64,000 bases of DNA from Luteolibacter rhizosphaerae. Lineage in GTDB: Bacteria; Verrucomicrobiota; Verrucomicrobiia; Verrucomicrobiales; Akkermansiaceae. The stretch spans positions 186,001-250,000 of the forward strand of contig NZ_JAPDDR010000006.1 of NCBI RefSeq assembly GCF_025950095.1, read 5' to 3'. Shown here piece after piece: positions 1-64,000 of this stretch; within the stretch, counting starts at the first letter, position 1; the number at the start of each line of letters is the position of its first letter. The position numbers were made by a program, and so were the translations under genes. The notes beneath the pieces are model-generated. The model saw nothing but the letters and a program-made list of their open reading frames with translations. It was not told where the DNA came from and did no database searches.

Positions 1-765
1 CTCGATCTTGAAGGACTTCACCCCCGCCTTCACCAGATCGGGGATCATCTCCACTGCCGCCAGATCCTGCGGGCTCAGCAGGTAACGCACTTCGCCCATG
101 TCGCGGCGCGTCACCCCGTCCACCACCAGCTCATACGGCATCCGGCAGGCCTGCGCGCACTCACCGCGATTCGCCGATCTCTGACCGAGCGATTCGCTGG
201 TCAGGCATTGTCCGGAATAGGCCACGCACAGTGCCCCGTGCACGAAGACTTCCAGCGGTGTCGAGGGCACGCTACCGAAGCGCTCGATCTCCTTCACCGC
301 CAGCTCGCGGGCCAGCACCGCCCGCTCCATCGGGAAGATCGACTCGAGGAAACTTAGCCCCTCCGGCGAGGTGATCGTCATCTGCGTCGAGCCATGGAGC
401 TCCACGCCCGGCGCGATCTCCCGCGCCATCTTCGCCAGACCCAGATCCTGGATGATCAGCGCGTCCACCCCGGCTTCCGCAATCATGCGCAGTTGCCGTT
501 CCGCATCCTCTAGCTCGCCGGTGAAGATCAGCGTGTTCATCGCCACGAAGCCCTTCACCCCGTGCTTGTGCAGGAAGCTCATCAGCTCCGGCAGGTCCGC
601 TTCCGTGAAATTATCCGCCCGCAGCCGGGCGTTGAAGCGCGGCATCCCGAAGAAGATCGCATCCGCTCCCGCGGCCACGGCGGCGCGTGCGCAGTCCCAG
701 TTACCGGCAGGGCTGAGCAGTTCGGGCGTGTAGGAGGAATCCATGGGCGAGGGGACCGATGCCAT
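1..765 (-). CDS. Peptidase U32 family protein (partial, C-terminus beyond window)
   Basis: Minus-strand reading gives a protein starting near MDSSYTPELLSPAGNWD and running off the window edge after about 250 residues. The opening ELLSPAGNWD, followed by AAVAAGADAIFFG, and the later segment with a GQCLTS stretch and RGECAQACRMPY are hallmarks of the U32 family (YegQ/RlhA/TrhP type). Members of this family act in tRNA or rRNA hydroxylation or as collagenase-like peptidases, so the exact substrate is not assignable here. Two in-frame ATGs are possible, at 765 and 744; the upstream one has a purine-rich AAAGGGTG before it and is used here, but the homologous sequence begins at 744. It is divergent from the S4 gene at 866. 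Confidence 0.88.
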   Translation of the reverse strand, partial: MASVPSPMDSSYTPELLSPAGNWDCARAAVAAGADAIFFGMPRFNARLRADNFTEADLPELMSFLHKHGVKGFVAMNTLIFTGELEDAERQLRMIAEAGVDALIIQDLGLAKMAREIAPGVELHGSTQMTITSPEGLSFLESIFPMERAVLARELAVKEIERFGSVPSTPLEVFVHGALCVAYSGQCLTSESLGQRSANRGECAQACRMPYELVVDGVTRRDMGEVRYLLSPQDLAAVEMIPDLVKAGVKSFKIE

Positions 766-865
766 GGATTTCACCCTTTGGAAAGCCCTGCTAGCCCCGA
801 AAACCGCTCGACACCGACCGGCCCCGGCGCACCATTTCCCCGATGAATCCCTCCGCCGCCCTCGC

Positions 866-1255
866 ATGAGTGACCCCGTGCGCGTGGACAAATGGATGTG
901 GGCCGTGCGCCTCTTCAAGACCCGCGGCCTCGCGGCGAAGGCCTGCGAAACCGGCCGCGTGAAGGCCGGCGAGCGCATCCTCAAGTCATCCTCCGAACTC
1001 CGCGGCGGCGAACTCCTCGAGCTCCCTTTCCCCGAAGGCCCCGGCACCCGAACCGTCCGCGTCCTAGGCCTGATCGACAAGCGCGTCGGTGCCCCCGAGG
1101 CCCGCGCCGCCTGCGAGGAAATCACCGCGCCGGAAGTCCTCGAGATCCGCAAGCAATGGCTCGAAGGCCGCGCCCACCGCCTCATCGGCGATCAGGGCCG
1201 CCCGACGAAGAAGAACCGCCGCCAGATCGACGAGCACCGCGGCTTCTTCGAGTAA
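866..1255 (+). CDS. S4-domain RNA-binding protein (Hsp15-like)
   Basis: 129-residue protein. Residues about 5-52 form an S4 RNA-binding fold: RVDKWMWAVRLFKTR, then ACETGRVKAGERILKSS. This is the layout of Hsp15 (HslR), which binds the 50S subunit carrying a stalled nascent chain; the family role is known, the function here is inferred. The basic C-terminus (RPTKKNRRQIDEHR) also matches that family. An open frame extends upstream to 743, but homology starts at the ATG at 866, so this start is chosen. Gene divergent from the U32 gene and convergent with the repeat protein ending at 1318. Confidence 0.85.
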   Translation: MSDPVRVDKWMWAVRLFKTRGLAAKACETGRVKAGERILKSSSELRGGELLELPFPEGPGTRTVRVLGLIDKRVGAPEARAACEEITAPEVLEIRKQWLEGRAHRLIGDQGRPTKKNRRQIDEHRGFFE

Positions 1256-1260
1256 GCAAG

Positions 1261-1289
1261 AAAAAGACCGCCCGGATCGCTCCGGGCGG
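1261..1289 (-). terminator. Rho-independent terminator of the 1318-4440 gene
   Basis: The arms CCGCCCGGA and TCCGGGCGG around a TCGC loop give a 9-bp GC stem. The A-run at 1261-1265 becomes a U-tract on minus-strand RNA, so the hairpin terminates the leftward gene; on the plus strand there is no U-tract, so it would serve the S4 gene less well. Confidence 0.8.
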
Positions 1290-1317
1290 CCTCTCAAATA
1301 CGGGAATCAATCCGTCC

Positions 1318-4300
1318 TCAGGGAATGTTCACGCGCAGGCGCACGAACAAACGCGCATCCTCCGCCAGAGCCCGTGGGATCCGCACGGTCACTTGGTCGA
1401 TTCCTTCGCCAAAGCCGTCGTCCGTCTCGGTGATGATCACCGGGGTGGTCACCGGCTCACCCGGCTCCGCCGTCGTCCAGCCCGTCAGTTCGGAGCCATA
1501 CTCCACGAAGTGCTCGCTCTCCGCTGCCTCGTCTGTCCGGCGGAAGACGAAGTCCACGTAGCTCGCATTGCTGTTGTCGACCGTCGGCAGCAGCGCCGCC
1601 GAGTTGGAGTCCGGACCGCTCGGGTCGCCGCCGATCAGGAATTCGATCGCGTTCGAGATCCCGTCGCCATCGGCGTCCGCGGCACCCGAAGCCCCCGGGA
1701 TGCCGTTCAAGGCGGCCCAAGTCTGGTAAGGGTTTCCGCTCGAAGTCACCTTCAGCGTGCCGGAGCCGCTGAAGTGCACGTCATCCGGCACCGGAGCCGC
1801 GGAGGCCGAGGAACCGTAGATCCCCGCCGCCTGCGGCACGCCGTTGATCAGCAGCACCGAGACCGTGTCCTCTTCATTGTGCGGCAGGTCCAGCAGCGCG
1901 GCACCCGTGCCCGCGATCGAAACCGTCGAGCCGTCTGCGAGCGTGGGAGTTCCCAGCGAGAGCGTGCCCGCGCTCACCGTGGTGTTGCCGGTATACTGCG
2001 CGTCCGCCAGATACAGTGCCTGCGCACCGGTCTTGGTCAGGGAAGCGGTGCCCGTCACGGTGCCCATCAGGTCCATCAGGCCGTTGCCGGACTCCACGGT
2101 CGCATCGCCTTCCAGCGTCACGTTGCCGATCCAGGTGCCCTTGCCGCCGCCTTCATTGTAAAGCTTGGAGCCTGCTTCCAAGAAGACCGGCGTGGCGATC
2201 TGACGCGTGCCGTAAGTTCCGGCGCGCGCACCGTTCTTGATCCGCAGCGAGCCGGTCGCAGCACCCCAGGCATTGTCCGTGTTCTCCGCCCAGGCGAAAC
2301 CGTTCGCGATCACGAAGTTCACCGGCGTGCCGCTCGCATTCGCCCGGAAGCCCATGCCGTTCGTGCCCACCTTCGTCAGCGTGTGGCCGTTGCCGTTCAG
2401 CACGCCCGTGCCGGCGCTGTTGCCCACGTCAATACGTCCACCCGTGCCGCCGATCGCAGCATCGCCGCTCAGGGTCAGCACGCGGATGCCCGCGTTCTCC
2501 CCCGGTGCTCCCGCACCCGTGTTCGTGATCGCACCGGCACCATCCGGACCGCTGCCCGCGATCGTCCACTCGTAGGTCCGCCCCACGTTGTTCGGGAAGG
2601 CACCGTTCAGATCCACCTGAGCACCCGCTGCCACCGTCACGCCCGAGCTATTGCCCAGACCTTCCCAGTAGTTCGTGTACTTGATCCGGCCCGCGTTCAC
2701 CAGCACCGGACCGGTGAAGCTGTTCGTCTGGCCGCCCAGGTTCAGCGTGCCGCTGCCGTTCTTCGTCACCCCGGTCGGACCCGCGATCCCCGCGTTCGCG
2801 CCGGTCACCGTATATTCACTGGTGTGATCGAAGGTGATGCTGCCCGGGTAGAGTGTTCCCACCAGCGTCACCGTCTTCACCGCTGCGGCTTCGGTGAAGC
2901 TCACCTTGTCGCCGTTGAAGAAACTCGTTGCCGCGCCGTTGTCGAAGTTCAGGTCCGCATTCTGGGTCCAGTTCGCGTTCGCCGCGCCGGTCCAGGTCAA
3001 GGTACTGGGCGTGAAGTTCACCAGCACCTGCGAGTTCGCGCTGTCGTCAGTCGCCGTGCCGCCGCGCAGACCGCTCACCGTCAGGTTCGTCGCCGGACCC
3101 GTCAGCGTGTCGTAGGTGAAGGCCGTGAAGCTCGTCGCCGGGCTGGCCGGTGCGGCGCTTGCTACGAGATTCACCGTACCTGCGGAGATGTCCACCGTGC
3201 CCGCCACGTCCAGCACGCCCGCAGTCGCGCCGTTCACCGCGATGTTGGAGGTGTCCGCCAGCGTCACGTTGCCCGCGATCGTGCTCTCACCGCCCAGCGT
3301 TGCGCCTGCCGCCACCGTCACCGGGGCGTTCAGGCCGTTGTTTACGTTCAGGCGGCCCAGCGTCACTGTCACCGGTCCCGTCATCCCTGTCCCGGAGCCG
3401 TTCAGGTTCAACGTGCCGGTGAAGGCCGTGCCATCCGCATAGCCGATCTCCAGCGGCGCGCTACCGTTCAGAGCTCCATTGATCGTCCCCGTGATGTTGC
3501 TGTTCACCACCATCCGTGAGGCGCCCGTCAGGCTCACCGAGCCGCTCACCGTCGCCGCTCCTTCGAAACGGATTGCGCCGCGCTTCTCCGTGCCTTCGCT
3601 CCAACCCAGACCCTCGATCTGGAAGGACTGCCCGAAAGTCCCCGCCACGGCCAAGCAAGCCTGCGAGTTCGCGCCGTTCACGCGCACTAATCCGCTCGCC
3701 GCACCGTAGGAACCGGCATTCGTCGCGCGCAGGCGGCCGTTGTTGATCCAAGTGCCACCCGTGTAAGTGTTCGCCACCCCCGCCAGTCCCAGTGGCTCCG
3801 GTCCGGTCTTGACCAGTGTCAGCGGAGTCGTCCCGTCGAAGTCTTTGATGACCACCCCGTTGATCTGGTAGTCCGGTTGACCGCCGTTGGTCACCACCGT
3901 CAGTTGTCCGGAGGACGATGTGAGTGCTGCCGTCCCCGTCCCGGTCCCCGGCTTCACCCAGTGGCTGTTGCCGTGATACAGCAGGCCGCCGAGGGTCACA
4001 TCCGTCGTCGATCCGGGCAGGATCTGGAAGTCTCTCGTCGTCTCCAGAAGACCGAGAGTCAGATTCCCGGCGGTGGCCGATGCCGCATTGTTGTCGTAGT
4101 AAACGGATGTCGGCGTCACGGTCGCCAGGTTTGCCGTCCCCACTACCTTCTCCCCATTGGGGATCTCCACCACGTTCGCGCCGTCGTACTTCAGAAAGCT
4201 CCAGCGCGTGTGCGCCCAGCCCGGCAGCGGTCCCGTCGCCGGAGTTGCACTGTTGATCGTCGTCACGCCGATCGCTGCGTTCGTATTGGTCGAGTCGAAC

Positions 4301-4440
4301 CAAACACTATCGCCGGTCGCGACATTGATATTGCTCGTCGCCGTATCCACGATCTGTTCCGCGGCATGTGCCGTGGCGATCACAGTTAACACGGCGGCAC
4401 GCGTCAGGGATGCCCTGACGAAGGGGTTCATGATGTTCAT
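1318..4440 (-). CDS. Secreted autotransporter-associated beta-strand repeat protein (paralog 1)
   Basis: 1040 residues. Signal peptide about 1-26 (hydrophobic AAVLTVIATAHA, cleavage after AHA). The body is Gly/Asn/Thr-rich with repeats of the type VTKNGSGTLNLGG, VLVNAGRIKYT and LTKTGAQALYLAD, the passenger-associated beta-strand repeat (PF12951/TIGR02601), expected to form a parallel beta-helix. There is no outer-membrane beta-barrel, so it is not a classical autotransporter. The last ~130 residues carry a DADGDGISNAIEFLIGGDP calcium-binding-like motif, then FRRTDE and RIPRALA, ending FVRLRVNIP; this end is shared with the next two genes. Function inferred as surface or matrix protein. An in-frame ATG three codons downstream (4431) is an alternative start. 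The leader is A/C-rich with no Shine-Dalgarno. Confidence 0.85.
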   Translation of the reverse strand: MNIMNPFVRASLTRAAVLTVIATAHAAEQIVDTATSNINVATGDSVWFDSTNTNAAIGVTTINSATPATGPLPGWAHTRWSFLKYDGANVVEIPNGEKVVGTANLATVTPTSVYYDNNAASATAGNLTLGLLETTRDFQILPGSTTDVTLGGLLYHGNSHWVKPGTGTGTAALTSSSGQLTVVTNGGQPDYQINGVVIKDFDGTTPLTLVKTGPEPLGLAGVANTYTGGTWINNGRLRATNAGSYGAASGLVRVNGANSQACLAVAGTFGQSFQIEGLGWSEGTEKRGAIRFEGAATVSGSVSLTGASRMVVNSNITGTINGALNGSAPLEIGYADGTAFTGTLNLNGSGTGMTGPVTVTLGRLNVNNGLNAPVTVAAGATLGGESTIAGNVTLADTSNIAVNGATAGVLDVAGTVDISAGTVNLVASAAPASPATSFTAFTYDTLTGPATNLTVSGLRGGTATDDSANSQVLVNFTPSTLTWTGAANANWTQNADLNFDNGAATSFFNGDKVSFTEAAAVKTVTLVGTLYPGSITFDHTSEYTVTGANAGIAGPTGVTKNGSGTLNLGGQTNSFTGPVLVNAGRIKYTNYWEGLGNSSGVTVAAGAQVDLNGAFPNNVGRTYEWTIAGSGPDGAGAITNTGAGAPGENAGIRVLTLSGDAAIGGTGGRIDVGNSAGTGVLNGNGHTLTKVGTNGMGFRANASGTPVNFVIANGFAWAENTDNAWGAATGSLRIKNGARAGTYGTRQIATPVFLEAGSKLYNEGGGKGTWIGNVTLEGDATVESGNGLMDLMGTVTGTASLTKTGAQALYLADAQYTGNTTVSAGTLSLGTPTLADGSTVSIAGTGAALLDLPHNEEDTVSVLLINGVPQAAGIYGSSASAAPVPDDVHFSGSGTLKVTSSGNPYQTWAALNGIPGASGAADADGDGISNAIEFLIGGDPSGPDSNSAALLPTVDNSNASYVDFVFRRTDEAAESEHFVEYGSELTGWTTAEPGEPVTTPVIITETDDGFGEGIDQVTVRIPRALAEDARLFVRLRVNIP

Positions 4441-5047
4441 GGGTTGCTTGGGTAGCGCCTAGGTCGGGGGCGCGAGGGTTCATAAAACCGGCCTTGATAT
4501 ACTTGGTCCTTACCAAGTCCGGTCTGTCGAGACTGCGTGAATCTTCCCTCCACCGTCAAATCCCCAACAGGGTAGACCCGTGGCTGCCGCGCCCTCTCCT
4601 CGGTTGCTGCCACGGCCCGCCGCAAGAAGCACCGGAGCGCTGCGGCCTATCATGGAATGCCCGTCTCCACCTCAGGTCCAATGCCGTTAAGGACTCGTTC
4701 TTGAATCGGAGCCTGCATCGAGGCTCCTGCACATCGACCACGGATTGTACGGATTACACGGATGAAACTGTGTTGGGTTCACGAGAAGAGATGCCCGTTT
4801 GAAATCCCTCTGATCCTGTCTTTGAATCCGTCCAATCCCTTGAATCCGTATAATCCGCAGTAAACGGGATCTCCCCAGTCCTTAACGGCATTGACCTCAG
4901 GTCGGCGCGCTCGCCGCAATCGCATCCCCTAAACCTCTGCGTCCCTCCGCGACCTCTGCGCCTCCCCGGTAAAACGCCTCTCTCCTACCTCCCTTCTCTC
5001 TCTTTCCTCCTGTTCCCAAACCACCTTTCTCCCACGATCCGCCCCCC
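4441..5047. other. Non-coding gap between repeat-protein genes 1 and 2
   Basis: About 670 bases lie between the start of paralog 1 and the end of paralog 2. I see no credible gene; the short ORFs here have no protein-like composition. The first ~100 bases should hold the promoter of the leftward gene at 4440 (local TTGGTAAGGACCAAG palindrome around 4503-4517). The middle is the inverted-repeat element at 4669-4902. The 4910-5040 stretch is strongly pyrimidine-rich (cctctctcctacctccc-like), with no recognised function. Confidence 0.6.
4669..4902. repeat. Nested inverted-repeat intergenic element
   Basis: Left arm 4669-4695 (contains CAATGCCGTTAAGGACT) and right arm 4877-4902 are near-perfect inverted copies: about 25 of 27 positions, one mismatch and one indel. 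Inside are a GGAGCC/GGCTCC hairpin (4708-4727), a CCCGTTT/AAACGGG pair (4794-4800, 4863-4869), and opposing blocks of ACGGAT-type words (4738-4764 forward, 4822-4859 as ATCCGT). No ORF or transposase is inside. This architecture fits a non-autonomous, MITE-like or REP-like element; a related ACGGATT/AATCCGT pair lies at 35771-35841. Element class is inference. Confidence 0.65.
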
Positions 5048-5083
5048 AAAAAAAAGAGCCGCCCGGGTCCCCACCCGGGCGGC
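5048..5083 (-). terminator. Rho-independent terminator of the 5113-10365 gene
   Basis: Perfect 11-bp stem GCCGCCCGGGT / ACCCGGGCGGC (5058-5068, 5073-5083) with a CCCC loop. An eight-A run at 5048-5055 gives a U-tract on the minus-strand transcript. Nearly the same stem is used by the other two repeat-protein genes. Confidence 0.9.
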
Positions 5084-5112
5084 CATCAACCCAAACCTGA
5101 AACGTTATCGTA

Positions 5113-8100
5113 TCAGGGAATATCCACGGTCAAACGACCGAAGAGCTTGGTGCCGGGCGCGGCCAGCGCCCTCGGGATCCGGACCGTCACCCGGTCGATC
5201 CCCGCAGCATAGAAGTCATTGTCCGTCACGATCAGCACCGGCGTCGCCACCGGCTGCCCGGCCACCGCATTGGTCCATGCCGACAGACCCGTGCCATACT
5301 GCACGCGCGGGTTGTAGGCCAGGGACTCATCCGTCCGGCGGAAGGTGAAGTTCATGTAGGTCGCATCCATCGTGATTGTCGGCAGCAGCGCGGCCGAGTT
5401 CGAGTTCGGGCCGGAGGGATCGCCACCCAGCACGAATTCGATGCCGTTCACGATGCCGTCGCCGTCGGAGTCCACGTTGCCTCCCGCACCGGAGATCCCG
5501 TTCGCGGAGGTCCAGCTGCCGAAGGCATCGCCGGCACCGTTGCTCAGCAGCACCTGCTTCGCCGCGTCGTTATAGACCACCGAGTAGCCGGAGGGCAGAC
5601 CTGTCACCGTGGCGAAGTTGCCGGTGCGGGTGCCCGTGTAGCTGGCGATCACGTGGTTTGGTAGCGCCGGAGCGTTCAGCACGCTCACGTTCAGTGTTCC
5701 ACCCGTCAGGTTCAGATCACCGGTCACCACCAGCGTGTCCTCGTTGGCTCCGTCGATCTCGCAGGCGTAGGTTCCTGCCAGTGTCGTGCTGCCCGCGCCG
5801 AAGTTGCCTGCGGAAGCACCCGGGGCGATCGTGCCAGTGGCATCCACCGTCAGCGGACCCGCCACCGATCCCGTGCCGGAGAGCGTCCCGCCCGTCACCG
5901 TGGTGGTGCCGGTGTAGCCGTTCGCCGCATTCAGCACCAGCGTGCCGCTGCCGGTCTTCGTCAGGTTCGCCACGGCGCTCGCGTTATCCGCGGAGGAGTT
6001 CAGCAAGCGGGTCGCCACCGTCAGGTCGGCGGCCGCAGTGCCCGTCACATCCGCCACGTCGAAGGCGATCGTGCCCACCAGGTGATGGCCGAAGTTTCCG
6101 GCTGCGGTGATCAGCGATGGGGTCGTGCCCCCTGCCGTCACCGTGCCCTTGATCTCCAAGCCTTGATAACCGCCCGGCGCCGTCGTGCGCGAGTCGGTCA
6201 CCGTGCCCCCGTTCAGGAACAGCGGACCGGTCACGTTGTAGTTGTTCGTGGTCAGCGTCGCACCCGCGTTCACCGTGATCGAAGGCAGGTTGGCCAAGGC
6301 CACCGCTCCGTTGCCAAGGATGTTGTTGATGCCGAAGGCCAGCGTGCCGCCGGTATTCAGCGTGATCATCCGCGTTCCGTTCAGCGCACCCAGACCGGAG
6401 GTCAGGGTCGTGCCGTTGCCGGAGGCCGTCATGGTCACCGTGCCGCCGTCGATCGCGATGTTACCCGCCAGCGTACTGCCGCCGGTCGGGATCGTCAGCG
6501 AACCGGCGCCCACCTTGGTGTAGCTGCCCGCTCCGGCCATGATCGCCGGAATCGAAAGGTTCCCTGCGCCGCCGATCTGGTTGCCCGCACCGGTCACCAC
6601 CAGTTGCGAGATTGTCGCCGAGGCCGTCGCACCCGTGCCCGCGCCGGTCACGGTCACCGTCGGTGCCGTGGTGTAGCCGGTGCCCGCCGCCGTGGTCGTG
6701 ATCGAGCTCAGCGCACCGCCGGTCTGCACCGCCGTGGCGGTCGCACCCGTGCCGCCGCCGCCTGCGAAGGCGATCGTCGGGTTGGCGGTGTAGCCGGTGC
6801 CGGCGTCCACCACACGCACCCCGGCCAAGCCGTTGGAGAGCGTGCCCGTCGTCGTCAGGTTGCTGTTCGTCAGCGTGCCGCCGTTGTTCAGTGTCACCAC
6901 CTCGTTCACCGTCACACCCGCGATGTCCAGCGTTGCGCCGGCTGCCACCGTCGTGCCTGCCACGCTGGCGGCACCCAGGGCGTTGCCGAAGCCCAGCGCG
7001 CGGTCGGAACCGGCTTGCAGCGTGCCTGCATTGATGTTCGTCGCGCCGGTGTAGCTGTTCGCGCCGGTGAAGCGCAGCGTGCCGATGCCGGCCTTGTTGG
7101 TCGCACCGCCGCCGGTCACGTTGCTGCTCACCAGCATGTCCACCGCGGCGCTCGTCGTTACGTCTTCGATGTTCCAGTTGGTGGCGTTCTGGTTGGTCAC
7201 CGTCACCGTCATCGTGCTCGGCGCGGTGCCCGTCACCAGCCAGTTGCTCGCGGCGCTGGAGCGGATGTCCGACGTGCCGTTCACCGTGGCGCCGTTCAGG
7301 GTCAGATTGTTGAAGTACTGCTCTTGGTTGAGCGTCATCGTACCCCCGTTGATCGTGAAGGCCTCGGTGAAGGTGGCATTGTTACCTCCGAAGGCGTGCG
7401 CCGATCCTCCCGGAATCAGCAGCGTGGCTCCCGCGTTCACGGTCACTTGGCCCGCGCCCTCCATGCGGTTGGCATTGAAGCCGCCGCCCTGTGCGATCAC
7501 CGTGCCGCCGTCGATCACCAGGTTGGTCGGCAGCAGGCTCGATCCGGAGCCGAGCGTCATCACCCCCGTGCCCTTCTTCACCAGCGTGCCGGTGCTGCCG
7601 GCACTTGCCGGGCGGCTGTAGGTGAAGTTGTTGGAGCGGTTGAACTCCAGCGTCGTATCCGCTGCCACCGTGATCGGGCCGGTCTCGCCGATCGAGCCGG
7701 TCGTGCCGCCGTTCCCCACGATCAGCTTGCCCGCGTTCAGGTTCACCGTGCCGAACTTGTTGTCGTTCAGGATCGTCAGGTCGCCGGTGCTGTCCTTCGT
7801 CAGCGTCGGCGAGCCGATGATCGAACCGCTGCCCGCGAAGGTGTAAGCCTTCGTGCCGCTCACCGTGATCGCACCCGTGGCGAAGGTGCCGCTGATGTTG
7901 ATGTTCGCGGCGTTGTTGCCGGAGTCATCGAAGGTCACGCTATCATACTGGAAGAACTTCTGCGCTCCACCCCAGGTGGCGGCGGAGTCCACGTTCCAGT
8001 TGTTGCCCGTGCCATCGCCGGCCCAGGTCAGGTTGCCCGGGGTCGCGGTGCCCGTCACGTTCAGGCGCACTTCGTTGTCCACCGTGGTGTCCAGCGCGAA

Positions 8101-10365
8101 GCTCATCCCGCGGACCTTCAGGTTCGGATCCAGCACCGGCGTGCCCGTCCGCGTTCCGAAGTAGGATACCAGCAGGTGGGACGCTTCCAGCGGAGTCGCC
8201 GTGAAGACCGGTTGGATCAGCGCGTTCGCACCGAAGGCCACGTTCTCGTAGACCGAGATCAGGTCGGAGGTCAGCGGGTCGCCTTCGGCCTTCAGGTCGA
8301 GCATCATCGTGCCGTTCAGCGTGCTGGTCGTTCCCGCGTTGCCGAAGTCTAGGATCCCGGTCGGGGTCGCCGTCGTGCCGGGAGAGATCGTTGCGTTGAT
8401 CGTCGGTGTGCCGGTGACCTTGCCGTTGCCGATCAGCCTTCCGCCTGTCTGCGTGAAGCTGCCGGTGAAGGTGTTGGCTTGTCCGGTCACGGACAGGGTA
8501 CCCGCACCGGTCACGGCGATGTCGCCGCTGGTGGTGATGGCGCCGCTCGCGGTGACGCTGGCATCGGCCGGGATGCTCAGGTTGAGCGCCGTCGAGCCGG
8601 AGATCGCACTGCTCAGGGTCAGCGCGGAATTCGCGGCCACGTTCACGTTCAGCGTGCCCGCTCCGCTGATCGCGCCGCTCGCGGTCACCGTGCGTCCACT
8701 AGGAATATCGTAGATCGAGCTCGTCGCGGCCAGCGTCTCCGCTGCCGCGGACCAGGTCCCGTTGCCGGTCGCACGCATCGTGCCGCCGCTCAGGATCAGT
8801 TTGTCGTCCACGCTCGCGCCCGCCACGTTCCCGGAGACTTCGATCAAGCCGTTGTTCGCCAGCGTCAGGGTGTTGTTCAGGGTCGGGCTGCTGCCGCTCG
8901 CATCGAGCTGGACTGCACCCGCCTTCAGCGTCGCCGTGCCGGCACCGCCGCCCACCGTCATCACCGCCGCGCCGTCCCAGCCCACGTTCACCGTGGTCAC
9001 GGAGGCGTCCAGCGTGCCGCCGGTCAGGTTATACACGTTCCCCGGAGAAGCGCCGTTCGTCCAGTGGCCCAGGCGGAAACCGGTGCCTCCGGCTTCGATC
9101 GTCACCGTGCCGCCGCTTTGTTCCACCTTGCCCGAGTTGTTCGTGCCTTGGCCGATGTCGAAGAAGCGTGTCGTCAGGCTGGCACCGCTGCCGATTGCCA
9201 GCACCCCTTGCTCTGCCGTCGCGCTGTTGCTCGGAGTGCAGGCCAGCTGCAGGTTCAGCGCCTTGATGTTCGCGCCGGCTGCGGCCGAAAGCGTCCCGGA
9301 GTTCACGCGGATCGAGCCGGTCGTCGCGTTCGGCCCCAGTGCGGAATTTACCGTCAGCACGTCGCCAGCGTCCTTGCCCTGCCACACGAAGGTCGAGCCG
9401 GAGTTCGCGAAGGTCACCGGTGTTGCCAGCGTGAAGGAGCTGTCGAGATTGTAGCGGATGGTTCCTGCACCGGATGCATCGCCCAGGGTGACTCCGCTGG
9501 TGTTCGCGACCAGGTTGGAAGTCTGCGTGCCGTCGCCGATCTGCGTCGTGCCGCGCAGCAGGTTTAGCGCACCGGTGAATCCCGTGCCGCTGCCGGTCAG
9601 GATCGTGGTCCCGCCGTCCGTGCGGCTCAGCGTGCCGCTGCCGCTCAGCGTACCCTGCAGGCGGAAGTTCGCGGTAGCGCCGTAGTTCCGGATCGTGCCG
9701 CCGTTGGTTCCGATCTCGAGGTTCCGTGCGAAGGCGATGTTCGTGTTGTTATCGACCAGACCGCCGCCGTTCAGGATCACCTTGTTCGCGGCATTGCCCA
9801 GCGAGGAGCCCGCGGTCACCACACCGGAGGTGATGGTCACGTCGCCAGTGAAATCGTTCGTTCCGGTCAGAGCGAACACGGTGTTCGATCCGCCGCCGCC
9901 CGCGCTGGTATCGCCGTTTACCGCCAGCGTCAGGTTGCCGGTCCCGGTCACGGTGGAAGTCCAGGTCAGCGAGCGGTTCGTCGCCGCACCCAGGGCCGAG
10001 GTGTTGAACACCGATCCTCCGCTGATGTTGATCGAGCCGCCGGTCAGGTTCACCAGTCCGACCTCTTCCAGCAGGATCGAGGGCGTGGCTACCGTGCCGC
10101 CGATCGTCACGGCCTTGGTCGTGGTGCCGTCCGTGCCGGCGGAGAACACCGCCGAGCTGCCGTCGGTCCAGCCTACCGTGGCGATCGCGCCGCCCGCGTC
10201 CGTTGACCAGTTGGTTCCGCTATCCCAGGTGCCCGCTGCGGCATTGCCCGATGCCGCGGTGGCGCCGTTGGTGTCCCAATAGAGGTTCGCCGCAGGCGAG
10301 GGGAGGATGGAGGCCGTCGCTGTCATCAGCGCGGCTCGAAGGATCGAAGATCGAGTTTGGAACAT
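5113..10365 (-). CDS. Giant secreted autotransporter-associated beta-strand repeat protein (paralog 2)
   Basis: About 1750 residues from the ATG at 10365 (MFQTRSSILR). The open frame extends to 10479, but the signal peptide (AALMTATASILPSPAA) begins just after this Met, so the inner start is chosen. The N-terminus continues with LYWDTNG and GTWDSGTNWS, the usual opening of this repeat family. Many beta-strand repeats follow (e.g. LTKTGSGTLVLNAANGYTG, TTTVTGGTLSGTG). Around residues 1178-1260 lies a different repeat, GTGYTANPTIAFAGGGGTG then GTGYTTAPTVTVTGAGTG. The end has DSDGDGIVNGIEFVLGGDP, FRRTDES, RIPRALA and LFGRLTVDIP, matching paralogs 1 and 3. No membrane anchor, PEP-CTERM or barrel is visible. 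Predicted extracellular beta-helix; ligand unknown. Confidence 0.85.
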   Translation of the reverse strand: MFQTRSSILRAALMTATASILPSPAANLYWDTNGATAASGNAAAGTWDSGTNWSTDAGGAIATVGWTDGSSAVFSAGTDGTTTKAVTIGGTVATPSILLEEVGLVNLTGGSINISGGSVFNTSALGAATNRSLTWTSTVTGTGNLTLAVNGDTSAGGGGSNTVFALTGTNDFTGDVTITSGVVTAGSSLGNAANKVILNGGGLVDNNTNIAFARNLEIGTNGGTIRNYGATANFRLQGTLSGSGTLSRTDGGTTILTGSGTGFTGALNLLRGTTQIGDGTQTSNLVANTSGVTLGDASGAGTIRYNLDSSFTLATPVTFANSGSTFVWQGKDAGDVLTVNSALGPNATTGSIRVNSGTLSAAAGANIKALNLQLACTPSNSATAEQGVLAIGSGASLTTRFFDIGQGTNNSGKVEQSGGTVTIEAGGTGFRLGHWTNGASPGNVYNLTGGTLDASVTTVNVGWDGAAVMTVGGGAGTATLKAGAVQLDASGSSPTLNNTLTLANNGLIEVSGNVAGASVDDKLILSGGTMRATGNGTWSAAAETLAATSSIYDIPSGRTVTASGAISGAGTLNVNVAANSALTLSSAISGSTALNLSIPADASVTASGAITTSGDIAVTGAGTLSVTGQANTFTGSFTQTGGRLIGNGKVTGTPTINATISPGTTATPTGILDFGNAGTTSTLNGTMMLDLKAEGDPLTSDLISVYENVAFGANALIQPVFTATPLEASHLLVSYFGTRTGTPVLDPNLKVRGMSFALDTTVDNEVRLNVTGTATPGNLTWAGDGTGNNWNVDSAATWGGAQKFFQYDSVTFDDSGNNAANINISGTFATGAITVSGTKAYTFAGSGSIIGSPTLTKDSTGDLTILNDNKFGTVNLNAGKLIVGNGGTTGSIGETGPITVAADTTLEFNRSNNFTYSRPASAGSTGTLVKKGTGVMTLGSGSSLLPTNLVIDGGTVIAQGGGFNANRMEGAGQVTVNAGATLLIPGGSAHAFGGNNATFTEAFTINGGTMTLNQEQYFNNLTLNGATVNGTSDIRSSAASNWLVTGTAPSTMTVTVTNQNATNWNIEDVTTSAAVDMLVSSNVTGGGATNKAGIGTLRFTGANSYTGATNINAGTLQAGSDRALGFGNALGAASVAGTTVAAGATLDIAGVTVNEVVTLNNGGTLTNSNLTTTGTLSNGLAGVRVVDAGTGYTANPTIAFAGGGGTGATATAVQTGGALSSITTTAAGTGYTTAPTVTVTGAGTGATASATISQLVVTGAGNQIGGAGNLSIPAIMAGAGSYTKVGAGSLTIPTGGSTLAGNIAIDGGTVTMTASGNGTTLTSGLGALNGTRMITLNTGGTLAFGINNILGNGAVALANLPSITVNAGATLTTNNYNVTGPLFLNGGTVTDSRTTAPGGYQGLEIKGTVTAGGTTPSLITAAGNFGHHLVGTIAFDVADVTGTAAADLTVATRLLNSSADNASAVANLTKTGSGTLVLNAANGYTGTTTVTGGTLSGTGSVAGPLTVDATGTIAPGASAGNFGAGSTTLAGTYACEIDGANEDTLVVTGDLNLTGGTLNVSVLNAPALPNHVIASYTGTRTGNFATVTGLPSGYSVVYNDAAKQVLLSNGAGDAFGSWTSANGISGAGGNVDSDGDGIVNGIEFVLGGDPSGPNSNSAALLPTITMDATYMNFTFRRTDESLAYNPRVQYGTGLSAWTNAVAGQPVATPVLIVTDNDFYAAGIDRVTVRIPRALAAPGTKLFGRLTVDIP

Positions 10366-10471
10366 TTTTTTGGAGTGAGATCGAAGTCGACTCCTAAAAT
10401 GCTCATATAGGACACTTTTTAAATTAAAATGTGCAGTTTGATGTAAAGCTGTTCTTGGGTGACGGCGATAT

Positions 10472-10487
10472 ACGGTCAATTAACCGT
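10472..10487. promoter_or_regulatory. 16-bp near-palindrome upstream of paralog 2
   Basis: ACGGTCAATTAACCGT has perfect ACGGT/ACCGT arms and one mismatched pair in the centre. It sits about 107 bp upstream of the start codon at 10365, in a locally AT-rich stretch between two very GC-rich genes. Position and symmetry suit an operator for a dimeric regulator; this is inference. Confidence 0.35.
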
Positions 10488-10591
10488 GTAAATACTGAAT
10501 ACAGAGGAATTGCGCCGTGGTCTTGTATGATGGATTGATCTCTTTTTCTAAAGTAGTGGTCATTTTTCGTCTCCTTCGATGCCCGTAAACG

Positions 10592-10620
10592 AAAAAGCCA
10601 CCCGGGTTTCCCCGGGCGGC
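10592..10620 (-). terminator. Rho-independent terminator of the 10641-15809 gene
   Basis: GCCACCCGGG / CCCGGGCGGC stem (one mismatch) around a TTTC loop, preceded on the plus strand by AAAAA, which gives the U-tract for minus-strand transcription. Same sequence family as the terminators at 1261 and 5048. Confidence 0.88.
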
Positions 10621-10640
10621 TTGGATCATTTGGTTGCTTC

Positions 10641-13600
10641 TCAGGGGGTCACCTTCAGACGGGCGAAGAAGCTCGTCTCCGGCAGCGCCAGAGCCCGCGG
10701 GATTCTCACCACTACCCCGTCGATTCCGGCTCCGTGCTGGTCGTTCGTCACGGTGATGACCACCGGGTTTGCTCCCGGCTGACCGTTCACCGCGTTCGTC
10801 CAGCCCGTCAGGTCGTTGCCATATTGCACTGTCGGGTTCGATCCCAGCGACTCGTCCGTCCGGCGGAAGGAGAAGTTCAGGTAGGTCGCGTCCGTCGTGA
10901 TCGTCGGCAGCAGCGCGTTCGAGTTGGAGTTCGGCCCGGAAGGATCGCCGCCGATCACGAACTCGATCCCGTTCGGGATGCCGTCGCCATCGGAGTCAGC
11001 CTCCGCTCCGGCTCCCGAAATACCGTTCGCCGTCTCCCAGTTGCCGTAGGGCGTGCCCGTGCTCGAGACGATCGCCACGTTCGTGCTCGTCGTGCCGTTG
11101 TTATAGGCGTAGTTCAGCGCATACCCGGAAGGCAGCCCGGTGACGCTGGCGAAGGGTGCGGGCGTCGCCCCCGTGTAGCTCGCGATCACATACACTGGCT
11201 GCGTCAGCGTTCCGGAGATCGCCAGGGTTCCGGCGCTCACGTTCAGGTCGCCGTTCACCGCCAGCTTGTCGCTGTTGGAGCCGCTTACCTCGCAGGCATA
11301 GGTGCCATTGATCGTCGTCGGCCCGGCCCCGAAGGTGGCCGTACTTGGTCCTGGCGCGAGGGTTCCACCGGCATCCACGGTCAGCGGTCCGGCCACCGAG
11401 CCGTCGGCCAGCAGGGTGCCTGCGGTGACCGTCGTGCTGCCCGTGTAGCTATGGGCGAAGCCGCCCGTGAAGGCCAGTGTGCCCGGACCGTCCTTGATTA
11501 GTGAACCACCGGCCGTGTCGGAGTCTTCCAGCTCGGCGCTCACCGTCAGGTCGGCCGCCGCGGTTCCGGTCACGTCTGCCACCGTGAAGGTGTGCGTGGC
11601 CAGCCCGCCGCTCAGCGCCACACCGCTGGTGGCGGCGGTGGCACCGGCCCCGAAGGCGATCGTCGAGGGCACCGTGCCGCCCACGGTCACATTGCCGTTC
11701 AGTTGCACGCTCTCGTTGTTATACGAACCGCCCGCTCCGGAGTAGGGCAGGGACATCGTGCCGCCGTTCAGGTTCAAATTGCCCATGTGGTGGTGGCTTC
11801 CCACACCCACACCGGTCGCCGCGCTTTCACCGCTGGTGAAGTTGAGCAGACCACCCGCTTCCACCGTGAAGCTCACGGAGTTGGCATGATTGGGCAGCGT
11901 GTTTACGCCATTGACCGTCACCGTGCCGTTGGATCCCACCAGCACCGTCGCCAGGTTGCCCAGCCGGTTCACCACTTGGTTGCCGTCCAGGATCATGGTT
12001 GCCGGGCTGCCTGCGGTGCCCACCGTCGCGGTCGTGGCTCCGGTTCCGGCGTTTACCAGCAGCGTGCCTTGGTCCACCTGCATGCCGCCGGTGATGTTGC
12101 CTGCCGTGGCTCCCGTCAGCGTCATCGTGCCGCTGCCTTTCTTCACGAAGCCCGCGCCGTTCGCCGCGCTCACCGGCCCGCCGATCGTGAGGTCGTTCGG
12201 ACCCACGTTCACTTCGGTGGTGTTCGCGATGCTCACCGCGCCGCTGAAGCTCAGCGCCGGACCCGTGTAGGTCACGATGCCGTCCCACGCCTGCGGGTTC
12301 GTCAGCGCCAGCGCGGCTCCGGTGCCATTTTGGAAGATGCCACCGGTGATCGTGAGCGTCCCGCTCCCCATCGCCCCGGCATTGGCCACGCTCAGGGTGC
12401 CCGCGTTCAGGGCGGTTGCCCCGTGCGAGTTCACCGTGTTGAGCGTCAGGGTCGAATCGCCCGCCTTCACCAGCGTGCCCCCGCCCAGCGAACCGCTGCC
12501 GGAGAAGGTGTAGTTGCTGCCGGCGGAACTATCCACCGTCACCGTTCCCGGATAGAGCGTGCCCACCAGGTTTACTGTGCCCGCCGCAGTGTTGCCGAAG
12601 GTCACCGCGTCATAGGTCTTGAAGACATCCGGCGTCCCTTCGTTGTCGAAGTTCACGCTCGTGTTGTGGTTCCACAGCCCGTTTGCCGCCGCGTTCGTCC
12701 ACACGAGATCCGCCGCACCCGTGCCGATCGTCAGCGTCAGGTACTGGCCCAGATCCGCCGCCGCCGTTGCAGTCACACGGGTGGCTCCACGCGAGCTCAT
12801 GTCCACCGTGTAGGTCGCCCCGTCGGTGAAGGAGTTCGCGGCGATCAGGTCATAGACATCTCCGGTCACCGGGGAATCGGTGAAAAGCGGCTTCAGCGTG
12901 ATCGCGCCGGACGTGGTCAGTGCGTTCGTCACCCGCGTGGACTCCTGCTTGCGCGCGGCGAAGGTCAGCGTGGAACCGCCGGTCACCGTCAGCGACTTGA
13001 GGGTCTTCTCGGTTTGATCGATCTGCAGCGTGGAAGCGTTGACCGTGAAGTCCGACAGCGTGGCGGAGCCGGTCGCTCCGATCCGCAGCGTGCCGCCGTT
13101 CACGGTGGTGGCACCCACATAGGTATTGATGCCGTTGAGCGCCATCGTTCCCGCGCCGGTCTTGTTCACGCCGCCGTCCGCACCGCCCGTGGTTCCGGGG
13201 CCGGCGAGGATCATGCTGACGTTCAGGTCGGTGTCGGCGTTGCTGGTCGTGTCCGCCACCGCGAAGTTCTGGACTCCTTGCAGGTGGATGCCGCCGCTTC
13301 CGTTCATCGTCGATGCACCCGTTCCGCCCACGGTGACGGTGGCCGCTCCGGTATCGGTGTTCGCGAGCAGGGCGTCGTAGTTCGCCAGCGCGCGGTTCGA
13401 GGTCCAAGTGGCACCGTTCGTCAGCGTTACGTTGCCGAAACGGAAGTCGGTAAGGTTATTCATCAGCAGCGTTCCGCCGTTGGCCGTGATCACCTTCGCG
13501 TTCGGCAGGGCGTTGCCGTGACCGCCCACGAAGATGTTCGTGGCGCCCAGTTCCAGCGTGGCCCCGGTGTTGACCGTCAGCGCGGAGCTGTTGCGCAGGG

Positions 13601-15809
13601 TGTTGGAGATCCACAAGCGTCCGCCGTTGACGATGGTGGTGCCGCTGTAGCTGTTCGCCGCATTCAGCTGCAGGGTGCCTGCACCGCTCTTGGTGAGGTT
13701 GAAGGCTCCGCCGATGATTCCGTTCGAAGTCCAGGTGTTGGCATTCACCCCCACCTGAGAGTTACCCGTCATCGTGACCCCGTTCGTGGTGGTCAGGTTT
13801 TGGGTGCCTGCGAAGGCGAAGCTGCCGTTCCAGGTTTGCGGGTTGCCGAGGCTGATCGCCGCACCGCTGGTGTTATCGAAGCTACCGCTGTTGAAGGTCA
13901 GCGGTGCCGATCCCAAGGCCGTGGCGTGGCCGATGTTAAGCGTGCCGCCCGCCAAGGTCAGCGCACCGCCCGCGGCGGATTCCGCGGCATTGGCATTCAG
14001 GGTGCCTCCCGCCACGGTTGTTACGCCGTTGCCGGTGGCGTTCGCTGCGGTCGCATTCAGCACCCCGCCGTTCACCGTCGTTCCTCCGTGGCTGTTGGAG
14101 GTGGCCACCGTTAGCGTGGAGGTTCCGGACTTCACCAGCGCACCGCTCACCAGCGAACCGGTGCCGGAGAAGGTGTAGTCGCTTCCCGCGTTGCTATTGA
14201 CGGTGACCAAGCCCGGTGCCAGCGCGCCGACCAGCGAAACCGTGCCGGGTGCCGTGCCGTCGAAGGTGACGCCGTCGTAGCTCTTGAAGACATCCGCGCT
14301 GCCGCCGTTGTTGAAGTTGGCAGCAGCGTTCAGGTTCCACAAACCGCTGGCTGCGGCGTTGTTCCAGATCAGGTTTGCGGCACCCGTGCCCACCGTGAGC
14401 TGCAGGATGTTCCCGCTCATCGCCGCCGTGGCACTCACGCGGGTGGAGCCGAAGCCGGTGGTGTTGACGGTGTAGGTCGCACCGCTTGCCGCCGTGGTCG
14501 CGGTGGCGAAGTTGTAGACCTCGCCGGTCCCGGGCACGTCGGTGAAGAGCGGCTTGATCGTCACGCTTCCGGCGCTGGTCAGCGCGTTGGTGATCGTGGT
14601 GGTCGCCGTCTTGTTAGCCGCCGCTTCCAGGATGCTGCCCGTGTTCAGGGTCAGCGATTTCAAAGTCTTGCCCGTGGTGTTGAGGCGCAGGACCGAACCG
14701 GCGTTGTTGACCGTGAAGTCGGAAGTCGCGGCCGTGCCCGCTGCTCCCAGGATCAGTGTGCCGGCGTTGATGTTGGTCGGGCCGGTATGGGTGTTGGCTG
14801 CATTCAAGCGCAGCGTCCCGTTGCCGGCCTTCACCAGCGGCGCGGTGGTGAAGCTGCCGTTGCTTGCGATCACGGAGTTGACGTCCAGATCGATTCCCGA
14901 GGGCGTGCTGCCGACCGCCGTGTTGATCGTGAGACCTGCCGCCTGGCGGATCGAAAGACGCGTGCCGCTGGAGGTGGAAGTCACCGGTGAAGCCAGCGAG
15001 TTGAGCCCGGAAGTGGTTTGGAAGAAGTCCAGGTTGCTCCCGCTCACACCGGTGATTGCGCCGCCGCTCAGGTTCACCACCGCATTGCCCAAGGTCTGGT
15101 TGGCGGTGGTGTTGATGTTGAGCGTGCTCCCTTGGTTGATATTGATAGTGGCCAGGCGATCCGTGGCGGTGCCGTAGCCCGTGGCATCGCCGGTGCTGAT
15201 CCGCAGGATCGCACCGTTGTTCACCGTCGCCGTTTCGCGGATCGTGCCGCTGGCCCCACCCCCGCCGGAAAGATTCAGCACGCCCGCGTTCACGATCGTG
15301 CTGCCGGTGTAGGTCGCCTTCGTCGGAATGCTCAGAACGCCGCTGCCGTCCTTTGTTAGGCCGGTGCTTCCCGCGAGTACGGAGGACACCGTGGCGTCGG
15401 AATTGGTGGTGATCTTGGGACCGGTGCCTGCCATCGACAGCGTGCCTCCCGTCACGGTGTAGCCGGTGCTGTTGAAGGTGATGTTGTTCACCGACACCCC
15501 GGCCTGGGTAACCGTGCCACCGGTTCCTCCGAAGATGGCTCCGTCCGGCGTGGCGTTGTTTACCCACGCCACGTTGTTGGCGCCGCCGTCGGCGGTCCAG
15601 TTACCGAGCGAAGGAGTCGTGTCCCAGGTTCCCGTGCCCCCCGTGATGCTGCCGTTGCCGACGCCCACCGCGCCCGGAGAAATGTCCCAGGTCAGGGTGG
15701 CGGATTGGGAGGGAAGGACCGTGATGCTCATGAAGCCGGCCGCAAGGCTCGACGACACGGAGGTTCGATGCAGCGCCGCCAGAAAGCGGTTCCGATAATT
15801 GGGTTTCAT
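10641..15809 (-). CDS. Giant secreted autotransporter-associated beta-strand repeat protein (paralog 3)
   Basis: 1722 residues. Signal peptide about 1-37 (SSSLAAGFMSITVLPSQSA), then LTWDISPG and GTWDTTPSLGNWTADGG, typical of the family. The body is beta-strand repeats such as LVKAGDSTLTLNTVNSHG. About 250 residues are duplicated within the protein: nucleotides roughly 14800-14050 and 13140-12390 encode parallel segments (IKPLFTDVPGTGEVYNFA versus LKPLFTDSPVTGDVYDLIA; DVFKSYDGVTFDG versus DVFKTYDAVTFGN). The C-terminus carries DSDGDGIPNGIEFVIGGDP, FRRTDES, RIPRALA and FFARLKVTP, as in paralogs 1 and 2. Predicted extracellular beta-helix, function unknown. The leader GAAAAACCC before ATG has no Shine-Dalgarno. 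Confidence 0.86.
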   Translation of the reverse strand: MKPNYRNRFLAALHRTSVSSSLAAGFMSITVLPSQSATLTWDISPGAVGVGNGSITGGTGTWDTTPSLGNWTADGGANNVAWVNNATPDGAIFGGTGGTVTQAGVSVNNITFNSTGYTVTGGTLSMAGTGPKITTNSDATVSSVLAGSTGLTKDGSGVLSIPTKATYTGSTIVNAGVLNLSGGGGASGTIRETATVNNGAILRISTGDATGYGTATDRLATININQGSTLNINTTANQTLGNAVVNLSGGAITGVSGSNLDFFQTTSGLNSLASPVTSTSSGTRLSIRQAAGLTINTAVGSTPSGIDLDVNSVIASNGSFTTAPLVKAGNGTLRLNAANTHTGPTNINAGTLILGAAGTAATSDFTVNNAGSVLRLNTTGKTLKSLTLNTGSILEAAANKTATTTITNALTSAGSVTIKPLFTDVPGTGEVYNFATATTAASGATYTVNTTGFGSTRVSATAAMSGNILQLTVGTGAANLIWNNAAASGLWNLNAAANFNNGGSADVFKSYDGVTFDGTAPGTVSLVGALAPGLVTVNSNAGSDYTFSGTGSLVSGALVKSGTSTLTVATSNSHGGTTVNGGVLNATAANATGNGVTTVAGGTLNANAAESAAGGALTLAGGTLNIGHATALGSAPLTFNSGSFDNTSGAAISLGNPQTWNGSFAFAGTQNLTTTNGVTMTGNSQVGVNANTWTSNGIIGGAFNLTKSGAGTLQLNAANSYSGTTIVNGGRLWISNTLRNSSALTVNTGATLELGATNIFVGGHGNALPNAKVITANGGTLLMNNLTDFRFGNVTLTNGATWTSNRALANYDALLANTDTGAATVTVGGTGASTMNGSGGIHLQGVQNFAVADTTSNADTDLNVSMILAGPGTTGGADGGVNKTGAGTMALNGINTYVGATTVNGGTLRIGATGSATLSDFTVNASTLQIDQTEKTLKSLTVTGGSTLTFAARKQESTRVTNALTTSGAITLKPLFTDSPVTGDVYDLIAANSFTDGATYTVDMSSRGATRVTATAAADLGQYLTLTIGTGAADLVWTNAAANGLWNHNTSVNFDNEGTPDVFKTYDAVTFGNTAAGTVNLVGTLYPGTVTVDSSAGSNYTFSGSGSLGGGTLVKAGDSTLTLNTVNSHGATALNAGTLSVANAGAMGSGTLTITGGIFQNGTGAALALTNPQAWDGIVTYTGPALSFSGAVSIANTTEVNVGPNDLTIGGPVSAANGAGFVKKGSGTMTLTGATAGNITGGMQVDQGTLLVNAGTGATTATVGTAGSPATMILDGNQVVNRLGNLATVLVGSNGTVTVNGVNTLPNHANSVSFTVEAGGLLNFTSGESAATGVGVGSHHHMGNLNLNGGTMSLPYSGAGGSYNNESVQLNGNVTVGGTVPSTIAFGAGATAATSGVALSGGLATHTFTVADVTGTAAADLTVSAELEDSDTAGGSLIKDGPGTLAFTGGFAHSYTGSTTVTAGTLLADGSVAGPLTVDAGGTLAPGPSTATFGAGPTTINGTYACEVSGSNSDKLAVNGDLNVSAGTLAISGTLTQPVYVIASYTGATPAPFASVTGLPSGYALNYAYNNGTTSTNVAIVSSTGTPYGNWETANGISGAGAEADSDGDGIPNGIEFVIGGDPSGPNSNSNALLPTITTDATYLNFSFRRTDESLGSNPTVQYGNDLTGWTNAVNGQPGANPVVITVTNDQHGAGIDGVVVRIPRALALPETSFFARLKVTP

Positions 15810-16093
15810 GGGTTTTTCGGGTTTTAAACCACAACCCTCCGGAATCGGGTTTACGGGGAGGGTCCGCGGGCGTCTTGGGAACGCCGGAACGGGAGGTTTA
15901 AGGCGCTAACATTGGCCCTTAGATCTCAAAATACCGCAAGAAAAATGAAATATAGCGACAATAAATGATCTTCGGAGACGAGGCTGTCTTGCTCGCGCTA
16001 CTTGGTCGTCGTCGTTCGCCCTTGATCTGCATGGAGTGGCGAAAACCGCCTACCGGGACGGGTAGGGGGGCGAAAATGTCGAAACAAGCCGCC

Positions 16094-17203
16094 TCACTTC
16101 AGCATGAACTCCTGCTCCAAGGCGCGGAAGAACTGCTCGCGGCTGCCCGTGCTGCCGTGCATCATCTTCGTTCCTCTTACCAAGAGCTTCGGCAATACGT
16201 GCGGTGCTTCCAGATGCCGGTTCGCCGCGCAGATCTTGCGGTAATCTTCCACGTTTGCCGCTAGGATCTCGTCGATCCAGGCATCCTCTTTCAATGGCGT
16301 TCCCACTAGCTTCTCGATCGCCCCCCGATCGATCGCCGGTCTCTCGAAGAGCAACTGATGCACCGCGGAAAACTTCTCCGGAGCCACCCTCCAGCACGCC
16401 AATGCCAGCCTCGCCAGCTCGCAGGCACGCGGATGGTCGCTGACATTCTCCGGCAGGGCCGGATTGCAATGGCGCTCCAGCGGGCAGGGCAGCACCACCA
16501 CGCACAGCTCCCCCGGATGCTTCACCATGAACTCGTTTAGATACACATGGAGATTCCTGCACGCATCGCAGGTGTAATCGAAGTAATCCACCACCACCCG
16601 CCGCGAGTTGGGATTTCCCACATGCGGCAGCCCCGTAACGTTGTACTCCTTGTTCCCCAAAAAGGTTTCCTTGCGACCTCCTCCCCGGGAATGAACCGGC
16701 CCCGAAGATTCGACGATGGCTTGGGATTCCTGATGGGTTTTGGGTGCAGGTCCCAACACCTGTCCTGCCGCAAGGATAACGGTGCCCAGGATGCCAGCTA
16801 CAAGCGGACCTGCTGAAATCTCACGGCGGTGAAGTCGGAAAATCAGAAGAGCACACCCGAGCCCGATCGCATGGGCCGACAGGCACCAAGGACAGAAGCT
16901 GCGTAGGATGAACGCCTGCACGATGCCGAACCAGAGCGCGGCTGCTGCTAGAGCAGTTCCCAAACCCAGAAGCGCGCTTCTCGATGGCTTGAAGGTGAAG
17001 AAAAGGAGGGCAGCGTAGAGTAGCAGAGAGAGGGCGCTGACCGGGATCAGAAACCACTGCGACCACTTCGAGCCGAGAACGTTTGCACAAGCGGATCCGG
17101 CACCACAGCCTGCGAGGTAGCTGATCTCACCCGTGACCTTTTGCGTCAGGAGCCAGGCGCTCAGCGCGATCCCGGCCAAGAAGAGCAACCGCAGCAGGAT
17201 CAT
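16094..17203 (-). CDS. VKOR-DsbA fusion, disulfide-bond formation protein
   Basis: 369 residues with two parts. Residues 1-150 are a multi-helix membrane domain of the vitamin K epoxide reductase family: loop cysteines C33 and C39, and the active-site pair C104-P-W-C107 in RSFCPWCLSAHAIG. Residues about 180-369 are a thioredoxin/DsbA-like domain outside the membrane, with a C212-D-A-C215 motif in DYFDYTCDACRNLHVYL. The family couples quinone reduction to oxidation of a DsbA-like partner; here both are on one chain, so it should introduce disulfides into exported proteins. It starts 3 bp after the stop of the small gene at 17207, so the two are an operon. Confidence 0.9.
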   Translation of the reverse strand: MILLRLLFLAGIALSAWLLTQKVTGEISYLAGCGAGSACANVLGSKWSQWFLIPVSALSLLLYAALLFFTFKPSRSALLGLGTALAAAALWFGIVQAFILRSFCPWCLSAHAIGLGCALLIFRLHRREISAGPLVAGILGTVILAAGQVLGPAPKTHQESQAIVESSGPVHSRGGGRKETFLGNKEYNVTGLPHVGNPNSRRVVVDYFDYTCDACRNLHVYLNEFMVKHPGELCVVVLPCPLERHCNPALPENVSDHPRACELARLALACWRVAPEKFSAVHQLLFERPAIDRGAIEKLVGTPLKEDAWIDEILAANVEDYRKICAANRHLEAPHVLPKLLVRGTKMMHGSTGSREQFFRALEQEFMLK

Positions 17204-17206
17204 GGG

Positions 17207-17503
17207 CTATCGGGCAAGAGCCTTGGCGATCTCCATCCACTCGTCGGCCAGCGAAAGTCCCTTCGGAGGCACCGGTTTGCGGGCGCGGGCATACCAGTAA
17301 GCGGCATTGCCGAGGTCACCTTCCTCGCGATGCAGCCAAGCGTGGATCCAAGCTCCGGCGGGATCCGGGAGATCTTGGCAGGCATCGTGCGCCTGATCCC
17401 AACGGCCAGCCCGTGCGAGCCAGAGGACTCTCAATTCTTCCGGCAACCCGGCAGGCGGGTTGCTGTCTTCGGTGGCGGATTTGGCAAGATTTTCAGCTTC
17501 CAT
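17207..17503 (-). CDS. Small TPR-like hypothetical protein
   Basis: 98 residues, acidic, no signal peptide. The segments ELRVLWLARAGRWDQAHDAC and HAWLHREEGDLGNAAYWYAR resemble two antiparallel helix pairs of the tetratricopeptide type, with W/A/G at the usual packing positions. I do not recognise a named family. It lies immediately upstream of the VKOR-DsbA gene (3-bp gap), so co-transcription is likely, but a functional link to disulfide formation is only a guess. Start is the only reasonable ATG. Confidence 0.6.
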   Translation of the reverse strand: MEAENLAKSATEDSNPPAGLPEELRVLWLARAGRWDQAHDACQDLPDPAGAWIHAWLHREEGDLGNAAYWYARARKPVPPKGLSLADEWMEIAKALAR

Positions 17504-17556
17504 GGGAATGAAACGCCTCGCAAATCGCCTCTTTAACCCCTTTTTTCAAGCCTGTC

Positions 17557-18357
17557 ATGAAAGCCCGGACCTTCCTTTTTCTTCTCACCGCCTCGTCCCT
17601 CTCGGCCGGAGAGCTACCGCAACTGACCGCGAAGCCGTATCTGGGGCAGTATGTCGGTCTGGATACCCGGGACTTCCGCTTCGTGGTCAAGAGGGGCGGC
17701 GAGGCGCTGATCACTCCTTCGAAGAAGGGCGGGGATTTCATCAACGACCGCTATTCGATCAAGCTGGTGCCGCTGATTGAGGAGGTGCTGCCCGATGGCA
17801 AGGTGGTGGGGAAGTTTGTTCCGGAGACCGGCTGGGAGGCGGTGACGCCCGCGGCGGAGAATCCGAAGAAGGTGACCTACCGCGGCACGAGTTCCGGTGG
17901 AGCGACCTTCGAGGTGAATATCGAGATCGACGGGGGGAAGATCGCGGCGGGGGGACGGCTTTTGGAGAAGGGATCGCTGAAAAATCCGCGGTTCGTGATC
18001 CGGGCCCAAGTTCCGAATGTTTATCAGTACGACCGGGACGAGAAGAAGCGGTTGGAGAAGAGCAAGAAGGATCGGATCGATCTGGTGCGGGCGGATGGCA
18101 AGAAGCTGAAGCTGGATGTGAACACGCCGCTGGATGCGGAAGGCAAGGAGACGAACGGGACGGGGATCGTGGAGGCGCGGGTGGAAATGGCGGGATATGG
18201 GGGTCACAAGATCGAACTGGTGGCGGGTACGAGCGGGGTATTCGAGTTTTGGAACCGTGGTGAGGGTGCTTTATACGAGGGTTTTACCCTGGGGTGGAGG
18301 CATGATCCGGCGAAGGATCCGGAGGGGAAGGGGCGGCTGAGCGTGCAGTTGAAGTAG
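17557..18357 (+). CDS. Secreted hypothetical protein
   Basis: 266 residues with an N-terminal signal peptide (TFLFLLTASSLSAG). The mature part is lysine/glycine-rich and predicted mostly beta: VEVNIEIDGG-like strands and an acidic/basic segment DRDEKKRLEKSKKDRIDLV around residues 166-184. No catalytic motif is visible and I do not recognise the family. It is transcribed away from the VKOR pair, with 53 bp between the divergent starts, and precedes the mraZ promoter region. Confidence 0.6.
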   Translation: MKARTFLFLLTASSLSAGELPQLTAKPYLGQYVGLDTRDFRFVVKRGGEALITPSKKGGDFINDRYSIKLVPLIEEVLPDGKVVGKFVPETGWEAVTPAAENPKKVTYRGTSSGGATFEVNIEIDGGKIAAGGRLLEKGSLKNPRFVIRAQVPNVYQYDRDEKKRLEKSKKDRIDLVRADGKKLKLDVNTPLDAEGKETNGTGIVEARVEMAGYGGHKIELVAGTSGVFEFWNRGEGALYEGFTLGWRHDPAKDPEGKGRLSVQLK

Positions 18358-18580
18358 CTCAGTACACCGGAGCACACAAAGCTGGCTCCCAGTACACCAC
18401 GTACCCACTTTTTGCGTGGCGGGTCCCTTTTGCTTGATTTTCAAGGGGCATTTCGGCTACCTTCGTGGTCGGAATTTTGAGAATTTCGCCGCAATGGGTG
18501 TTTTGAAGTGCGTTTTAAAATGGCCCAAATCTTTGAAAATAAGCACTTTAAAATTTTATTCGGAGCTGTTGGATTTTAAA

Positions 18581-18609
18581 TTGACGGTCAGAGTGTACTT
18601 TGGTGTAGT
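18581..18609 (+). promoter_or_regulatory. Candidate promoter of the dcw cluster
   Basis: TTGACG (18581-18586) and TGTAGT (18604-18609) are separated by 17 bp and lie 34 bp upstream of the mraZ ATG, at the edge of an AT-rich block in an otherwise GC-rich region. The spacer holds GTGTACT (18593-18599), the inverse of the AGTACAC words at 18361 and 18391, which may be an operator. Inferred from sequence only; the -10 matches four of six consensus positions. Confidence 0.4.
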
Positions 18610-18642
18610 TGGCGGCACTTCAGCGACACTTTCGCTTCCTGA

Positions 18643-19089
18643 ATGTCCTCCGCCCTCCACGAGAGTCACTTCGACTACAAGATGGACCCCAAGTTCCGGG
18701 TTTCCATCCCAGTCGATTGGCGCCCGGAGACGGAGGAGACGGCGATCCGCTTGCAGCTCTCGAAAGAACACGAGCTGCCGGTGATCAAGGTCTTCAGCGA
18801 AGTGGAGTTCGATAAGAAGTTCGAGGCGGTGGAGAAGAGCGATCTGACCCCTGCCAAGAAGCAACAGATCGTCGGTCATCTGCGGATGATGTCGAAGAAG
18901 GCCACCGTCAGCAGCCAAGGCAAACTCACCGTCCCGAAGGACTGGAGCGAGAAGATCGGGCTGAAGGCGGACGGTCCGGTGATCCTCGCCGGCCGCGGCC
19001 CCTTCTACATGCTTTGCACGCAGGAGACCTTCGACCGGATCACGGACATCGAGCTCGGTATGGACGACGGCGACCTCGGAGTCCTCTAA
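18643..19089 (+). CDS. mraZ: MraZ, transcriptional regulator of the dcw cluster
   Basis: 148 residues with two AbrB-like half-domains: DPKFRVSIPVDW (residues 15-26) and ATVSSQGKLTVPKDW (87-101), each a variant of the D-x-K-x-R...P signature. MraZ forms ring-shaped oligomers on DNA upstream of its own gene and represses the division and cell wall operon in studied bacteria. First gene of the dcw cluster as usual. No Shine-Dalgarno precedes the ATG. The canonical TGGG direct repeats bound by proteobacterial MraZ are not evident upstream, so the operator may differ here. Confidence 0.9.
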   Translation: MSSALHESHFDYKMDPKFRVSIPVDWRPETEETAIRLQLSKEHELPVIKVFSEVEFDKKFEAVEKSDLTPAKKQQIVGHLRMMSKKATVSSQGKLTVPKDWSEKIGLKADGPVILAGRGPFYMLCTQETFDRITDIELGMDDGDLGVL

Positions 19090-19151
19090 GACAGTTTCCC
19101 CACGACTTTCACCCACCCCAAAGACAAAGCGACAACATGCTGTTCGCCCAT

Positions 19152-19222
19152 CCAACCCCGGCATCCGCACAAGGCGGGCCCGCGACACCCATCGCGGGAT
19201 GCAGCCGGGTGCCGGGGTTGGG
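19152..19222 (+). other. Long hairpin between mraZ and rsmH
   Basis: Outer arms CCAACCCCGGCATCC (19152-19166) and GGGTGCCGGGGTTGG (19208-19222) pair over 15 bp with one G-U in RNA. An inner stem CCCGCGA / TCGCGGG (19179-19185, 19192-19198) sits in the loop. No U-tract follows, so it is not a standard terminator. It stands 62 bp after the mraZ stop and directly before the tandem repeats; a structured mRNA element or mobile-element relic is possible. Confidence 0.6.
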
Positions 19223-19231
19223 CTTCATTTT

Positions 19232-19786
19232 CCCATCGGGACGGACCGGCGCACTCGGGACAGCGCGCCTCTTCGTTCCTATCCATACGGCCGTCCGACC
19301 TGCATTCCATGGCTGGTTGGCAGGGCGGCGGCCGGAGACTTTCCTGGCTGGGCGGAAAGGGTTTCTCGGGACAGGACCCTTTTCGCTTCTTGAACCGGTG
19401 ATCCGCGCGGCTTCTGGCTGGTTGTCCGCGCGGGTCGCCGGTGACTTTCAGCAACAATTTCCATGCGGACGGACCAGCGCACTCGGGACAGCGCGCTCTT
19501 CCGTCCACTTCCATACGGCTGTCCGTTCCGCATTCCATGGCTGGTTGGCGGAGCGGCGGCCGGAGACTTTCCTGGCTGGGCGGAAGGGGTTTCTCGGGAC
19601 AGTACCCCTTTCGCTTTTCAACTCGGCGGTTCGCGCAGCTTCTGGCTGGTTGTCTGCGCGAACCCCCGACACTTTCCATGCGGACGAACCGGCGTACTCG
19701 GGACAGCGCGCCTTTTCGTCCATTTCCCAAACGGCTGTCCGTTCCGCGTTCCTTGGCTGGTTGGCGGAGCGGCGGCCGTTGGTAGA
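19232..19786 (+). repeat. Three imperfect tandem repeats in the mraZ-rsmH gap
   Basis: Units start near 19232, 19461 and 19677; the shared word G[CT]ACTCGGGACAGCGCGC begins at 19251, 19479 and 19694, so the periods are 228 and 215 bp. The third unit is cut short at about 19786, where rsmH begins. Copies share long stretches such as CATTCCATGGCTGGTTGGC and GACTTTCCTGGCTGGGCGG. Copy differences change the encoded residues, and copy 3 is frameshifted relative to the others and then restored, so these look like DNA- or RNA-level repeats, not protein-coding sequence. The reading frame of rsmH nevertheless stays open through all of them. Confidence 0.85.
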
Positions 19787-20753
19787 TTTCCAAGACCAGA
19801 ACGAAGCGGCGGAACCCTCCGCCTACCATCTCTCCGTGCTTCCCGAGGAAGTGAACGAGTGGATGCAGGCCGGGGAGGGGATGCACATCATCGACGGCAC
19901 GCTCGGCGGCGGCGGGCATAGCGAGGCCTTCCTGAAGGCTGGCGCTCAGGTGCTCGGCGTCGACCGCGATCCGGAGGCGCTGGCCTTCGCGAGCAAGCGG
20001 CTGGCGAAGTATGGCGATCGTTTCCGCACCTGGCAGGGCAACTTCGCAGATCTCCGGGACATCCCCGAGGTCCGGGGGGATAGCAGAGCCAATGGCCTGC
20101 TTTTGGACCTCGGGGTATCCTCCCGGCAACTCGACGCCGCGGAACGGGGTTTCTCGTTCCGCGGCGCCGGACCGCTGGACATGAGGATGGGGCCTTCCTG
20201 TCCCTTCGATGCCGCACACGTGGTGAACACTTGGGCGGAAGCGGAGCTGGTGAAGATCTTCCGCGAGCTGGGCGAAGAACCCCAGGCGCGCCGGATCGCC
20301 GCCGCGATCGTGAAGCGCCGCGCCAACCGCAACTTCGAAACCACCACGGACCTGGCCGAGTGCATCGAGAAGGAAATCGGGCGCCACGGCCGGATCCACC
20401 CTGCTACCAAAACCTTCCAAGCAATCCGCATGGTGGTGAACGACGAGCTCGGTTCACTGCAGCGTGCGCTTGAGAATTCGATCCATCTCCTGAAGCCGGG
20501 CGGCCGGCTTCTGGTCATCACTTTCCATAGCCTGGAGGACCGCATGGTGAAGCAGTTCATGCAGCACCGCGCGAAGCCCTTCATCGACCGGCCCGACTGG
20601 CCGGAACCGCGGCCGAATCCCGACTGGTGCTTCCGGCTGCCTGTTAGAAAAGCCATCGCCGCCGGCGAGAAAGAACTCCGAATCAACACCCGGGCCCGCA
20701 GTGCCAAACTGCGGGTCGCCGAGCTTCTGGATCCCAGCTCCTCACCCCGATGA
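19779..20753 (+). CDS. rsmH: RsmH, 16S rRNA C1402 N4-methyltransferase
   Basis: SAM-dependent methyltransferase of the MraW family, which methylates C1402 of 16S rRNA. From the TTG at 19779 it is 324 residues, the normal family length. Visible motifs: IIDGTLGGGGHS (residues 37-48), LGVDRDPEAL, LLLDLGVSSRQLD, and TFHSLEDRMVK near the C-terminus. The frame is open far upstream to an ATG at 19137, giving a 538-residue version with a 214-residue extension made entirely of the tandem repeats; homology starts only at YHLSVLPEEV, so the short form is preferred. Which start is used needs experiment. The stop overlaps the next ATG (ATGA). Confidence 0.85.
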   Translation: MVDFQDQNEAAEPSAYHLSVLPEEVNEWMQAGEGMHIIDGTLGGGGHSEAFLKAGAQVLGVDRDPEALAFASKRLAKYGDRFRTWQGNFADLRDIPEVRGDSRANGLLLDLGVSSRQLDAAERGFSFRGAGPLDMRMGPSCPFDAAHVVNTWAEAELVKIFRELGEEPQARRIAAAIVKRRANRNFETTTDLAECIEKEIGRHGRIHPATKTFQAIRMVVNDELGSLQRALENSIHLLKPGGRLLVITFHSLEDRMVKQFMQHRAKPFIDRPDWPEPRPNPDWCFRLPVRKAIAAGEKELRINTRARSAKLRVAELLDPSSSPR

Positions 20754-21088
20754 ACCGACTCCGCTCCGAACCGAAGACCCACATCTCCGTTTTCATCACG
20801 CTCTTCCTCGCCGCACTGGTGATGGTGGGCGGCGGCATTCTCCACGCGGTCTACAAGAACAAGCAGGTGCGCACGGTGCGCCTGATCGACGAGGCCGAGA
20901 AACGGATGGAGCAAACCCAGGTGAAGATCCGCATGGTGGACGTGCGGATGGACAAGCTGCTGGACCGCTACGAGATGCGGGAGCGGCTGAAATTCTCCGG
21001 CTCCGCTTTGGTGGATGCCACGCCTTCCGACATCGAAGTGGTTGAAAAAGCCGCGAGCGAACAAGAGGTCGCGGCGATCCGCGATTAG
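20750..21088 (+). CDS. FtsL-like small division membrane protein
   Basis: 112 residues: short cytoplasmic N-terminus, one membrane helix about 13-35 (SVFITLFLAALVMVGGGILHAV), then a charged coiled-coil-like segment (RLIDEAEKRMEQTQVKIRMVD). This bitopic topology and the position between rsmH and ftsI are those of FtsL, a component of the FtsQLB complex that activates septal synthesis. FtsL is poorly conserved in sequence, so the call rests on size, topology and synteny. Its ATG overlaps the rsmH stop, implying translational coupling. Confidence 0.7.
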   Translation: MNRLRSEPKTHISVFITLFLAALVMVGGGILHAVYKNKQVRTVRLIDEAEKRMEQTQVKIRMVDVRMDKLLDRYEMRERLKFSGSALVDATPSDIEVVEKAASEQEVAAIRD

Positions 21089-21090
21089 GC

Positions 21091-23067
21091 ATGAAGACAC
21101 GCGCTTTCCAATCCCGCTGCCTCGCGCTGTGCTCGGTCATTGTGGCCGGGCTCAGTTTGCTTTCGGTGCGGCTGTTCCAGATCCAGGTCTGGGATCGCAA
21201 ACAGGTGGTCGGAAAGAGCAATCCATTCGACCAGGCCGAGGTGCTGCCCGGCTTGCGGGGGAAGATCGTGGACCGCAACGAGGAGGTGCTGGCGAAGAGC
21301 ATGCCGGTGGGCTCGGTGTATGCGGACATCATGCATCTCACCGGCCCCAAGGAGATGGCCACCGTGATTGCGTTCGAGCGGGTGAGCCAGCTGCCGGGCT
21401 GGGACCAACTGGATGGCGAGAAACGCCGCCGACGGGTGAGTGCCGAGCGTAGCGAGATTCTCGGGACCCTGGCTGCCGCCGATGACGAAGAGTCGCAAGC
21501 GATCAAGGATTCCATCCGGGAAGCAGCGCTGGCGCGAATCGTAAGCCTGCTGGCGCGACCGCTAGGGATGCGTCGCGAGGATCTGCGCAAGGCGCTGATC
21601 GAGGGTATCGGAAAGAAGACCAAGGGCGAGTTCGCCATTGCAAAGAATCTTCCGGACGACGTGGCGCGGTTGGTCCAGGAGACGATCGACCAGCATTGGC
21701 TTGAAGGAGTGTTCCTGCGATACGGGCACCGCCGCTGGTATACTTCGGAGAACATGGCGACCCACATCGTGGGTTACACCGGCGAGGTGGAGGAGAAAGG
21801 CCCGACGGGCCGGCCTTCGTACCGCCAGATCGGCAAATTCGGGATCGAATCGTCCATGGAGGAATACATGGCCGGGCGGGATGGCGTGCGCATCGAGCGC
21901 CGCGATCCGAGCGGCATGCGGATCCCGGGTGAATCCCAGTCGGTAACGCCGCCGCGTCCGGGGCTCAATATCCAGCTCACGCTGGACATGGGAATCCAGG
22001 CGATCGTGGAGGAGGAGCTTGATGCGGGCTTGACCCAGTTCAAGAGCGAGCGCGGCTGCGCGATCGTGATGGACCCGGACACCGGCGAGATCCTCGGCAT
22101 GGCGAGCCGTCCCCACTTCAATCTCAACCGCCTCGACAACCTCGATGTGGCGGGCTCGAACTTCGCGCTGCAGGCGATCTACGAGCCGGGTAGTACCATC
22201 AAGATCGTGGCTGCCGGTGCGGCGCTGAACGAAAAACTGGTGGCCCCGCAGACTTCGATCTTCTGCCACAACGGTTACTACAAGCAGGGCTCCGTGCTGG
22301 TGGAGGACCGCGACCACCCTTACGGCTATCTGACGGTCGAAGGCATCCTCCAGAAGTCGAGCAACATCGGCTCCTACAAGCTGGCGCAGCAGCTCGGCAT
22401 GGGCCGCTTCTACGACTACATGGGCAAGTGGGGATACGGGAAGAAGACCGGCATCCTGCTGAGCGGCGAGAGCCGCGGCGTGATCCGGAATACCGGCAAC
22501 CCGACCGACTTCTCCCGCGCCGCCTATGGCTATGCGCTGGCGGTAACGCCGCTGCAAGTGGCATCCGCCTACTGCGTGGTGGCGGGCGATGGCAAGCTGC
22601 GCAAGCCGCAGATCGTCCGCTCGATCATTGCGAACGACGGTACCGTGGTGCAGAAGTTCGAACCGGAAACCACGGCAACCGTGCTGCGTCCCGAAACCGC
22701 GAAGGCGATGCGCAAGGCGCTGGAGAAAGTGACCGGCGAAGGCGGCACCGCCAAGCTGGCCCGGGTGCCAGGATACCTGGTGTGCGGCAAGACCGGCACC
22801 GCGCGACGGATCAAGGACGGGAAATACCAGATGCACAACTACGTGGCCTCCTTCGCTGGCATGATGCCCGCGAATGATCCTGCCTTCGTGTGCGTGGTGG
22901 TGATCGATGATCCGAAGCTCACCACCGGGGGGAACCCCTATGGCGGTCTCGTGGCCGCTCCGATTTTTGCCAATATCGGCCGCCGTGTGGCGGCGCACAT
23001 GAACCTCACGCCCACCGAGCCGGTGGGTGAGGGAAAAGACAAGCTTGCCGGAACCAAAGACCAGTGA
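21091..23067 (+). CDS. ftsI: FtsI/PBP3-type peptidoglycan transpeptidase
   Basis: 658-residue class B penicillin-binding protein. N-terminal membrane anchor (about 10-27) followed by the dimerisation domain (LRGKIVDRNEEVLAKS). Transpeptidase motifs: S368-T-I-K371 (YEPGSTIKI), S423-S-N425 (QKSSNIG), and K567-T-G569 (VCGKTGTARR). It crosslinks septal peptidoglycan with FtsW. It starts 2 bp after the FtsL-like gene and its TGA overlaps the GTG of murE, so it is part of one operon. FtsI is favoured over an elongation PBP2 by location. Confidence 0.93.
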   Translation: MKTRAFQSRCLALCSVIVAGLSLLSVRLFQIQVWDRKQVVGKSNPFDQAEVLPGLRGKIVDRNEEVLAKSMPVGSVYADIMHLTGPKEMATVIAFERVSQLPGWDQLDGEKRRRRVSAERSEILGTLAAADDEESQAIKDSIREAALARIVSLLARPLGMRREDLRKALIEGIGKKTKGEFAIAKNLPDDVARLVQETIDQHWLEGVFLRYGHRRWYTSENMATHIVGYTGEVEEKGPTGRPSYRQIGKFGIESSMEEYMAGRDGVRIERRDPSGMRIPGESQSVTPPRPGLNIQLTLDMGIQAIVEEELDAGLTQFKSERGCAIVMDPDTGEILGMASRPHFNLNRLDNLDVAGSNFALQAIYEPGSTIKIVAAGAALNEKLVAPQTSIFCHNGYYKQGSVLVEDRDHPYGYLTVEGILQKSSNIGSYKLAQQLGMGRFYDYMGKWGYGKKTGILLSGESRGVIRNTGNPTDFSRAAYGYALAVTPLQVASAYCVVAGDGKLRKPQIVRSIIANDGTVVQKFEPETTATVLRPETAKAMRKALEKVTGEGGTAKLARVPGYLVCGKTGTARRIKDGKYQMHNYVASFAGMMPANDPAFVCVVVIDDPKLTTGGNPYGGLVAAPIFANIGRRVAAHMNLTPTEPVGEGKDKLAGTKDQ

Positions 23068-24560
23068 TCCTACGCGACCTCATCGCCCTGTTTGACCGCC
23101 CGCTCGCCACGGGCAATCTCGACGTCGAAGTTTCCGCCGTCACCTCGGACTCACGCCTGGTAGGACCGGGGACCGTATTCGTAGCCGTGCGCGGCGAGAG
23201 CCGGGACGGGCGCATGTTCATCCCGACAGCCTTGGAGAACGGGGCGGTGGCGATCGTCGCCGATTCCGCTTCCGAGACCGGGCATCCGGAGGAGGTGGCG
23301 TATGTCCATGTCAACGATACCCGTCGCGCGCTGGCAGTCGCCGCCGCGGCCGTGGCCGGCGAGCCATCGAAGAAGCTCAAGCTGGTCGGCGTGACCGGCA
23401 CCAACGGCAAGACCACCACCGCATTCCTGATCCATCACCTGATGAAGCGCAGCTGGCACCGTGCCGGACTGCTGGGCACCGTGCTGGTGGACGACGGTGA
23501 AGAAGCGACGCCCGCGAACTTCACGACGCCGGGCCCGGTGGAGCTGAATGGTTTCCTCGCCCGCATGGCGGACCACGGTTGCCGCGGTGCCGCCATGGAA
23601 GTGTCCTCGCACGGCATCGATCAACTGCGCGTCCACGGGATCGCCTTCGATGCCGCGATCTTCAGCAATCTCACGCAGGACCATCTGGACTACCACGGCA
23701 CGCTGGATGCCTATGCGGCCACGAAGTTTTCCTGGTTCGAATCGCTCGCCGCGGATCCGCTCGGCAAGAAGCCGGTGGCGGTGATCAACACGGACGACGG
23801 CTACGGCGAGAAACTGGTGGCCCTGCTGGGCGACAAGCTGCCGATGATCCGCTACGGCTTCAACGTTCACTGCGACTTCCGCGCGAACAACTTCAAGCAG
23901 AGCGCCCGCGGGATGGAGTTCGAACTGACGGCGAAGGGCAAATCCTATCTGGTGCGCTCGCCGTTGATCGGACGCTTCAACGTTTACAACACGCTGGCCG
24001 CATTGGCCGGGGCGAGTGCGGTGAAGGTGCCGCTGCGCGAAGCGGTGGCGGCGATGGCCGAGGCTCCGCAAGTGCCGGGCCGGATGGAACACTGCGGGAC
24101 CCGCGATGGCGTGAGCGTCTTCGTGGACTACGCCCACACCCCGGACGCGCTGGAGAATGCCTGCCGCACGCTGAAGGAATTGAATCCTTCCCGCCTGATC
24201 ACGGTCTTCGGCTGCGGTGGCGACCGCGACCGCGGCAAGCGCCCGCTGATGGGCCACGCCGCCGCGACCTACAGCGATGCTTGCATCCTGACTTCCGACA
24301 ACCCGCGCAGCGAAGATCCCGAGGCGATCCTCAAGGAGATCGAGGCAGGGATGGGCAGCGCCCGCTACCGTTCGGTGGTGGACCGCGCTGAGGCGATCCG
24401 CATCGCGATCCACGCTGCGGGGAAGGGCGACATCGTCCTGATCGCGGGCAAGGGTCACGAGCCCTACCAGCAATTCGCCGACCGCACGATCGACTTCGAC
24501 GACCGCCGCGAGGCGCGCCGCGCGCTTGCCGAACGTCCTGAAGAACCCCGCAAGCGATGA
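23064..24560 (+). CDS. murE: MurE, UDP-MurNAc-tripeptide synthetase (meso-DAP type)
   Basis: 498 residues with the three Mur-ligase domains. ATP-binding loop GVTGTNGKTTT at 109-119; the Lys-carbamate region and AMEVSSHGIDQLR follow. D412-N-P-R415 in TSDNPRSEDP is the motif that marks meso-diaminopimelate-adding enzymes, so the wall should be DAP-type peptidoglycan. Start codon is GTG overlapping the ftsI stop (GTGA), and its stop overlaps murF (ATGA), indicating tight coupling. Confidence 0.95.
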   Translation: MILRDLIALFDRPLATGNLDVEVSAVTSDSRLVGPGTVFVAVRGESRDGRMFIPTALENGAVAIVADSASETGHPEEVAYVHVNDTRRALAVAAAAVAGEPSKKLKLVGVTGTNGKTTTAFLIHHLMKRSWHRAGLLGTVLVDDGEEATPANFTTPGPVELNGFLARMADHGCRGAAMEVSSHGIDQLRVHGIAFDAAIFSNLTQDHLDYHGTLDAYAATKFSWFESLAADPLGKKPVAVINTDDGYGEKLVALLGDKLPMIRYGFNVHCDFRANNFKQSARGMEFELTAKGKSYLVRSPLIGRFNVYNTLAALAGASAVKVPLREAVAAMAEAPQVPGRMEHCGTRDGVSVFVDYAHTPDALENACRTLKELNPSRLITVFGCGGDRDRGKRPLMGHAAATYSDACILTSDNPRSEDPEAILKEIEAGMGSARYRSVVDRAEAIRIAIHAAGKGDIVLIAGKGHEPYQQFADRTIDFDDRREARRALAERPEEPRKR

Positions 24561-25924
24561 TCCCGATCGACGCCAGCACCCTAGCCCGACATGCCGGAGG
24601 CGAGCTCGCCGCCGGACGGGGTGACGTGCTTGCGAATTCGGTTTCGACCGACACCCGCACGATTCCGGCTGGCTCAGTATTTTTCGCCCTGCGTGGCGAA
24701 CGCTTCGATGCGAACGACTTCGCCGCGCAAGCAATCGCCGCCGGCGCTTCGATCGTGGTGGTCGAGCGCTGGGAAGGTGAAGCACCCGCGAATGCCGCGG
24801 TGGTCCGCGTGGGCGATAGCCTGGCGGCGCTACAGCGCTTCGCAGCCTGGTATCGCCGCCAACTGGCGATCCCGGTGATCGGGATCACCGGTTCCAATGG
24901 CAAGACGAGCACGAAGGACTTCACGGCCGCTGCGCTGGCACAGGCCTTCGAGGTCTGTGCGACCCGCGGCAACCTGAACAATCACATCGGCGTGCCTCTG
25001 AGCGTGCTTTCGCTCGAGGCGACGCATACCGCGGCGGTCTTCGAGATGGGCATGAACCATCCGGGCGAGATCGCCCCGCTGTGCGAGATCGCGCGGCCGA
25101 GGCTGGGGATCATCACCAACATCGGCACCGCCCATATCGAACACATGGGAAGCCGCGAATCGATCGCGGAGGAGAAGGGGGCGCTGGCCCGCTCCCTGCC
25201 GGAGGATGGAGCGCTGTTCATTCCCGCGGGCTGTGATTTTCACGACTACTTCAAGCGTCGTACCAAGGCGAAGGTGATCGCGGTGGGGAACGGTCGCGGT
25301 GTGATCCGTGCCGAAGAAGTCTCCCAAGCCGAGGGTCGCAGCCACTTCACGCTGGTGATCGATGGCCAATCCCCGGCACGGGTGGAGCTGCCGGTTACCG
25401 GGAAGCACATGATCACGAACGCCCTGCTGGCTGCGGGCGCGGGCTGGTTCCTGGGCATGTCCAGCGAGCAGATCGCCGCGGGGCTATCCTCCACCGTGCT
25501 GACGAGCGGGCGTCTGCGGCGCTTCGTTTCGGGCGGGATCACGATCTTCGACGACACCTACAATGCGAACCCGGAGTCCATGGCCGCGGCGATCGACACG
25601 CTGGCGGAGACTCCTCTAAGCGAGGCAAGCGGCCGCCGCATCGCGGTGCTCGGCCGGATGGGCGAGCTCGGTCCGCATGCGCCGGAAGCCCATCTGCGGG
25701 TGGGGCGTCTGGCGGCCGAGCGAGGCCTGCAAGTGGTGACGGTGGGTGAAGGTTCGCAGGGCATCGCGGAAGGCGCGGGTGCTGCCGAACACTTCGCCGA
25801 TGGTGAAGCGGCAGCTGCTTGGCTGGCCGGCCATGCCAAGCCGGGTGATGTCGTTCTCTTCAAGGCGAGCCGGAGTGCTGCCATCGAGCGCGTGATGAAC
25901 CAGGCATTCCCTTCCCGAGACTAA
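24557..25924 (+). CDS. murF: MurF, UDP-MurNAc-pentapeptide synthetase
   Basis: 455 residues. It adds D-Ala-D-Ala to the UDP-MurNAc-tripeptide made by MurE. Visible: N-terminal STDTRTIPAGSVFFALRG, ATP loop GITGSNGKTSTKD (109-121), RGNLNNHIGVPL, EMGMNHPGEI, and IFDDTYNANPESM in the C-terminal domain, all standard for the family. Length is typical. The ATG overlaps the murE stop; mraY follows 4 bp downstream. Confidence 0.95.
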   Translation: MIPIDASTLARHAGGELAAGRGDVLANSVSTDTRTIPAGSVFFALRGERFDANDFAAQAIAAGASIVVVERWEGEAPANAAVVRVGDSLAALQRFAAWYRRQLAIPVIGITGSNGKTSTKDFTAAALAQAFEVCATRGNLNNHIGVPLSVLSLEATHTAAVFEMGMNHPGEIAPLCEIARPRLGIITNIGTAHIEHMGSRESIAEEKGALARSLPEDGALFIPAGCDFHDYFKRRTKAKVIAVGNGRGVIRAEEVSQAEGRSHFTLVIDGQSPARVELPVTGKHMITNALLAAGAGWFLGMSSEQIAAGLSSTVLTSGRLRRFVSGGITIFDDTYNANPESMAAAIDTLAETPLSEASGRRIAVLGRMGELGPHAPEAHLRVGRLAAERGLQVVTVGEGSQGIAEGAGAAEHFADGEAAAAWLAGHAKPGDVVLFKASRSAAIERVMNQAFPSRD

Positions 25925-25928
25925 TTTC

Positions 25929-27158
25929 ATGCTGTACGCGATTTACGAATGGTGGAAAGCGGCCTTCGAGGCCGAGAAGCTGGCCGGTGTGCAAGAGTGG
26001 GCTCATACCTTCTCTTTCCTGAACCTGCTCAGCTACATCACCTTCCGTGCGGCGCTGGGTTGCTTGCTGGCCTTCGTGCTGAGCATCATCGTGGGCCCGC
26101 GGGTGATCCGCCGGCTGATCTCGCTGAAGGTGGGCCAGCCGATCCGCACGGCGGACGAGGTGCACAAGCTGGCCGAACTGCATGGCGGCAAGGTGGGCAC
26201 GCCGACGATGGGCGGCGTGCTAATCCTCGGTTCGGTCCTGATCTCGGTCTTCGTCTGTGCGCGTCCCTTGAATCCCTTCGTGGCCGTCTGCTCCTGCACG
26301 ATGGCCGCGCTGGGTTTGCTGGGCTTCTGCGACGACTACAAGAAGGTGAAGCAGAAGAAGTCCGACGGCGTGAGCGCGCGGACCAAGCTTTTCTGGCAGC
26401 TGGTGGTGGCGGTGGTTGCGGCGAGCTTCATCTATTTCAAGAAGGAGATCTCGGGCTTCGGCGCGAGTCCGGAGGAAATCCAGAAGAACCTGGCCGGCTT
26501 CAGCCTGGGCAAGGATTTCCTCGGGATCGGAGAGGTCTGCTTCCCGCTCTACAAGACCGAGGGGGGCAAGAGCAGCATCATCGATCTGGGGATCCTGATC
26601 ATCCCCTTCTTCGCCGCGGTCATCATCGGGTGCTCGAATGCGGTGAACCTGACCGATGGTCTGGATGGACTGGCCACGGGCTGCACGATCACGGTGGCGC
26701 TGGCCTACGGCATCCTGGCCTATCTGGCGGGCCATTTCTACATGGCCACCGATTACCTGGTGATCCCCTACAACCGCTATGTGGGTGAGCTCGCGGTGCT
26801 GCTACTCTCATTGGCCGGGGCGGGATTCGGCTTCCTGTGGTTCAACTGCCACCCGGCAAAAGTCTTCATGGGTGATACCGGCTCGCTGGCCATCGGCGGC
26901 GCGCTGGGGACGGCGGCGATCTGCGTGAAGCAGGAACTGCTGCTGGTCATCATCGGCGGTGTCTTCGTGATGGAGGCGATGTCGGTGATGTTGCAGGTGG
27001 GCAGCTTCAAGCTGCGGAAGAAGCGCATCTTCGCGATGGCGCCGATCCACCATCACTTCGAGCTGCGCGGCTGGCACGAAAGCCAAGTGATCATCCGCTT
27101 CTGGATCATGTCCATCATGCTGGCCCTCTTCGGCCTGGCCCTTCTCAAGATCGTCTGA
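25929..27158 (+). CDS. mraY: MraY, phospho-MurNAc-pentapeptide transferase
   Basis: 409 residues with about ten membrane helices. It makes lipid I from undecaprenyl phosphate. Family motifs: GGKVGTPTMGG, GFCDDYKKVKQKKSDG, NLTDGLDGLATG, FMGDTGSLAIGGALG and APIHHHFELRGWHE, including the aspartates and the HHH motif of the active site. The stop TGA shares its last base with the murD ATG. The segment around 165-210 (SGFGASPEEIQKNLAG...) is a longer loop than in many homologs. Confidence 0.95.
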   Translation: MLYAIYEWWKAAFEAEKLAGVQEWAHTFSFLNLLSYITFRAALGCLLAFVLSIIVGPRVIRRLISLKVGQPIRTADEVHKLAELHGGKVGTPTMGGVLILGSVLISVFVCARPLNPFVAVCSCTMAALGLLGFCDDYKKVKQKKSDGVSARTKLFWQLVVAVVAASFIYFKKEISGFGASPEEIQKNLAGFSLGKDFLGIGEVCFPLYKTEGGKSSIIDLGILIIPFFAAVIIGCSNAVNLTDGLDGLATGCTITVALAYGILAYLAGHFYMATDYLVIPYNRYVGELAVLLLSLAGAGFGFLWFNCHPAKVFMGDTGSLAIGGALGTAAICVKQELLLVIIGGVFVMEAMSVMLQVGSFKLRKKRIFAMAPIHHHFELRGWHESQVIIRFWIMSIMLALFGLALLKIV

Positions 27159-28459
27159 TGTCCCTCAAAGGAAAAGCCGTAGTCATTCTCGGAGCCGGCC
27201 GTAGCGGTCGCGCTGCCGCGGCGCTGGCCCTGCGCGAGGGAGCGGAGGTGCGTGTCCACGATGCGAAGTCGATTGATGGAATGCCGGAAGGCGTGAGCCT
27301 GACTCCGAATGCGACGGAGGAAACCGGCCGGGCGACATCCTGCGATCTGCTGGTGGTGAGCCCGGGCATCGATACTTTCGGTCCCTTGGTCGCGGCGTAT
27401 TCGGAATCGGCGAGCGAGGTGATCGGGGAAACCGAGTTTGCGGCCCGCTACTATACGGGTCGTATCATCGGGATCACCGGTACGAACGGCAAGACGACGA
27501 CGACGGAACTGGTCGACCGCATCCTGCGGGCGGGCGGCTACGACTCGATGCCCTGCGGGAACTACGGTACGCCCTTTAGCGAGGTGGTGCTGCGCGAGCC
27601 GGTGCCGACGGCGGTAGCGCTGGAGCTGAGCTCCTTCCAACTCGAGACGATCCGCACGCTGCGCCCGGATGTCTCGATCTGGCTGAACTTCGCGCCCGAT
27701 CACATGGACCGCTACCCGACGGTGCAGTCCTACTTCGATGCGAAGTTCCGGATTTTCGAGAACCAGAGCGAAGCCGAGACAGCGGTGGTGCGGACAGGTG
27801 AGAAACTGCCGCCGATCAAGCCCAAGCGGGTGAGCTTCTCGACCGAGGATTCGTCCGCAGATTGGTTCTCCGACGGCCGCCAGCTTTACCGCAAGGGCGA
27901 GCCGGTCTTCGATCTCGAATCGACCACGCGCATGCGGGGCCTGCACAATGCGGAGAACGCGATGGCGGCCATCGCCGCCTGCGAGGCCATCGGGATCTCG
28001 CTCGATGCGGCGCGCCAGGCGCTCAACGGCTATGCTCCGCCACTGCACCGCTGCGAGCTGGTGCGCACGCTGGATGGGGTGGAGTATCTCAACGATTCCA
28101 AGGCTACCAACCTGCATGCGCTGGAAAGCGCGCTGCGCTCGCAGACCCGCCCTGTGGTCCTGATCGCGGGCGGCAAGGAGAAGGGTCTGGACTATGCACC
28201 GGTGGTGCCGCTGCTGGAGAAGAAGGCGGTGGCCGCGGTGACCTACGGCCAGATCGGCGAGCCGCTGGCCGGGATCTTCTCCGCCGCGGTGCCGGTCGAG
28301 CGTGCTGTCACTCTTGCGGAAGCGGTGGCCGCCGCCCGTCGGCTCGCTCCGCGGGGTAGCACCGTCCTGCTTTCACCGGGTACCTCCTCATTCGATCAAT
28401 TCTCCGGCTATGAGCAACGGGGAGATGTCTTTCGTGAACTAGTTCTCAACCTTCGCTGA
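27158..28459 (+). CDS. murD: MurD, UDP-MurNAc-L-Ala D-Glu ligase
   Basis: 433 residues. N-terminal Rossmann segment VVILGAGRSGRAAAALA binds the UDP substrate; GITGTNGKTTTTELV is the ATP loop; ELSSFQLETI, LNFAPDHMDRY and LNDSKATNLHAL are typical MurD motifs. It adds D-glutamate to UDP-MurNAc-L-Ala. Overlaps mraY by one base and is followed after 9 bp by the LysM gene. MurC, which normally precedes it in the pathway, is not in the window. Confidence 0.94.
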   Translation: MSLKGKAVVILGAGRSGRAAAALALREGAEVRVHDAKSIDGMPEGVSLTPNATEETGRATSCDLLVVSPGIDTFGPLVAAYSESASEVIGETEFAARYYTGRIIGITGTNGKTTTTELVDRILRAGGYDSMPCGNYGTPFSEVVLREPVPTAVALELSSFQLETIRTLRPDVSIWLNFAPDHMDRYPTVQSYFDAKFRIFENQSEAETAVVRTGEKLPPIKPKRVSFSTEDSSADWFSDGRQLYRKGEPVFDLESTTRMRGLHNAENAMAAIAACEAIGISLDAARQALNGYAPPLHRCELVRTLDGVEYLNDSKATNLHALESALRSQTRPVVLIAGGKEKGLDYAPVVPLLEKKAVAAVTYGQIGEPLAGIFSAAVPVERAVTLAEAVAAARRLAPRGSTVLLSPGTSSFDQFSGYEQRGDVFRELVLNLR

Positions 28460-28468
28460 TTCGCACCC

Positions 28469-29332
28469 ATGAAATTGTCCAGTCTGACCGTCAAGCGCCG
28501 CCCGGTGAAGAAGGGTGCCTTCCGCACCTACTTCGCGAACATTGTCCGCAGCAAGAAGCACCGCGCCTCCACCGCAGCCGCACCGGTGCCGGAAGTGGAT
28601 GGCGATGTGCCGAACCTGGGCATTGCCCGCGCACTGGTGGTGATCCTCGTGATCCACGTGGTGGCGATCGCCGGTATCTTCGCGCACAGCCATTGGTTCG
28701 AAGAGCCGGAGCAGGAAGCCGCCGTGACCGCGGCGAAGGCGGAGATCCAGCCGGCGAAGGCGCTGCCGGATTCGTCCACGCCGCTGCCGCAAGTGGGTGA
28801 GGATGACGGCATCCACATCGTGCGTGCGGGTGATACCTACGCGAGCATCGCGGCTGCAGCCGGGGTGAAGGAAGAAGATCTGCGCAAGGCGAACGACAAC
28901 ATCGAGCTGCGCGCGAGCCGCATCCTGCGCCTGCCGGCACGCACCATCGTGGCGGTGGAGCCGGACGAGCTGCGCCGCCTGGGAGATGGCAGTGCGGTGC
29001 ACGAGCCGGAAGTGGTGAACGCCGATCCGCTGCGCACGGCTCCGCCGATGGTGGAGACCGCCGCCGCGAGCCAAGCGGTGCTGGTGAAGCCTGCGCTGAC
29101 GCGCCCGACGGGCAATAGCGAAGCCGCGAACTTCGAGCCCCGCTCGACGATGAATACGGAGGTGCAGGAAGCGCCTCCGGCACGCAGCGCCACGAAGTAC
29201 ACCGTGAAATCCGGCGATACCTTCTGGAAGATCGCGAACGCCAACAAGACGACCCCGGCGGCGATCATGAAAGCCAACCGTATTTCCGACCCGAAGAAGC
29301 TCAAGGTGGGCATGCAGCTCACCCTCCCCTGA
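28469..29332 (+). CDS. Membrane-anchored protein with two LysM domains
   Basis: 287 residues: basic cytoplasmic N-terminus (TVKRRPVKKG), one membrane helix about 52-71 (ARALVVILVIHVVAIAGIFA), then LysM 1 (IHIVRAGDTYASIAAAAG, about 113-155), an Ala/Pro/Glu linker, and LysM 2 (YTVKSGDTFWKIANANK, about 244-287) to the end. LysM domains bind N-acetylglucosamine in peptidoglycan. Placed between murD and ftsW, it is likely a division-associated wall-binding factor; this is inference from synteny. No hydrolase domain is present. Confidence 0.85.
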   Translation: MKLSSLTVKRRPVKKGAFRTYFANIVRSKKHRASTAAAPVPEVDGDVPNLGIARALVVILVIHVVAIAGIFAHSHWFEEPEQEAAVTAAKAEIQPAKALPDSSTPLPQVGEDDGIHIVRAGDTYASIAAAAGVKEEDLRKANDNIELRASRILRLPARTIVAVEPDELRRLGDGSAVHEPEVVNADPLRTAPPMVETAAASQAVLVKPALTRPTGNSEAANFEPRSTMNTEVQEAPPARSATKYTVKSGDTFWKIANANKTTPAAIMKANRISDPKKLKVGMQLTLP

Positions 29333-29340
29333 TACCCCCC

Positions 29341-30483
29341 ATGCACCGTAGCGCCTCTATCATTCTCTGCACCGCCGTCGCGGCACTGGTCGTTCTCGGT
29401 CTGGTCATGCTGACCAGTACGAGTGCGTGGGTGAAGAACGTGGAGTATGAATACAAGCTGCTGGTGCGGCAGGGTGTGATGGTGGGTGTCGGTTTGATCG
29501 GGGCCTGCGTGGCATCGCGGGTGAACCCGATGTGGATGAGGAAAGCGTGGCCGGTGGCCCTGGCGGCGACTTGCGTGCTGCTGGCCCTTTGTTTCGTCCC
29601 GGGTTTCGCGAAGCCGGAGTTCGGTGCGAACCGCTGGATCCAGATTCCGCTGCTGGGGCAGTTCCAGCCCTCGGAGCTGGCGAAGATCGTGATCGTGATC
29701 GCGATGGCGGCATGGTTTGCGCGCTGGCAGACGGAGACGGGGACTTTCTGGCGTGGCTTCGTGATCCCGGGTGTGATCATCGCGATCCCGATCGGGTTGA
29801 TCGCGATCGAGACGGACGTGGGTTCGGCGCTTTCACTGTCGGTGACGGCGGGGGCGATTTTCTTTTGCGTGGGGACGCGGCTCTTCTACCTGGTGCCGAC
29901 GGCGCTGGCGGGGATCGGCGGGGCGGTGTGGTTCGTGCACTCGAACGACAACCGTTGGTCGCGGATCGTGGCCTGGCTGGATCTGGAGCAGCACCAGCTG
30001 GGCAAGGGCATGCAGCAATGGCGTGCGCTGCTGGCCTTCGGCAACGGTGGCCCGGATGGCGTGGGGCTGGGGAATGGCAGCGAGAAATTCGGCACGCTGA
30101 CCTTCGCCTACAGCGACTTCATTTTCCCGGTGGTGGGTGAGGAACTAGGCCTGCCCTTCACGCTGGGGACGGTGCTCTGCTACGTGGTGATCGCGGTGTG
30201 CGGGTGTTCGATCGCGATGCAGGCCGCCACCATTTTCGACCGCTGCATGGCGATCGGGCTGACTTGCATCGTGGTGGTGCCGGCGATGGTGAACATCGCG
30301 GTGACGACGGCGGCATTTCCGAATGACGGCTTGCCGCTGCCGTTTGTGAGCTTCGGCGGCACGAGCTTGCTGATCTCGCTGGGGGCGATCGGGCTGTTGT
30401 GCGGGATTCACCGGCGTTCGCGACCGGCGGAGTATCGACAGCTGCCGGTGGCAGGGATGAGGTCGTATGCGGTGAAGCTGTGA
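29341..30483 (+). CDS. ftsW: FtsW, SEDS-family peptidoglycan glycosyltransferase
   Basis: 380 residues, about ten membrane helices. SEDS family signatures: FQPSELAKIVIVI, GNGSEKFGTLTFAYSDFIF followed by VGEELGLP, and LPFVSFGGTSLL near the C-terminus. FtsW polymerises septal glycan strands together with FtsI, and its place at the end of this cluster supports FtsW over RodA. It starts 8 bp after the LysM gene. Followed by a terminator, so it is the last gene of the operon. Confidence 0.93.
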   Translation: MHRSASIILCTAVAALVVLGLVMLTSTSAWVKNVEYEYKLLVRQGVMVGVGLIGACVASRVNPMWMRKAWPVALAATCVLLALCFVPGFAKPEFGANRWIQIPLLGQFQPSELAKIVIVIAMAAWFARWQTETGTFWRGFVIPGVIIAIPIGLIAIETDVGSALSLSVTAGAIFFCVGTRLFYLVPTALAGIGGAVWFVHSNDNRWSRIVAWLDLEQHQLGKGMQQWRALLAFGNGGPDGVGLGNGSEKFGTLTFAYSDFIFPVVGEELGLPFTLGTVLCYVVIAVCGCSIAMQAATIFDRCMAIGLTCIVVVPAMVNIAVTTAAFPNDGLPLPFVSFGGTSLLISLGAIGLLCGIHRRSRPAEYRQLPVAGMRSYAVKL

Positions 30484-30491
30484 GCCGGGTG

Positions 30492-30520
30492 CGGAGCTGA
30501 GAAGGTCGGCTCCGGTTTTT
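30492..30520 (+). terminator. Terminator after ftsW
   Basis: CGGAGC (30492-30497) pairs with GCTCCG (30509-30514), followed by GTTTTT. It lies 9 bp after the ftsW stop and ends the dcw operon. The loop is 11 bases, so it is a weaker hairpin than the next one. Confidence 0.65.
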
Positions 30521-30542
30521 CTTGCGATCCTCTTGGAACGAA

Positions 30543-30575
30543 AAAAGCCGCCCGGCACGAGGCCGGACGGCTTTT
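30543..30575. terminator. Bidirectional terminator between ftsW and rplT
   Basis: AAAAGCCG-C-CCGGC / GCCGG-A-CGGCTTTT: the stem is flanked by A-run and T-run, so it works for both the rightward dcw operon and the leftward rpmI-rplT transcript. One internal mismatch. Confidence 0.85.
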
Positions 30576-30594
30576 CAGGATCGTTTGCCTATCC

Positions 30595-30972
30595 TCAGGC
30601 GGCAGCCTTCGACTTCTTGTCGAGAGCGGCCTTGGCCTGGGCGATGATGGCGGAGAACGCGGCGGCGTCCTTCACTGCCAGATCGGCGAGGATCTTGCGG
30701 TCGGCTTCGATGCCGGCAGCATTGAGACCTTCGATGAAGCGGGAGTAGGTCAGGCCCTCGTTGCGGGTCGCAGCGCTGATACGCTGGATCCACAGGCGGC
30801 GGAACTGGCCCTTGCGCTTCTTACGGTCACGATACTCATAGGTCATCGCCTTGCGGACGGCGTCCTTGGCGTAACGGAAGAGCTTCGAGCGGAAACCGCG
30901 GAAGCCTTTGGCGCGGAGCAGCACCCGCTTGCGGCGGGCACGTGAAGCCGGGCTGTTGGTGGCGCGTGGCAT
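30595..30972 (-). CDS. rplT: Ribosomal protein bL20
   Basis: 125 residues, the usual length is about 117 with a short Ala/Lys tail added here ([10 protein letters not shown]). Starts [18 protein letters not shown], then [22 protein letters not shown] and [18 protein letters not shown], all typical of bL20. It binds 23S rRNA early in 50S assembly and autoregulates its operon in studied bacteria. Downstream of rpmI on the same strand with a 135-bp gap. Confidence 0.96.
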
Positions 30973-31107
30973 GTTTTCTTTTTGGGTCGGACAGGCCGTT
31001 GGTTCTAGTTACCTCCCTCAGTCTCGCTTGTCCGGCAGTACCCTTACGGGTCAGGCTGAGATGGAGGCCGTCCGAGGCGCGGACGGGGGCGCGGATTGTT
31101 GCTTCGC
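30973..31107 (-). promoter_or_regulatory. rpmI-rplT spacer with hairpins, possible L20 control region
   Basis: The spacer holds 6-bp inverted arms CGGACA (30988-30993) and TGTCCG (31029-31034), the latter about 60 bases before the rplT ATG, and a small ACCC-TTAC-GGGT hairpin (31040-31051). bL20 is known to regulate this operon by binding structured mRNA in E. coli and B. subtilis; whether this spacer is such a site is inference. Confidence 0.35.
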
Positions 31108-31317
31108 TTAATGGAACGGAAGGTTTTCCTTCACGTTCTTGATGTCGGCGTCGGAGACAAGGGCGGAATGGGTGAGATTCCGTTTGCGCTTGCGGTTCTT
31201 GCACTGGAGCAAGTGCCGGGCGCCTTGCTTCCGGCGCAGAACCTTACCGGTTCCTGTCACCTTGAAACGCTTGGCAACAGCCTTTCGAGTCTTTGCTTTT
31301 CCTGAGACGCGTGGCAT
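31108..31317 (-). CDS. rpmI: Ribosomal protein bL35
   Basis: 69 residues starting MPRVSGKAKTRKAVAKRFKV, with GKVLRRKQGARHLLQCKNRK, the typical bL35 basic sequence. Forms an operon with rplT, as in most bacteria. infC, which usually sits just upstream, is absent: the upstream region leads directly into a divergent unrelated gene. Confidence 0.95.
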   Translation of the reverse strand: MPRVSGKAKTRKAVAKRFKVTGTGKVLRRKQGARHLLQCKNRKRKRNLTHSALVSDADIKNVKENLPFH

Positions 31318-31468
31318 GGGGCGGCGAAACTAGGGGGAGGGCCCGGGTTGGCAAGGCAAAAGCGTCCTGTTGCGGGCAAAATTTGAAAATTCGGGGGTTG
31401 GGGCGGGGGATTCTGTAAAAGTAGGGCGGGGCTTGACCGGCGGAGCGGGTCCCCGGTTTGCTGCGCGG

Positions 31469-32587
31469 GTGGATTCGATCACGCAGGCGGCACTGGGGGC
31501 GGTAGTGGGGGAGCTGGTGCTGGGGCGGCAGATCGGCCGTCGGGCGCTGGGCTGGGGGGCGCTGTTCGGGACGATCCCGGATCTGGATGTGATTTTCACG
31601 CCGCTGCTGGATACGGCGCGGACGTTGCGCTGGCACCGGGGGATCTCCCACTCGTTGATCTTGATGGTGTTGGTGTCGTGGTGGCTGGCCAAGCCGCTGG
31701 CGAAGCGCTGGAAGAAGGACAAGGTGACGCCGCAGCGGGCGGGGCTGTTTGTTTTCCTGGCGTGGAGCACTCACGTGCTGATCGACGTTTTCACGGTGTA
31801 CGGGACGCGGATCTTCGATCCCTTTTCGGGCTATCCGGTTTCGACGGACAATCTGTTCATCATCGATCCGATCTTCACGCTGCCGCTGCTGGTGGCGATC
31901 GTGATCGGGCTTTTCGTGCAGCCGAAGGACTGGAAGAAGGGGAAGGGGATCCGCTCGGCGTGGTGGTGTTTGGGGATCAGTTGTTTTTATGTGGGCCTGA
32001 GCTTCTGGGCGAAGCATGTGGTGAGCAAGCAGGTGGAGGGGGATCTGGCGCGGCGGGGGGTGAGCTGGCAGCGGCGGATGGAAGGGCCGAGTGCGTTCAA
32101 TATCCTGCTGTGGCGGGTGGCGGTGGAGCGGCAGGGGGAGATCTGGATCGGGTATCGCTCGGTGTTCGACGATCCGAAGCTGCCGGTGCGCTGGGTGATC
32201 GTGCCGAAGGGGGAAGCCGCGATGGCGAAATATGCGGAGGAGCGGGAGGTGAAGACGATCCGGGAGTTCTCGAAGGGCTGGTGGATCGCGCGGGAGGCGC
32301 CGGGGGGGATCTGGCTGGCGGATTTGAGATTCGGCGAGGGACGGGTGTGGGACGAACGGGGGGTGGCACTGCGGCCGACCTTTGCCTGGACCTTCGAAGC
32401 GGGGGCGGAGAAGGACCGGCTGCACCAGAAGTCTCCGGAATCCCGCGGCGGGACGGAGATGCTGCGGCGGATGTTCCGGCGGATTTTCGGGGAGACGGAT
32501 GCGATGGATTCGTCCGGCGGGAACTCGATGCCGCGGTTGATCGGGAACCCGGGGGTGATCCAGGAATATCTCTCCGGGGAGCGCTGA
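31469..32587 (+). CDS. YdjM/DUF457-type membrane protein, putative metal-dependent hydrolase
   Basis: 372 residues from a GTG at 31469 (VDSITQAALGAVVGE); the frame is open back to 31370, but that extension looks like non-coding sequence and homologs begin at DSITQA. Motifs GTIPDLDVIF, WHRGISHSL and AWSTHVLIDVFTVYGT carry the Asp/His residues of the family; several membrane helices follow (about 128-145, 170-190). The C-terminal half (from about 230) is a soluble extension with no recognised domain. Family members are annotated as hydrolases but lack a firmly known substrate. Confidence 0.8.
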   Translation: MDSITQAALGAVVGELVLGRQIGRRALGWGALFGTIPDLDVIFTPLLDTARTLRWHRGISHSLILMVLVSWWLAKPLAKRWKKDKVTPQRAGLFVFLAWSTHVLIDVFTVYGTRIFDPFSGYPVSTDNLFIIDPIFTLPLLVAIVIGLFVQPKDWKKGKGIRSAWWCLGISCFYVGLSFWAKHVVSKQVEGDLARRGVSWQRRMEGPSAFNILLWRVAVERQGEIWIGYRSVFDDPKLPVRWVIVPKGEAAMAKYAEEREVKTIREFSKGWWIAREAPGGIWLADLRFGEGRVWDERGVALRPTFAWTFEAGAEKDRLHQKSPESRGGTEMLRRMFRRIFGETDAMDSSGGNSMPRLIGNPGVIQEYLSGER

Positions 32588-32640
32588 AGCCGGGGATTGG
32601 GGATTGATGCGCCCGGCGATTCATGGCCCCTTGTGGGCAA

Positions 32641-34155
32641 ATGAAGGACAGTTGTTTCGCCCCCGTTTCCCGCCGCCGATTCCTTGCCGCCGGGGGAGCC
32701 TTTTTCGGGGCGACCTTGGCCGGTCGCGCGGCCGCCGAGCGCCGGGGCAAGACCGTTTCGATCTTCCACACCACCGACCTGCACGGGCACATCCTGCCGA
32801 CGCATACCTACGAAGGGCTGGGCGATGTCGGCGGCTTCGCGCGCTGCGCCACCCAGATCAAGCGCTGGCGGAAGGAGTTCCCGGACTCGCTGCTGGTGGA
32901 CATCGGGGATGTCTATCAGGGCACGCCGGTCGGACTGAATACCGGCGGCAAGATCATGATCGAGCTCTTTAACAAGCTTGAGTACGATGCCTGGGCGCTA
33001 GGCAACCACGACTTCGACTGGGGCCGTCCGAACCTGGAAGAGGTGCTGGTGGCTTCGAAGAGCCCGGTGCTGACGGGTAATATCAGCATCGATGGCAATC
33101 TGTCCGGCAGCGCGCCCGGGCCGTGGGAAAAGGTGAAGCCGTGGATCGTGAAGGAAGTCGGCGGTTTCCGGATCGGTCTCGTCGGCATCGTCACGCCGGG
33201 GCTGCCGTACTGGCTCACACCCGATACCTTGGGCGGGGTGGAGGTGCTCAATCCGGTCGAGTCGCTGCGGCAGAGCCTCGAGGAGATCAAGGCCGAGAAG
33301 CCGGATGCGATCGTGGTGCTCGGGCATCTCGGCTTCCGCTTCCAGGACGACTTCGCGAATCCCGTGAGGCAGATGCTCACGGAAGTGGAGGGAGTCGATG
33401 TGCTCCTCGCCGGGCACACGCACCAGGACCAGCCTTCGTGGATGTCCGGGCGGGTGCTCTGCACGCAGGCGAATTATTTCGGCATCCATTGCGGGCGGGT
33501 GGATCTCACCTTCGACAAGGAGAGCCGCAAGCTGATCGAGCGGCGTGCCTTCACGGTGCTGATGGATTCCCGCTTCGAGCTCGACAAGGAGGTGATGGAG
33601 ATCGCCAAGCCGGAGCTGGCGAAGGCGGACCAGGACATGAAGCGGAAGGTCTGCACGGTGAAGGCGGAGATCCCGGCGGCCGGTGTGGCACCGCTCTTCT
33701 GCCAGGCCTTCGCGACCGCGCTGGAGAAGGCCGGATCGCCGGTGGAGGGGGTCTTCCACGGCACCTTCGGCAAGGATCCGATCCTGCCGGGGGAGAAGAC
33801 GGTGGCCGATTGCTGGGAGCTGCTGCCCTACGAGAACGGCATGGTGGTGGCGGAGCTCACGCCTGCCGAACTGGTCACGATCGTTTCGGAAGACCGCGGC
33901 CAGCGTTTGCTCTGGCCCTTCGAGATCGAGCTCAGCCCTTCCGGCGAGACGAAGAAGTTCCTCTTCCAAGGCCAGCCGGTCGATCCGGCGCGGAGATACC
34001 GCATCGGCTTCAACAGCTACGACGGGCAATCGGGCGGGCAGCGGCTGCTGCGCCTGAACGAGATCCTGATGAAGCCGGAGAGCCGCCGCCGCGAGGTGCC
34101 TGTGGCGACAAGGCAGGCCTTGATCGATTATCTTTTGGAGAAGAAGGAGATTTGA
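32641..34155 (+). CDS. Secreted metallophosphatase, 5'-nucleotidase family
   Basis: 504 residues from ATG 32641. Tat-type signal: SRRRFLAAGGAFFGATLAGRAAA (twin Arg, hydrophobic core, AxA). N-terminal calcineurin-like metallophosphatase domain with TTDLHGHIL, DIGDVYQGTP, GNHDFDWG and GHTHQD metal-binding motifs (about residues 40-290), then a 5'-nucleotidase C-terminal domain (PYENGMVVAELT, FNSYDGQSGGQR). Members hydrolyse nucleotides or phosphate/sulfur esters in the periplasm. An ATG at 32623 is in frame but less likely since the Tat motif would be displaced. Upstream gap is 53 bp. Confidence 0.88.
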   Translation: MKDSCFAPVSRRRFLAAGGAFFGATLAGRAAAERRGKTVSIFHTTDLHGHILPTHTYEGLGDVGGFARCATQIKRWRKEFPDSLLVDIGDVYQGTPVGLNTGGKIMIELFNKLEYDAWALGNHDFDWGRPNLEEVLVASKSPVLTGNISIDGNLSGSAPGPWEKVKPWIVKEVGGFRIGLVGIVTPGLPYWLTPDTLGGVEVLNPVESLRQSLEEIKAEKPDAIVVLGHLGFRFQDDFANPVRQMLTEVEGVDVLLAGHTHQDQPSWMSGRVLCTQANYFGIHCGRVDLTFDKESRKLIERRAFTVLMDSRFELDKEVMEIAKPELAKADQDMKRKVCTVKAEIPAAGVAPLFCQAFATALEKAGSPVEGVFHGTFGKDPILPGEKTVADCWELLPYENGMVVAELTPAELVTIVSEDRGQRLLWPFEIELSPSGETKKFLFQGQPVDPARRYRIGFNSYDGQSGGQRLLRLNEILMKPESRRREVPVATRQALIDYLLEKKEI

Positions 34156-34162
34156 GGGATCG

Positions 34163-34357
34163 TCAGCAGTCGAGTGATTCCTCGAAGGGGTCGTGGTTCA
34201 TGATCTCGATGAGATCCCTGACGAGGTCGCCGGTCGGCATCGTCGCGAGCAGGAAGTTCCGGAACCCTCTGGCAAGGGATACCGCTTTCGTAATTAGTGT
34301 GTTCTCGGGGAGAGATATGAGAGACTGCGTAGCGTCATGGTCACCTTGTCTCTCCGT
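34163..34357 (-). pseudogene. C-terminal gene remnant
   Basis: Minus-strand frame open from 34357 to a TGA at 34163 and reading as a natural protein end: SLISLPENTLITKAVSLARG, then FRNFLLATMPTGDLVRDLI and NHDPFEESLDC. It begins after a stop codon with no suitable start, so it looks like the tail of a gene that lost its 5' part. Family not recognised. It borders the accessory patch with the HNH-like gene. Confidence 0.35.
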
Positions 34358-34491
34358 CTATAAGGGACAACAAAGGAGAGGCCCAGCATGAACATCGCCG
34401 CCTAGAGTCTGATCTGCTCTCGTCATCACGCCCCGTCCGCGCCTGGTGGCCGTGGCTTTCTATTTCTTCACCAAAAGAACATAGTATCGAC

Positions 34492-35346
34492 GTGAAGAGA
34501 AAGCCCCGCCAACGCCAGGGACGATGCATCTTTTGCAACGAGCTCGGACTGAATCACGAGCACGTTTGGGCAAATTGGATGAAGAAGGCTCTCCCTCCCA
34601 CGCAATCTCACGGCAACGGGATTGTATCATGGACCCATGATTTCAAAGCAAAGCACATCGTGGTCACGGATCGGGGCCGGAACATTGTAAGGAAGGGCAA
34701 CATGCTTCAGCAGCGTCTCCACATCGTGTGCCGCACATGCAATGGAGGCTGGATGAACAGGATCGTGGAAAAGACCAAGCCGCTTATCGAGTCATTAATG
34801 AGGAGTGAGCCCATCACTCTCGACCGCGAATCTCAGCACTGGCTTGCTTTGAAATTCACGAATTCCACCATAATGGCGGAGCAATTGGACCCGTTCACTG
34901 CCGCAGTTCCTCCAAAAGATCGCGAGGCAGTCTTTAGATCAAAAGCGCCTCTGCCGAATTGGGCGATCTACATCGGCAGAAATTCCAGTCCCCATTTCCG
35001 GCCCCTTCGGCACATTCACACGGGAGGATGTCTGATCCCATCCGCTACACTCGACCATAATCAAGGGATCAATCAAGCCGGGGCTCACACGTTCTATCAG
35101 CAAACAACCTTCACGCATGAGGACCTTGTGGTTTTTGCTTTCAGCTCCTCAGAAGCTGAGTTGATCAGCGAGATCAAGGAAAGATTCGTGGGTCCGCACT
35201 TCATCAGAATTCATCCTATCGAACAGGAGAATATACATTGGCCTTGCACCGAAGTGTTGCCCGAGGAAGGCATCATGGAGATCGCTTATTGGCTCAGGAC
35301 TACTATGGACATCACGCATAAAGAAGCTTCCGAGAAAGCGAATTGA
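34492..35346 (+). CDS. HNH-like Cys4/His protein
   Basis: 284 residues, GTG start. N-terminal CIFCNELGLNHEHVWANWMKK followed by CRTCNGGWMNRI gives a Cys-x2-Cys...His-x-His...Cys-x2-Cys arrangement like zinc-supported HNH endonuclease-related proteins. The catalytic nature is not proven. The rest (about 95-284) has no known domain. GC content is visibly lower than neighbours, and it lies between a gene remnant and repeat debris, so acquisition by transfer is likely. No partner methylase or toxin/antitoxin gene is adjacent. Confidence 0.6.
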   Translation: MKRKPRQRQGRCIFCNELGLNHEHVWANWMKKALPPTQSHGNGIVSWTHDFKAKHIVVTDRGRNIVRKGNMLQQRLHIVCRTCNGGWMNRIVEKTKPLIESLMRSEPITLDRESQHWLALKFTNSTIMAEQLDPFTAAVPPKDREAVFRSKAPLPNWAIYIGRNSSPHFRPLRHIHTGGCLIPSATLDHNQGINQAGAHTFYQQTTFTHEDLVVFAFSSSEAELISEIKERFVGPHFIRIHPIEQENIHWPCTEVLPEEGIMEIAYWLRTTMDITHKEASEKAN

Positions 35347-35385
35347 GGCCGAGCGAATGCAAAGTTTTTTAGGATTCACTTTGGC

Positions 35386-35440
35386 ACGTGGGAATCGAAG
35401 CCATGGCTCATTGGTGCTCGCGGGCTTTGGCGGCTTTGCG
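35386..35440 (-). repeat. Partial copy of the ppk1 3' end
   Basis: 27 bases, 35414-35440, are identical to 36165-36191 inside ppk1 (encoding the KAAKAREH end), and the flanking ~28 bases are about 75% alike with one indel. On the minus strand it reads KAAKAREHQ then stop, so the copy has diverged. It is either a degenerated duplicate of the ppk1 tail or the end of another lost gene. Confidence 0.6.
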
Positions 35441-35770
35441 ATCCAGCACGAAGGAAGCTCTTTGATGTTCGTTTTGTTTCCGATGCCAACCCAAGGGAGC
35501 CGCTCCTGCGTCGCGTCACCCTTGGGCTATAGGAGGGAACGACGTTGCCGTTCACGGGGGAGTCGAGGCGCTTGCCGTTTGCCCGCAAGTCTAAGGCCCT
35601 GATTCTTCAGGCAGGGTCCGGGGGTGTCCGGGGGCTCACTTCGAAGCGAGACACGGAGCGAGACACGGAGCGAAGCGGGGGAGGGAGGTTCGGGTACGCA
35701 TTGGGCTCTGAGACCAAATCAAAGAGATAAGGTGACTCTTTGAAGGGAGCGGCAGCAACGACTGATTTCT

Positions 35771-35841
35771 ACGGATTCAGGGATGGGGAAGTGCTTGTTC
35801 CGCAAGGACTCCAGGAGGCCTTTGAATCCGTAAATCCGTGG
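35771..35841. repeat. Short intergenic inverted repeat, related to the 4669-4902 element
   Basis: ACGGATTCA (35771-35779) faces TGAATCCGT (35823-35831), followed by AAATCCGTGG. The same words (ACGGAT / TGAATCCGT) face each other inside the element at 4738-4859, so both are likely members of one dispersed intergenic repeat family. Confidence 0.5.
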
Positions 35842-35940
35842 TCCCTGCCGCCCTCTTTGAAGAGGTCTCCTTTATCGGGAGATTTGGTATGAGACCAAAC
35901 GCGAGGAAAGAATGTCGATGCCCTTCGGTAGGGATACCGG

Positions 35941-36063
35941 AATCACTTGGCGGCCCCCTTGTGCCCCTTCAGGGCACCAATCACTTTTGGCGGTATACCC
36001 AGGGTTGCGTCGCGTTGCTCCTTACCCTGGGCTTTCTCATTGCCGCCCCTTTGGGGCTCTAGA
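35941..36063. repeat. Hairpin-rich intergenic repeat element
   Basis: Contains three hairpins in a row: GTGCCC/GGGCAC (35961-35977), CCCAGGG/CCCTGGG (35998-36031) enclosed by GGCGG/CCGCC (from about 35989 to 36047), and GCCCC/GGGGC (36045-36056). AATCACTTGGCGG and AATCACTTTTGGCGG form a direct repeat. Regular structure without coding content indicates a mobile or RNA-structured intergenic element. Confidence 0.5.
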
Positions 36064-36125
36064 GGCCTGAGGTGAGCGGGGCAGCGAGATCGGTTCGAGC
36101 GGACTAAAGTCCGCGCTCCCGGAGG

Positions 36126-38219
36126 CTACTTCGGGACGTGGGGCTCGAAGGTCATGGCGCGTTCGTGCTCGCGGGCTTTGGCGGCTTTGCGGGCTTCCTT
36201 GAAGAAGAATTCCTGGGCGCGGAATTTCTTTTCGCCTTGGGCGGGCCTGAGGCGTTCGGAGGAGCCGTCGGGGAGGATCTTGGAGGCTTGGGCATTGTCC
36301 TGGAAGAAGGCTTCGAGGATGCGGAGGAGGCGGCGGCGGGCGCGGCTGTCCTCGACGGGAATCATGAGCTCGACGCGGCGGTCGAGGTTGCGGCCCATCC
36401 AGTCGGCGGAGGCGATGAAGATGCCGGGGTCGCCGCCCTGGTGGAAGTAGAAGATGCGGGCGTGCTCGAGGAAGCGGTCGATGATGGAGACGACGCGGAT
36501 GTGCTTCGAGTGCTTGGCATCGCCGGTCTTGAGGCAGCAGATGCCGCGGACGTTGAGGTTGATCTCCACGCCGGCCTTGGAGGCCTGATAGAGGGCGGCG
36601 ATGATGTCCGGGTCCTGGAGCGAGTTGACCTTCGCGAGGATGCGGGCGGGCTCGCCCTGGCGGGCGCGCTCGGCCTCGGAGGCGATGAGGTCGAGCAGGC
36701 GCGGCTTCATCGCGGTGGGCGCGGGGACGAGGCGCTGGAAGCGGAGGAGCTTCGAGCGACCGGTGACGGCATTGAAGAAGAGCGAGGCATCGGCTCCGTA
36801 CTCGGGGCGGCAGCTCAGCAGCGAGATATCGGTGTAGAGCTTGGCGGTGCTCTCGTTGTAATTGCCGGTGCCGAGGTGGACGTAGCGGCGCAGGCGGCCA
36901 TCCTCGCGGCGGACAACGAGGCAGATCTTGGCGTGGGTCTTGAGCCCCTTCACGCCGTAGACGATCTGGGCACCGGCGCGCTGGAGTTCTTCCGCGCGGA
37001 GCAGATTGCGCGCTTCATCGAAGCGGGCCTTGAGCTCGACGAGCACGGTGACGGTCTTGCCATTCTCCGCGGCGCGGATGAGGGCATCGATGATGCGGGA
37101 CTGGCGGGCGGTGCGGTAGAGGACCTGCTTGATGGACACGACCTGCGGGTCATCCGCGGCTTCTTCCACGAGGCGCATGACCGGCTCGAAGCTTTCGTAC
37201 GGGTGATGTAGTAGCAGATCGCGGCGGCCGATGGCCTCGAAGATCGATTCGCCCGGAGCGAGGTCCGGGGAGGGCTGTGAGGGCCAGTCCTCATCCCGCA
37301 ACGCCTCCATGCCGGGCAGGAAGGCGAGGTCCATGAACTGGGAGAGAGCGAGCGGGCCATTGATCCGCATGATCTCATTGCTGGAAGCGCGGCAAACTTC
37401 CTGGATCACCTTCGCGAGATCGCGGGGCAGACTGACGGGGAGTTCCAAGCGGACGGTGTCCGAGAGCTTGCGGGCGGCGAGGACTTCTTCCATCTCGCCG
37501 GCAAGGTCCGAGGCGTCTTCTTCCTGCACGGCGATATCGCCATTCCGGGTGACGCGGAAGCAGGCGGTGGCCTCGACTTCCTCACCGGGGAAGAGTTCGT
37601 GGGCATGCAGGGCGACGATGTCCTCCACGAGGAGGAAAGCCGAGCTATCGCCGACATCGCTCACCGGGAAGCGGCGCGGGATGCCCTCGGGGATCGGCAC
37701 CATGGCGTGGCGGACGGTGGAGGTCTCGGGATCGGAGACGCGGCAGGCCACGATCAGTTGCAGGGCCGGAACTGCGGGCGGGTCCTCGCCCGGGACCACG
37801 CCGAGCGGGGTGAGCAGCGGCGAGATGGCATCGTGGAAGGCGGCGGCCACTTGGTCCGACTGGGTGGCGGTCAGGCCCTTCGTATTCAGGAAGCGGATGC
37901 CGGCGGAGTTGAGGGCGGGGACAAGGGTGTCCCGGAAGAGTTCATACTGGCTCTCCACCATCTGCTGCACGCGCTTGCGGATGGCGGTGAGCTGCTGGTT
38001 CGGCGTCATGCCGGAGGGATCTGCTGCCTTGCGGCCGCTGCGGGAAAGCAGCATGAGGCTGCCGACCCGGACTTGGAAGAACTCGTCGAGATTCGATGCC
38101 GTGATGGCGAGGAACTTCACCCGCTCCAGGAGGGGGAGATCCGCGCGCAGGGCTTCATTCAGCACGCGCTGGTTGAACTCCAGCCAGGACAGCTCGCGGT
38201 TGATGAAGGGAAGAGGCAT
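36126..38219 (-). CDS. ppk1: Polyphosphate kinase 1
   Basis: 697 residues, the usual length. It reversibly makes polyphosphate from ATP. N-terminal domain FINRELSWLEFNQRVLNEA and SNLDEFFQVRVG; phospholipase-D-like catalytic domains with GLKTHAKICLVVRR and FLEHARIFYFHQGG carrying the two key histidines, and ELKARFDEARN. The extreme C-terminus (KAAKAREHERAMTFEPHVPK) is partly duplicated at 35386. Downstream of ppx on the same strand with a 60-bp gap that includes a GTAGCGA tandem run (about 38240-38260). Confidence 0.95.
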   Translation of the reverse strand: MPLPFINRELSWLEFNQRVLNEALRADLPLLERVKFLAITASNLDEFFQVRVGSLMLLSRSGRKAADPSGMTPNQQLTAIRKRVQQMVESQYELFRDTLVPALNSAGIRFLNTKGLTATQSDQVAAAFHDAISPLLTPLGVVPGEDPPAVPALQLIVACRVSDPETSTVRHAMVPIPEGIPRRFPVSDVGDSSAFLLVEDIVALHAHELFPGEEVEATACFRVTRNGDIAVQEEDASDLAGEMEEVLAARKLSDTVRLELPVSLPRDLAKVIQEVCRASSNEIMRINGPLALSQFMDLAFLPGMEALRDEDWPSQPSPDLAPGESIFEAIGRRDLLLHHPYESFEPVMRLVEEAADDPQVVSIKQVLYRTARQSRIIDALIRAAENGKTVTVLVELKARFDEARNLLRAEELQRAGAQIVYGVKGLKTHAKICLVVRREDGRLRRYVHLGTGNYNESTAKLYTDISLLSCRPEYGADASLFFNAVTGRSKLLRFQRLVPAPTAMKPRLLDLIASEAERARQGEPARILAKVNSLQDPDIIAALYQASKAGVEINLNVRGICCLKTGDAKHSKHIRVVSIIDRFLEHARIFYFHQGGDPGIFIASADWMGRNLDRRVELMIPVEDSRARRRLLRILEAFFQDNAQASKILPDGSSERLRPAQGEKKFRAQEFFFKEARKAAKAREHERAMTFEPHVPK

Positions 38220-38279
38220 GGAAGAAGATGGAGTAGCAGGTAGCGAGTAGCGAGTAGCGAGGGGCTTGAGGAGACGGAC

Positions 38280-39827
38280 TTAGCCGGCGTCGTCGATGAC
38301 GACCTCGAGGCCGAAGACTTGCTCGAAGAGGTCGCCCTTCGAGGCCATGGCGAGGCGTTCGACGGCGGCATCCGTCACGCCGGGGAGGACGAGGCGCAAG
38401 CGGCGATCGTCACGGCGGATGACGATTTCGTGGACGCGCTGGTCGTGGGTGCGCTCGAGGGCATCCGCCACGCGGAGCAGGGCGGAGAGCTTCGAGACGC
38501 GGATGCGGTCCACGGTATCGAGATCGCGGTAGTTCGGGTGATCGATGCGCGGGCCGGAGTGGCGGTGGTAGCGCGAGATCATGGCGACCATGGTGATGTC
38601 CTGGCGATCAAGCCCGAAGATCTCGCTATTCAGGATGATGTACTCCGAGTGCTTGTGGTGGGCGCGCGGGCTGACGAAGGTGCCGACCTCATGCAGGATG
38701 GCGGCGACCTGCAGCAGCATGGCATCGTGCTTGGTCATGCCGTGGAGCTGCTGCAGCTCGGAAAAGAGGTGCTGGCAGATCTTCGCGACGTGCTCACCGT
38801 GGCGCGGATCCGATTGGTAGCGGAGCGCGAGGATGCGGGCGGAGCGGAGCACCTCCTGATCGAGGGTGCCGACGAGGCTGCCGGATACGAGCAGGTCCTG
38901 CAGGATGCCCTGCTCGTAATCGCTGGAGGGGATGTGGACTTCCTTCAGGCCGAAGTTCTCGGCGATGGCGAGATTCGTCTCCAGCGCGGGGAGGAGGGCC
39001 TCCGCGGTCTGGTAATCGATCTGATAGCGGGTGACCAGATCGAGATCGCTCATCTGGGCGGCTTCCAGCGTGGTCTTCTTGAGCGACTTGAGCGAGTGGG
39101 CGCCGGCGCCCTTCGAGAGATAGCGGGCGATCTGTTGGATCTCGTAGCCGATCACGACCAGGGCATCGAGTTCGACGTCATGATAGTCGAACTTCATCTG
39201 GGCGAGATTACCGCTGGTGTGCTCGCGGATGACGCGGAGCATGGCGGCGCCCTCCGCGTGCGTGCCATCGGTGGCCTCGCGGGTGCGGTGGGTGCCGAGA
39301 CGGTAGCTGGTGTAGCGGGTGATGGCACCCTCCTGGAAGAGCAGGGCGCGGGTATTCCCGGGGCCGACGTGGACAACCAAGGTGCAGCGGCGCTTCATGG
39401 CCGGGGTGTCTTTCAGGCGGCGGCGGGTCTTCAGATAGATCAGGCGGGTCATCTCGCCGTCATCGATCGGGTTGATCGAGAGGCCGCAGGCGATGCGGAT
39501 GCGGTTGAGGAAGACGTCGTAGTTGGTCGCCTCGATCAGGATATTGGTGGCGACGGCGCGGGTAATGTTATGTCCATCCGCGCCGTATTCGGCGAGGGCG
39601 TCCTGATAGTCCTCGAGGATGGAGACGATGCGCTCGGTGGTCTCCGCGCTGACCTTGCCGTGGCGGAAGACATCGCGGGCCAAGGGGGCGGGCTGCTCGA
39701 GGAAATCCACGGCGCGGTGGGAGCCATTCGGCAGGACCTCCGCGACGAGCAGAGAGACGGAACTGGCCCCGACGTGAATCGCGGTGACGAGCGATCCGGT
39801 GGCGTCGGCAGTCGAGGCGGAAGACAT
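38280..39827 (-). CDS. Ppx/GppA exopolyphosphatase with HD domain
   Basis: 515 residues from ATG 39827 (MSSASTADATG); an upstream in-frame ATG at 39932 would add 35 residues unlike the family. N-terminal actin-like ASKHA fold AIHVGASSVSLLVAEV, a divergent form of the usual IDLGSNS motif, and VVHVGPGNTRALL, standing in for the GGGS-type motif. From about 300 an HD-like domain with LLQVAAILHEVGTF and HHKHSEYII. It should degrade polyphosphate or pppGpp; the motif changes (H for D, A for N) raise doubt about catalysis. Forms a unit with ppk1. Confidence 0.82.
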   Translation of the reverse strand: MSSASTADATGSLVTAIHVGASSVSLLVAEVLPNGSHRAVDFLEQPAPLARDVFRHGKVSAETTERIVSILEDYQDALAEYGADGHNITRAVATNILIEATNYDVFLNRIRIACGLSINPIDDGEMTRLIYLKTRRRLKDTPAMKRRCTLVVHVGPGNTRALLFQEGAITRYTSYRLGTHRTREATDGTHAEGAAMLRVIREHTSGNLAQMKFDYHDVELDALVVIGYEIQQIARYLSKGAGAHSLKSLKKTTLEAAQMSDLDLVTRYQIDYQTAEALLPALETNLAIAENFGLKEVHIPSSDYEQGILQDLLVSGSLVGTLDQEVLRSARILALRYQSDPRHGEHVAKICQHLFSELQQLHGMTKHDAMLLQVAAILHEVGTFVSPRAHHKHSEYIILNSEIFGLDRQDITMVAMISRYHRHSGPRIDHPNYRDLDTVDRIRVSKLSALLRVADALERTHDQRVHEIVIRRDDRRLRLVLPGVTDAAVERLAMASKGDLFEQVFGLEVVIDDAG

Positions 39828-39940
39828 CGGCCAAAGACAGCGCGGGAGCAGCGGCCTTTCAATGACGAATGTGTGACGGTGAAAGAACACGGGAGTCCAT
39901 GCTTGCCATGACGAGGGCCTGCGGATGACCATGGGCCGCG

Positions 39941-40762
39941 ATGAAAATCGGCGAATCCATCAAGCGGTACCGGGTGAAACCCGGAGACAAGGTGGACCTC
40001 GCCGCGTGGGATGCCGGCGATTGCTCGCTTTTCAGCGGTGGCAAGATCGAGTCCCAGACGGTTTTCGACGAGCTGCGGGACGAGTTGCAGGCGCTGCAGA
40101 AGGTGCTCTATGCGCAGAACAAGCACCGCGTGCTGATCGTGCTGCAGGCGATGGACACCGGCGGCAAGGACGGGTGCGTGAAGCATGTCTTCTCCCGGGT
40201 GGATCCGCAGGGGGTGAACGTGAAGGCCTTCAAGAAGCCGAGCGAGGAGGAGCTGGCCCACGATTTCCTGTGGCGGGTGCATCCGCATGTGCCGGGGAAC
40301 GGCCAGATCGTGATCTTCAACCGCAGCCACTACGAGGACATCCTGGCGGTGCGGGTGAAGAAGCTCTTCGGCGACGAGGTGTGGAAGCGGCGTTACCGGC
40401 ACGTGACGGACTTCGAGCGGATGCTGGCGGAGGAGGGGACGACGATCATCAAGATGTTCCTGCAGATCTCGAAGGACGAGCAGAAGCGCCGGCTGGAATC
40501 CCGGCTGGCGAATCCGGCGAAGCACTGGAAGCTCAACCCGGACGACATGTCCGACCGCGCGCGCTGGAGTGAATTCCAGAAGGCGTATGAGGATCTGATC
40601 GAGAAGACGAGCACGGACCAAGCGCCGTGGTACATCATCCCGGGCGACCGGAAGTGGTACCGCAACCTGGTGGTGGCGCGGATCATGGTGGATACGCTGC
40701 GGGGGCTGCGGATGGATTACCCGAAGCCGGACTGGGATCCCGCCTCCGTGAAGATCGTTTGA
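39941..40762 (+). CDS. PPK2-family polyphosphate:nucleotide phosphotransferase
   Basis: 273 residues. P-loop kinase with Walker A QAMDTGGKDG (69-78), Walker B FNRSHYEDIL, and lid arginines (KDEQKRRLESRL), matching the polyphosphate kinase 2 family, which uses polyphosphate to phosphorylate nucleoside mono- or diphosphates. Which nucleotide cannot be told. Divergent from ppx with 113 bp between starts, so the polyphosphate genes probably share a control region. The next gene begins 2 bp after the stop. Confidence 0.92.
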   Translation: MKIGESIKRYRVKPGDKVDLAAWDAGDCSLFSGGKIESQTVFDELRDELQALQKVLYAQNKHRVLIVLQAMDTGGKDGCVKHVFSRVDPQGVNVKAFKKPSEEELAHDFLWRVHPHVPGNGQIVIFNRSHYEDILAVRVKKLFGDEVWKRRYRHVTDFERMLAEEGTTIIKMFLQISKDEQKRRLESRLANPAKHWKLNPDDMSDRARWSEFQKAYEDLIEKTSTDQAPWYIIPGDRKWYRNLVVARIMVDTLRGLRMDYPKPDWDPASVKIV

Positions 40763-40764
40763 GA

Positions 40765-41178
40765 ATGAGGCTACACCTGTTAGCTCCGGTGATCTGCGTG
40801 GCGGTTCTCTCCGCTTGCGGAACGGGCGAGAAGGAGAAGAAGGAGCCCGAGCAGCTCGATCCGTATCGCTCGCTGATGTCCGAGCGGGTCAACGCGGTGA
40901 TCTACTCGGGCAAGCGGCCGGCGAAGGTGATGGAGGAGCTGGGGCTGCTCGGGATCGCTCCCGGCAAGGACTTCGAAGAGTTCAAGGAAGAGAGCAAAAT
41001 CGACGACTGGTTCACGACGGAGGAACACCCGATCGGGCCGGTACGATACACCTCCCTGACCTGCGGGCTTTCCCCGGTGGTGGATGAAGAGGGGGAAATG
41101 GTCCGCTTCTACCGGAACCGGAAATTGATCGAGGGTGAGATGCAGCCGGAGATCTTCCTGGGGCCTGGGGACGAGTAA
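40765..41178 (+). CDS. Small lipoprotein, unknown function
   Basis: 137 residues. Signal peptide with lipobox VLSAC (LSAC, lipidated Cys at 18), followed by GTGEKEKKEPEQ. The rest is acidic, with EELGLLGIAPGKDFEEFKEE and a hydrophilic C-terminus; no domain recognised. It starts 2 bp after the PPK2 stop, so co-transcription with it is probable, but a role in phosphate metabolism is only a guess. Confidence 0.7.
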   Translation: MRLHLLAPVICVAVLSACGTGEKEKKEPEQLDPYRSLMSERVNAVIYSGKRPAKVMEELGLLGIAPGKDFEEFKEESKIDDWFTTEEHPIGPVRYTSLTCGLSPVVDEEGEMVRFYRNRKLIEGEMQPEIFLGPGDE

Positions 41179-41277
41179 GATAAGGGAGGTCGGAGGGGCG
41201 CTCCGGGCGGTATAAGTTACCCGGAAATCGCGGATCTAACCCAAACCCGCTTTTTCTTAATCCCAAAGAGACGCGAT

Positions 41278-41362
41278 ATTTCGCGAAATCTTCCAAATTG
41301 GGGTGATCTGTAAGTCGCTCATTTTGAGTGCTTTCATCGGTTCCTATAGGTACACATAGGTA
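41278..41362. promoter_or_regulatory. Candidate operator sites upstream of the AraC-type gene
   Basis: ATTTCGCGAAAT (41278-41289) is a perfect 12-bp palindrome. Two direct copies of ATAGGTA (41346-41352 and 41356-41362) are spaced 10 bp apart, one helical turn, the arrangement AraC-family regulators bind. Both lie in the 248-bp gap before the AraC-type gene and may serve autoregulation. Inference only. Confidence 0.4.
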
Positions 41363-41426
41363 TCCATTCCCCACGTGATTCGATAAGGGTTCAGCATCCG
41401 CCGGAAAGTACCGGGGGAGAAAGCCC

Positions 41427-41879
41427 ATGAAACTCCAGACATACGACACGTGCTACCACGAAGCATCGGTCCCGGACTGCCCGGATGCCGTGCTGCCGAT
41501 CGAGCCGGACGCCATGTGCCCGCTGGCGGATGAAGAAGATTTCCCGGGAATCGCCAAGGTGATCCGGACCATCCGCGAGGAGTATTCCCGTCCGCTCTCG
41601 GTGACAACGCTGGCGCGCGAGTGCGGGATGTCCGTGCGCTCGCTGCACCGGGCCTACCGCGCGGTGACGGGGAACACGGTGGGGCGTGACCTGCTGAACC
41701 GCCGGATCGAGGCGGCTGCGGACATGCTGCGCGAGGACGACATCAAGCTGGAGCCCGTGGCCATGGAGACGGGACTGCGCAATGCGAAGAATCTCTGCCG
41801 ACTTTTCAAAGAACACTTCGGGCTGACGCCCGGGCAATGGAAGGACTCCTTCCAACGCAACTGCGCTCGTAGCGCCTGA
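41427..41879 (+). CDS. Stand-alone AraC-family DNA-binding protein
   Basis: 150 residues. Two AraC-type helix-turn-helix motifs: LSVTTLARECGMSVRSLHRAY (57-77) and the second around VAMETGLRNAKNLCRLFKEHFGLTPGQW (111-138), ending with the typical FGLTPGQW. The N-terminal 40 residues have no ligand-binding domain, which is unusual for AraC regulators. It is 25 bp upstream of the Verru_Chthon-like operon on the same strand and may control it. No Shine-Dalgarno is obvious. Confidence 0.85.
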   Translation: MKLQTYDTCYHEASVPDCPDAVLPIEPDAMCPLADEEDFPGIAKVIRTIREEYSRPLSVTTLARECGMSVRSLHRAYRAVTGNTVGRDLLNRRIEAAADMLREDDIKLEPVAMETGLRNAKNLCRLFKEHFGLTPGQWKDSFQRNCARSA

Positions 41880-41904
41880 GCGGTTCTTCACCCAAACCCA
41901 AACA

Positions 41905-44900
41905 ATGAAGAATCCTCAAGTTAGCCGAGCCAATCATTCTCCGCGCCCCGCCATCAGGGCAGGAGCGGGCGCCGCGCGGTCGGGTTTTCCGCGCGGTGCC
42001 CGGCTCTTTCAACGTGGCTTCGCTTTGATCATCACACTGTCCTTGATGGTGTTGATCACGTTGCTCTCCGTGGGCCTGCTCGGGCTCTCGTCGGTCTCGC
42101 TGCGGACCGGATCGCGCGATGACGCAGCGGCCCGCGCGAGGGCGAATGCGCGGATGTCGCTGGCCTTGGCGCTGGGGAATCTGCAGCGGCAGGCCGGGCT
42201 GGACACCCGCGTGACCGCACGTGCCGACATCCTCGACGATGGCAATCCGCCGGTGCTCGGCGTCTGGAAGAGCTGGGAGGGTGCGGACCATGACAACCAG
42301 GGACGCCCGATCTCGCCGGGCAATTATGAGTCGGCGAAGGAAGGCCGTTTCCAAGCATGGATGATCTCCGGAAACCAGGAGACGCTGCCGGATACCTCCG
42401 CGCGCAAGGGTAGTGTGGCACTGGTCGGCCCGGAAACCGTGGGCAGCGGATCGGGGCGCTCGGACTATGAGATTCACCTGGAGCCGGTGGAGATCGACGA
42501 AGGCATGAACGACGGTGCCATCGCATGGTGGATTGGCGGCGAGAACCAGAAGGCGCGTCTGCCCAAGCCATTCCGGCCGGAGAACGACAGCGCGGCGGGT
42601 TGGTCGGCGCTGGCCAAGTCGCACTCGATTGCGGATCCCAAGATGTTCCGGATGGAGAGCCTGATCAGCGAGCCGACCCTCGCGAACAAGGTAGTGACGC
42701 ATCAGCTGGGCGACTTCGTGGGGGAGAAGCAGGACCTCGCGGTCTCGAAGGAGTTCTTCCACGATCTGTCCACTTCCTCGGTGGGCCTGCTGACCAACAC
42801 GGCGACCGGCGGCTGGCGCAAGGACTTCTCGTTGCTGACGGAGAACTGGAGCTCGGTGGCGAACTCGAACCTGCCCTTCTTCCGTCAGAAGCCGGATCGG
42901 GACATCATGTTCACGAAGCCGACGGGCAGCAATGCCTACCCGGCGAAGTCGATGCTGTATCCTTGGTCCAGCTATCGGGGTAGCAATCAGATCCCGATCT
43001 ATCGCCACGGGGCGGTGAGCTCGTGGGAGAATCTCAAGGATTGGGCCACGGCTTACAAGCGGATCACTGCCACATCGAGCGGGCGGAACCGTATCGCCGC
43101 GAGCTCCTTCGCGATCGACGGGGATGCTTACAACTTCATCCACAAGGTACGGGTTCTGCCAGTGGTGGCACGGGTGCAGTGGGTCTTCTCCCACTACGCA
43201 GGCCCGCCGACCGGGATGACGCCGGCGCCTCCGGCCGGCTATGTGCAGCCTCGTCTGCTGCTGACTCCGGTAATCACCCTGTGGAACCCGTATAGCGTCG
43301 AGGTCCAAGGGCCGGCGGTGACCTTCACCCTGAACAAGCCGATCCCTGCGGCGCTGCGCTACACGGTCAACGGGACGACGGGCGCGACTTACAACAGCCT
43401 TTTCGCGGGCAGCACGAACAATCAGCCGCCGATGAGCACGGCGACGCAGATGCGCTACCAGATCGCATCGCCCGGTTCCTTCAAGCCGGGGGAAACCCGG
43501 ATCTTCAGCCCGGGCAGCAACTCGTATCAGGCGGCGGACGCGGTGCTGCCGCTGCAGGCCGGCTATCGCGGCAACAAGGGCGGGCACTATGTGCCTCTCG
43601 TGGACGGTGCAGGGAAGCCGATCGCGGTTTCGCCGGGATCGACGATCAAGGCGGACGCGAAGTTCGACACGACTTATGATGATAGCGTGGACGGGCGGAT
43701 CTCGCTCGGGGTGGGGATCTTCATGGACATGTTCGTGAACGGTTCGACCTCGCCGCACTTGGCCTACCGGATGACCTACACGCCGCAGATGGCATCGGTG
43801 GTGTATCCCGCGCTGCCGAACCTGGCTTCGGGCTCCCTTAGCACCGCGGCGAGCAACCCGGTGCCTTTCATGTCCGCGATCTTCGGTGCGCGCATGGCGA
43901 GCCGCACGCACATTCCGGCGAAGGGTTTTGTGCAGTCGAGTCCGCTGGTGAACTACACGGCGATGGGTACGAAGGACATCGTGGAAGACACGATCCGTCG
44001 CCACTATCTCGGCACGCGCCATCCGGTGAATTCGCCGTTCGACTATAGCTTCGTGGAGCACTCCGCGGGTGGTGACAGCTACTTGCCGAATGCGAGCAAT
44101 ACCTCGCAGCGCGGCTACATCGTGACCGGCTTCCTGGCAGGCGACGGGCTTTCGCGCTGCGTGATCGCAGACATCCCGGTGCGTCCGGTGCAGTCCTTGT
44201 GCGAGTTGCAGGGTTGGGACATGCGCTACGAGAATCCGGTGCCGCCGTTCGCCTTCAACCTGATCGGGAACAGCGATGCCTCGCCGCTGGTACCCGCCAG
44301 TGCGGTGGTCGATCCTTCCAACGCGAGCCTGGGTGACAACTTGCAGCACGATGATTCCTACTGCGCGAACCACATCCTGTTCGATGATTGGTTTGTTTCG
44401 TCGATCGCCCCGAATCCCACGGCTTACGGGACCTCCGGGAAGAGCATGCAGCAGAACTATACCGACTTCGTGAGCGAGGGGCTGCCCTTGGGCAACCGTG
44501 CTTACCGGCCGATCGCGGAGGATGCCTTCTATGCCGCCGGCAAGACCGCGAATGCCACGGAGCTCTTCAACGATCATGTGAGAAGCTCGAATGCATGGAA
44601 GACGATTGCTTCGCGCCTGGAGGTGGAGGGGATGTTCAACGTCAACTCGACTTCAGTGGTCGCTTGGCAGGCCCTTCTCGGCCATGCCCGGAAGCAGAAG
44701 GTCGCGCACATCCAGGAGTCGGGCACGGCATGGAGCGTGGATACCTCGGGAGACACCGATCACAATGTCAGCCGCTTCAGCATCGCGGGCGATGTGGAGG
44801 CGGGCAAGCCGGGTTCATCCGGAGCGTTTGCAGGTGCTTCCGAGTTCACCGGCTACCGGGTGCTGAGCGATGCCCAGATCGAGAATCTGGCGAAGGAGAT

Positions 44901-45435
44901 TGTGAATCAGGTCCGCGTCCGCGGCCCCTTCCTCTCGCTTTCCGAGTTCATCAACCGGCAGCTTTCCTCCGGCGATCTTGCGTTGGCCGGTGCGGTGCAA
45001 ACCGCATTGAACCGGATGGCGGAGAGCGGGGCGGGCAATCCTTACTCGGCGATCCAGAGCTTGTCGAAGGATGCACCGAGCTTGCCCGCGAATGCTTCCG
45101 AAGCGGAATACCGTTTCCCGGCTGCGGCAGCAGGGGAGAGTGCATTCGGCCTGCCCGGTTGGATCCGTCAGGCGGACCTGCTCCGTCCCATCGCGCCGAT
45201 CCTCTCGGCGCGGGACGATACCTTCGTGATCCGTGCGCACGGCGATGCGCGGGATGAAGACGGCAGGGTTCTGGCGCGTGCCGTGTGCGAGGCGGTGGTG
45301 AGCCGGACCCGGGATTTCGTCGATCCCTTGGACAATCCGGACATCACCACGCTGCCGACATCCCCGGTGAACAAGGTCTTCGGCCGCCGGTTCGAAATTA
45401 CAAGCTTCCGCTGGCTTAGTCCGTCGGAGATCTGA
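41905..45435 (+). CDS. Verru_Chthon cassette protein A-like, prepilin-type N-terminus
   Basis: 1176 residues. Residues about 37-67, RGFALIITLSLMVLITLLSV and following, form a hydrophobic helix like a type IV prepilin/pseudopilin start, preceded by a basic segment. The layout and ending fit the Verru_Chthon cassette protein A family (TIGR02600), secreted or surface proteins of Verrucomicrobia. Later regions (MSLALALGNLQRQAGLDTRV, NVNSTSVVAWQALL, GPFLSLSEFINRQ) match what I recall of that family. The usual B, C and D partners are not adjacent. It starts after an A/C-rich leader (ACCCAAACCCAAACA). Confidence 0.75.
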   Translation: MKNPQVSRANHSPRPAIRAGAGAARSGFPRGARLFQRGFALIITLSLMVLITLLSVGLLGLSSVSLRTGSRDDAAARARANARMSLALALGNLQRQAGLDTRVTARADILDDGNPPVLGVWKSWEGADHDNQGRPISPGNYESAKEGRFQAWMISGNQETLPDTSARKGSVALVGPETVGSGSGRSDYEIHLEPVEIDEGMNDGAIAWWIGGENQKARLPKPFRPENDSAAGWSALAKSHSIADPKMFRMESLISEPTLANKVVTHQLGDFVGEKQDLAVSKEFFHDLSTSSVGLLTNTATGGWRKDFSLLTENWSSVANSNLPFFRQKPDRDIMFTKPTGSNAYPAKSMLYPWSSYRGSNQIPIYRHGAVSSWENLKDWATAYKRITATSSGRNRIAASSFAIDGDAYNFIHKVRVLPVVARVQWVFSHYAGPPTGMTPAPPAGYVQPRLLLTPVITLWNPYSVEVQGPAVTFTLNKPIPAALRYTVNGTTGATYNSLFAGSTNNQPPMSTATQMRYQIASPGSFKPGETRIFSPGSNSYQAADAVLPLQAGYRGNKGGHYVPLVDGAGKPIAVSPGSTIKADAKFDTTYDDSVDGRISLGVGIFMDMFVNGSTSPHLAYRMTYTPQMASVVYPALPNLASGSLSTAASNPVPFMSAIFGARMASRTHIPAKGFVQSSPLVNYTAMGTKDIVEDTIRRHYLGTRHPVNSPFDYSFVEHSAGGDSYLPNASNTSQRGYIVTGFLAGDGLSRCVIADIPVRPVQSLCELQGWDMRYENPVPPFAFNLIGNSDASPLVPASAVVDPSNASLGDNLQHDDSYCANHILFDDWFVSSIAPNPTAYGTSGKSMQQNYTDFVSEGLPLGNRAYRPIAEDAFYAAGKTANATELFNDHVRSSNAWKTIASRLEVEGMFNVNSTSVVAWQALLGHARKQKVAHIQESGTAWSVDTSGDTDHNVSRFSIAGDVEAGKPGSSGAFAGASEFTGYRVLSDAQIENLAKEIVNQVRVRGPFLSLSEFINRQLSSGDLALAGAVQTALNRMAESGAGNPYSAIQSLSKDAPSLPANASEAEYRFPAAAAGESAFGLPGWIRQADLLRPIAPILSARDDTFVIRAHGDARDEDGRVLARAVCEAVVSRTRDFVDPLDNPDITTLPTSPVNKVFGRRFEITSFRWLSPSEI

Positions 45436-45447
45436 CATGTTACCTTC

Positions 45448-46152
45448 ATGCGAGTGATTCTTCTGTTTTTGATCGGCCTCCTTCCTCTTGCATCCAACGC
45501 CCAGGATACCGCGCGGCGGACTTGCCGCCTGCTAATGCTAGGCGAGCGGGGAACCGTTCCCGAACCGCTCTACCTCCACGATGGCAAGACCGCCCGTCAG
45601 GTGGAGACGCCGCGCATGAATCTCTCGACGCCCTACGAGATGCCTGCGGGGGCGCTGACACTGCGCATGCTCACGGCACCTCCGGCGGAGGGCCAGCCGG
45701 TCAATCCGGCAGCTCCCTCGGCCGCAGTGGCAGAGGGCATCGGTTCCTTCTACCTCTTGGTCACTGCCGATCCCTCGAACAAGGTGACGCCGGTGCGCAT
45801 GCAGGTGATCGATGCCAGCGCCGATCGTTTCAAAGCAGGGCAGATGCTTTGGTACAACCTCACCGCAACCGATGTCGGTGGTGACGTGGGAACACAGAAG
45901 CTGGCGGTGAAGGCACGCTCGAAAGTGACCATCGATCCGCCTGCGACTGCTGCGGAGGACTACAACGTGAAGCTCTCCTACCGCGGTGCGAACAACACCG
46001 CCCAACCGATCTGCGAGACCCGCTGGCAGCATGATCCGCGGGCCCGCACCGTTCTGTTCGTCGTGAACGAACCCGGCGTTCCCATTCCCCGTATCTTCGC
46101 CTTTCCGGACAATCCTTCCGACGGGAAGCAAGCCGAGGGAAAGAATCCGTAA
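45448..46152 (+). CDS. Secreted hypothetical protein in the Verru_Chthon-like operon
   Basis: 234 residues, signal peptide about 1-18 (VILLFLIGLLPLASNAQ). Mature region predicted mostly beta (RRTCRLLMLGERG, GSFYLLVTADPSNK, DYNVKLSYRGA). No known domain recognised. It starts 12 bp after the preceding gene and 27 bp before the next, so it belongs to the same operon. Typical of conserved verrucomicrobial hypothetical proteins; its role is unknown. Confidence 0.6.
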   Translation: MRVILLFLIGLLPLASNAQDTARRTCRLLMLGERGTVPEPLYLHDGKTARQVETPRMNLSTPYEMPAGALTLRMLTAPPAEGQPVNPAAPSAAVAEGIGSFYLLVTADPSNKVTPVRMQVIDASADRFKAGQMLWYNLTATDVGGDVGTQKLAVKARSKVTIDPPATAAEDYNVKLSYRGANNTAQPICETRWQHDPRARTVLFVVNEPGVPIPRIFAFPDNPSDGKQAEGKNP

Positions 46153-46179
46153 TGCTGTTCGTTCTGTTGCCACTATCAA

Positions 46180-49100
46180 ATGCACGCCCTCGTTCCACCT
46201 ATCGTCTCTTCTCTCCTCCTCGTTTCCGGCGCGGCCGTAGCCGGTGCGCAGGAGTGGAAACCTCTTTTCAATGGCAAGGATCTCTCCGGTTGGTCAGGTG
46301 ATACCCGGCTGTGGCGCGTCGAAGGCGACACGCTGGTGGGTGAAACCGATGACGGCGCCCGCAAGGTGGGTGCCAATACTTTCCTGATCTGGAAGGGCGG
46401 CGAGCCCGCGGACTTCGAGATCGAGTACAAGGCCCGCGTGACCGGACAGAACAACTCCGGGCTCCAGTACCGCAGCAAGGTGATGGATGCCGGGCAATGG
46501 AAGGTCGGCGGCTACCAGATGGATCTCCATCCCGATGCGAAGTACCTCGGCATGCTCTATGAAGAGCAAGGTCGCGGGATCGCGTGCGAGAGCGGGCAGA
46601 AGGTCGAGCTCGCCGCGACGCCGCAAGTCGTGGGCCAGTTCCAACGTCCGGCGACCACGCTTTCCGATTGGAACACCTACAAGGTGATCGCGGTGGGTGA
46701 TACGCTGCAGCACTTCGTCAATGGCAAGCAGATCGCCGAGATTCACGATACCGATGCCGCCCGCGCCGCGAAGAAGGGTGTGATCGCGCTGCAGCTTCAC
46801 GCCGGACCGGCGATGAAGGCGGAGTTCAAGGACATCCGCATCCGTGCCGCCGCTCCCGGCAAGAAGACGGCCGCTGCCGCCGCGAAGACGCCGGAGCCGA
46901 CGGTCAAGTGGATCTGGCAAAGCGACAAGCCGGGCAACGACCAGAAGGCCTTTTTCCGCCGTGAGTTTGAACTACCGCGCGACATCGTGTCCGCCACTGT
47001 CACGGTGAGCTGCGACAACTGGCAGCGGACCTGGGTGAATGGCAAGGATCTGGGCTGGACCAGCGAATGGGGCGTGCCAGCGAGCCACGATGTGGCCAAG
47101 CTGATCCGCCCGGGCGCGAGGAATGTGATCGCGGTGGAAGGCCGCAATCAGGATGGCAGTGCCGGCATGGCCCTGCGTTTCAGCGCCACGCTGAAGGACG
47201 GCCGGAAGATCTTCCTGGTGTCCGACGACAAGTGGCTGACGAGCTTGGAAGGTGCGCGCGGCTGGCAGGAGGAGCGCTTCACGGCGCGCAATTGGACACC
47301 TGCCGTCAGCGTGGGCACCATGGGTGGTCCGCCCTGGGGTGCGGTGATGGAGCCGGAAGGCAGCGACAACGGTGGAGCAACCGACATGAGCTCGGAGTTC
47401 ACCTTGGCCGATGGTTTCCGTGTCGAGCGCCTCTACAAGGTTCCCGGCGTGCAAGGTTCATGGGTCGCCATGACCATGGATGACAAAGGCCGCCTGCTAT
47501 GCTCCGACCAGTATGGAAAGATCTACCGCGTGGTGCCGCCGTCCGGGCCGGACGAGTCCACGGTTGTCACCCCGACCGCAATTCCCTTGAGCGGCGCGCA
47601 TGGCCTGCTCTGGCACAACGGAGTGCTCTACGTCACGGTGAACGAAGGCGGCGACAGTGCCGGTGTCTATCGCGTCACCGATACCGACCGCGACGGCGAG
47701 CCGGACAAGGCCGAGCAGCTTCTGGCCGTAAACGGTCGCGGCGAGCACGGACCGCACGGTCTGGTGCCCTCGCCCGATGGCAAGTGGCTCTACTTCGTCG
47801 CCGGTAACTTCACCGATCTTCCCGAGATGGATTCCTCCCTGCCGGCGAAGGTCTGGCAGGAAGACCAACTCCTGCCGCGCCGTCCGGATGCGAAGGGCCA
47901 CGCGCATGACCGCATGGCCCCCGGCGGCTGGGTTGCCCGGATGAACCTGGAAACTTCGAAGTGGCAGCTCTTCGCCATGGGCTTCCGGAACGCCTACGAC
48001 ATCGGCTTCAACTGGAAGGGCGATCTCTTCGCCTACGATTCGGACATGGAGTGGGACTTGGGCATGCCGTGGTATCGCCCGACCCGGATCTGCCATGTGG
48101 TTCCGGGTGCCGAGTTCGGCTGGCGCAACGGCAGCGGTGTCTGGCCCGACTACTATGAAGATAGTATGAGCTCCCAGATCGACATGGGTCCGGGATCTCC
48201 GACCGGAGTTCTTTCCGGAAAGGGCGCGAAATTCCCTGAGAAGTATCAGAAGGCCATCTACGCCTTCGACTGGACTTACGCCACCATCCACGCGATCCAC
48301 CTCACGCCGGACGGTGCTGGCTACAAGGCGGAGCGCGAAGACTTCGTGGCCGGCAGCGGTTTGCCCGTCACGGATGGCGTGATCGGCAAGGATGGCGCGA
48401 TGTATTTCCTGACCGGCGGCCGCCGCACGGCATCCTCGCTCTGGCGCGTGACCTACGATGGCAGCGAGTCCACCGCTCCCGTGACCTTCGAAGCCAAGCC
48501 GCTTGAACTGGCTGACAAGGCCGGGGCTTGGGAAGGCATGGGCGCGCCGGACCGCTTGACCCGCTATGAATCCCGCCTCGCGGTGGAAGCCGCGGGAGCC
48601 TCGGTCATCGCCAAGGAACTCGCCCGCGAGAGCGATCCGTGGCGCGTGATCCAAGGATCTCTGGCTCTCGCCCGCACCGGAACCTCCTCACAGCGCAAGC
48701 TGATCCTGGATACCTTGGGCGGGCTCGACTGGGCCAAGCTCGACAAGCAGCAGCAACTCAACTGGCTGCGCGCCGTTGGCCTTGTTTTTGCCCGTCACGG
48801 TCAGCCCTCCGATCCGGAGCGTTCCGCCGTGCTGGGCAAGATCGATTCGTCCTTCCCGGCGAATGATGCCGAGTTGAACCGCGAGCTGTGCCGGATGCTC
48901 GGCTATCTCCAAGCACCGGGCATCGTCGGCCGCACGCTGGCGCTGATGGATACCACCGGTCCCGCCCCGGCTCCGGATTGGCTGGCTGTCGCGAAGCGGA
49001 ACACCAACTACGGTGCCACCGTGGAGCGCATGGTCTCCAACTTGCCGCCCGCCCAGATCATCCATTACATCAACTGCCTGCGTGTGGTGAAGGGCCCTTG

Positions 49101-49779
49101 GCCCGAGGACGAGCGGAAGCGCTACTTCGCATGGTTCGACCGTCTGCTCGAGAAGAGCGGTGGTGAAAGCTATGCCGGATTCATCAAGGATCTCCGCAAC
49201 CAGGCGCTCGCCACCAGCACCTCGGAAGAGCGTGCATGGATCGAGAAGCTGTCTCCGGCGGTGATCCCGCATCCGCTGGCCAATCTGCCACCCGTAAAGG
49301 GCCCGGGCCGCGAGTGGACGATCAACGAGATCGAGAAGCTGGCGAACGAAGGCTTGGCCGGTCGTGACAAGGAGAACGGCCGCAAGATGTATCAGGCTTC
49401 GCTCTGCGCCGCCTGTCACCGTTTTGGTGGCGAGGGTGGCTCCGCCGGTCCGGACCTCACCGCGGTGGGCGGTCGCTTCAGTGTGCGCGATCTCGCGGAA
49501 GCGATCTTGGAACCGAGCAAGGTGGTGTCCGACCAATACGCCTTTGACACGATCATCAAGCACGACGGCTCACAGGTGGTCGGCAAGTTGATCGAGGAAA
49601 AGGATGAACACTGGATCGTTGCCACCAGTCCCTTCGACTTCAGCGCCACGATGGAAATCGAGCGCAACCAGATCAAGGACATCAAGCCCTCCCCGATCTC
49701 GCCGATGCCGGCGGCGTTGGTGAACCGGCTGAACCCGGATGAATTGAAAGACCTGCTGGCTTACCTGCTGGGTAAGTAA
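46180..49779 (+). CDS. DUF1080 / beta-propeller / PVC cytochrome c fusion protein
   Basis: 1199 residues, signal peptide to about AGA-QE (23). Domains: DUF1080 (3-keto-disaccharide hydrolase type, WKPLFNGKDLSGWSGD, about 25-225); a galactose-binding-like jelly roll (FFRREFELPRDI, about 245-395); a sorbosone-dehydrogenase-like beta propeller (GFRVERLYKVPGVQGSW, about 408-770); helical, HEAT-like stretch (about 790-1050); and a C-terminal PVC-type heme-binding region with C1076-A-A-C-H1080 in ASLCAACHRFGG. Such fusions are typical of Planctomycetes/Verrucomicrobia and act on sugars in the periplasm, passing electrons to heme. The substrate is unknown. Part of the 41905-53688 operon. Confidence 0.85.
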   Translation: MHALVPPIVSSLLLVSGAAVAGAQEWKPLFNGKDLSGWSGDTRLWRVEGDTLVGETDDGARKVGANTFLIWKGGEPADFEIEYKARVTGQNNSGLQYRSKVMDAGQWKVGGYQMDLHPDAKYLGMLYEEQGRGIACESGQKVELAATPQVVGQFQRPATTLSDWNTYKVIAVGDTLQHFVNGKQIAEIHDTDAARAAKKGVIALQLHAGPAMKAEFKDIRIRAAAPGKKTAAAAAKTPEPTVKWIWQSDKPGNDQKAFFRREFELPRDIVSATVTVSCDNWQRTWVNGKDLGWTSEWGVPASHDVAKLIRPGARNVIAVEGRNQDGSAGMALRFSATLKDGRKIFLVSDDKWLTSLEGARGWQEERFTARNWTPAVSVGTMGGPPWGAVMEPEGSDNGGATDMSSEFTLADGFRVERLYKVPGVQGSWVAMTMDDKGRLLCSDQYGKIYRVVPPSGPDESTVVTPTAIPLSGAHGLLWHNGVLYVTVNEGGDSAGVYRVTDTDRDGEPDKAEQLLAVNGRGEHGPHGLVPSPDGKWLYFVAGNFTDLPEMDSSLPAKVWQEDQLLPRRPDAKGHAHDRMAPGGWVARMNLETSKWQLFAMGFRNAYDIGFNWKGDLFAYDSDMEWDLGMPWYRPTRICHVVPGAEFGWRNGSGVWPDYYEDSMSSQIDMGPGSPTGVLSGKGAKFPEKYQKAIYAFDWTYATIHAIHLTPDGAGYKAEREDFVAGSGLPVTDGVIGKDGAMYFLTGGRRTASSLWRVTYDGSESTAPVTFEAKPLELADKAGAWEGMGAPDRLTRYESRLAVEAAGASVIAKELARESDPWRVIQGSLALARTGTSSQRKLILDTLGGLDWAKLDKQQQLNWLRAVGLVFARHGQPSDPERSAVLGKIDSSFPANDAELNRELCRMLGYLQAPGIVGRTLALMDTTGPAPAPDWLAVAKRNTNYGATVERMVSNLPPAQIIHYINCLRVVKGPWPEDERKRYFAWFDRLLEKSGGESYAGFIKDLRNQALATSTSEERAWIEKLSPAVIPHPLANLPPVKGPGREWTINEIEKLANEGLAGRDKENGRKMYQASLCAACHRFGGEGGSAGPDLTAVGGRFSVRDLAEAILEPSKVVSDQYAFDTIIKHDGSQVVGKLIEEKDEHWIVATSPFDFSATMEIERNQIKDIKPSPISPMPAALVNRLNPDELKDLLAYLLGK

Positions 49780-49799
49780 GACTGCGCCAGATTGATGCG

Positions 49800-52238
49800 A
49801 TGAAAGCGGTTGTGACAGGAGCGGCGGAAGCGCGTCCCCGGGTTCTCCGGGCCCGGACGCCTCTCCTTTCCATCCTCATGGCTACGGCCCCGCTCGCCGG
49901 GGCCGTGGACTTCGCCCACCAAGTGGTCCCGGTCCTGCGCGAGCACTGTGGCAAATGCCACATGGGCGATGCGAAGAAGGGCGGCTTCTCGATGAACACC
50001 CGCGAGGCTTTGCTCGCGGGATCGGAGAACGGAGCCGTCCTCGAGCCGGGCAAGGCCGGGGACAGCCTCTTCATTGAAGTCCTCGAGTCGGACGACAAGA
50101 GCGACCGCATGCCGCCGAAGGGGGCGCGCGTGCCGGAGGATCAGATCGATGTCCTGCGCGAGTGGATCGACGGCGGCTTGGCATGGGAGCCGGGCTTCAC
50201 CTTCGGGAAAGACGCCTACGAGCCACCGCTCAAGCCCCGCCGCCCGGAACTGCCCCCGGTCGTCGGCGGACGGAATCATCCCGTCGACCGGATCATCGAC
50301 GCCTATTTCCAGCAGAACAAGATCACCCGCCCCGGAGCTCTGGACGATGCCGCATTCATCCGCCGGTTGACCCTGGACCTCACCGGGCTACTGCCCGCGC
50401 CGGAGCAGGTGGATGCCTTCGTGGCGGACAAGTCGCCGGGCAAACGCGACCGCGCGATCACCGAGATCCTTTCACGCGACACGGACTACGCGGAACATTG
50501 GCTCAGCTTTTGGAACGATCTTCTGCGGAACGACTATCAGGGAACCGGCTACATCGATGGCGGTCGCAAGCAGATCACCAAGTGGCTCTACCAATCGCTC
50601 GTCACCAACAAACCCTACGACGTCTTCGCGAGGGAGCTGCTGGCGCCGCCGAATGACGAGTCGCGCGGATTCATCGACGGGATCCAATGGCGTGGCAGTG
50701 TGAATGCGAGCCAAACCCGTGAGGTCCAGTTCTCGCAATCCATCTCCCAGACTTTCCTAGGTCTGAACATGAAGTGCGCTTCCTGCCACGATAGCTTCGT
50801 GGACCGCTGGAAGCTGGACGAGGCCTACGGTCTCGCCGCGATCTATTCCCAGGCACCGATCGAGATTGCCCGTTGCGACAAGCCGACCGGACGCATGGCC
50901 AAGCCCGGCTGGATCTTCCCGGAACTCGGCGAGGTGGATGCGAATGCTCCGCAGCCCGAGCGGCTGAAGCAGCTCGCCAACCTGATGACGCATCCGGACA
51001 ACGGTCGCTTCACGCGCACGATCGTGAACCGTCTGTGGCACCGGCTCATGGGGCGCGGCATCGTGCACCCGGTGGATGCCATGGACACGCCGCCGTGGAG
51101 CGAGGATCTGCTCGACTATCTGGCCGTGCGTTTCGCCGAAGATGGCTACGATCTCAAGAAGGCCCTCGCGGTCATCGTTTCCTCCCAAGCTTATCAGGCG
51201 CAGAGCATCACCATAGCACAAGGCGACGACCCGGCGGTCTTCCGCGGCCCGCTGCCCAAGCGGATGAGTGCCGAGCAATTCGTGGATGCGGTCTGGATGC
51301 TGACGGGGACCGCACCTGACAAGACGGTCCCGGGAATCCCGCGTGAAGTTCCGGGCGGGGGAGGGGAACTGAATGCCAAGTGGGTCTGGTCCACGCCGTC
51401 AGCTTCCTCCGCGATGCCTGCGGGCGACATGATTTCGCTCGGCACCGAAGTTCTACTGGCGGCGGATCCGATTTCCGTGCGCGCCGTCTTCATCGCCGAC
51501 AACGAAGCGGACATCTTCGTGAACGGGAAGCTGGTGGCCTCCGAGAAGAATCCGCCGGAGGGACCACGGGCCCGGAGTGTGGATTTGACTAATTTCCGCA
51601 GCGGCAGGAACTCCCTGATCGTCGTCGTTCGCAACGGCGGTGAAGGTCCGAATCCCGCTGGCTTCATCTTCGAAGCCCACGCGTTGCTGGCGAATGGCAG
51701 CAAGACCGTGATCGCCACGGGCGACTCATGGAAGTGGACTTCCAGCCTGCCTGATTCGCAGGGCCGCTTCAGCAAGGCGCCGCGCGATTGGCAACCGGCT
51801 GCCGAGGCTGCCTCGGCAGGAGTGTGGGATCGCTTCGTCACCGGTCTTGCCGCCGGTCTGGATGGCGAAAGCGGAAGTCCGATGGTCCGTGCTTCGCTGG
51901 TAAACTCCGATCTCCTGATGCGTGCGCTGGGACGGCCCAACCGCGAGCAGATCGTGAGCATGCGCCCGGACAATATCACCACGCTCGAAGCGATCGACCT
52001 CGCCAATGGTGAGGTGCTTGCCGCCCTGCTCAAACAGGGGGCGGACGGTCTGGATCGCAAGGCGATGCCGCCCGAGAAGCTGGTCGATTCCGTTTACATG
52101 CGTGCCTTGGGTCGCCGGCCCACGGCTCCGGAGAAGCAGGTGCTGGTGAAGGACATGGGTGTCCGCCCGTCCCGCCAAGCGATCGAAGACCTGCTCTGGA
52201 TGGTGCTGCTGCTTCCCGAGTTCCAATTTGTCCGCTGA
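49800..52238 (+). CDS. DUF1549/DUF1553 cytochrome c protein
   Basis: 812 residues, signal peptide around 22-36. PSCyt1 heme motif C50-G-K-C-H54 near the N-terminus; DUF1549 (PSCyt2) with RRLTLDLTGLLPAP and a second heme motif C326-A-S-C-H330; DUF1553 (PSD1) with RTIVNRLWHRLMGRGIVHPV. A beta domain (about 500-680, VFIADNEADIFVNGKL) is inserted within the DUF1553 part. Family members are paired with DUF1501 proteins, and their function is unknown beyond multi-heme redox. It starts 20 bp after the previous gene. Confidence 0.88.
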   Translation: MKAVVTGAAEARPRVLRARTPLLSILMATAPLAGAVDFAHQVVPVLREHCGKCHMGDAKKGGFSMNTREALLAGSENGAVLEPGKAGDSLFIEVLESDDKSDRMPPKGARVPEDQIDVLREWIDGGLAWEPGFTFGKDAYEPPLKPRRPELPPVVGGRNHPVDRIIDAYFQQNKITRPGALDDAAFIRRLTLDLTGLLPAPEQVDAFVADKSPGKRDRAITEILSRDTDYAEHWLSFWNDLLRNDYQGTGYIDGGRKQITKWLYQSLVTNKPYDVFARELLAPPNDESRGFIDGIQWRGSVNASQTREVQFSQSISQTFLGLNMKCASCHDSFVDRWKLDEAYGLAAIYSQAPIEIARCDKPTGRMAKPGWIFPELGEVDANAPQPERLKQLANLMTHPDNGRFTRTIVNRLWHRLMGRGIVHPVDAMDTPPWSEDLLDYLAVRFAEDGYDLKKALAVIVSSQAYQAQSITIAQGDDPAVFRGPLPKRMSAEQFVDAVWMLTGTAPDKTVPGIPREVPGGGGELNAKWVWSTPSASSAMPAGDMISLGTEVLLAADPISVRAVFIADNEADIFVNGKLVASEKNPPEGPRARSVDLTNFRSGRNSLIVVVRNGGEGPNPAGFIFEAHALLANGSKTVIATGDSWKWTSSLPDSQGRFSKAPRDWQPAAEAASAGVWDRFVTGLAAGLDGESGSPMVRASLVNSDLLMRALGRPNREQIVSMRPDNITTLEAIDLANGEVLAALLKQGADGLDRKAMPPEKLVDSVYMRALGRRPTAPEKQVLVKDMGVRPSRQAIEDLLWMVLLLPEFQFVR

Positions 52239-52245
52239 TTCGGTC

Positions 52246-53688
52246 ATGAATGATCCTTTCCTCTCCGAAGGCGCCAGGCGCCGCGCGTTCCTGAAAGCGA
52301 TGTCCGCTTCCAGCCTGGCGGCCCTGATGTCGGGCGGTGCGCGCGCCTTGGCGTCGGAAGAGAAGATCGTTCACCCCGCAGCCAAGGCCGACTGCTGCAT
52401 CCTGCTATGGATGGCGGGAGGAATGGCGGCACCGGAGACCTTCGATCCCAAGGCCTACCTCCCTTTCCGGAAGGGCGCGCCGGTGGATAAGATCCTCAGT
52501 ACCTTCCCCGCGATCGATACCACGCTGGATGGAGTGAAGATCAGCGAAGGACTGGAGGAGATCGCCAAGCTGATGGACCGGGCCACCCTGATCCGTTCGC
52601 ATGTCCAACCGGATCTGGGAAGTATCCTGCACTCGCGGCACCAATACCATTGGCATACCGGCTATGTCCCGCCCCAGACCGTGGCCGCGCCGCATATCGG
52701 GGCATGGATGGCGCGCACCTTGGGTCCGCGAAATCCGGTGATGCCGGCTTTCATCAATATCGGCCAGCGCCTGGAGGGCATCGGCGAGAGCGAGGAGCTC
52801 AAGGCATTCACCACTGCCGGTTTCTTCGGAGCGGAGTTCGGGCCCTTCAATTTGCCTTATCCCGATGAAGCGGCGCGCTCCGTGCGGCCGCCGGAGGGGA
52901 TGGATCCGGGGCGATTCGGCAATCGCTACAAGCTCTACCGCAAGCTGGTGGATGCCCATCCGGACCGCGACTTCATGAGCGACTACCAGCAGGAGTCCAT
53001 GCTCCGATCGCTGGAGAATGCGCATCGCCTGCTAGGCTCGAAGGAGAAGGAAGCCTTCGACCTGACCCGCGAGCCGAAGGAAGTGCTGGAAGCATATGGC
53101 CAAGGCCGGTTCGGCCGCGGCTGCCTGCTTGCCCGCCGTCTCGCCGAGTCCGGTGCGCGCTTCATCGAGGTGACCACGGAGTACATTCCGTTCATTCACT
53201 GGGACACGCATGAGAACGGTCATGAGACGGTCGCCAAGCTCAAGCAGGAGATCGACCGTCCGATCGCGCGACTGATCCGCGATCTCGAAGAACGGCGGAT
53301 GCTCGACCGCACCCTTGTCATTATCGCGAGCGAGTTCAGCCGCGACATGATGATCGAGGGCGTACCGGGATCCGAAGCGAAGGACCAGGCGCGCGTGAAG
53401 TCCGAGACGCTGGAGAACATGACCCACTACGGCCTGCACCGCCATTTCACCGGCGGCTCTTCGGTAGTCATGTTCGGCGGCGGAACGAAGAAGGGTTACG
53501 TGCACGGTGCCACCGCCGACGAGCGCCCGCTGATCGCGGTGAAGGATCCCGTCAGCATCACCGATCTTCACGCTACGATCTTTACCGCCATGGGCATCAG
53601 CCCGAAGACAGTTTACGATGTCGAGAAGCGTCCCTTCTATGCCACGGAAGATGGCAAGGGGCGCTCCGTCGATTCCATGTTTGCCTAG
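52246..53688 (+). CDS. DUF1501 family protein (Tat-exported)
   Basis: 480 residues from ATG 52246, 7 bp after the DUF1553 gene. Tat-like signal: RRRAFLKAMSASSLAALMSGG. Mature part matches DUF1501, an alkaline-phosphatase-superfamily-related fold, with CCILLWMAGGMAAPETFDPK and THENGHETVAKLKQ. DUF1549/DUF1553 and DUF1501 genes form a standard pair in this phylum, often with DUF1080 or heme fusions as here, suggesting a sulfated-sugar or polysaccharide function, which remains inferred. Confidence 0.9.
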   Translation: MNDPFLSEGARRRAFLKAMSASSLAALMSGGARALASEEKIVHPAAKADCCILLWMAGGMAAPETFDPKAYLPFRKGAPVDKILSTFPAIDTTLDGVKISEGLEEIAKLMDRATLIRSHVQPDLGSILHSRHQYHWHTGYVPPQTVAAPHIGAWMARTLGPRNPVMPAFINIGQRLEGIGESEELKAFTTAGFFGAEFGPFNLPYPDEAARSVRPPEGMDPGRFGNRYKLYRKLVDAHPDRDFMSDYQQESMLRSLENAHRLLGSKEKEAFDLTREPKEVLEAYGQGRFGRGCLLARRLAESGARFIEVTTEYIPFIHWDTHENGHETVAKLKQEIDRPIARLIRDLEERRMLDRTLVIIASEFSRDMMIEGVPGSEAKDQARVKSETLENMTHYGLHRHFTGGSSVVMFGGGTKKGYVHGATADERPLIAVKDPVSITDLHATIFTAMGISPKTVYDVEKRPFYATEDGKGRSVDSMFA

Positions 53689-53700
53689 GGTTCGGTTCCT

Positions 53701-53715
53701 TTCGGCAGGGCCGAA
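53701..53715 (+). terminator. Weak hairpin after the DUF1501 gene
   Basis: TTCGGC-AGG-GCCGAA stem-loop 12 bp after the stop at 53688, followed by AATT but no U-run. It could end the operon, but a short stem and missing tract make it doubtful. Confidence 0.35.
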
Positions 53716-53860
53716 AATTGGCACGATCTTGGAACCTTATTTCGCGGTGTCGCCGTGACGAATGTGTCACAGATGATGCTGATCGATTCCTAGGAATCCT
53801 CCCCCGGTGCGGATGAACCCAGAACATCCGTTATCCTGAGCCCAAGATACCCCAAACCCA

Positions 53861-56239
53861 ATGAAATCCCGTCTCCAGGCCATCCTATTGGCAAGTCTGG
53901 CAACGCCCGTGGCGTCTGCACAAACCACCCTGTTCAGTGATAATTTCACTGTCGCGAACACGACTAACTTCGATGCTGCGGCATTGACCGGCCGTCGCAC
54001 AGGCCTGCTCTCGGAGGAGGTCTTTGTCCGTTCGGCCTTAGTGCAGCAGCACATCCAAGACAACCAGCTCCGCTTCGCCGGTGGCGGCCGCGTGCGCTTC
54101 CAAAATTCCAGTGGCTGGTACAACTGGGCAACCGGAGCTTCCTTGGCCCCGATCACCACTGCGGGTGGAGTCCGGGTCAGCTTCGACTGGATCCCGGTCA
54201 ACAACACCAGCACGAACTGGATCTCATTCGATGTCGGCTTTTCTTCTGGATCGGGAGAGCCCAACCCGCGGGTTAACCATCCCGAAACGGATTACGGTAT
54301 CCTGTTCCGCCATAACGGCGCCACCGAGCGCTTCGACAACGGCACGAACAAGGGGCCGGGTGGGAGCTTCACCAATGTGCTGACCAACCGCCACGTGGTG
54401 ATCGATTATGTGTTTCCGGATTTCAATGATTCCTCCACTGTGAAGGTGCGGGCCTCGGTGAACGGCACCGTGGTCACGACCAGCACGATCGAAGGAGTGT
54501 TGCGCCCGTACGAGCTCTTCACCTGGGCGAACAATGCCGGCGGCCTGTTCATGGAACTGGGCACGAACGAGGCCGGGCAACTAATCGACAATTACACGGT
54601 GTCGACGGTGCCGGTGGAGTATTCGGTACAGCTTGCGAGCGGATCGTTCATCTCGGGCCTCGATCCGGGAGAATTGGTGTCCAACTTGATCGGCACGACC
54701 TTTGCGAAAGGTGACGAGCCTTCGACTTTCACTTTCGTGGCGGGAGAAGGAGACGCCGACAACGGCAAGTTCGTGATCGATGGCCAGAGTATCGAGCGGG
54801 GCGCATACGACTTCACCGGCGATTCGAATGGCGCCACCTACAACATCCGGGTGCAAGGAACGGGCACCGTCACGGGTGGAACCGCGCAGGTGGCACTGGT
54901 GCTGACCTTGATCAATGACGACGACGCCGACGGGCTCGTGGATGACTGGGAGCTGGAGTTTGCCGGCAATCTCACCGATCTGAACGGACTGGCTACGGGC
55001 CCTGGCCCCGGAGCGGGTAGCGGCGACTTCGACAACGACGGCATTTCGGACCTTGAGGAGTTCGAGTATAGCAACGGCGCGTTTCCGGATATCAATCCGG
55101 TCCTTGCCGATACCGATGGCGATACCTTGAAGGACAATGAAGAGATCGCCGGGGCCGGACTGCGTCCTCCCACGAATCCGACCTTGGCCGATACGGACAA
55201 GGACGGCCTCAGCGATCTCGTTGAAACCAGCCTCACGGCCTACACCAGCCCGACGGATACGGGTTCCAATCCGATCGACCCCGATACCGATCTGGATGGC
55301 GCGCGCGATGGATTCGAAGTGGACCAAGGTACTGATCCTTGCATGGCCAGCTCGCGTCCGGCCCTGCCTGCCGGATTTGCGGTGGTGCGGGTGACGGATG
55401 ATCTGAGCACGGGGATCGATGTCTCGAAGTACTACACGCACAAGATTAGCGGTGGTGGAGCGGCCACGATCAACGATGTGGAATTGCAAGGGATGACGAT
55501 GGGCAATTTCCCGCCCAACTTCAGCTGGAGCATTTCGAGCGGGGGCGCGGGCGCGATTGCTCCGGTGAACAACGGTGACTGGAACCCGGTGGCGGGTGAA
55601 GTGACCGGCGGAGGCCTGCTGACCATGCTCGGTGGCTTCACTTACGCGAACAACGGAGACCCGGGTGTGGTGCAAACCTACACGCTGAGCGGCTTGATCC
55701 CGGGCGAGAGCTATCAACTGCGGCTCTTCATCCGGAAGTGGGATACCGAAGCTACCGGTCGCCCGAACGACCTGACGTTTATCAACGGCTCGACCGAAGT
55801 GACGCCCTTCCAAGGTCTGCTTGAGGACCGTCCCGGAACCGTCTTGAGCACCGGCAACGATGATCACGCCTATTGCCTCGTCTACAACTACGTAGCGGAG
55901 ACGAACCAACTGGTAATCGAGGCCAGCCCTCACGCCAGTTCGATCGTTGCGAGCGGCTCCTTCCACCTCTACGGGCTGACGAATGAAGGCTTGTCCGGAG
56001 CTCCGGCGGTCCTCGCCGTGACATCGGTGGTACGCCAAGGTTCGGGTGCGGTGGAGATCAACTTCCTCGGGGCTGCCAACACCGAATATCAGGTGACCAA
56101 GTCGGCCAACTTGTCGGATACGTTCGTTCCGCTTGTCCCGCCGCTCACGGTGACCACGGATGGCTCGGGCTTGGGCCAAGTCACGGTGCCGGCAGCTGAA
56201 GCGAGCGAGGCACGGGAGTTCTATCGGGTCGAAGACTGA
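53861..56239 (+). CDS. Secreted protein with calcium-binding (TSP3-type) repeats and an unknown domain
   Basis: 792 residues, signal peptide about 1-20 (LLASLATPVASAQ). N-terminal LamG-like beta domain (DNFTVANTTNFD onwards), then calcium-binding repeats at about 352-497 (DADGLVDDWELE, DFDNDGISDLEEFE, DTDGDTLKDNEE, DTDKDGLSDLVE). Residues about 507-710 hold an unrecognised domain (VVRVTDDLSTGIDVSKYYTH to HLYGLTNEG) seen twice more in the next gene. The end (ANTEYQVTKSANLSDTF... EFYRVED) resembles the ends of other secreted proteins here. It starts after an A/C-rich leader. Likely cell surface or extracellular; ligand unknown. Confidence 0.8.
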   Translation: MKSRLQAILLASLATPVASAQTTLFSDNFTVANTTNFDAAALTGRRTGLLSEEVFVRSALVQQHIQDNQLRFAGGGRVRFQNSSGWYNWATGASLAPITTAGGVRVSFDWIPVNNTSTNWISFDVGFSSGSGEPNPRVNHPETDYGILFRHNGATERFDNGTNKGPGGSFTNVLTNRHVVIDYVFPDFNDSSTVKVRASVNGTVVTTSTIEGVLRPYELFTWANNAGGLFMELGTNEAGQLIDNYTVSTVPVEYSVQLASGSFISGLDPGELVSNLIGTTFAKGDEPSTFTFVAGEGDADNGKFVIDGQSIERGAYDFTGDSNGATYNIRVQGTGTVTGGTAQVALVLTLINDDDADGLVDDWELEFAGNLTDLNGLATGPGPGAGSGDFDNDGISDLEEFEYSNGAFPDINPVLADTDGDTLKDNEEIAGAGLRPPTNPTLADTDKDGLSDLVETSLTAYTSPTDTGSNPIDPDTDLDGARDGFEVDQGTDPCMASSRPALPAGFAVVRVTDDLSTGIDVSKYYTHKISGGGAATINDVELQGMTMGNFPPNFSWSISSGGAGAIAPVNNGDWNPVAGEVTGGGLLTMLGGFTYANNGDPGVVQTYTLSGLIPGESYQLRLFIRKWDTEATGRPNDLTFINGSTEVTPFQGLLEDRPGTVLSTGNDDHAYCLVYNYVAETNQLVIEASPHASSIVASGSFHLYGLTNEGLSGAPAVLAVTSVVRQGSGAVEINFLGAANTEYQVTKSANLSDTFVPLVPPLTVTTDGSGLGQVTVPAAEASEAREFYRVED

Positions 56240-56270
56240 TTCTTCGGTTGAGCCGCATCGGCATTCACGG

Positions 56271-56300
56271 GGCTCCGCGACCAAGGTCGCGGAGCCTTTT
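56271..56300 (+). terminator. Strong terminator after the TSP3-repeat gene
   Basis: GGCTCCGCGACC / GGTCGCGGAGCC, a perfect 12-bp inverted repeat with only AA between the arms, then TTTT. It overlaps an 18-bp palindrome (56294-56311) that includes the T-run. No gene lies between 56240 and 56513; the rest of the gap holds a TTGGAATCCAA palindrome (56339-56349) that could be an operator for the next gene. Confidence 0.85.
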
Positions 56301-56513
56301 GCGCAAAAGGCGGAGACATCTCTGATTTTGGCATCCAGTTGGAATCCAATTCCGTCGCCACGGGCTCGCGGTGGAATAGAAAAGCAAGCTGATACCGGTC
56401 GTGGCCCGGTCGTTCTGCAGGACGCTTAACCCTATCCCGCGTTGTGCCGAATGGAATCCCGCCAGTCGCGGTCTCCCCCGAGGGATCGCGGCTTCATCAC
56501 AAACCCAAGCAAC

Positions 56514-59500
56514 ATGAAATCATCCCCGATATTCGCGGGTGCCGTGCCGGGATCCATCCTGGCTGCATTGCTCCTGCCCTCCCTGTCCGTCTCCGGGCAA
56601 ACGCTGACGAACGGCAGCTTCGAAGCGAACTCCTTCACCGCTGCCCCGGGCTATGTGTCGGGGAACACGGCGATTACCGGATGGACGGGCAGCCCGACCA
56701 ACCGCGTGGGTTTGAATCCCGCTCCCACGGCGTCGCCCTTCGCGGATAACGGGCAGATTCCCAATGGAACCAAGGTGGCGTTCATTCAGGCAGGGGCCTC
56801 GGGGACGGCTTTCCTCGAAACCACCGTGACGGGGCTGACGCCCGGTACCAAGTATCATGTCTCCGCACGGGCGAATGCGCGCAGCAACACCACCTCTACC
56901 ACCCTGACCGCGGGTAACTATCCGAATCTCGTCTTCTCGACCAACACCTCCGAACCGTCGGTAGGCGCGGAGATCCAACGCGTCCAACCCACTTCGCAGA
57001 CACCGCTTCAGCCGTATCGCTACGTTGGCTATGATTTCGTCGCTACCGGGACGAGTCAGGTCCTTACCTTCACGAACAACAAGTCGGCCGGCGATCATAC
57101 GGTTGTCATCGATGATGTGACCGTGGCGGCTTCTACCAATGCGTGGTCCACGATCTCGAACTGGGATGATGATGCCACTTCCGGGATCGACTCGTCCTAT
57201 GCCTACACTCACGCGTATAACTTCAACGGTGCGAGCGTCACCATCAACGGCGTGCCCTTCCTGGGAACCAATGCCGCGGTGCCGGGGCGTTTTACCATGA
57301 CCGGCTTGACCGGGGCGCTGACCATGCCTGCCGCCGACCTCAAGGTGACGGGAAACAGCGGGATCATGGCGGGGAGCTTCCGTTTCGACGGAGATCCTTC
57401 GATCACGCTTCAGAACCTGAAGCCGAACACCCAGTATGTCTTCAGCATCTATGGTGTCGGTTGGGATACGCCGGGCAGCGGCACGACCTACCGCACCACC
57501 ACCTTCGGCAGCAGCCTCGGTGGTGAGAGATACACGGTGAACCTGAATCAGCGCGCCGCGGTAGCTCCCGCAGGCCGGGGCAAGGGGATGATCGTGAATT
57601 ACAAGTATACGACGGATGCCCTGGGCACGCCGGTCACGATCTCCTACCCGCGTCTCTCGACGGTTGCCGGTAGCTTCCACACCAGCGGCTTCAGCAATCG
57701 CGAAGCCATCGCCAGTGCTCCGACGCAATGGACGGTGAGCCCTTGGACCGATGACGAAACCTCGGGCCTCAGCCCGAACCATTTCTACACCCATGCCTTC
57801 AGCTTCGGTGCCGCCGGTAACTTCAATGTCAACGGCATCAACTTCATCGGCATCGCGGGAATCAATCCGGTGGGATTCGATTACAGCTCCTCCGGCCTGA
57901 GCTCGCTTTATACCAATGACGTGAACGCGGTCACCGGCTTCGGTTCTCCCTTGGCCAAGGATTTCATCTATAATGGCTTCCCGGCTGTCCACAATCTAAC
58001 GGGGCTTACCCCCGGGAAGAGCTACGTGTTCACCATTTACTCGGTGGGTTGGAATGACGGCCTGCGCGAAGGGGTCTTCAGTGCGCCGAATGGCGGTGCG
58101 CTGACGGTCCTGAACCAGGATCAGTTCGGAGATAACCAAGGACTGCGCTTCGAGACGCAGTATGTGGCGGACGCGAACGGGAACGCGTCGATCTCGGTTT
58201 ACGGTCAAACTGTTCTTTCAGGCGCGACGAAGTCGATCCACCAGTACGGGATCAGTAATCGTGAAGCCGATGCCTTCGTCGACAAGGAGCCGGAGATCAC
58301 CTTCCAGCCGGAGGGTGGTATCGTCGGTATCGGAGACGACTTTGTGGTCCGGGTGGGTGCGATCGGAAGCGCCACCCTCAGCTATCAATGGAAGAAGGGC
58401 GCGGCGAACATCCCGGGGGCGACCAGTCCCGTGCTGGAGTTGTTCGATGTCACCTCCGCGGATTCCGGTCTCTACTCGGTCGTGGTGACCAATAGCGACG
58501 GCAGCGTCACGAGCGACACCGCCGAGCTCACGGTGCAGGGCGTGGTGCCCGGGTATGTCAACACCGGTATGGGCGTCGATGGCCTGCCGCTCCTGGCCGG
58601 ACAGATTGATCCGACTTTCAAGATCATCGTGAATCCGGATGCTCCCGGCGTTCAGGATGCGATCGTCCAGTCCGGCAATCCCGGCGCGTGGATTGCCAAT
58701 TCGGCAACCGCGAAGTGGATCGGGCCGCGCGAGAACACGACGGGGGCTGCCGGTGCTCCGACCGCCGATGGTGGGGAAGCTCCGGGGATCTATGTCTATC
58801 GCACCACCCTGGATCTCACCACCTTCGATCCGGATACCGTGGAGATCACGGGCAAATGGTCCTCGGATAACAACGGTGTCGAGATCCGTGTGAACGGCAC
58901 CTCGGTGGGCTTCCCGAATACCACGGGCAACACCTTCGCGACCCTTGTTCCCTTCTCGATCAACAACAGCGCCTTCCCCGGCTTGCTCACCACCGGTAAC
59001 AACACGATCGACTTCGTGGTGGAGAATCTCTCGGTGGGTTACACCGGCCTGTTCGTCGAGGACTTCGCCGCGATTGGCTATGTCGCGCCGGGCACTGCTC
59101 CCTACATCGCGATCCAGCCGGCATCGGTGACCGGCGTTCACGGTGCTTCCGCAGTCCTCGCGGTGGGTGCCAGTGGCTCCGCACCCTTCACTTATCAATG
59201 GTATAAGGGCACCACGCTTATCGCGGGAGAAACCACCGCTGTGCTCTCGCTCCCGGTCGATGACTTCTCAGCCGCCGGTAACTACAAGGTTCGCGTTACT
59301 AACAGTGCGGGCTTTGCGGAGAGCAACTTCGCTACCGTGACCGTAAACAACGCGGTGCCCGTGGTGGTAAGCGATGCCCTCGCCGCGGATCCTGACACGC
59401 CGCTGGAGATCGTTCCCGGGTTCGACCTGCTTCCGAACGATACCGATGCCGATGGCGATATCCTCGCCCTGCAAGGCTTCTCCGCGACCACGACTGCGGG

Positions 59501-59879
59501 GGGCTCGGTGGTTCTGAACGATGACCTGCTGACCTACACGCCTCCCGCGGGCTTCGTCGGGATCGACACTTTCACCTACACGGTGAACGACGGGGTGTGG
59601 GGCGGTGTCTCTGCGCCGGGCACCGTCTCGATCACGGTGGGGAATCCCTCGGTGGATCCTCCGGTGGCCCTCGCCTTGAACCTTGTTGGTGGCGATATCG
59701 TCGCCTCCTTCACCGGAACTCCGGGTGGCGAATATACCCTGCAGCGGTCCACCACCCTTGGCGGATGGATCGATGTCGACACGGTGAACGCTTCCCCTGC
59801 CGGGCTTGTGGAGATCACCGATCCCGATCCTCCGGCAGGCAGGGCCTTCTACCGCATCTCCTATCTATCGACTCCGTGA
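56514..59879 (+). CDS. Secreted protein with two Ig-like domains and a duplicated unknown domain
   Basis: 1121 residues from ATG 56514, signal peptide about 1-29. N-terminal beta domain (LTNGSFEANSFTAAPGY, about 30-205); then two copies of an unrecognised ~190-residue domain (about 209-400 and 405-583), each starting W.DD.TSG and ending SNREA. Two Ig-like domains follow (SYQWKKGAANIPGAT, about 588-680; TYQWYKGTTLIAGE, about 865-940) around a beta segment, then a cadherin-like domain (LPNDTDADGDILALQGFS) and an end FYRISYLSTP. Likely surface adhesin or carbohydrate-binding protein. The track frame opens upstream, but the signal peptide fixes this start. Confidence 0.82.
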   Translation: MKSSPIFAGAVPGSILAALLLPSLSVSGQTLTNGSFEANSFTAAPGYVSGNTAITGWTGSPTNRVGLNPAPTASPFADNGQIPNGTKVAFIQAGASGTAFLETTVTGLTPGTKYHVSARANARSNTTSTTLTAGNYPNLVFSTNTSEPSVGAEIQRVQPTSQTPLQPYRYVGYDFVATGTSQVLTFTNNKSAGDHTVVIDDVTVAASTNAWSTISNWDDDATSGIDSSYAYTHAYNFNGASVTINGVPFLGTNAAVPGRFTMTGLTGALTMPAADLKVTGNSGIMAGSFRFDGDPSITLQNLKPNTQYVFSIYGVGWDTPGSGTTYRTTTFGSSLGGERYTVNLNQRAAVAPAGRGKGMIVNYKYTTDALGTPVTISYPRLSTVAGSFHTSGFSNREAIASAPTQWTVSPWTDDETSGLSPNHFYTHAFSFGAAGNFNVNGINFIGIAGINPVGFDYSSSGLSSLYTNDVNAVTGFGSPLAKDFIYNGFPAVHNLTGLTPGKSYVFTIYSVGWNDGLREGVFSAPNGGALTVLNQDQFGDNQGLRFETQYVADANGNASISVYGQTVLSGATKSIHQYGISNREADAFVDKEPEITFQPEGGIVGIGDDFVVRVGAIGSATLSYQWKKGAANIPGATSPVLELFDVTSADSGLYSVVVTNSDGSVTSDTAELTVQGVVPGYVNTGMGVDGLPLLAGQIDPTFKIIVNPDAPGVQDAIVQSGNPGAWIANSATAKWIGPRENTTGAAGAPTADGGEAPGIYVYRTTLDLTTFDPDTVEITGKWSSDNNGVEIRVNGTSVGFPNTTGNTFATLVPFSINNSAFPGLLTTGNNTIDFVVENLSVGYTGLFVEDFAAIGYVAPGTAPYIAIQPASVTGVHGASAVLAVGASGSAPFTYQWYKGTTLIAGETTAVLSLPVDDFSAAGNYKVRVTNSAGFAESNFATVTVNNAVPVVVSDALAADPDTPLEIVPGFDLLPNDTDADGDILALQGFSATTTAGGSVVLNDDLLTYTPPAGFVGIDTFTYTVNDGVWGGVSAPGTVSITVGNPSVDPPVALALNLVGGDIVASFTGTPGGEYTLQRSTTLGGWIDVDTVNASPAGLVEITDPDPPAGRAFYRISYLSTP

Positions 59880-59908
59880 GGAGCAGCTTCACGTTCTGAA
59901 TTGTTCCC

Positions 59909-59950
59909 GGCTCCGCGAGCGCCTGTGATGGCTCTTGCGGAGCCGATTTT
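59909..59950 (+). terminator. Terminator after the Ig-domain gene
   Basis: GGCTCCGCGAGCGCC (59909-59923) pairs with GGCTCTTGCGGAGCC (59930-59944) with 13 of 15 matches, followed by GATTTT. The sequence is close to that at 56271, so the same terminator family is reused. The next gene starts 17 bp further on, at 59961. Confidence 0.75.
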
Positions 59951-59960
59951 GAATCCGCCC

Positions 59961-62900
59961 ATGAGCACCCGCCCCTTGTCGCTCCGGCTTTGCGCCCTCG
60001 CTTCGCTCCTCGTTTCGCCCTGCTTCGGCGACACGCCGGACGCGGTGGTGACATTCAACGAGATCCACTACAATCCGCCTTTGACGCAGGATGCCGAGTG
60101 GATCGAGCTTCACAACCAGATGGCGGTGAATGTCGACATCTCGGGGTGGTCCCTAGGTGCCGGGGTGTCTTATGTCTTCCCGGCGGGGACGGTCATCCCG
60201 GGCGGCGGGTATCGGGTGGTTGCGAAGCTGCCGGGCCATGCATCGCTCACGGGGATACCCGGCGTGCTGGGGCCCTTCACCGGGAATCTCTCGAACTCCG
60301 GTGAGACGATCGATCTCCTCAGCCCCAGCGGGCGCCTGATGGATCGCCTTGAGTTTGGCGATACCGGCGATTGGCCGGCGGCTGCCGACGGTGCCGGTGC
60401 CACCTTGGCGAAGCGGGCACCGGGCCTCGCGGCGGAGAATCCCGCGAACTGGCGGGCCAGCTTGAATGTCGGTGGAACTCCTGCGGGCCTTAATTTCTCC
60501 AATCCCGACCAGCCGATTCTCCACTCACTGGCTGGCGCTAGCTCCACTTGGCGCTACTACGATGCTAGTAGTGCTCCTGCGGCCGCGTGGAATACGGCGG
60601 CCTACAATGACAGCGGCTGGCAGGAAGGAACTCCTGCCTTCGGGTCGCCAACGGTCGGGGCCGATCTCTCGGTTTTGGCTGATCTTACCAGCCGCTACCG
60701 GGCCGGAGCCCTCACAGGACTGGCCGATGGCGCCGAGTTCACCACCTGGCCCGACACCGCCCTCGGCGATGGCACGGCTCAAGATACCACCGAGGGAAGC
60801 GATCCCCGCTTCGAAACGAACGCCACTCCCAGCGGAGAGCCTGCGGTCAGCTTCGACGGCAACGATGAATTCCGGGCTGCCTTGGATCCCGGGATCCCCT
60901 CCACCTCGGGATTCGTGTACTTCATTGTCTGCAAGGCGTCCGGAGTTCCGCAGAGCGGGGGACTGAACGATGGCTCCGGTGCCTACCTCTTCGATCGGGA
61001 TAGCAACAATTTCGATGAGCCGCTGAACTCTCTCAAAGCGGTCAACGGGTGCTATGGTTTCCAGAAGCGCTACAATGACGGGAGCGGCCTCGGAGGCACC
61101 GTCTCCACCACGCCGATCTCCTCGACCCAGTTCCAGATCGTGGCGGTGCGCCGGAATCTTTCCATGGGCCAGTTCGAGGTCTGGGTGGACGGGGTCATGG
61201 AAGCGAGCACGGGCGATAGCGGTGGCGCACTTAGCCCCCAGCCGATCGTGATCGGCCGCCACAGCAATTCCTCGACCTCGGGATTCAACGGGGAGATCGC
61301 CGAGCTGCTGATCTATCGCGACGAACTATCCGCATTGGATTTCCAGCGGGTCGGCACCTATCTGGAGAGGAAGTACGGCCTCAGCACGGCCTTCCCGGAT
61401 TCGAGCGTAACGACTCCGATCTCGGAAACGGCATCCACGTCCTACTATCGGCGTAGTTTCAATTTCAATGGCGACCCCTCGCGAACCGTGCTGAAGCTCG
61501 ATCATGCGGTGGCAGACGGGGCGGTCTTCTATCTGAATGGGCAGGAGATCTCCCGGGCAAACATGCCCGCGGGTGCCGTGGGGCATGCCACCCCGGCCTT
61601 GTCGGATGTGAGCGCTCCTTCGGCTAGCGGTCTGCAAACCGTGCCTTCCAGCGCTTTGGTCGCGGGCACGAACGTTCTCGCCGTCTCGCTTCATACCGGC
61701 GCGGGTGATGATACCGCTTACTTCAGTGCTTCACTGCAGGGAAGCGAGACGCCGCTGGATCCGGACCAACCTCCGGCCTTGTTGCTGAACGAGATGTCCG
61801 CAGCCACGGCGTCCCCTTTCTTCGTGGAGATCAAGAATCCTGGGACCGGCCCGAGCTCCACGGCGGGCTTTTCCCTGGAGGTCGTCGGATCGGTTTCCGG
61901 AAGCTTTCCCCTGCCGGTCGCCACGGTTCCGGCCGGAGGTTTGATATCCTACACGCACACCCAGCTCGGCTTCCGTCCTGCAGCGGGGGACAAGGTGATC
62001 CTCCGCGCGCCGGGAGGAGCCCTCGCGGATGTCCGGGGGGCGGAGTCCTCCTTGCGCGGTCTGTCGGAGCTTTGGCCGGGACGCTGGCTTTTCCCTTCGT
62101 CCGCCACTGCCGGATCGGCGAATGCCTTCAATCTGCAGCAGAACATCGTGATCAACGAGATCTGCTACAATCCACCGGACCTCACGGCCGCGAGCGAGAA
62201 CAAGCAATGGCTGGAGCTCTACAACCGCGGTGTCACGCCGGTGAATCTGAACGGCTGGAGCTTCGGGTCGGGCATCAGCTACGTCTTCGGGAACACGAGC
62301 ATCCCGGCGGGCGGCTATCTGGTCGTGGCCAAGGAACCGGCCACGCTGTTGAGCGCCTTCCCGGGAATCAATGTCGTCGGTCCCTACGATTCCAGTCTTG
62401 CGGGAAGCGGCGAGCGGGTCCTGCTGGTCGATGCCCTGGGCAACCCGGTCGATGAGGTCGGCTACATCGATGGCGGTCGGTGGCCGGGTGCCGCGGATGC
62501 GGAAGGTTCGACCCTGGAGCTCAGGGATCCCCGCTCCGACAACTCGCTGCCCGAGGCTTGGGCGGCCAGCAATGAGAGTGCTCGCCGGGCTTGGAAGACC
62601 TACACCTACCGGATGACTGCCGCTGCCAGCAGCGTGGGTCCGGACGGGCAGTGGCGCGAGTTCGTCTTCGGCCTTCTGGATAGCGGCGATGTCCTTCTCG
62701 ATGACATCACGGTCACCGAAGCTCCGGACACGGCACCGGTCGCGATGATCTCCGGAGGCGACTTCGAATCGGGTCTGAGTGGCTGGCGCTTCCTAGGCAA
62801 CCACCGGCACGCACAGCTCGTGTCGGACCCTTCCAGCACCGGGAATACGGTGCTCCGTCTCAGCGCCAAAGGTGCGACCGAGCACATGCACAACCATGTG

Positions 62901-64000
62901 GAAACCACCCTGGCCGCGGGGCGCTCGGTCGTGAACGGACGCGTCTACGAGGTCTCGTTCCGAGCCCGCTGGCTCGGCGGGTCGAATCGCCTCAACACGC
63001 GTCTCTACTTCAACCGCGTGGCGAATACCACCGTGCTGGACCGAACGGATAACCCGGGAACTCCCGGCAGTATCAACTCCACGGCGCTTGCCAATGCGGG
63101 TCCGACCTTCACCAGCTTCTCCCACACGCCGGTGGTACCGGATCCCGGTGAAGCCGTCATCGTGAGCGCACGAGCGAAAGATCCCGACGGGCTCGGCATC
63201 TTCACGCTCCACTACTCCGTGGAGGGCGGGACGAGCGTCCCGGTTCCCATGAGCCTTGGTAGCGACGGGGTGACCTATACGGCCTCCATCCCCGGGCAAG
63301 CGGCGGCTTCGGTGGTGCGTTTCCACGTGGCAGCCACCGATGGAGCCCTGACTCCGGCGGTTTCCTATTTCCCTGCCGATGGCGCAGATTCCCACGCTCT
63401 CTATCAGGTGGATGACGGTTTGGCCGCCACCAATGGCAGGCACAACCTGCGCATCATCATGGCTCCGGACGACGAGGCCTTGCTCTATCAGACCAACAAT
63501 CTGATGAGCAACGAGCGCCTCGGATGCACGGTCATCTACAACGAGCACGAGGTGTACTATGATGTCGGCGTGCGTCTGAAGAGCAGCCAGCGCGGGCGGC
63601 CGGAGGCATCGCGCGTGGGATTCAATCTCGGCTTCAACCGCGACCAGCTTTTCCGGGGCGTTCATCGCACCGTGTCGATCGATCGCTCGGAAGGACAGGT
63701 GCCGGGGTGTCAGGAGATCCTTTTCGACCACATGATGTATGCCAGCGGTAGTGTACCCGCGGAATACAACGATCTCTGCAAGGTGATCGCGCCGAATCCC
63801 GCCCACACCAGTTCCGCCATCATGCAGTTGGCCCGCTATGGCGACGTCTTTCTCGACTCGCAGTTTGATTCCGGAAGTGACGGAACAAGCTACGAGTATG
63901 AGCTGATCTACTATCCGCTCACTACCGATGCCAATGGGTTCAAGCTTCCTCAGCCGGATAGCGTGGTGGGTACGGATTTGGTGAATCTCGGAGCCAGCAA
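59961..64000 (+). CDS. LTD/LamG/CotH-kinase secreted protein (partial)
   Basis: Over 1346 residues, open to the window end. Signal peptide about 1-23. Domains in order: lamin tail domain (LTD) about 29-170 (FNEIHYNPPLTQDAEWIELHN); LamG/concanavalin-like about 240-470; beta domain about 480-595; LTD-like about 604-727; second clear LTD about 730-867 (INEICYNPPDLTAASENKQWL); carbohydrate-binding-like about 880-1030; CotH-type kinase-like domain from about 1160 (NLRIIMAPDDEALL, GVRLKSSQRGRP). LTD plus CotH is common in verrucomicrobial surface proteins; the CotH part resembles kinases that modify surface proteins. Whether it is active is unknown. Confidence 0.85.
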   Translation, partial: MSTRPLSLRLCALASLLVSPCFGDTPDAVVTFNEIHYNPPLTQDAEWIELHNQMAVNVDISGWSLGAGVSYVFPAGTVIPGGGYRVVAKLPGHASLTGIPGVLGPFTGNLSNSGETIDLLSPSGRLMDRLEFGDTGDWPAAADGAGATLAKRAPGLAAENPANWRASLNVGGTPAGLNFSNPDQPILHSLAGASSTWRYYDASSAPAAAWNTAAYNDSGWQEGTPAFGSPTVGADLSVLADLTSRYRAGALTGLADGAEFTTWPDTALGDGTAQDTTEGSDPRFETNATPSGEPAVSFDGNDEFRAALDPGIPSTSGFVYFIVCKASGVPQSGGLNDGSGAYLFDRDSNNFDEPLNSLKAVNGCYGFQKRYNDGSGLGGTVSTTPISSTQFQIVAVRRNLSMGQFEVWVDGVMEASTGDSGGALSPQPIVIGRHSNSSTSGFNGEIAELLIYRDELSALDFQRVGTYLERKYGLSTAFPDSSVTTPISETASTSYYRRSFNFNGDPSRTVLKLDHAVADGAVFYLNGQEISRANMPAGAVGHATPALSDVSAPSASGLQTVPSSALVAGTNVLAVSLHTGAGDDTAYFSASLQGSETPLDPDQPPALLLNEMSAATASPFFVEIKNPGTGPSSTAGFSLEVVGSVSGSFPLPVATVPAGGLISYTHTQLGFRPAAGDKVILRAPGGALADVRGAESSLRGLSELWPGRWLFPSSATAGSANAFNLQQNIVINEICYNPPDLTAASENKQWLELYNRGVTPVNLNGWSFGSGISYVFGNTSIPAGGYLVVAKEPATLLSAFPGINVVGPYDSSLAGSGERVLLVDALGNPVDEVGYIDGGRWPGAADAEGSTLELRDPRSDNSLPEAWAASNESARRAWKTYTYRMTAAASSVGPDGQWREFVFGLLDSGDVLLDDITVTEAPDTAPVAMISGGDFESGLSGWRFLGNHRHAQLVSDPSSTGNTVLRLSAKGATEHMHNHVETTLAAGRSVVNGRVYEVSFRARWLGGSNRLNTRLYFNRVANTTVLDRTDNPGTPGSINSTALANAGPTFTSFSHTPVVPDPGEAVIVSARAKDPDGLGIFTLHYSVEGGTSVPVPMSLGSDGVTYTASIPGQAAASVVRFHVAATDGALTPAVSYFPADGADSHALYQVDDGLAATNGRHNLRIIMAPDDEALLYQTNNLMSNERLGCTVIYNEHEVYYDVGVRLKSSQRGRPEASRVGFNLGFNRDQLFRGVHRTVSIDRSEGQVPGCQEILFDHMMYASGSVPAEYNDLCKVIAPNPAHTSSAIMQLARYGDVFLDSQFDSGSDGTSYEYELIYYPLTTDANGFKLPQPDSVVGTDLVNLGAS

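Follow-up and report, generated by a model that had tools for sequence, protein, structure and literature searches.

The gene for the 16S rRNA-modifying enzyme RsmH (MraW) of Luteolibacter rhizosphaerae is preceded by a long, repeat-rich block of DNA whose reading frame stays open into the enzyme, which raises the question of whether this block is a mobile repeat, an untranslated RNA leader or a translated part of the gene. The locus was compared computationally between the stretch of 64,000 nucleotides analysed here, hereafter the window, and related genomes.

Locus layout

A preliminary description of the window had remarked on the length of the mraZ-rsmH gap, on a hairpin within it and on an open frame reaching back to an ATG at position 19137, and all three were found again. 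The end of mraZ (19089) lies 689 nt from the codon at 19779 with which the match to the RsmH query begins; the hairpin, designated H0, has outer arms of 16 nt (19152-19167 and 19206-19221) that are 94% complementary; and the frame opened at 19137 encodes 538 amino acids.

18643..19089, plus strand: mraZ, open reading frame of the upstream gene, with homologues just 5' of rsmH in relatives
19137..20753, plus strand: rsmH, open reading frame of 538 amino acids, with the extension at residues 1-229 and the RsmH core from residue 230 (nt 19824)

The core was identified as Methyltransf_5 (PF01795; residues 230-529 of the 538-residue ORF, E 7.3e-97), placing the product among the RsmH/MraW methylases. 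The mraZ product matched the Pfam families MazE_antitoxin (E 0.0013) and MraZ (E 0.039), both under the cut-off. RsmH homologues were present in 55 of the 57 genomes searched, the organism's own included. Elsewhere in the genome, outside the window, G000:C5:314572-315348 codes for another, diverged RsmH-like protein (37% identity over query residues 12-263), and such a protein also occurs in many relatives. An antisense ORF of 444 amino acids on the minus strand (19086-20420) covers the array described below and the start of rsmH, and is probably a by-product of high GC content.

Architecture of the hairpin array

Span-limited folds of six genomes resolved the block in the window as H0 followed by five A+B pairs in the order ABABABABAB, a total of ten hairpins. 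For every A and B hairpin, the coordinates below were derived by hand from alignment columns.

19129..19147, plus strand: short hairpin containing the ATG start codon (folds of 31 genomes and alignment)
19152..19221, plus strand: long hairpin H0, outer stem CCAACCCCGG.../...CCGGGGUUGG, codons 6-29 (repeat search and covariation)
19239..19278, plus strand: hairpin A1, loop UCGGGACAG (folds and alignment)
19288..19334, plus strand: hairpin B1, loop GGCUGGUU (folds and alignment)
19352..19386, plus strand: hairpin A2 (folds and alignment)
19396..19440, plus strand: hairpin B2 (folds and alignment)
19467..19506, plus strand: hairpin A3 (folds and alignment)
19516..19562, plus strand: hairpin B3 (folds and alignment)
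19580..19614, plus strand: hairpin A4 (folds and alignment)
19624..19668, plus strand: hairpin B4 (folds and alignment)
19682..19721, plus strand: hairpin A5, loop kept but out of the common frame, between compensating indels (outside the split covariation alignments)
19732..19778, plus strand: hairpin B5, common frame regained (outside the split covariation alignments)

The short hairpin at the ATG folds in most of the 31 genomes and is suggestive only as an element in its own right. The A loop reads (U)CGGGACA and the B loop GGCUGGUU; an A loop followed after 40-50 nt by a B loop occurs five times in the window against an expectation of 0.00. Folding of the block gave a z-score of -7.07, with none of 20 shuffles equally stable.

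At the DNA level the block contains a 203-nt repeat, present twice at a spacing of 228 nt and 85% identity, as well as three copies of 52-59 nt at spacings of 228 and 215-216 nt; these repeats were not listed by Tandem Repeats Finder at a minimum score of 40. The three copies of about 220 bp reported in the preliminary description are real as repeats, but the repeating unit comprises two A+B pairs, so that five pairs follow H0. Identity is about 50% between odd and even B hairpins, 79-87% between alternate copies and 76-86% between orthologous copies from different genomes. The linkers between B and A hairpins, such as that at 19340-19351, repeat the B-loop motif (UUUCCUGGCUGG). It is possible, judging by eye, that such a linker could pair with the A stem (CUUUCC/GGAAAG) as an alternative hairpin and so form a switch.

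Selection on RNA structure

Repeat units were located through exact matches to the loop strings GGGACA and GGCTGGTT, so that loop invariance in the resulting alignments arises partly by construction. A total of 75 units were extracted, of which 74 form alignment A1, the misregistered L019:1400-1498 having been dropped. When odd and even units were mixed, RNAalifold missed the A stem because A stems differ in register; the stem was recovered in the split alignments A2 and A3, which hold 27 + 29 = 56 of the 75 units. The other 19 units comprise the final ones in four genomes, the odd ones in L015 and L017-L020, and the single unit of L016.

Base pairing was kept in 94.0% of cells in even units, 96.1% in odd units and 92.7% in H0, and cells changed on both sides numbered 76, 45 and 55 against shuffled values of 22.5, 13.0 and 16.1, respectively (0/500 in each case), in tests that are inflated by the kinship of the sequences and on structures drawn from those same alignments. 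For H0, the number of pairs with a change on both sides, nine, was attained in 49 of 500 shuffles. Every measure fell when the partner was shifted by 1-3 columns. Of 2203 pair cells, 193 were G-U and 29 were A-C; since G-U cells far exceed A-C cells, it is the plus-strand RNA that folds, and a minus-strand structure was ruled out on the same grounds.

The loops are constrained at silent sites. Across 15 genomes the Gly-Thr at the loop was written GGG ACA in 70 of 80 cases, while ACA makes up 3% of the 268 Thr codons in the RsmH core and MraZ, and the Gly-Trp was written GGC TGG in 72 of 73, counts that are independent of the selection of units by exact strings. Loop codons break the local codon preference, and loop bases are kept where the amino acid would permit change. 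The loops, though strongly conserved, vary in places: two of the five A hairpins of L015 carry AAGGGACAG, and some loop strings are absent from L052, L066, L067 and L068, a few genomes of a second genus (g13).

The preliminary description had suggested an RNA leader controlling rsmH, and the covarying, plus-strand hairpins at rsmH support an element of that type. Comparison of genomes supports an in-frame array of RNA hairpins that is folded and conserved at one gene and that, with covarying structure at a fixed gene, is a candidate cis-regulatory RNA leader. One form of leader control, a translation-coupled transcription attenuator in which the hairpins terminate transcription unless a ribosome follows closely, might be read into the U-rich linkers (e.g. 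GAYUUUUCC) seen by eye after many B hairpins and H0. The U run begins several bases past the stem rather than immediately after a GC stem, and no terminator-like sites were found on the plus strand between 18300 and 20000, which renders attenuation highly improbable.

Reading frame and start of RsmH

Stop codons were counted in 31 genomes from the first in-frame ATG after mraZ, which opens the peptide MLF- and is conserved (19137 in the window), to the Tyr-His opening the RsmH core. Frame 0 contained none, compared with 73 and 72 in frames 1 and 2, and was stop-free in 31 of 31 genomes against 3 and 7 for the other frames; the genomes are related, and these counts do not amount to 31 independent trials. 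Dinucleotide shuffles gave a mean of 2.5 stops. G224 (L064), in which a run of N in the contig falls within the array and two rsmH-frame stops occur, was excluded from the frame counts; L054 duplicates L020 (G029), and a complete gap is absent in L016, L017, L021, L069 and L070. The MLF- ATG sits 28-56 nt past the mraZ stop in 15 genomes and, counting from the mraZ stop, one of these first 15 loci (L007) has a stop just ahead of the ATG. All 101 B-to-B distances, of twelve lengths, were multiples of three, and a hairpin pair mostly spans 34-38 codons. Because frame 0 is stop-free in every genome counted and B-to-B spacings are all multiples of three, translation of the block as part of RsmH is very probable, and it is doubtful that the in-frame fusion is an accident of annotation, as had been supposed.

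The earlier view of an untranslated leader would have RsmH start at the TTG at 19779 or at a TTG in the last B loop, the open frame being accidental. It can draw on the weak conservation of the encoded residues, on a TTG 13-22 codons ahead of the core in many genomes, and on the presence, in 12 of 31, of an ATG or GTG no more than 20 codons from the core, which also tells against a start that is exclusively upstream. The other 19 genomes have no ATG or GTG within that distance, however; in the window the nearest to the core is a GTG 142 codons upstream, nearer candidates being TTG only, and in L018 and L071 the nearest ATG, GTG or TTG is 52 and 36 codons, respectively, away from the core. With the stop counts, the spacing in threes and the conserved ATG with its MLF also set against it, an untranslated leader is very unlikely. 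The simplest reading would be that RsmH begins at the upstream ATG and that the array is translated.

A hairpin-rich block within a gene might also recall programmed bypassing of the hairpins by ribosomes. A bypassed gap need neither keep frame nor avoid stops, and since the rsmH block does both, bypassing is scarcely credible.

Selection on the encoded residues

In each of the 14 pairs compared, third codon positions accounted for 35-49% of substitutions in the extension, as opposed to 61-87% in rsmH; between L004 and L005 the substitutions at the three positions numbered 22/17/21 in the extension and 24/16/86 in rsmH. Eight A loops, in the window lineage (L004, L005) and four g13 genomes, keep their bases yet sit in another frame between compensating indels, which swap the residues around them. 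Off-phase CGGGACA strings number ten, of which two, in L006, follow B hairpins and so are not A loops. The frameshift reported earlier in the third copy, and later restored, was recovered here, the last loop intervals being 56 + 55 nt as opposed to 57 + 54 nt in most relatives.

These swaps and the low third-position share weigh against the extension being a real part of the protein, that is, dual coding of a repeat peptide with LGT and R..GWL..R motifs in which RNA folding serves translation or is secondary. Furthermore, no Pfam family scored above the cut-off in the extension, and an AlphaFold2 model from an alignment of eight sequences gave it a pLDDT of 20-33 (overall mean 51.4), which weakly suggests that it may be disordered. 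The B hairpins provide the evidence in favour of dual coding: their loop is in the same frame in 132 of 132 cases, their substitutions favour codon position 3 (86/80/136, with 41/48/67 in A hairpins), and the Arg codons on either side of the B loop have invariant first two bases in 74 aligned units, the phase having been assigned by hand. A peptide-level constraint around GWL in the B hairpins is accordingly possible on the substitution pattern, and dual coding retains some weight while being unlikely overall.

The preliminary description had considered a protein role unlikely. This holds insofar as the amino acids are mostly unselected but not insofar as translation very probably carries on from the block into RsmH, and purifying selection on its codons, proposed there as the refuting observation, proved split, the frame being strongly and the residues weakly selected. 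Across the aligned sequences the RNA and the frame are conserved, and the amino acids are conserved weakly.

Distribution across genomes

The DNA repeat gave three matches in the organism's own genome, all at the rsmH locus, and the array had no match when compared with phages and plasmids. The first 15 complete mraZ-rsmH gaps with an array, 14 from the window's genus (g1) and one (G029) from g13, measured 461-970 nt and held 3-7 CGGGACA strings; this first locus set includes Haloferula sp. BvORR071 and Luteolibacter marinus. With R1, a covariance model built on the even unit, matches were obtained in 46 of the 288 genomes of the order, seven being weak ones. Within g1 the model found the array in 17 of 18 genomes, including 16 of the 16 that are at least 90% complete, and within g13 in 59 of the 61 sampled, including 38 of 38 at that completeness. 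Matches in g1 fell at one main locus per genome, bar contig-split arrays and two weak strays (G011:C6:103238, 33.9 bits; G009:C1:1227972, 27.5 bits); among the g13 matches listed, those of G289, G318 and G322 are in each case spread over two contigs. In all 18 g13 loci read, rsmH stood directly behind the array. Contigs end in or beside the array at L016/L069 (G014), at L021/L070 (G013) and in G001:C48 and C143, which probably means that it is interrupted or collapsed in draft assemblies.

In a third genus (g10), both genomes looked at, G026 and G144, carry a reduced form of two A-like hairpins with loop AAGGGACGG, each after UGGCUGGGCGG, in the rsmH frame and free of stops. In G023 (L073) and G032 (L028), of other genera in the family, an H0-like hairpin and a PSPTP peptide lie just past mraZ with no array, and one rsmH-frame stop stands ahead of the PSPTP peptide. 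As these two genomes have an H0-like hairpin without the array, H0 may be the older part of the element. In six genomes of genera g12, g17 and g41, from other families, weak R1 matches occurred with neither rsmH nor mraZ in the stretch fetched; these matches were treated as chance or terminators. In L094 and L097 (g41) a hairpin with a B-like loop is followed by a U run, with rsmH absent nearby, and resembles an ordinary terminator.

The confinement of the matches to rsmH in the organism's own genome, the one main locus per g1 genome and the lack of phage or plasmid matches speak against the mobile repeat that had been proposed as one explanation. A related possibility is a tolerated in-frame palindromic repeat, expanded in tandem within rsmH and having no host function, after the manner of the Rickettsia palindromic elements. 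As with those elements, described in PMC10969869, the palindrome lies in frame in a protein gene; the number of B loops varies from 2 to 7 among the 31 genomes, and alternate copies within one genome are about as alike as orthologues. By the same description the Rickettsia elements occur in many genes, whereas the array consists of tandem copies with selected loops at one main locus, and dispersal was not found. A tolerated palindrome is decidedly unlikely given this restriction, the presence of the array in every g1 and g13 genome at least 90% complete, and the selection on both its pairs and its loop codons.

Comparison with known elements

No Rfam family reached its gathering score in the 64-kb window, and eight sub-threshold matches in the block had E values of 0.54-8.5. 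The mraW RNA motif (RF01746), listed for Actinomycetales (PMC2864571), is likewise a conserved RNA structure named for this gene, but the rsmH array differs in being tandem and lying inside a translated frame; RF01746 had no match in the organism's own genome and none in the block up to E 10, while the Corynebacterium glutamicum control matched. Transcription has been seen at cg2377 (mraW) in C. glutamicum, as noted in PMC3890552.

UpsM of the Rhodobacter sphaeroides dcw cluster is also an extended RNA leader of that cluster but is described as a 5' UTR before mraZ that contains a Rho-independent terminator (PMC5089854). PARCEL repeats are tandem coding repeats with dyad symmetry; compared by their description in PMC2996958, they are protein repeats of 25 residues in many ORFs, unlike the array with its mostly 34-38 codons per pair and weak residue constraint. 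The gene prfB, encoding RF2, offers an analogy as a translation factor gene with an early, in-gene sensor based on translation, although the accounts in PMC12421855 and PMC13245932 describe a frameshift at a premature stop codon and no hairpins.

Among the matches listed in the open-access literature there was no account of an rsmH hairpin array. Judged solely by those listings, the array is undescribed, and no Rfam family covers it at threshold.

A proposed translated leader acting on rsmH

The explanation favoured here, held with moderate confidence, is that the block forms an N-terminal leader of rsmH, both structured and translated, which would influence rsmH translation in cis. We infer this function, and the existence of a binding partner. 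Translation would begin at the ATG at 19137, a short way past mraZ, and ribosomes would read through H0 and the A/B array as an N-terminal extension of 229 residues under low constraint before reaching the RsmH core. Since they would have to unwind the start-codon hairpin, H0 and ten stem-loops, the array could serve as a throttle or sensor in cis on rsmH translation. The frame would be kept open because RsmH has no good start past the array in most genomes. The conservation of the loops suggests that they are recognised, and a recogniser, whether a protein, RsmH itself or RNA contacts of the loop-receptor type, may stabilise the fold. Two arguments count against this explanation: a pure throttle would have no need of conserved loops, and translating ribosomes would unfold the array.

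Several candidates for recognition were discarded. The A loop contains GGA, and an array binding CsrA/RsmA was considered, but PF02599 was found in 0 of 18 genomes, with controls matching in 3 of 14. Mimicry of rRNA was rejected as none of ten loop-derived strings occurred exactly in the 16S-gene stretch on either strand, and loop-loop kissing, considered by eye, was unconvincing.

A more specific form of the translated leader is that rsmH senses its own product, with H0 and the array needing RsmH-methylated ribosomes or with RsmH binding the loops, as feedback within the frame. According to the available text of a preprint (PMC13317604), Bacillus subtilis ribosomes modified by MraW/RsmH translate cmpA, isp and yukJ, which have a stem-loop at or near the start, better than unmodified ribosomes do, and a stronger cmpA stem blocks translation. 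The likeness lies in stem-loops at the start or early codons and in RsmH as the modifying enzyme; the B. subtilis cases, as set out there, are single hairpins in other genes, as opposed to H0 with 2-7 B hairpins and conserved loops in rsmH itself. Given this precedent, and because rsmH has a small hairpin at its ATG in most of the 31 genomes folded, followed by H0 (codons 6-29) and the array, feedback through the ribosome is a concrete hypothesis, albeit a rather unlikely one, and the conserved loops would require a further recogniser.

Implications

The array represents a large conserved structured RNA hidden in a coding frame, where searches confined to intergenic regions, such as that described in PMC2864571, would miss it; the same point on RNA concealed in coding regions has been made for CRISPR operons (PMC9067536). 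It also offers one stretch of sequence in which selection on the frame is separated from selection on residues, with natural compensated frameshifts as a control. As the preprint PMC13317604, in the text available, ties RsmH-modified ribosomes to mRNAs with early stem-loops, autoregulation is testable, and the position of the array in the gene for a 16S rRNA-modifying enzyme would permit a direct test of feedback from rRNA methylation on synthesis of the enzyme. In one group of Verrucomicrobia, rsmH probably carries a built-in control of its own expression.
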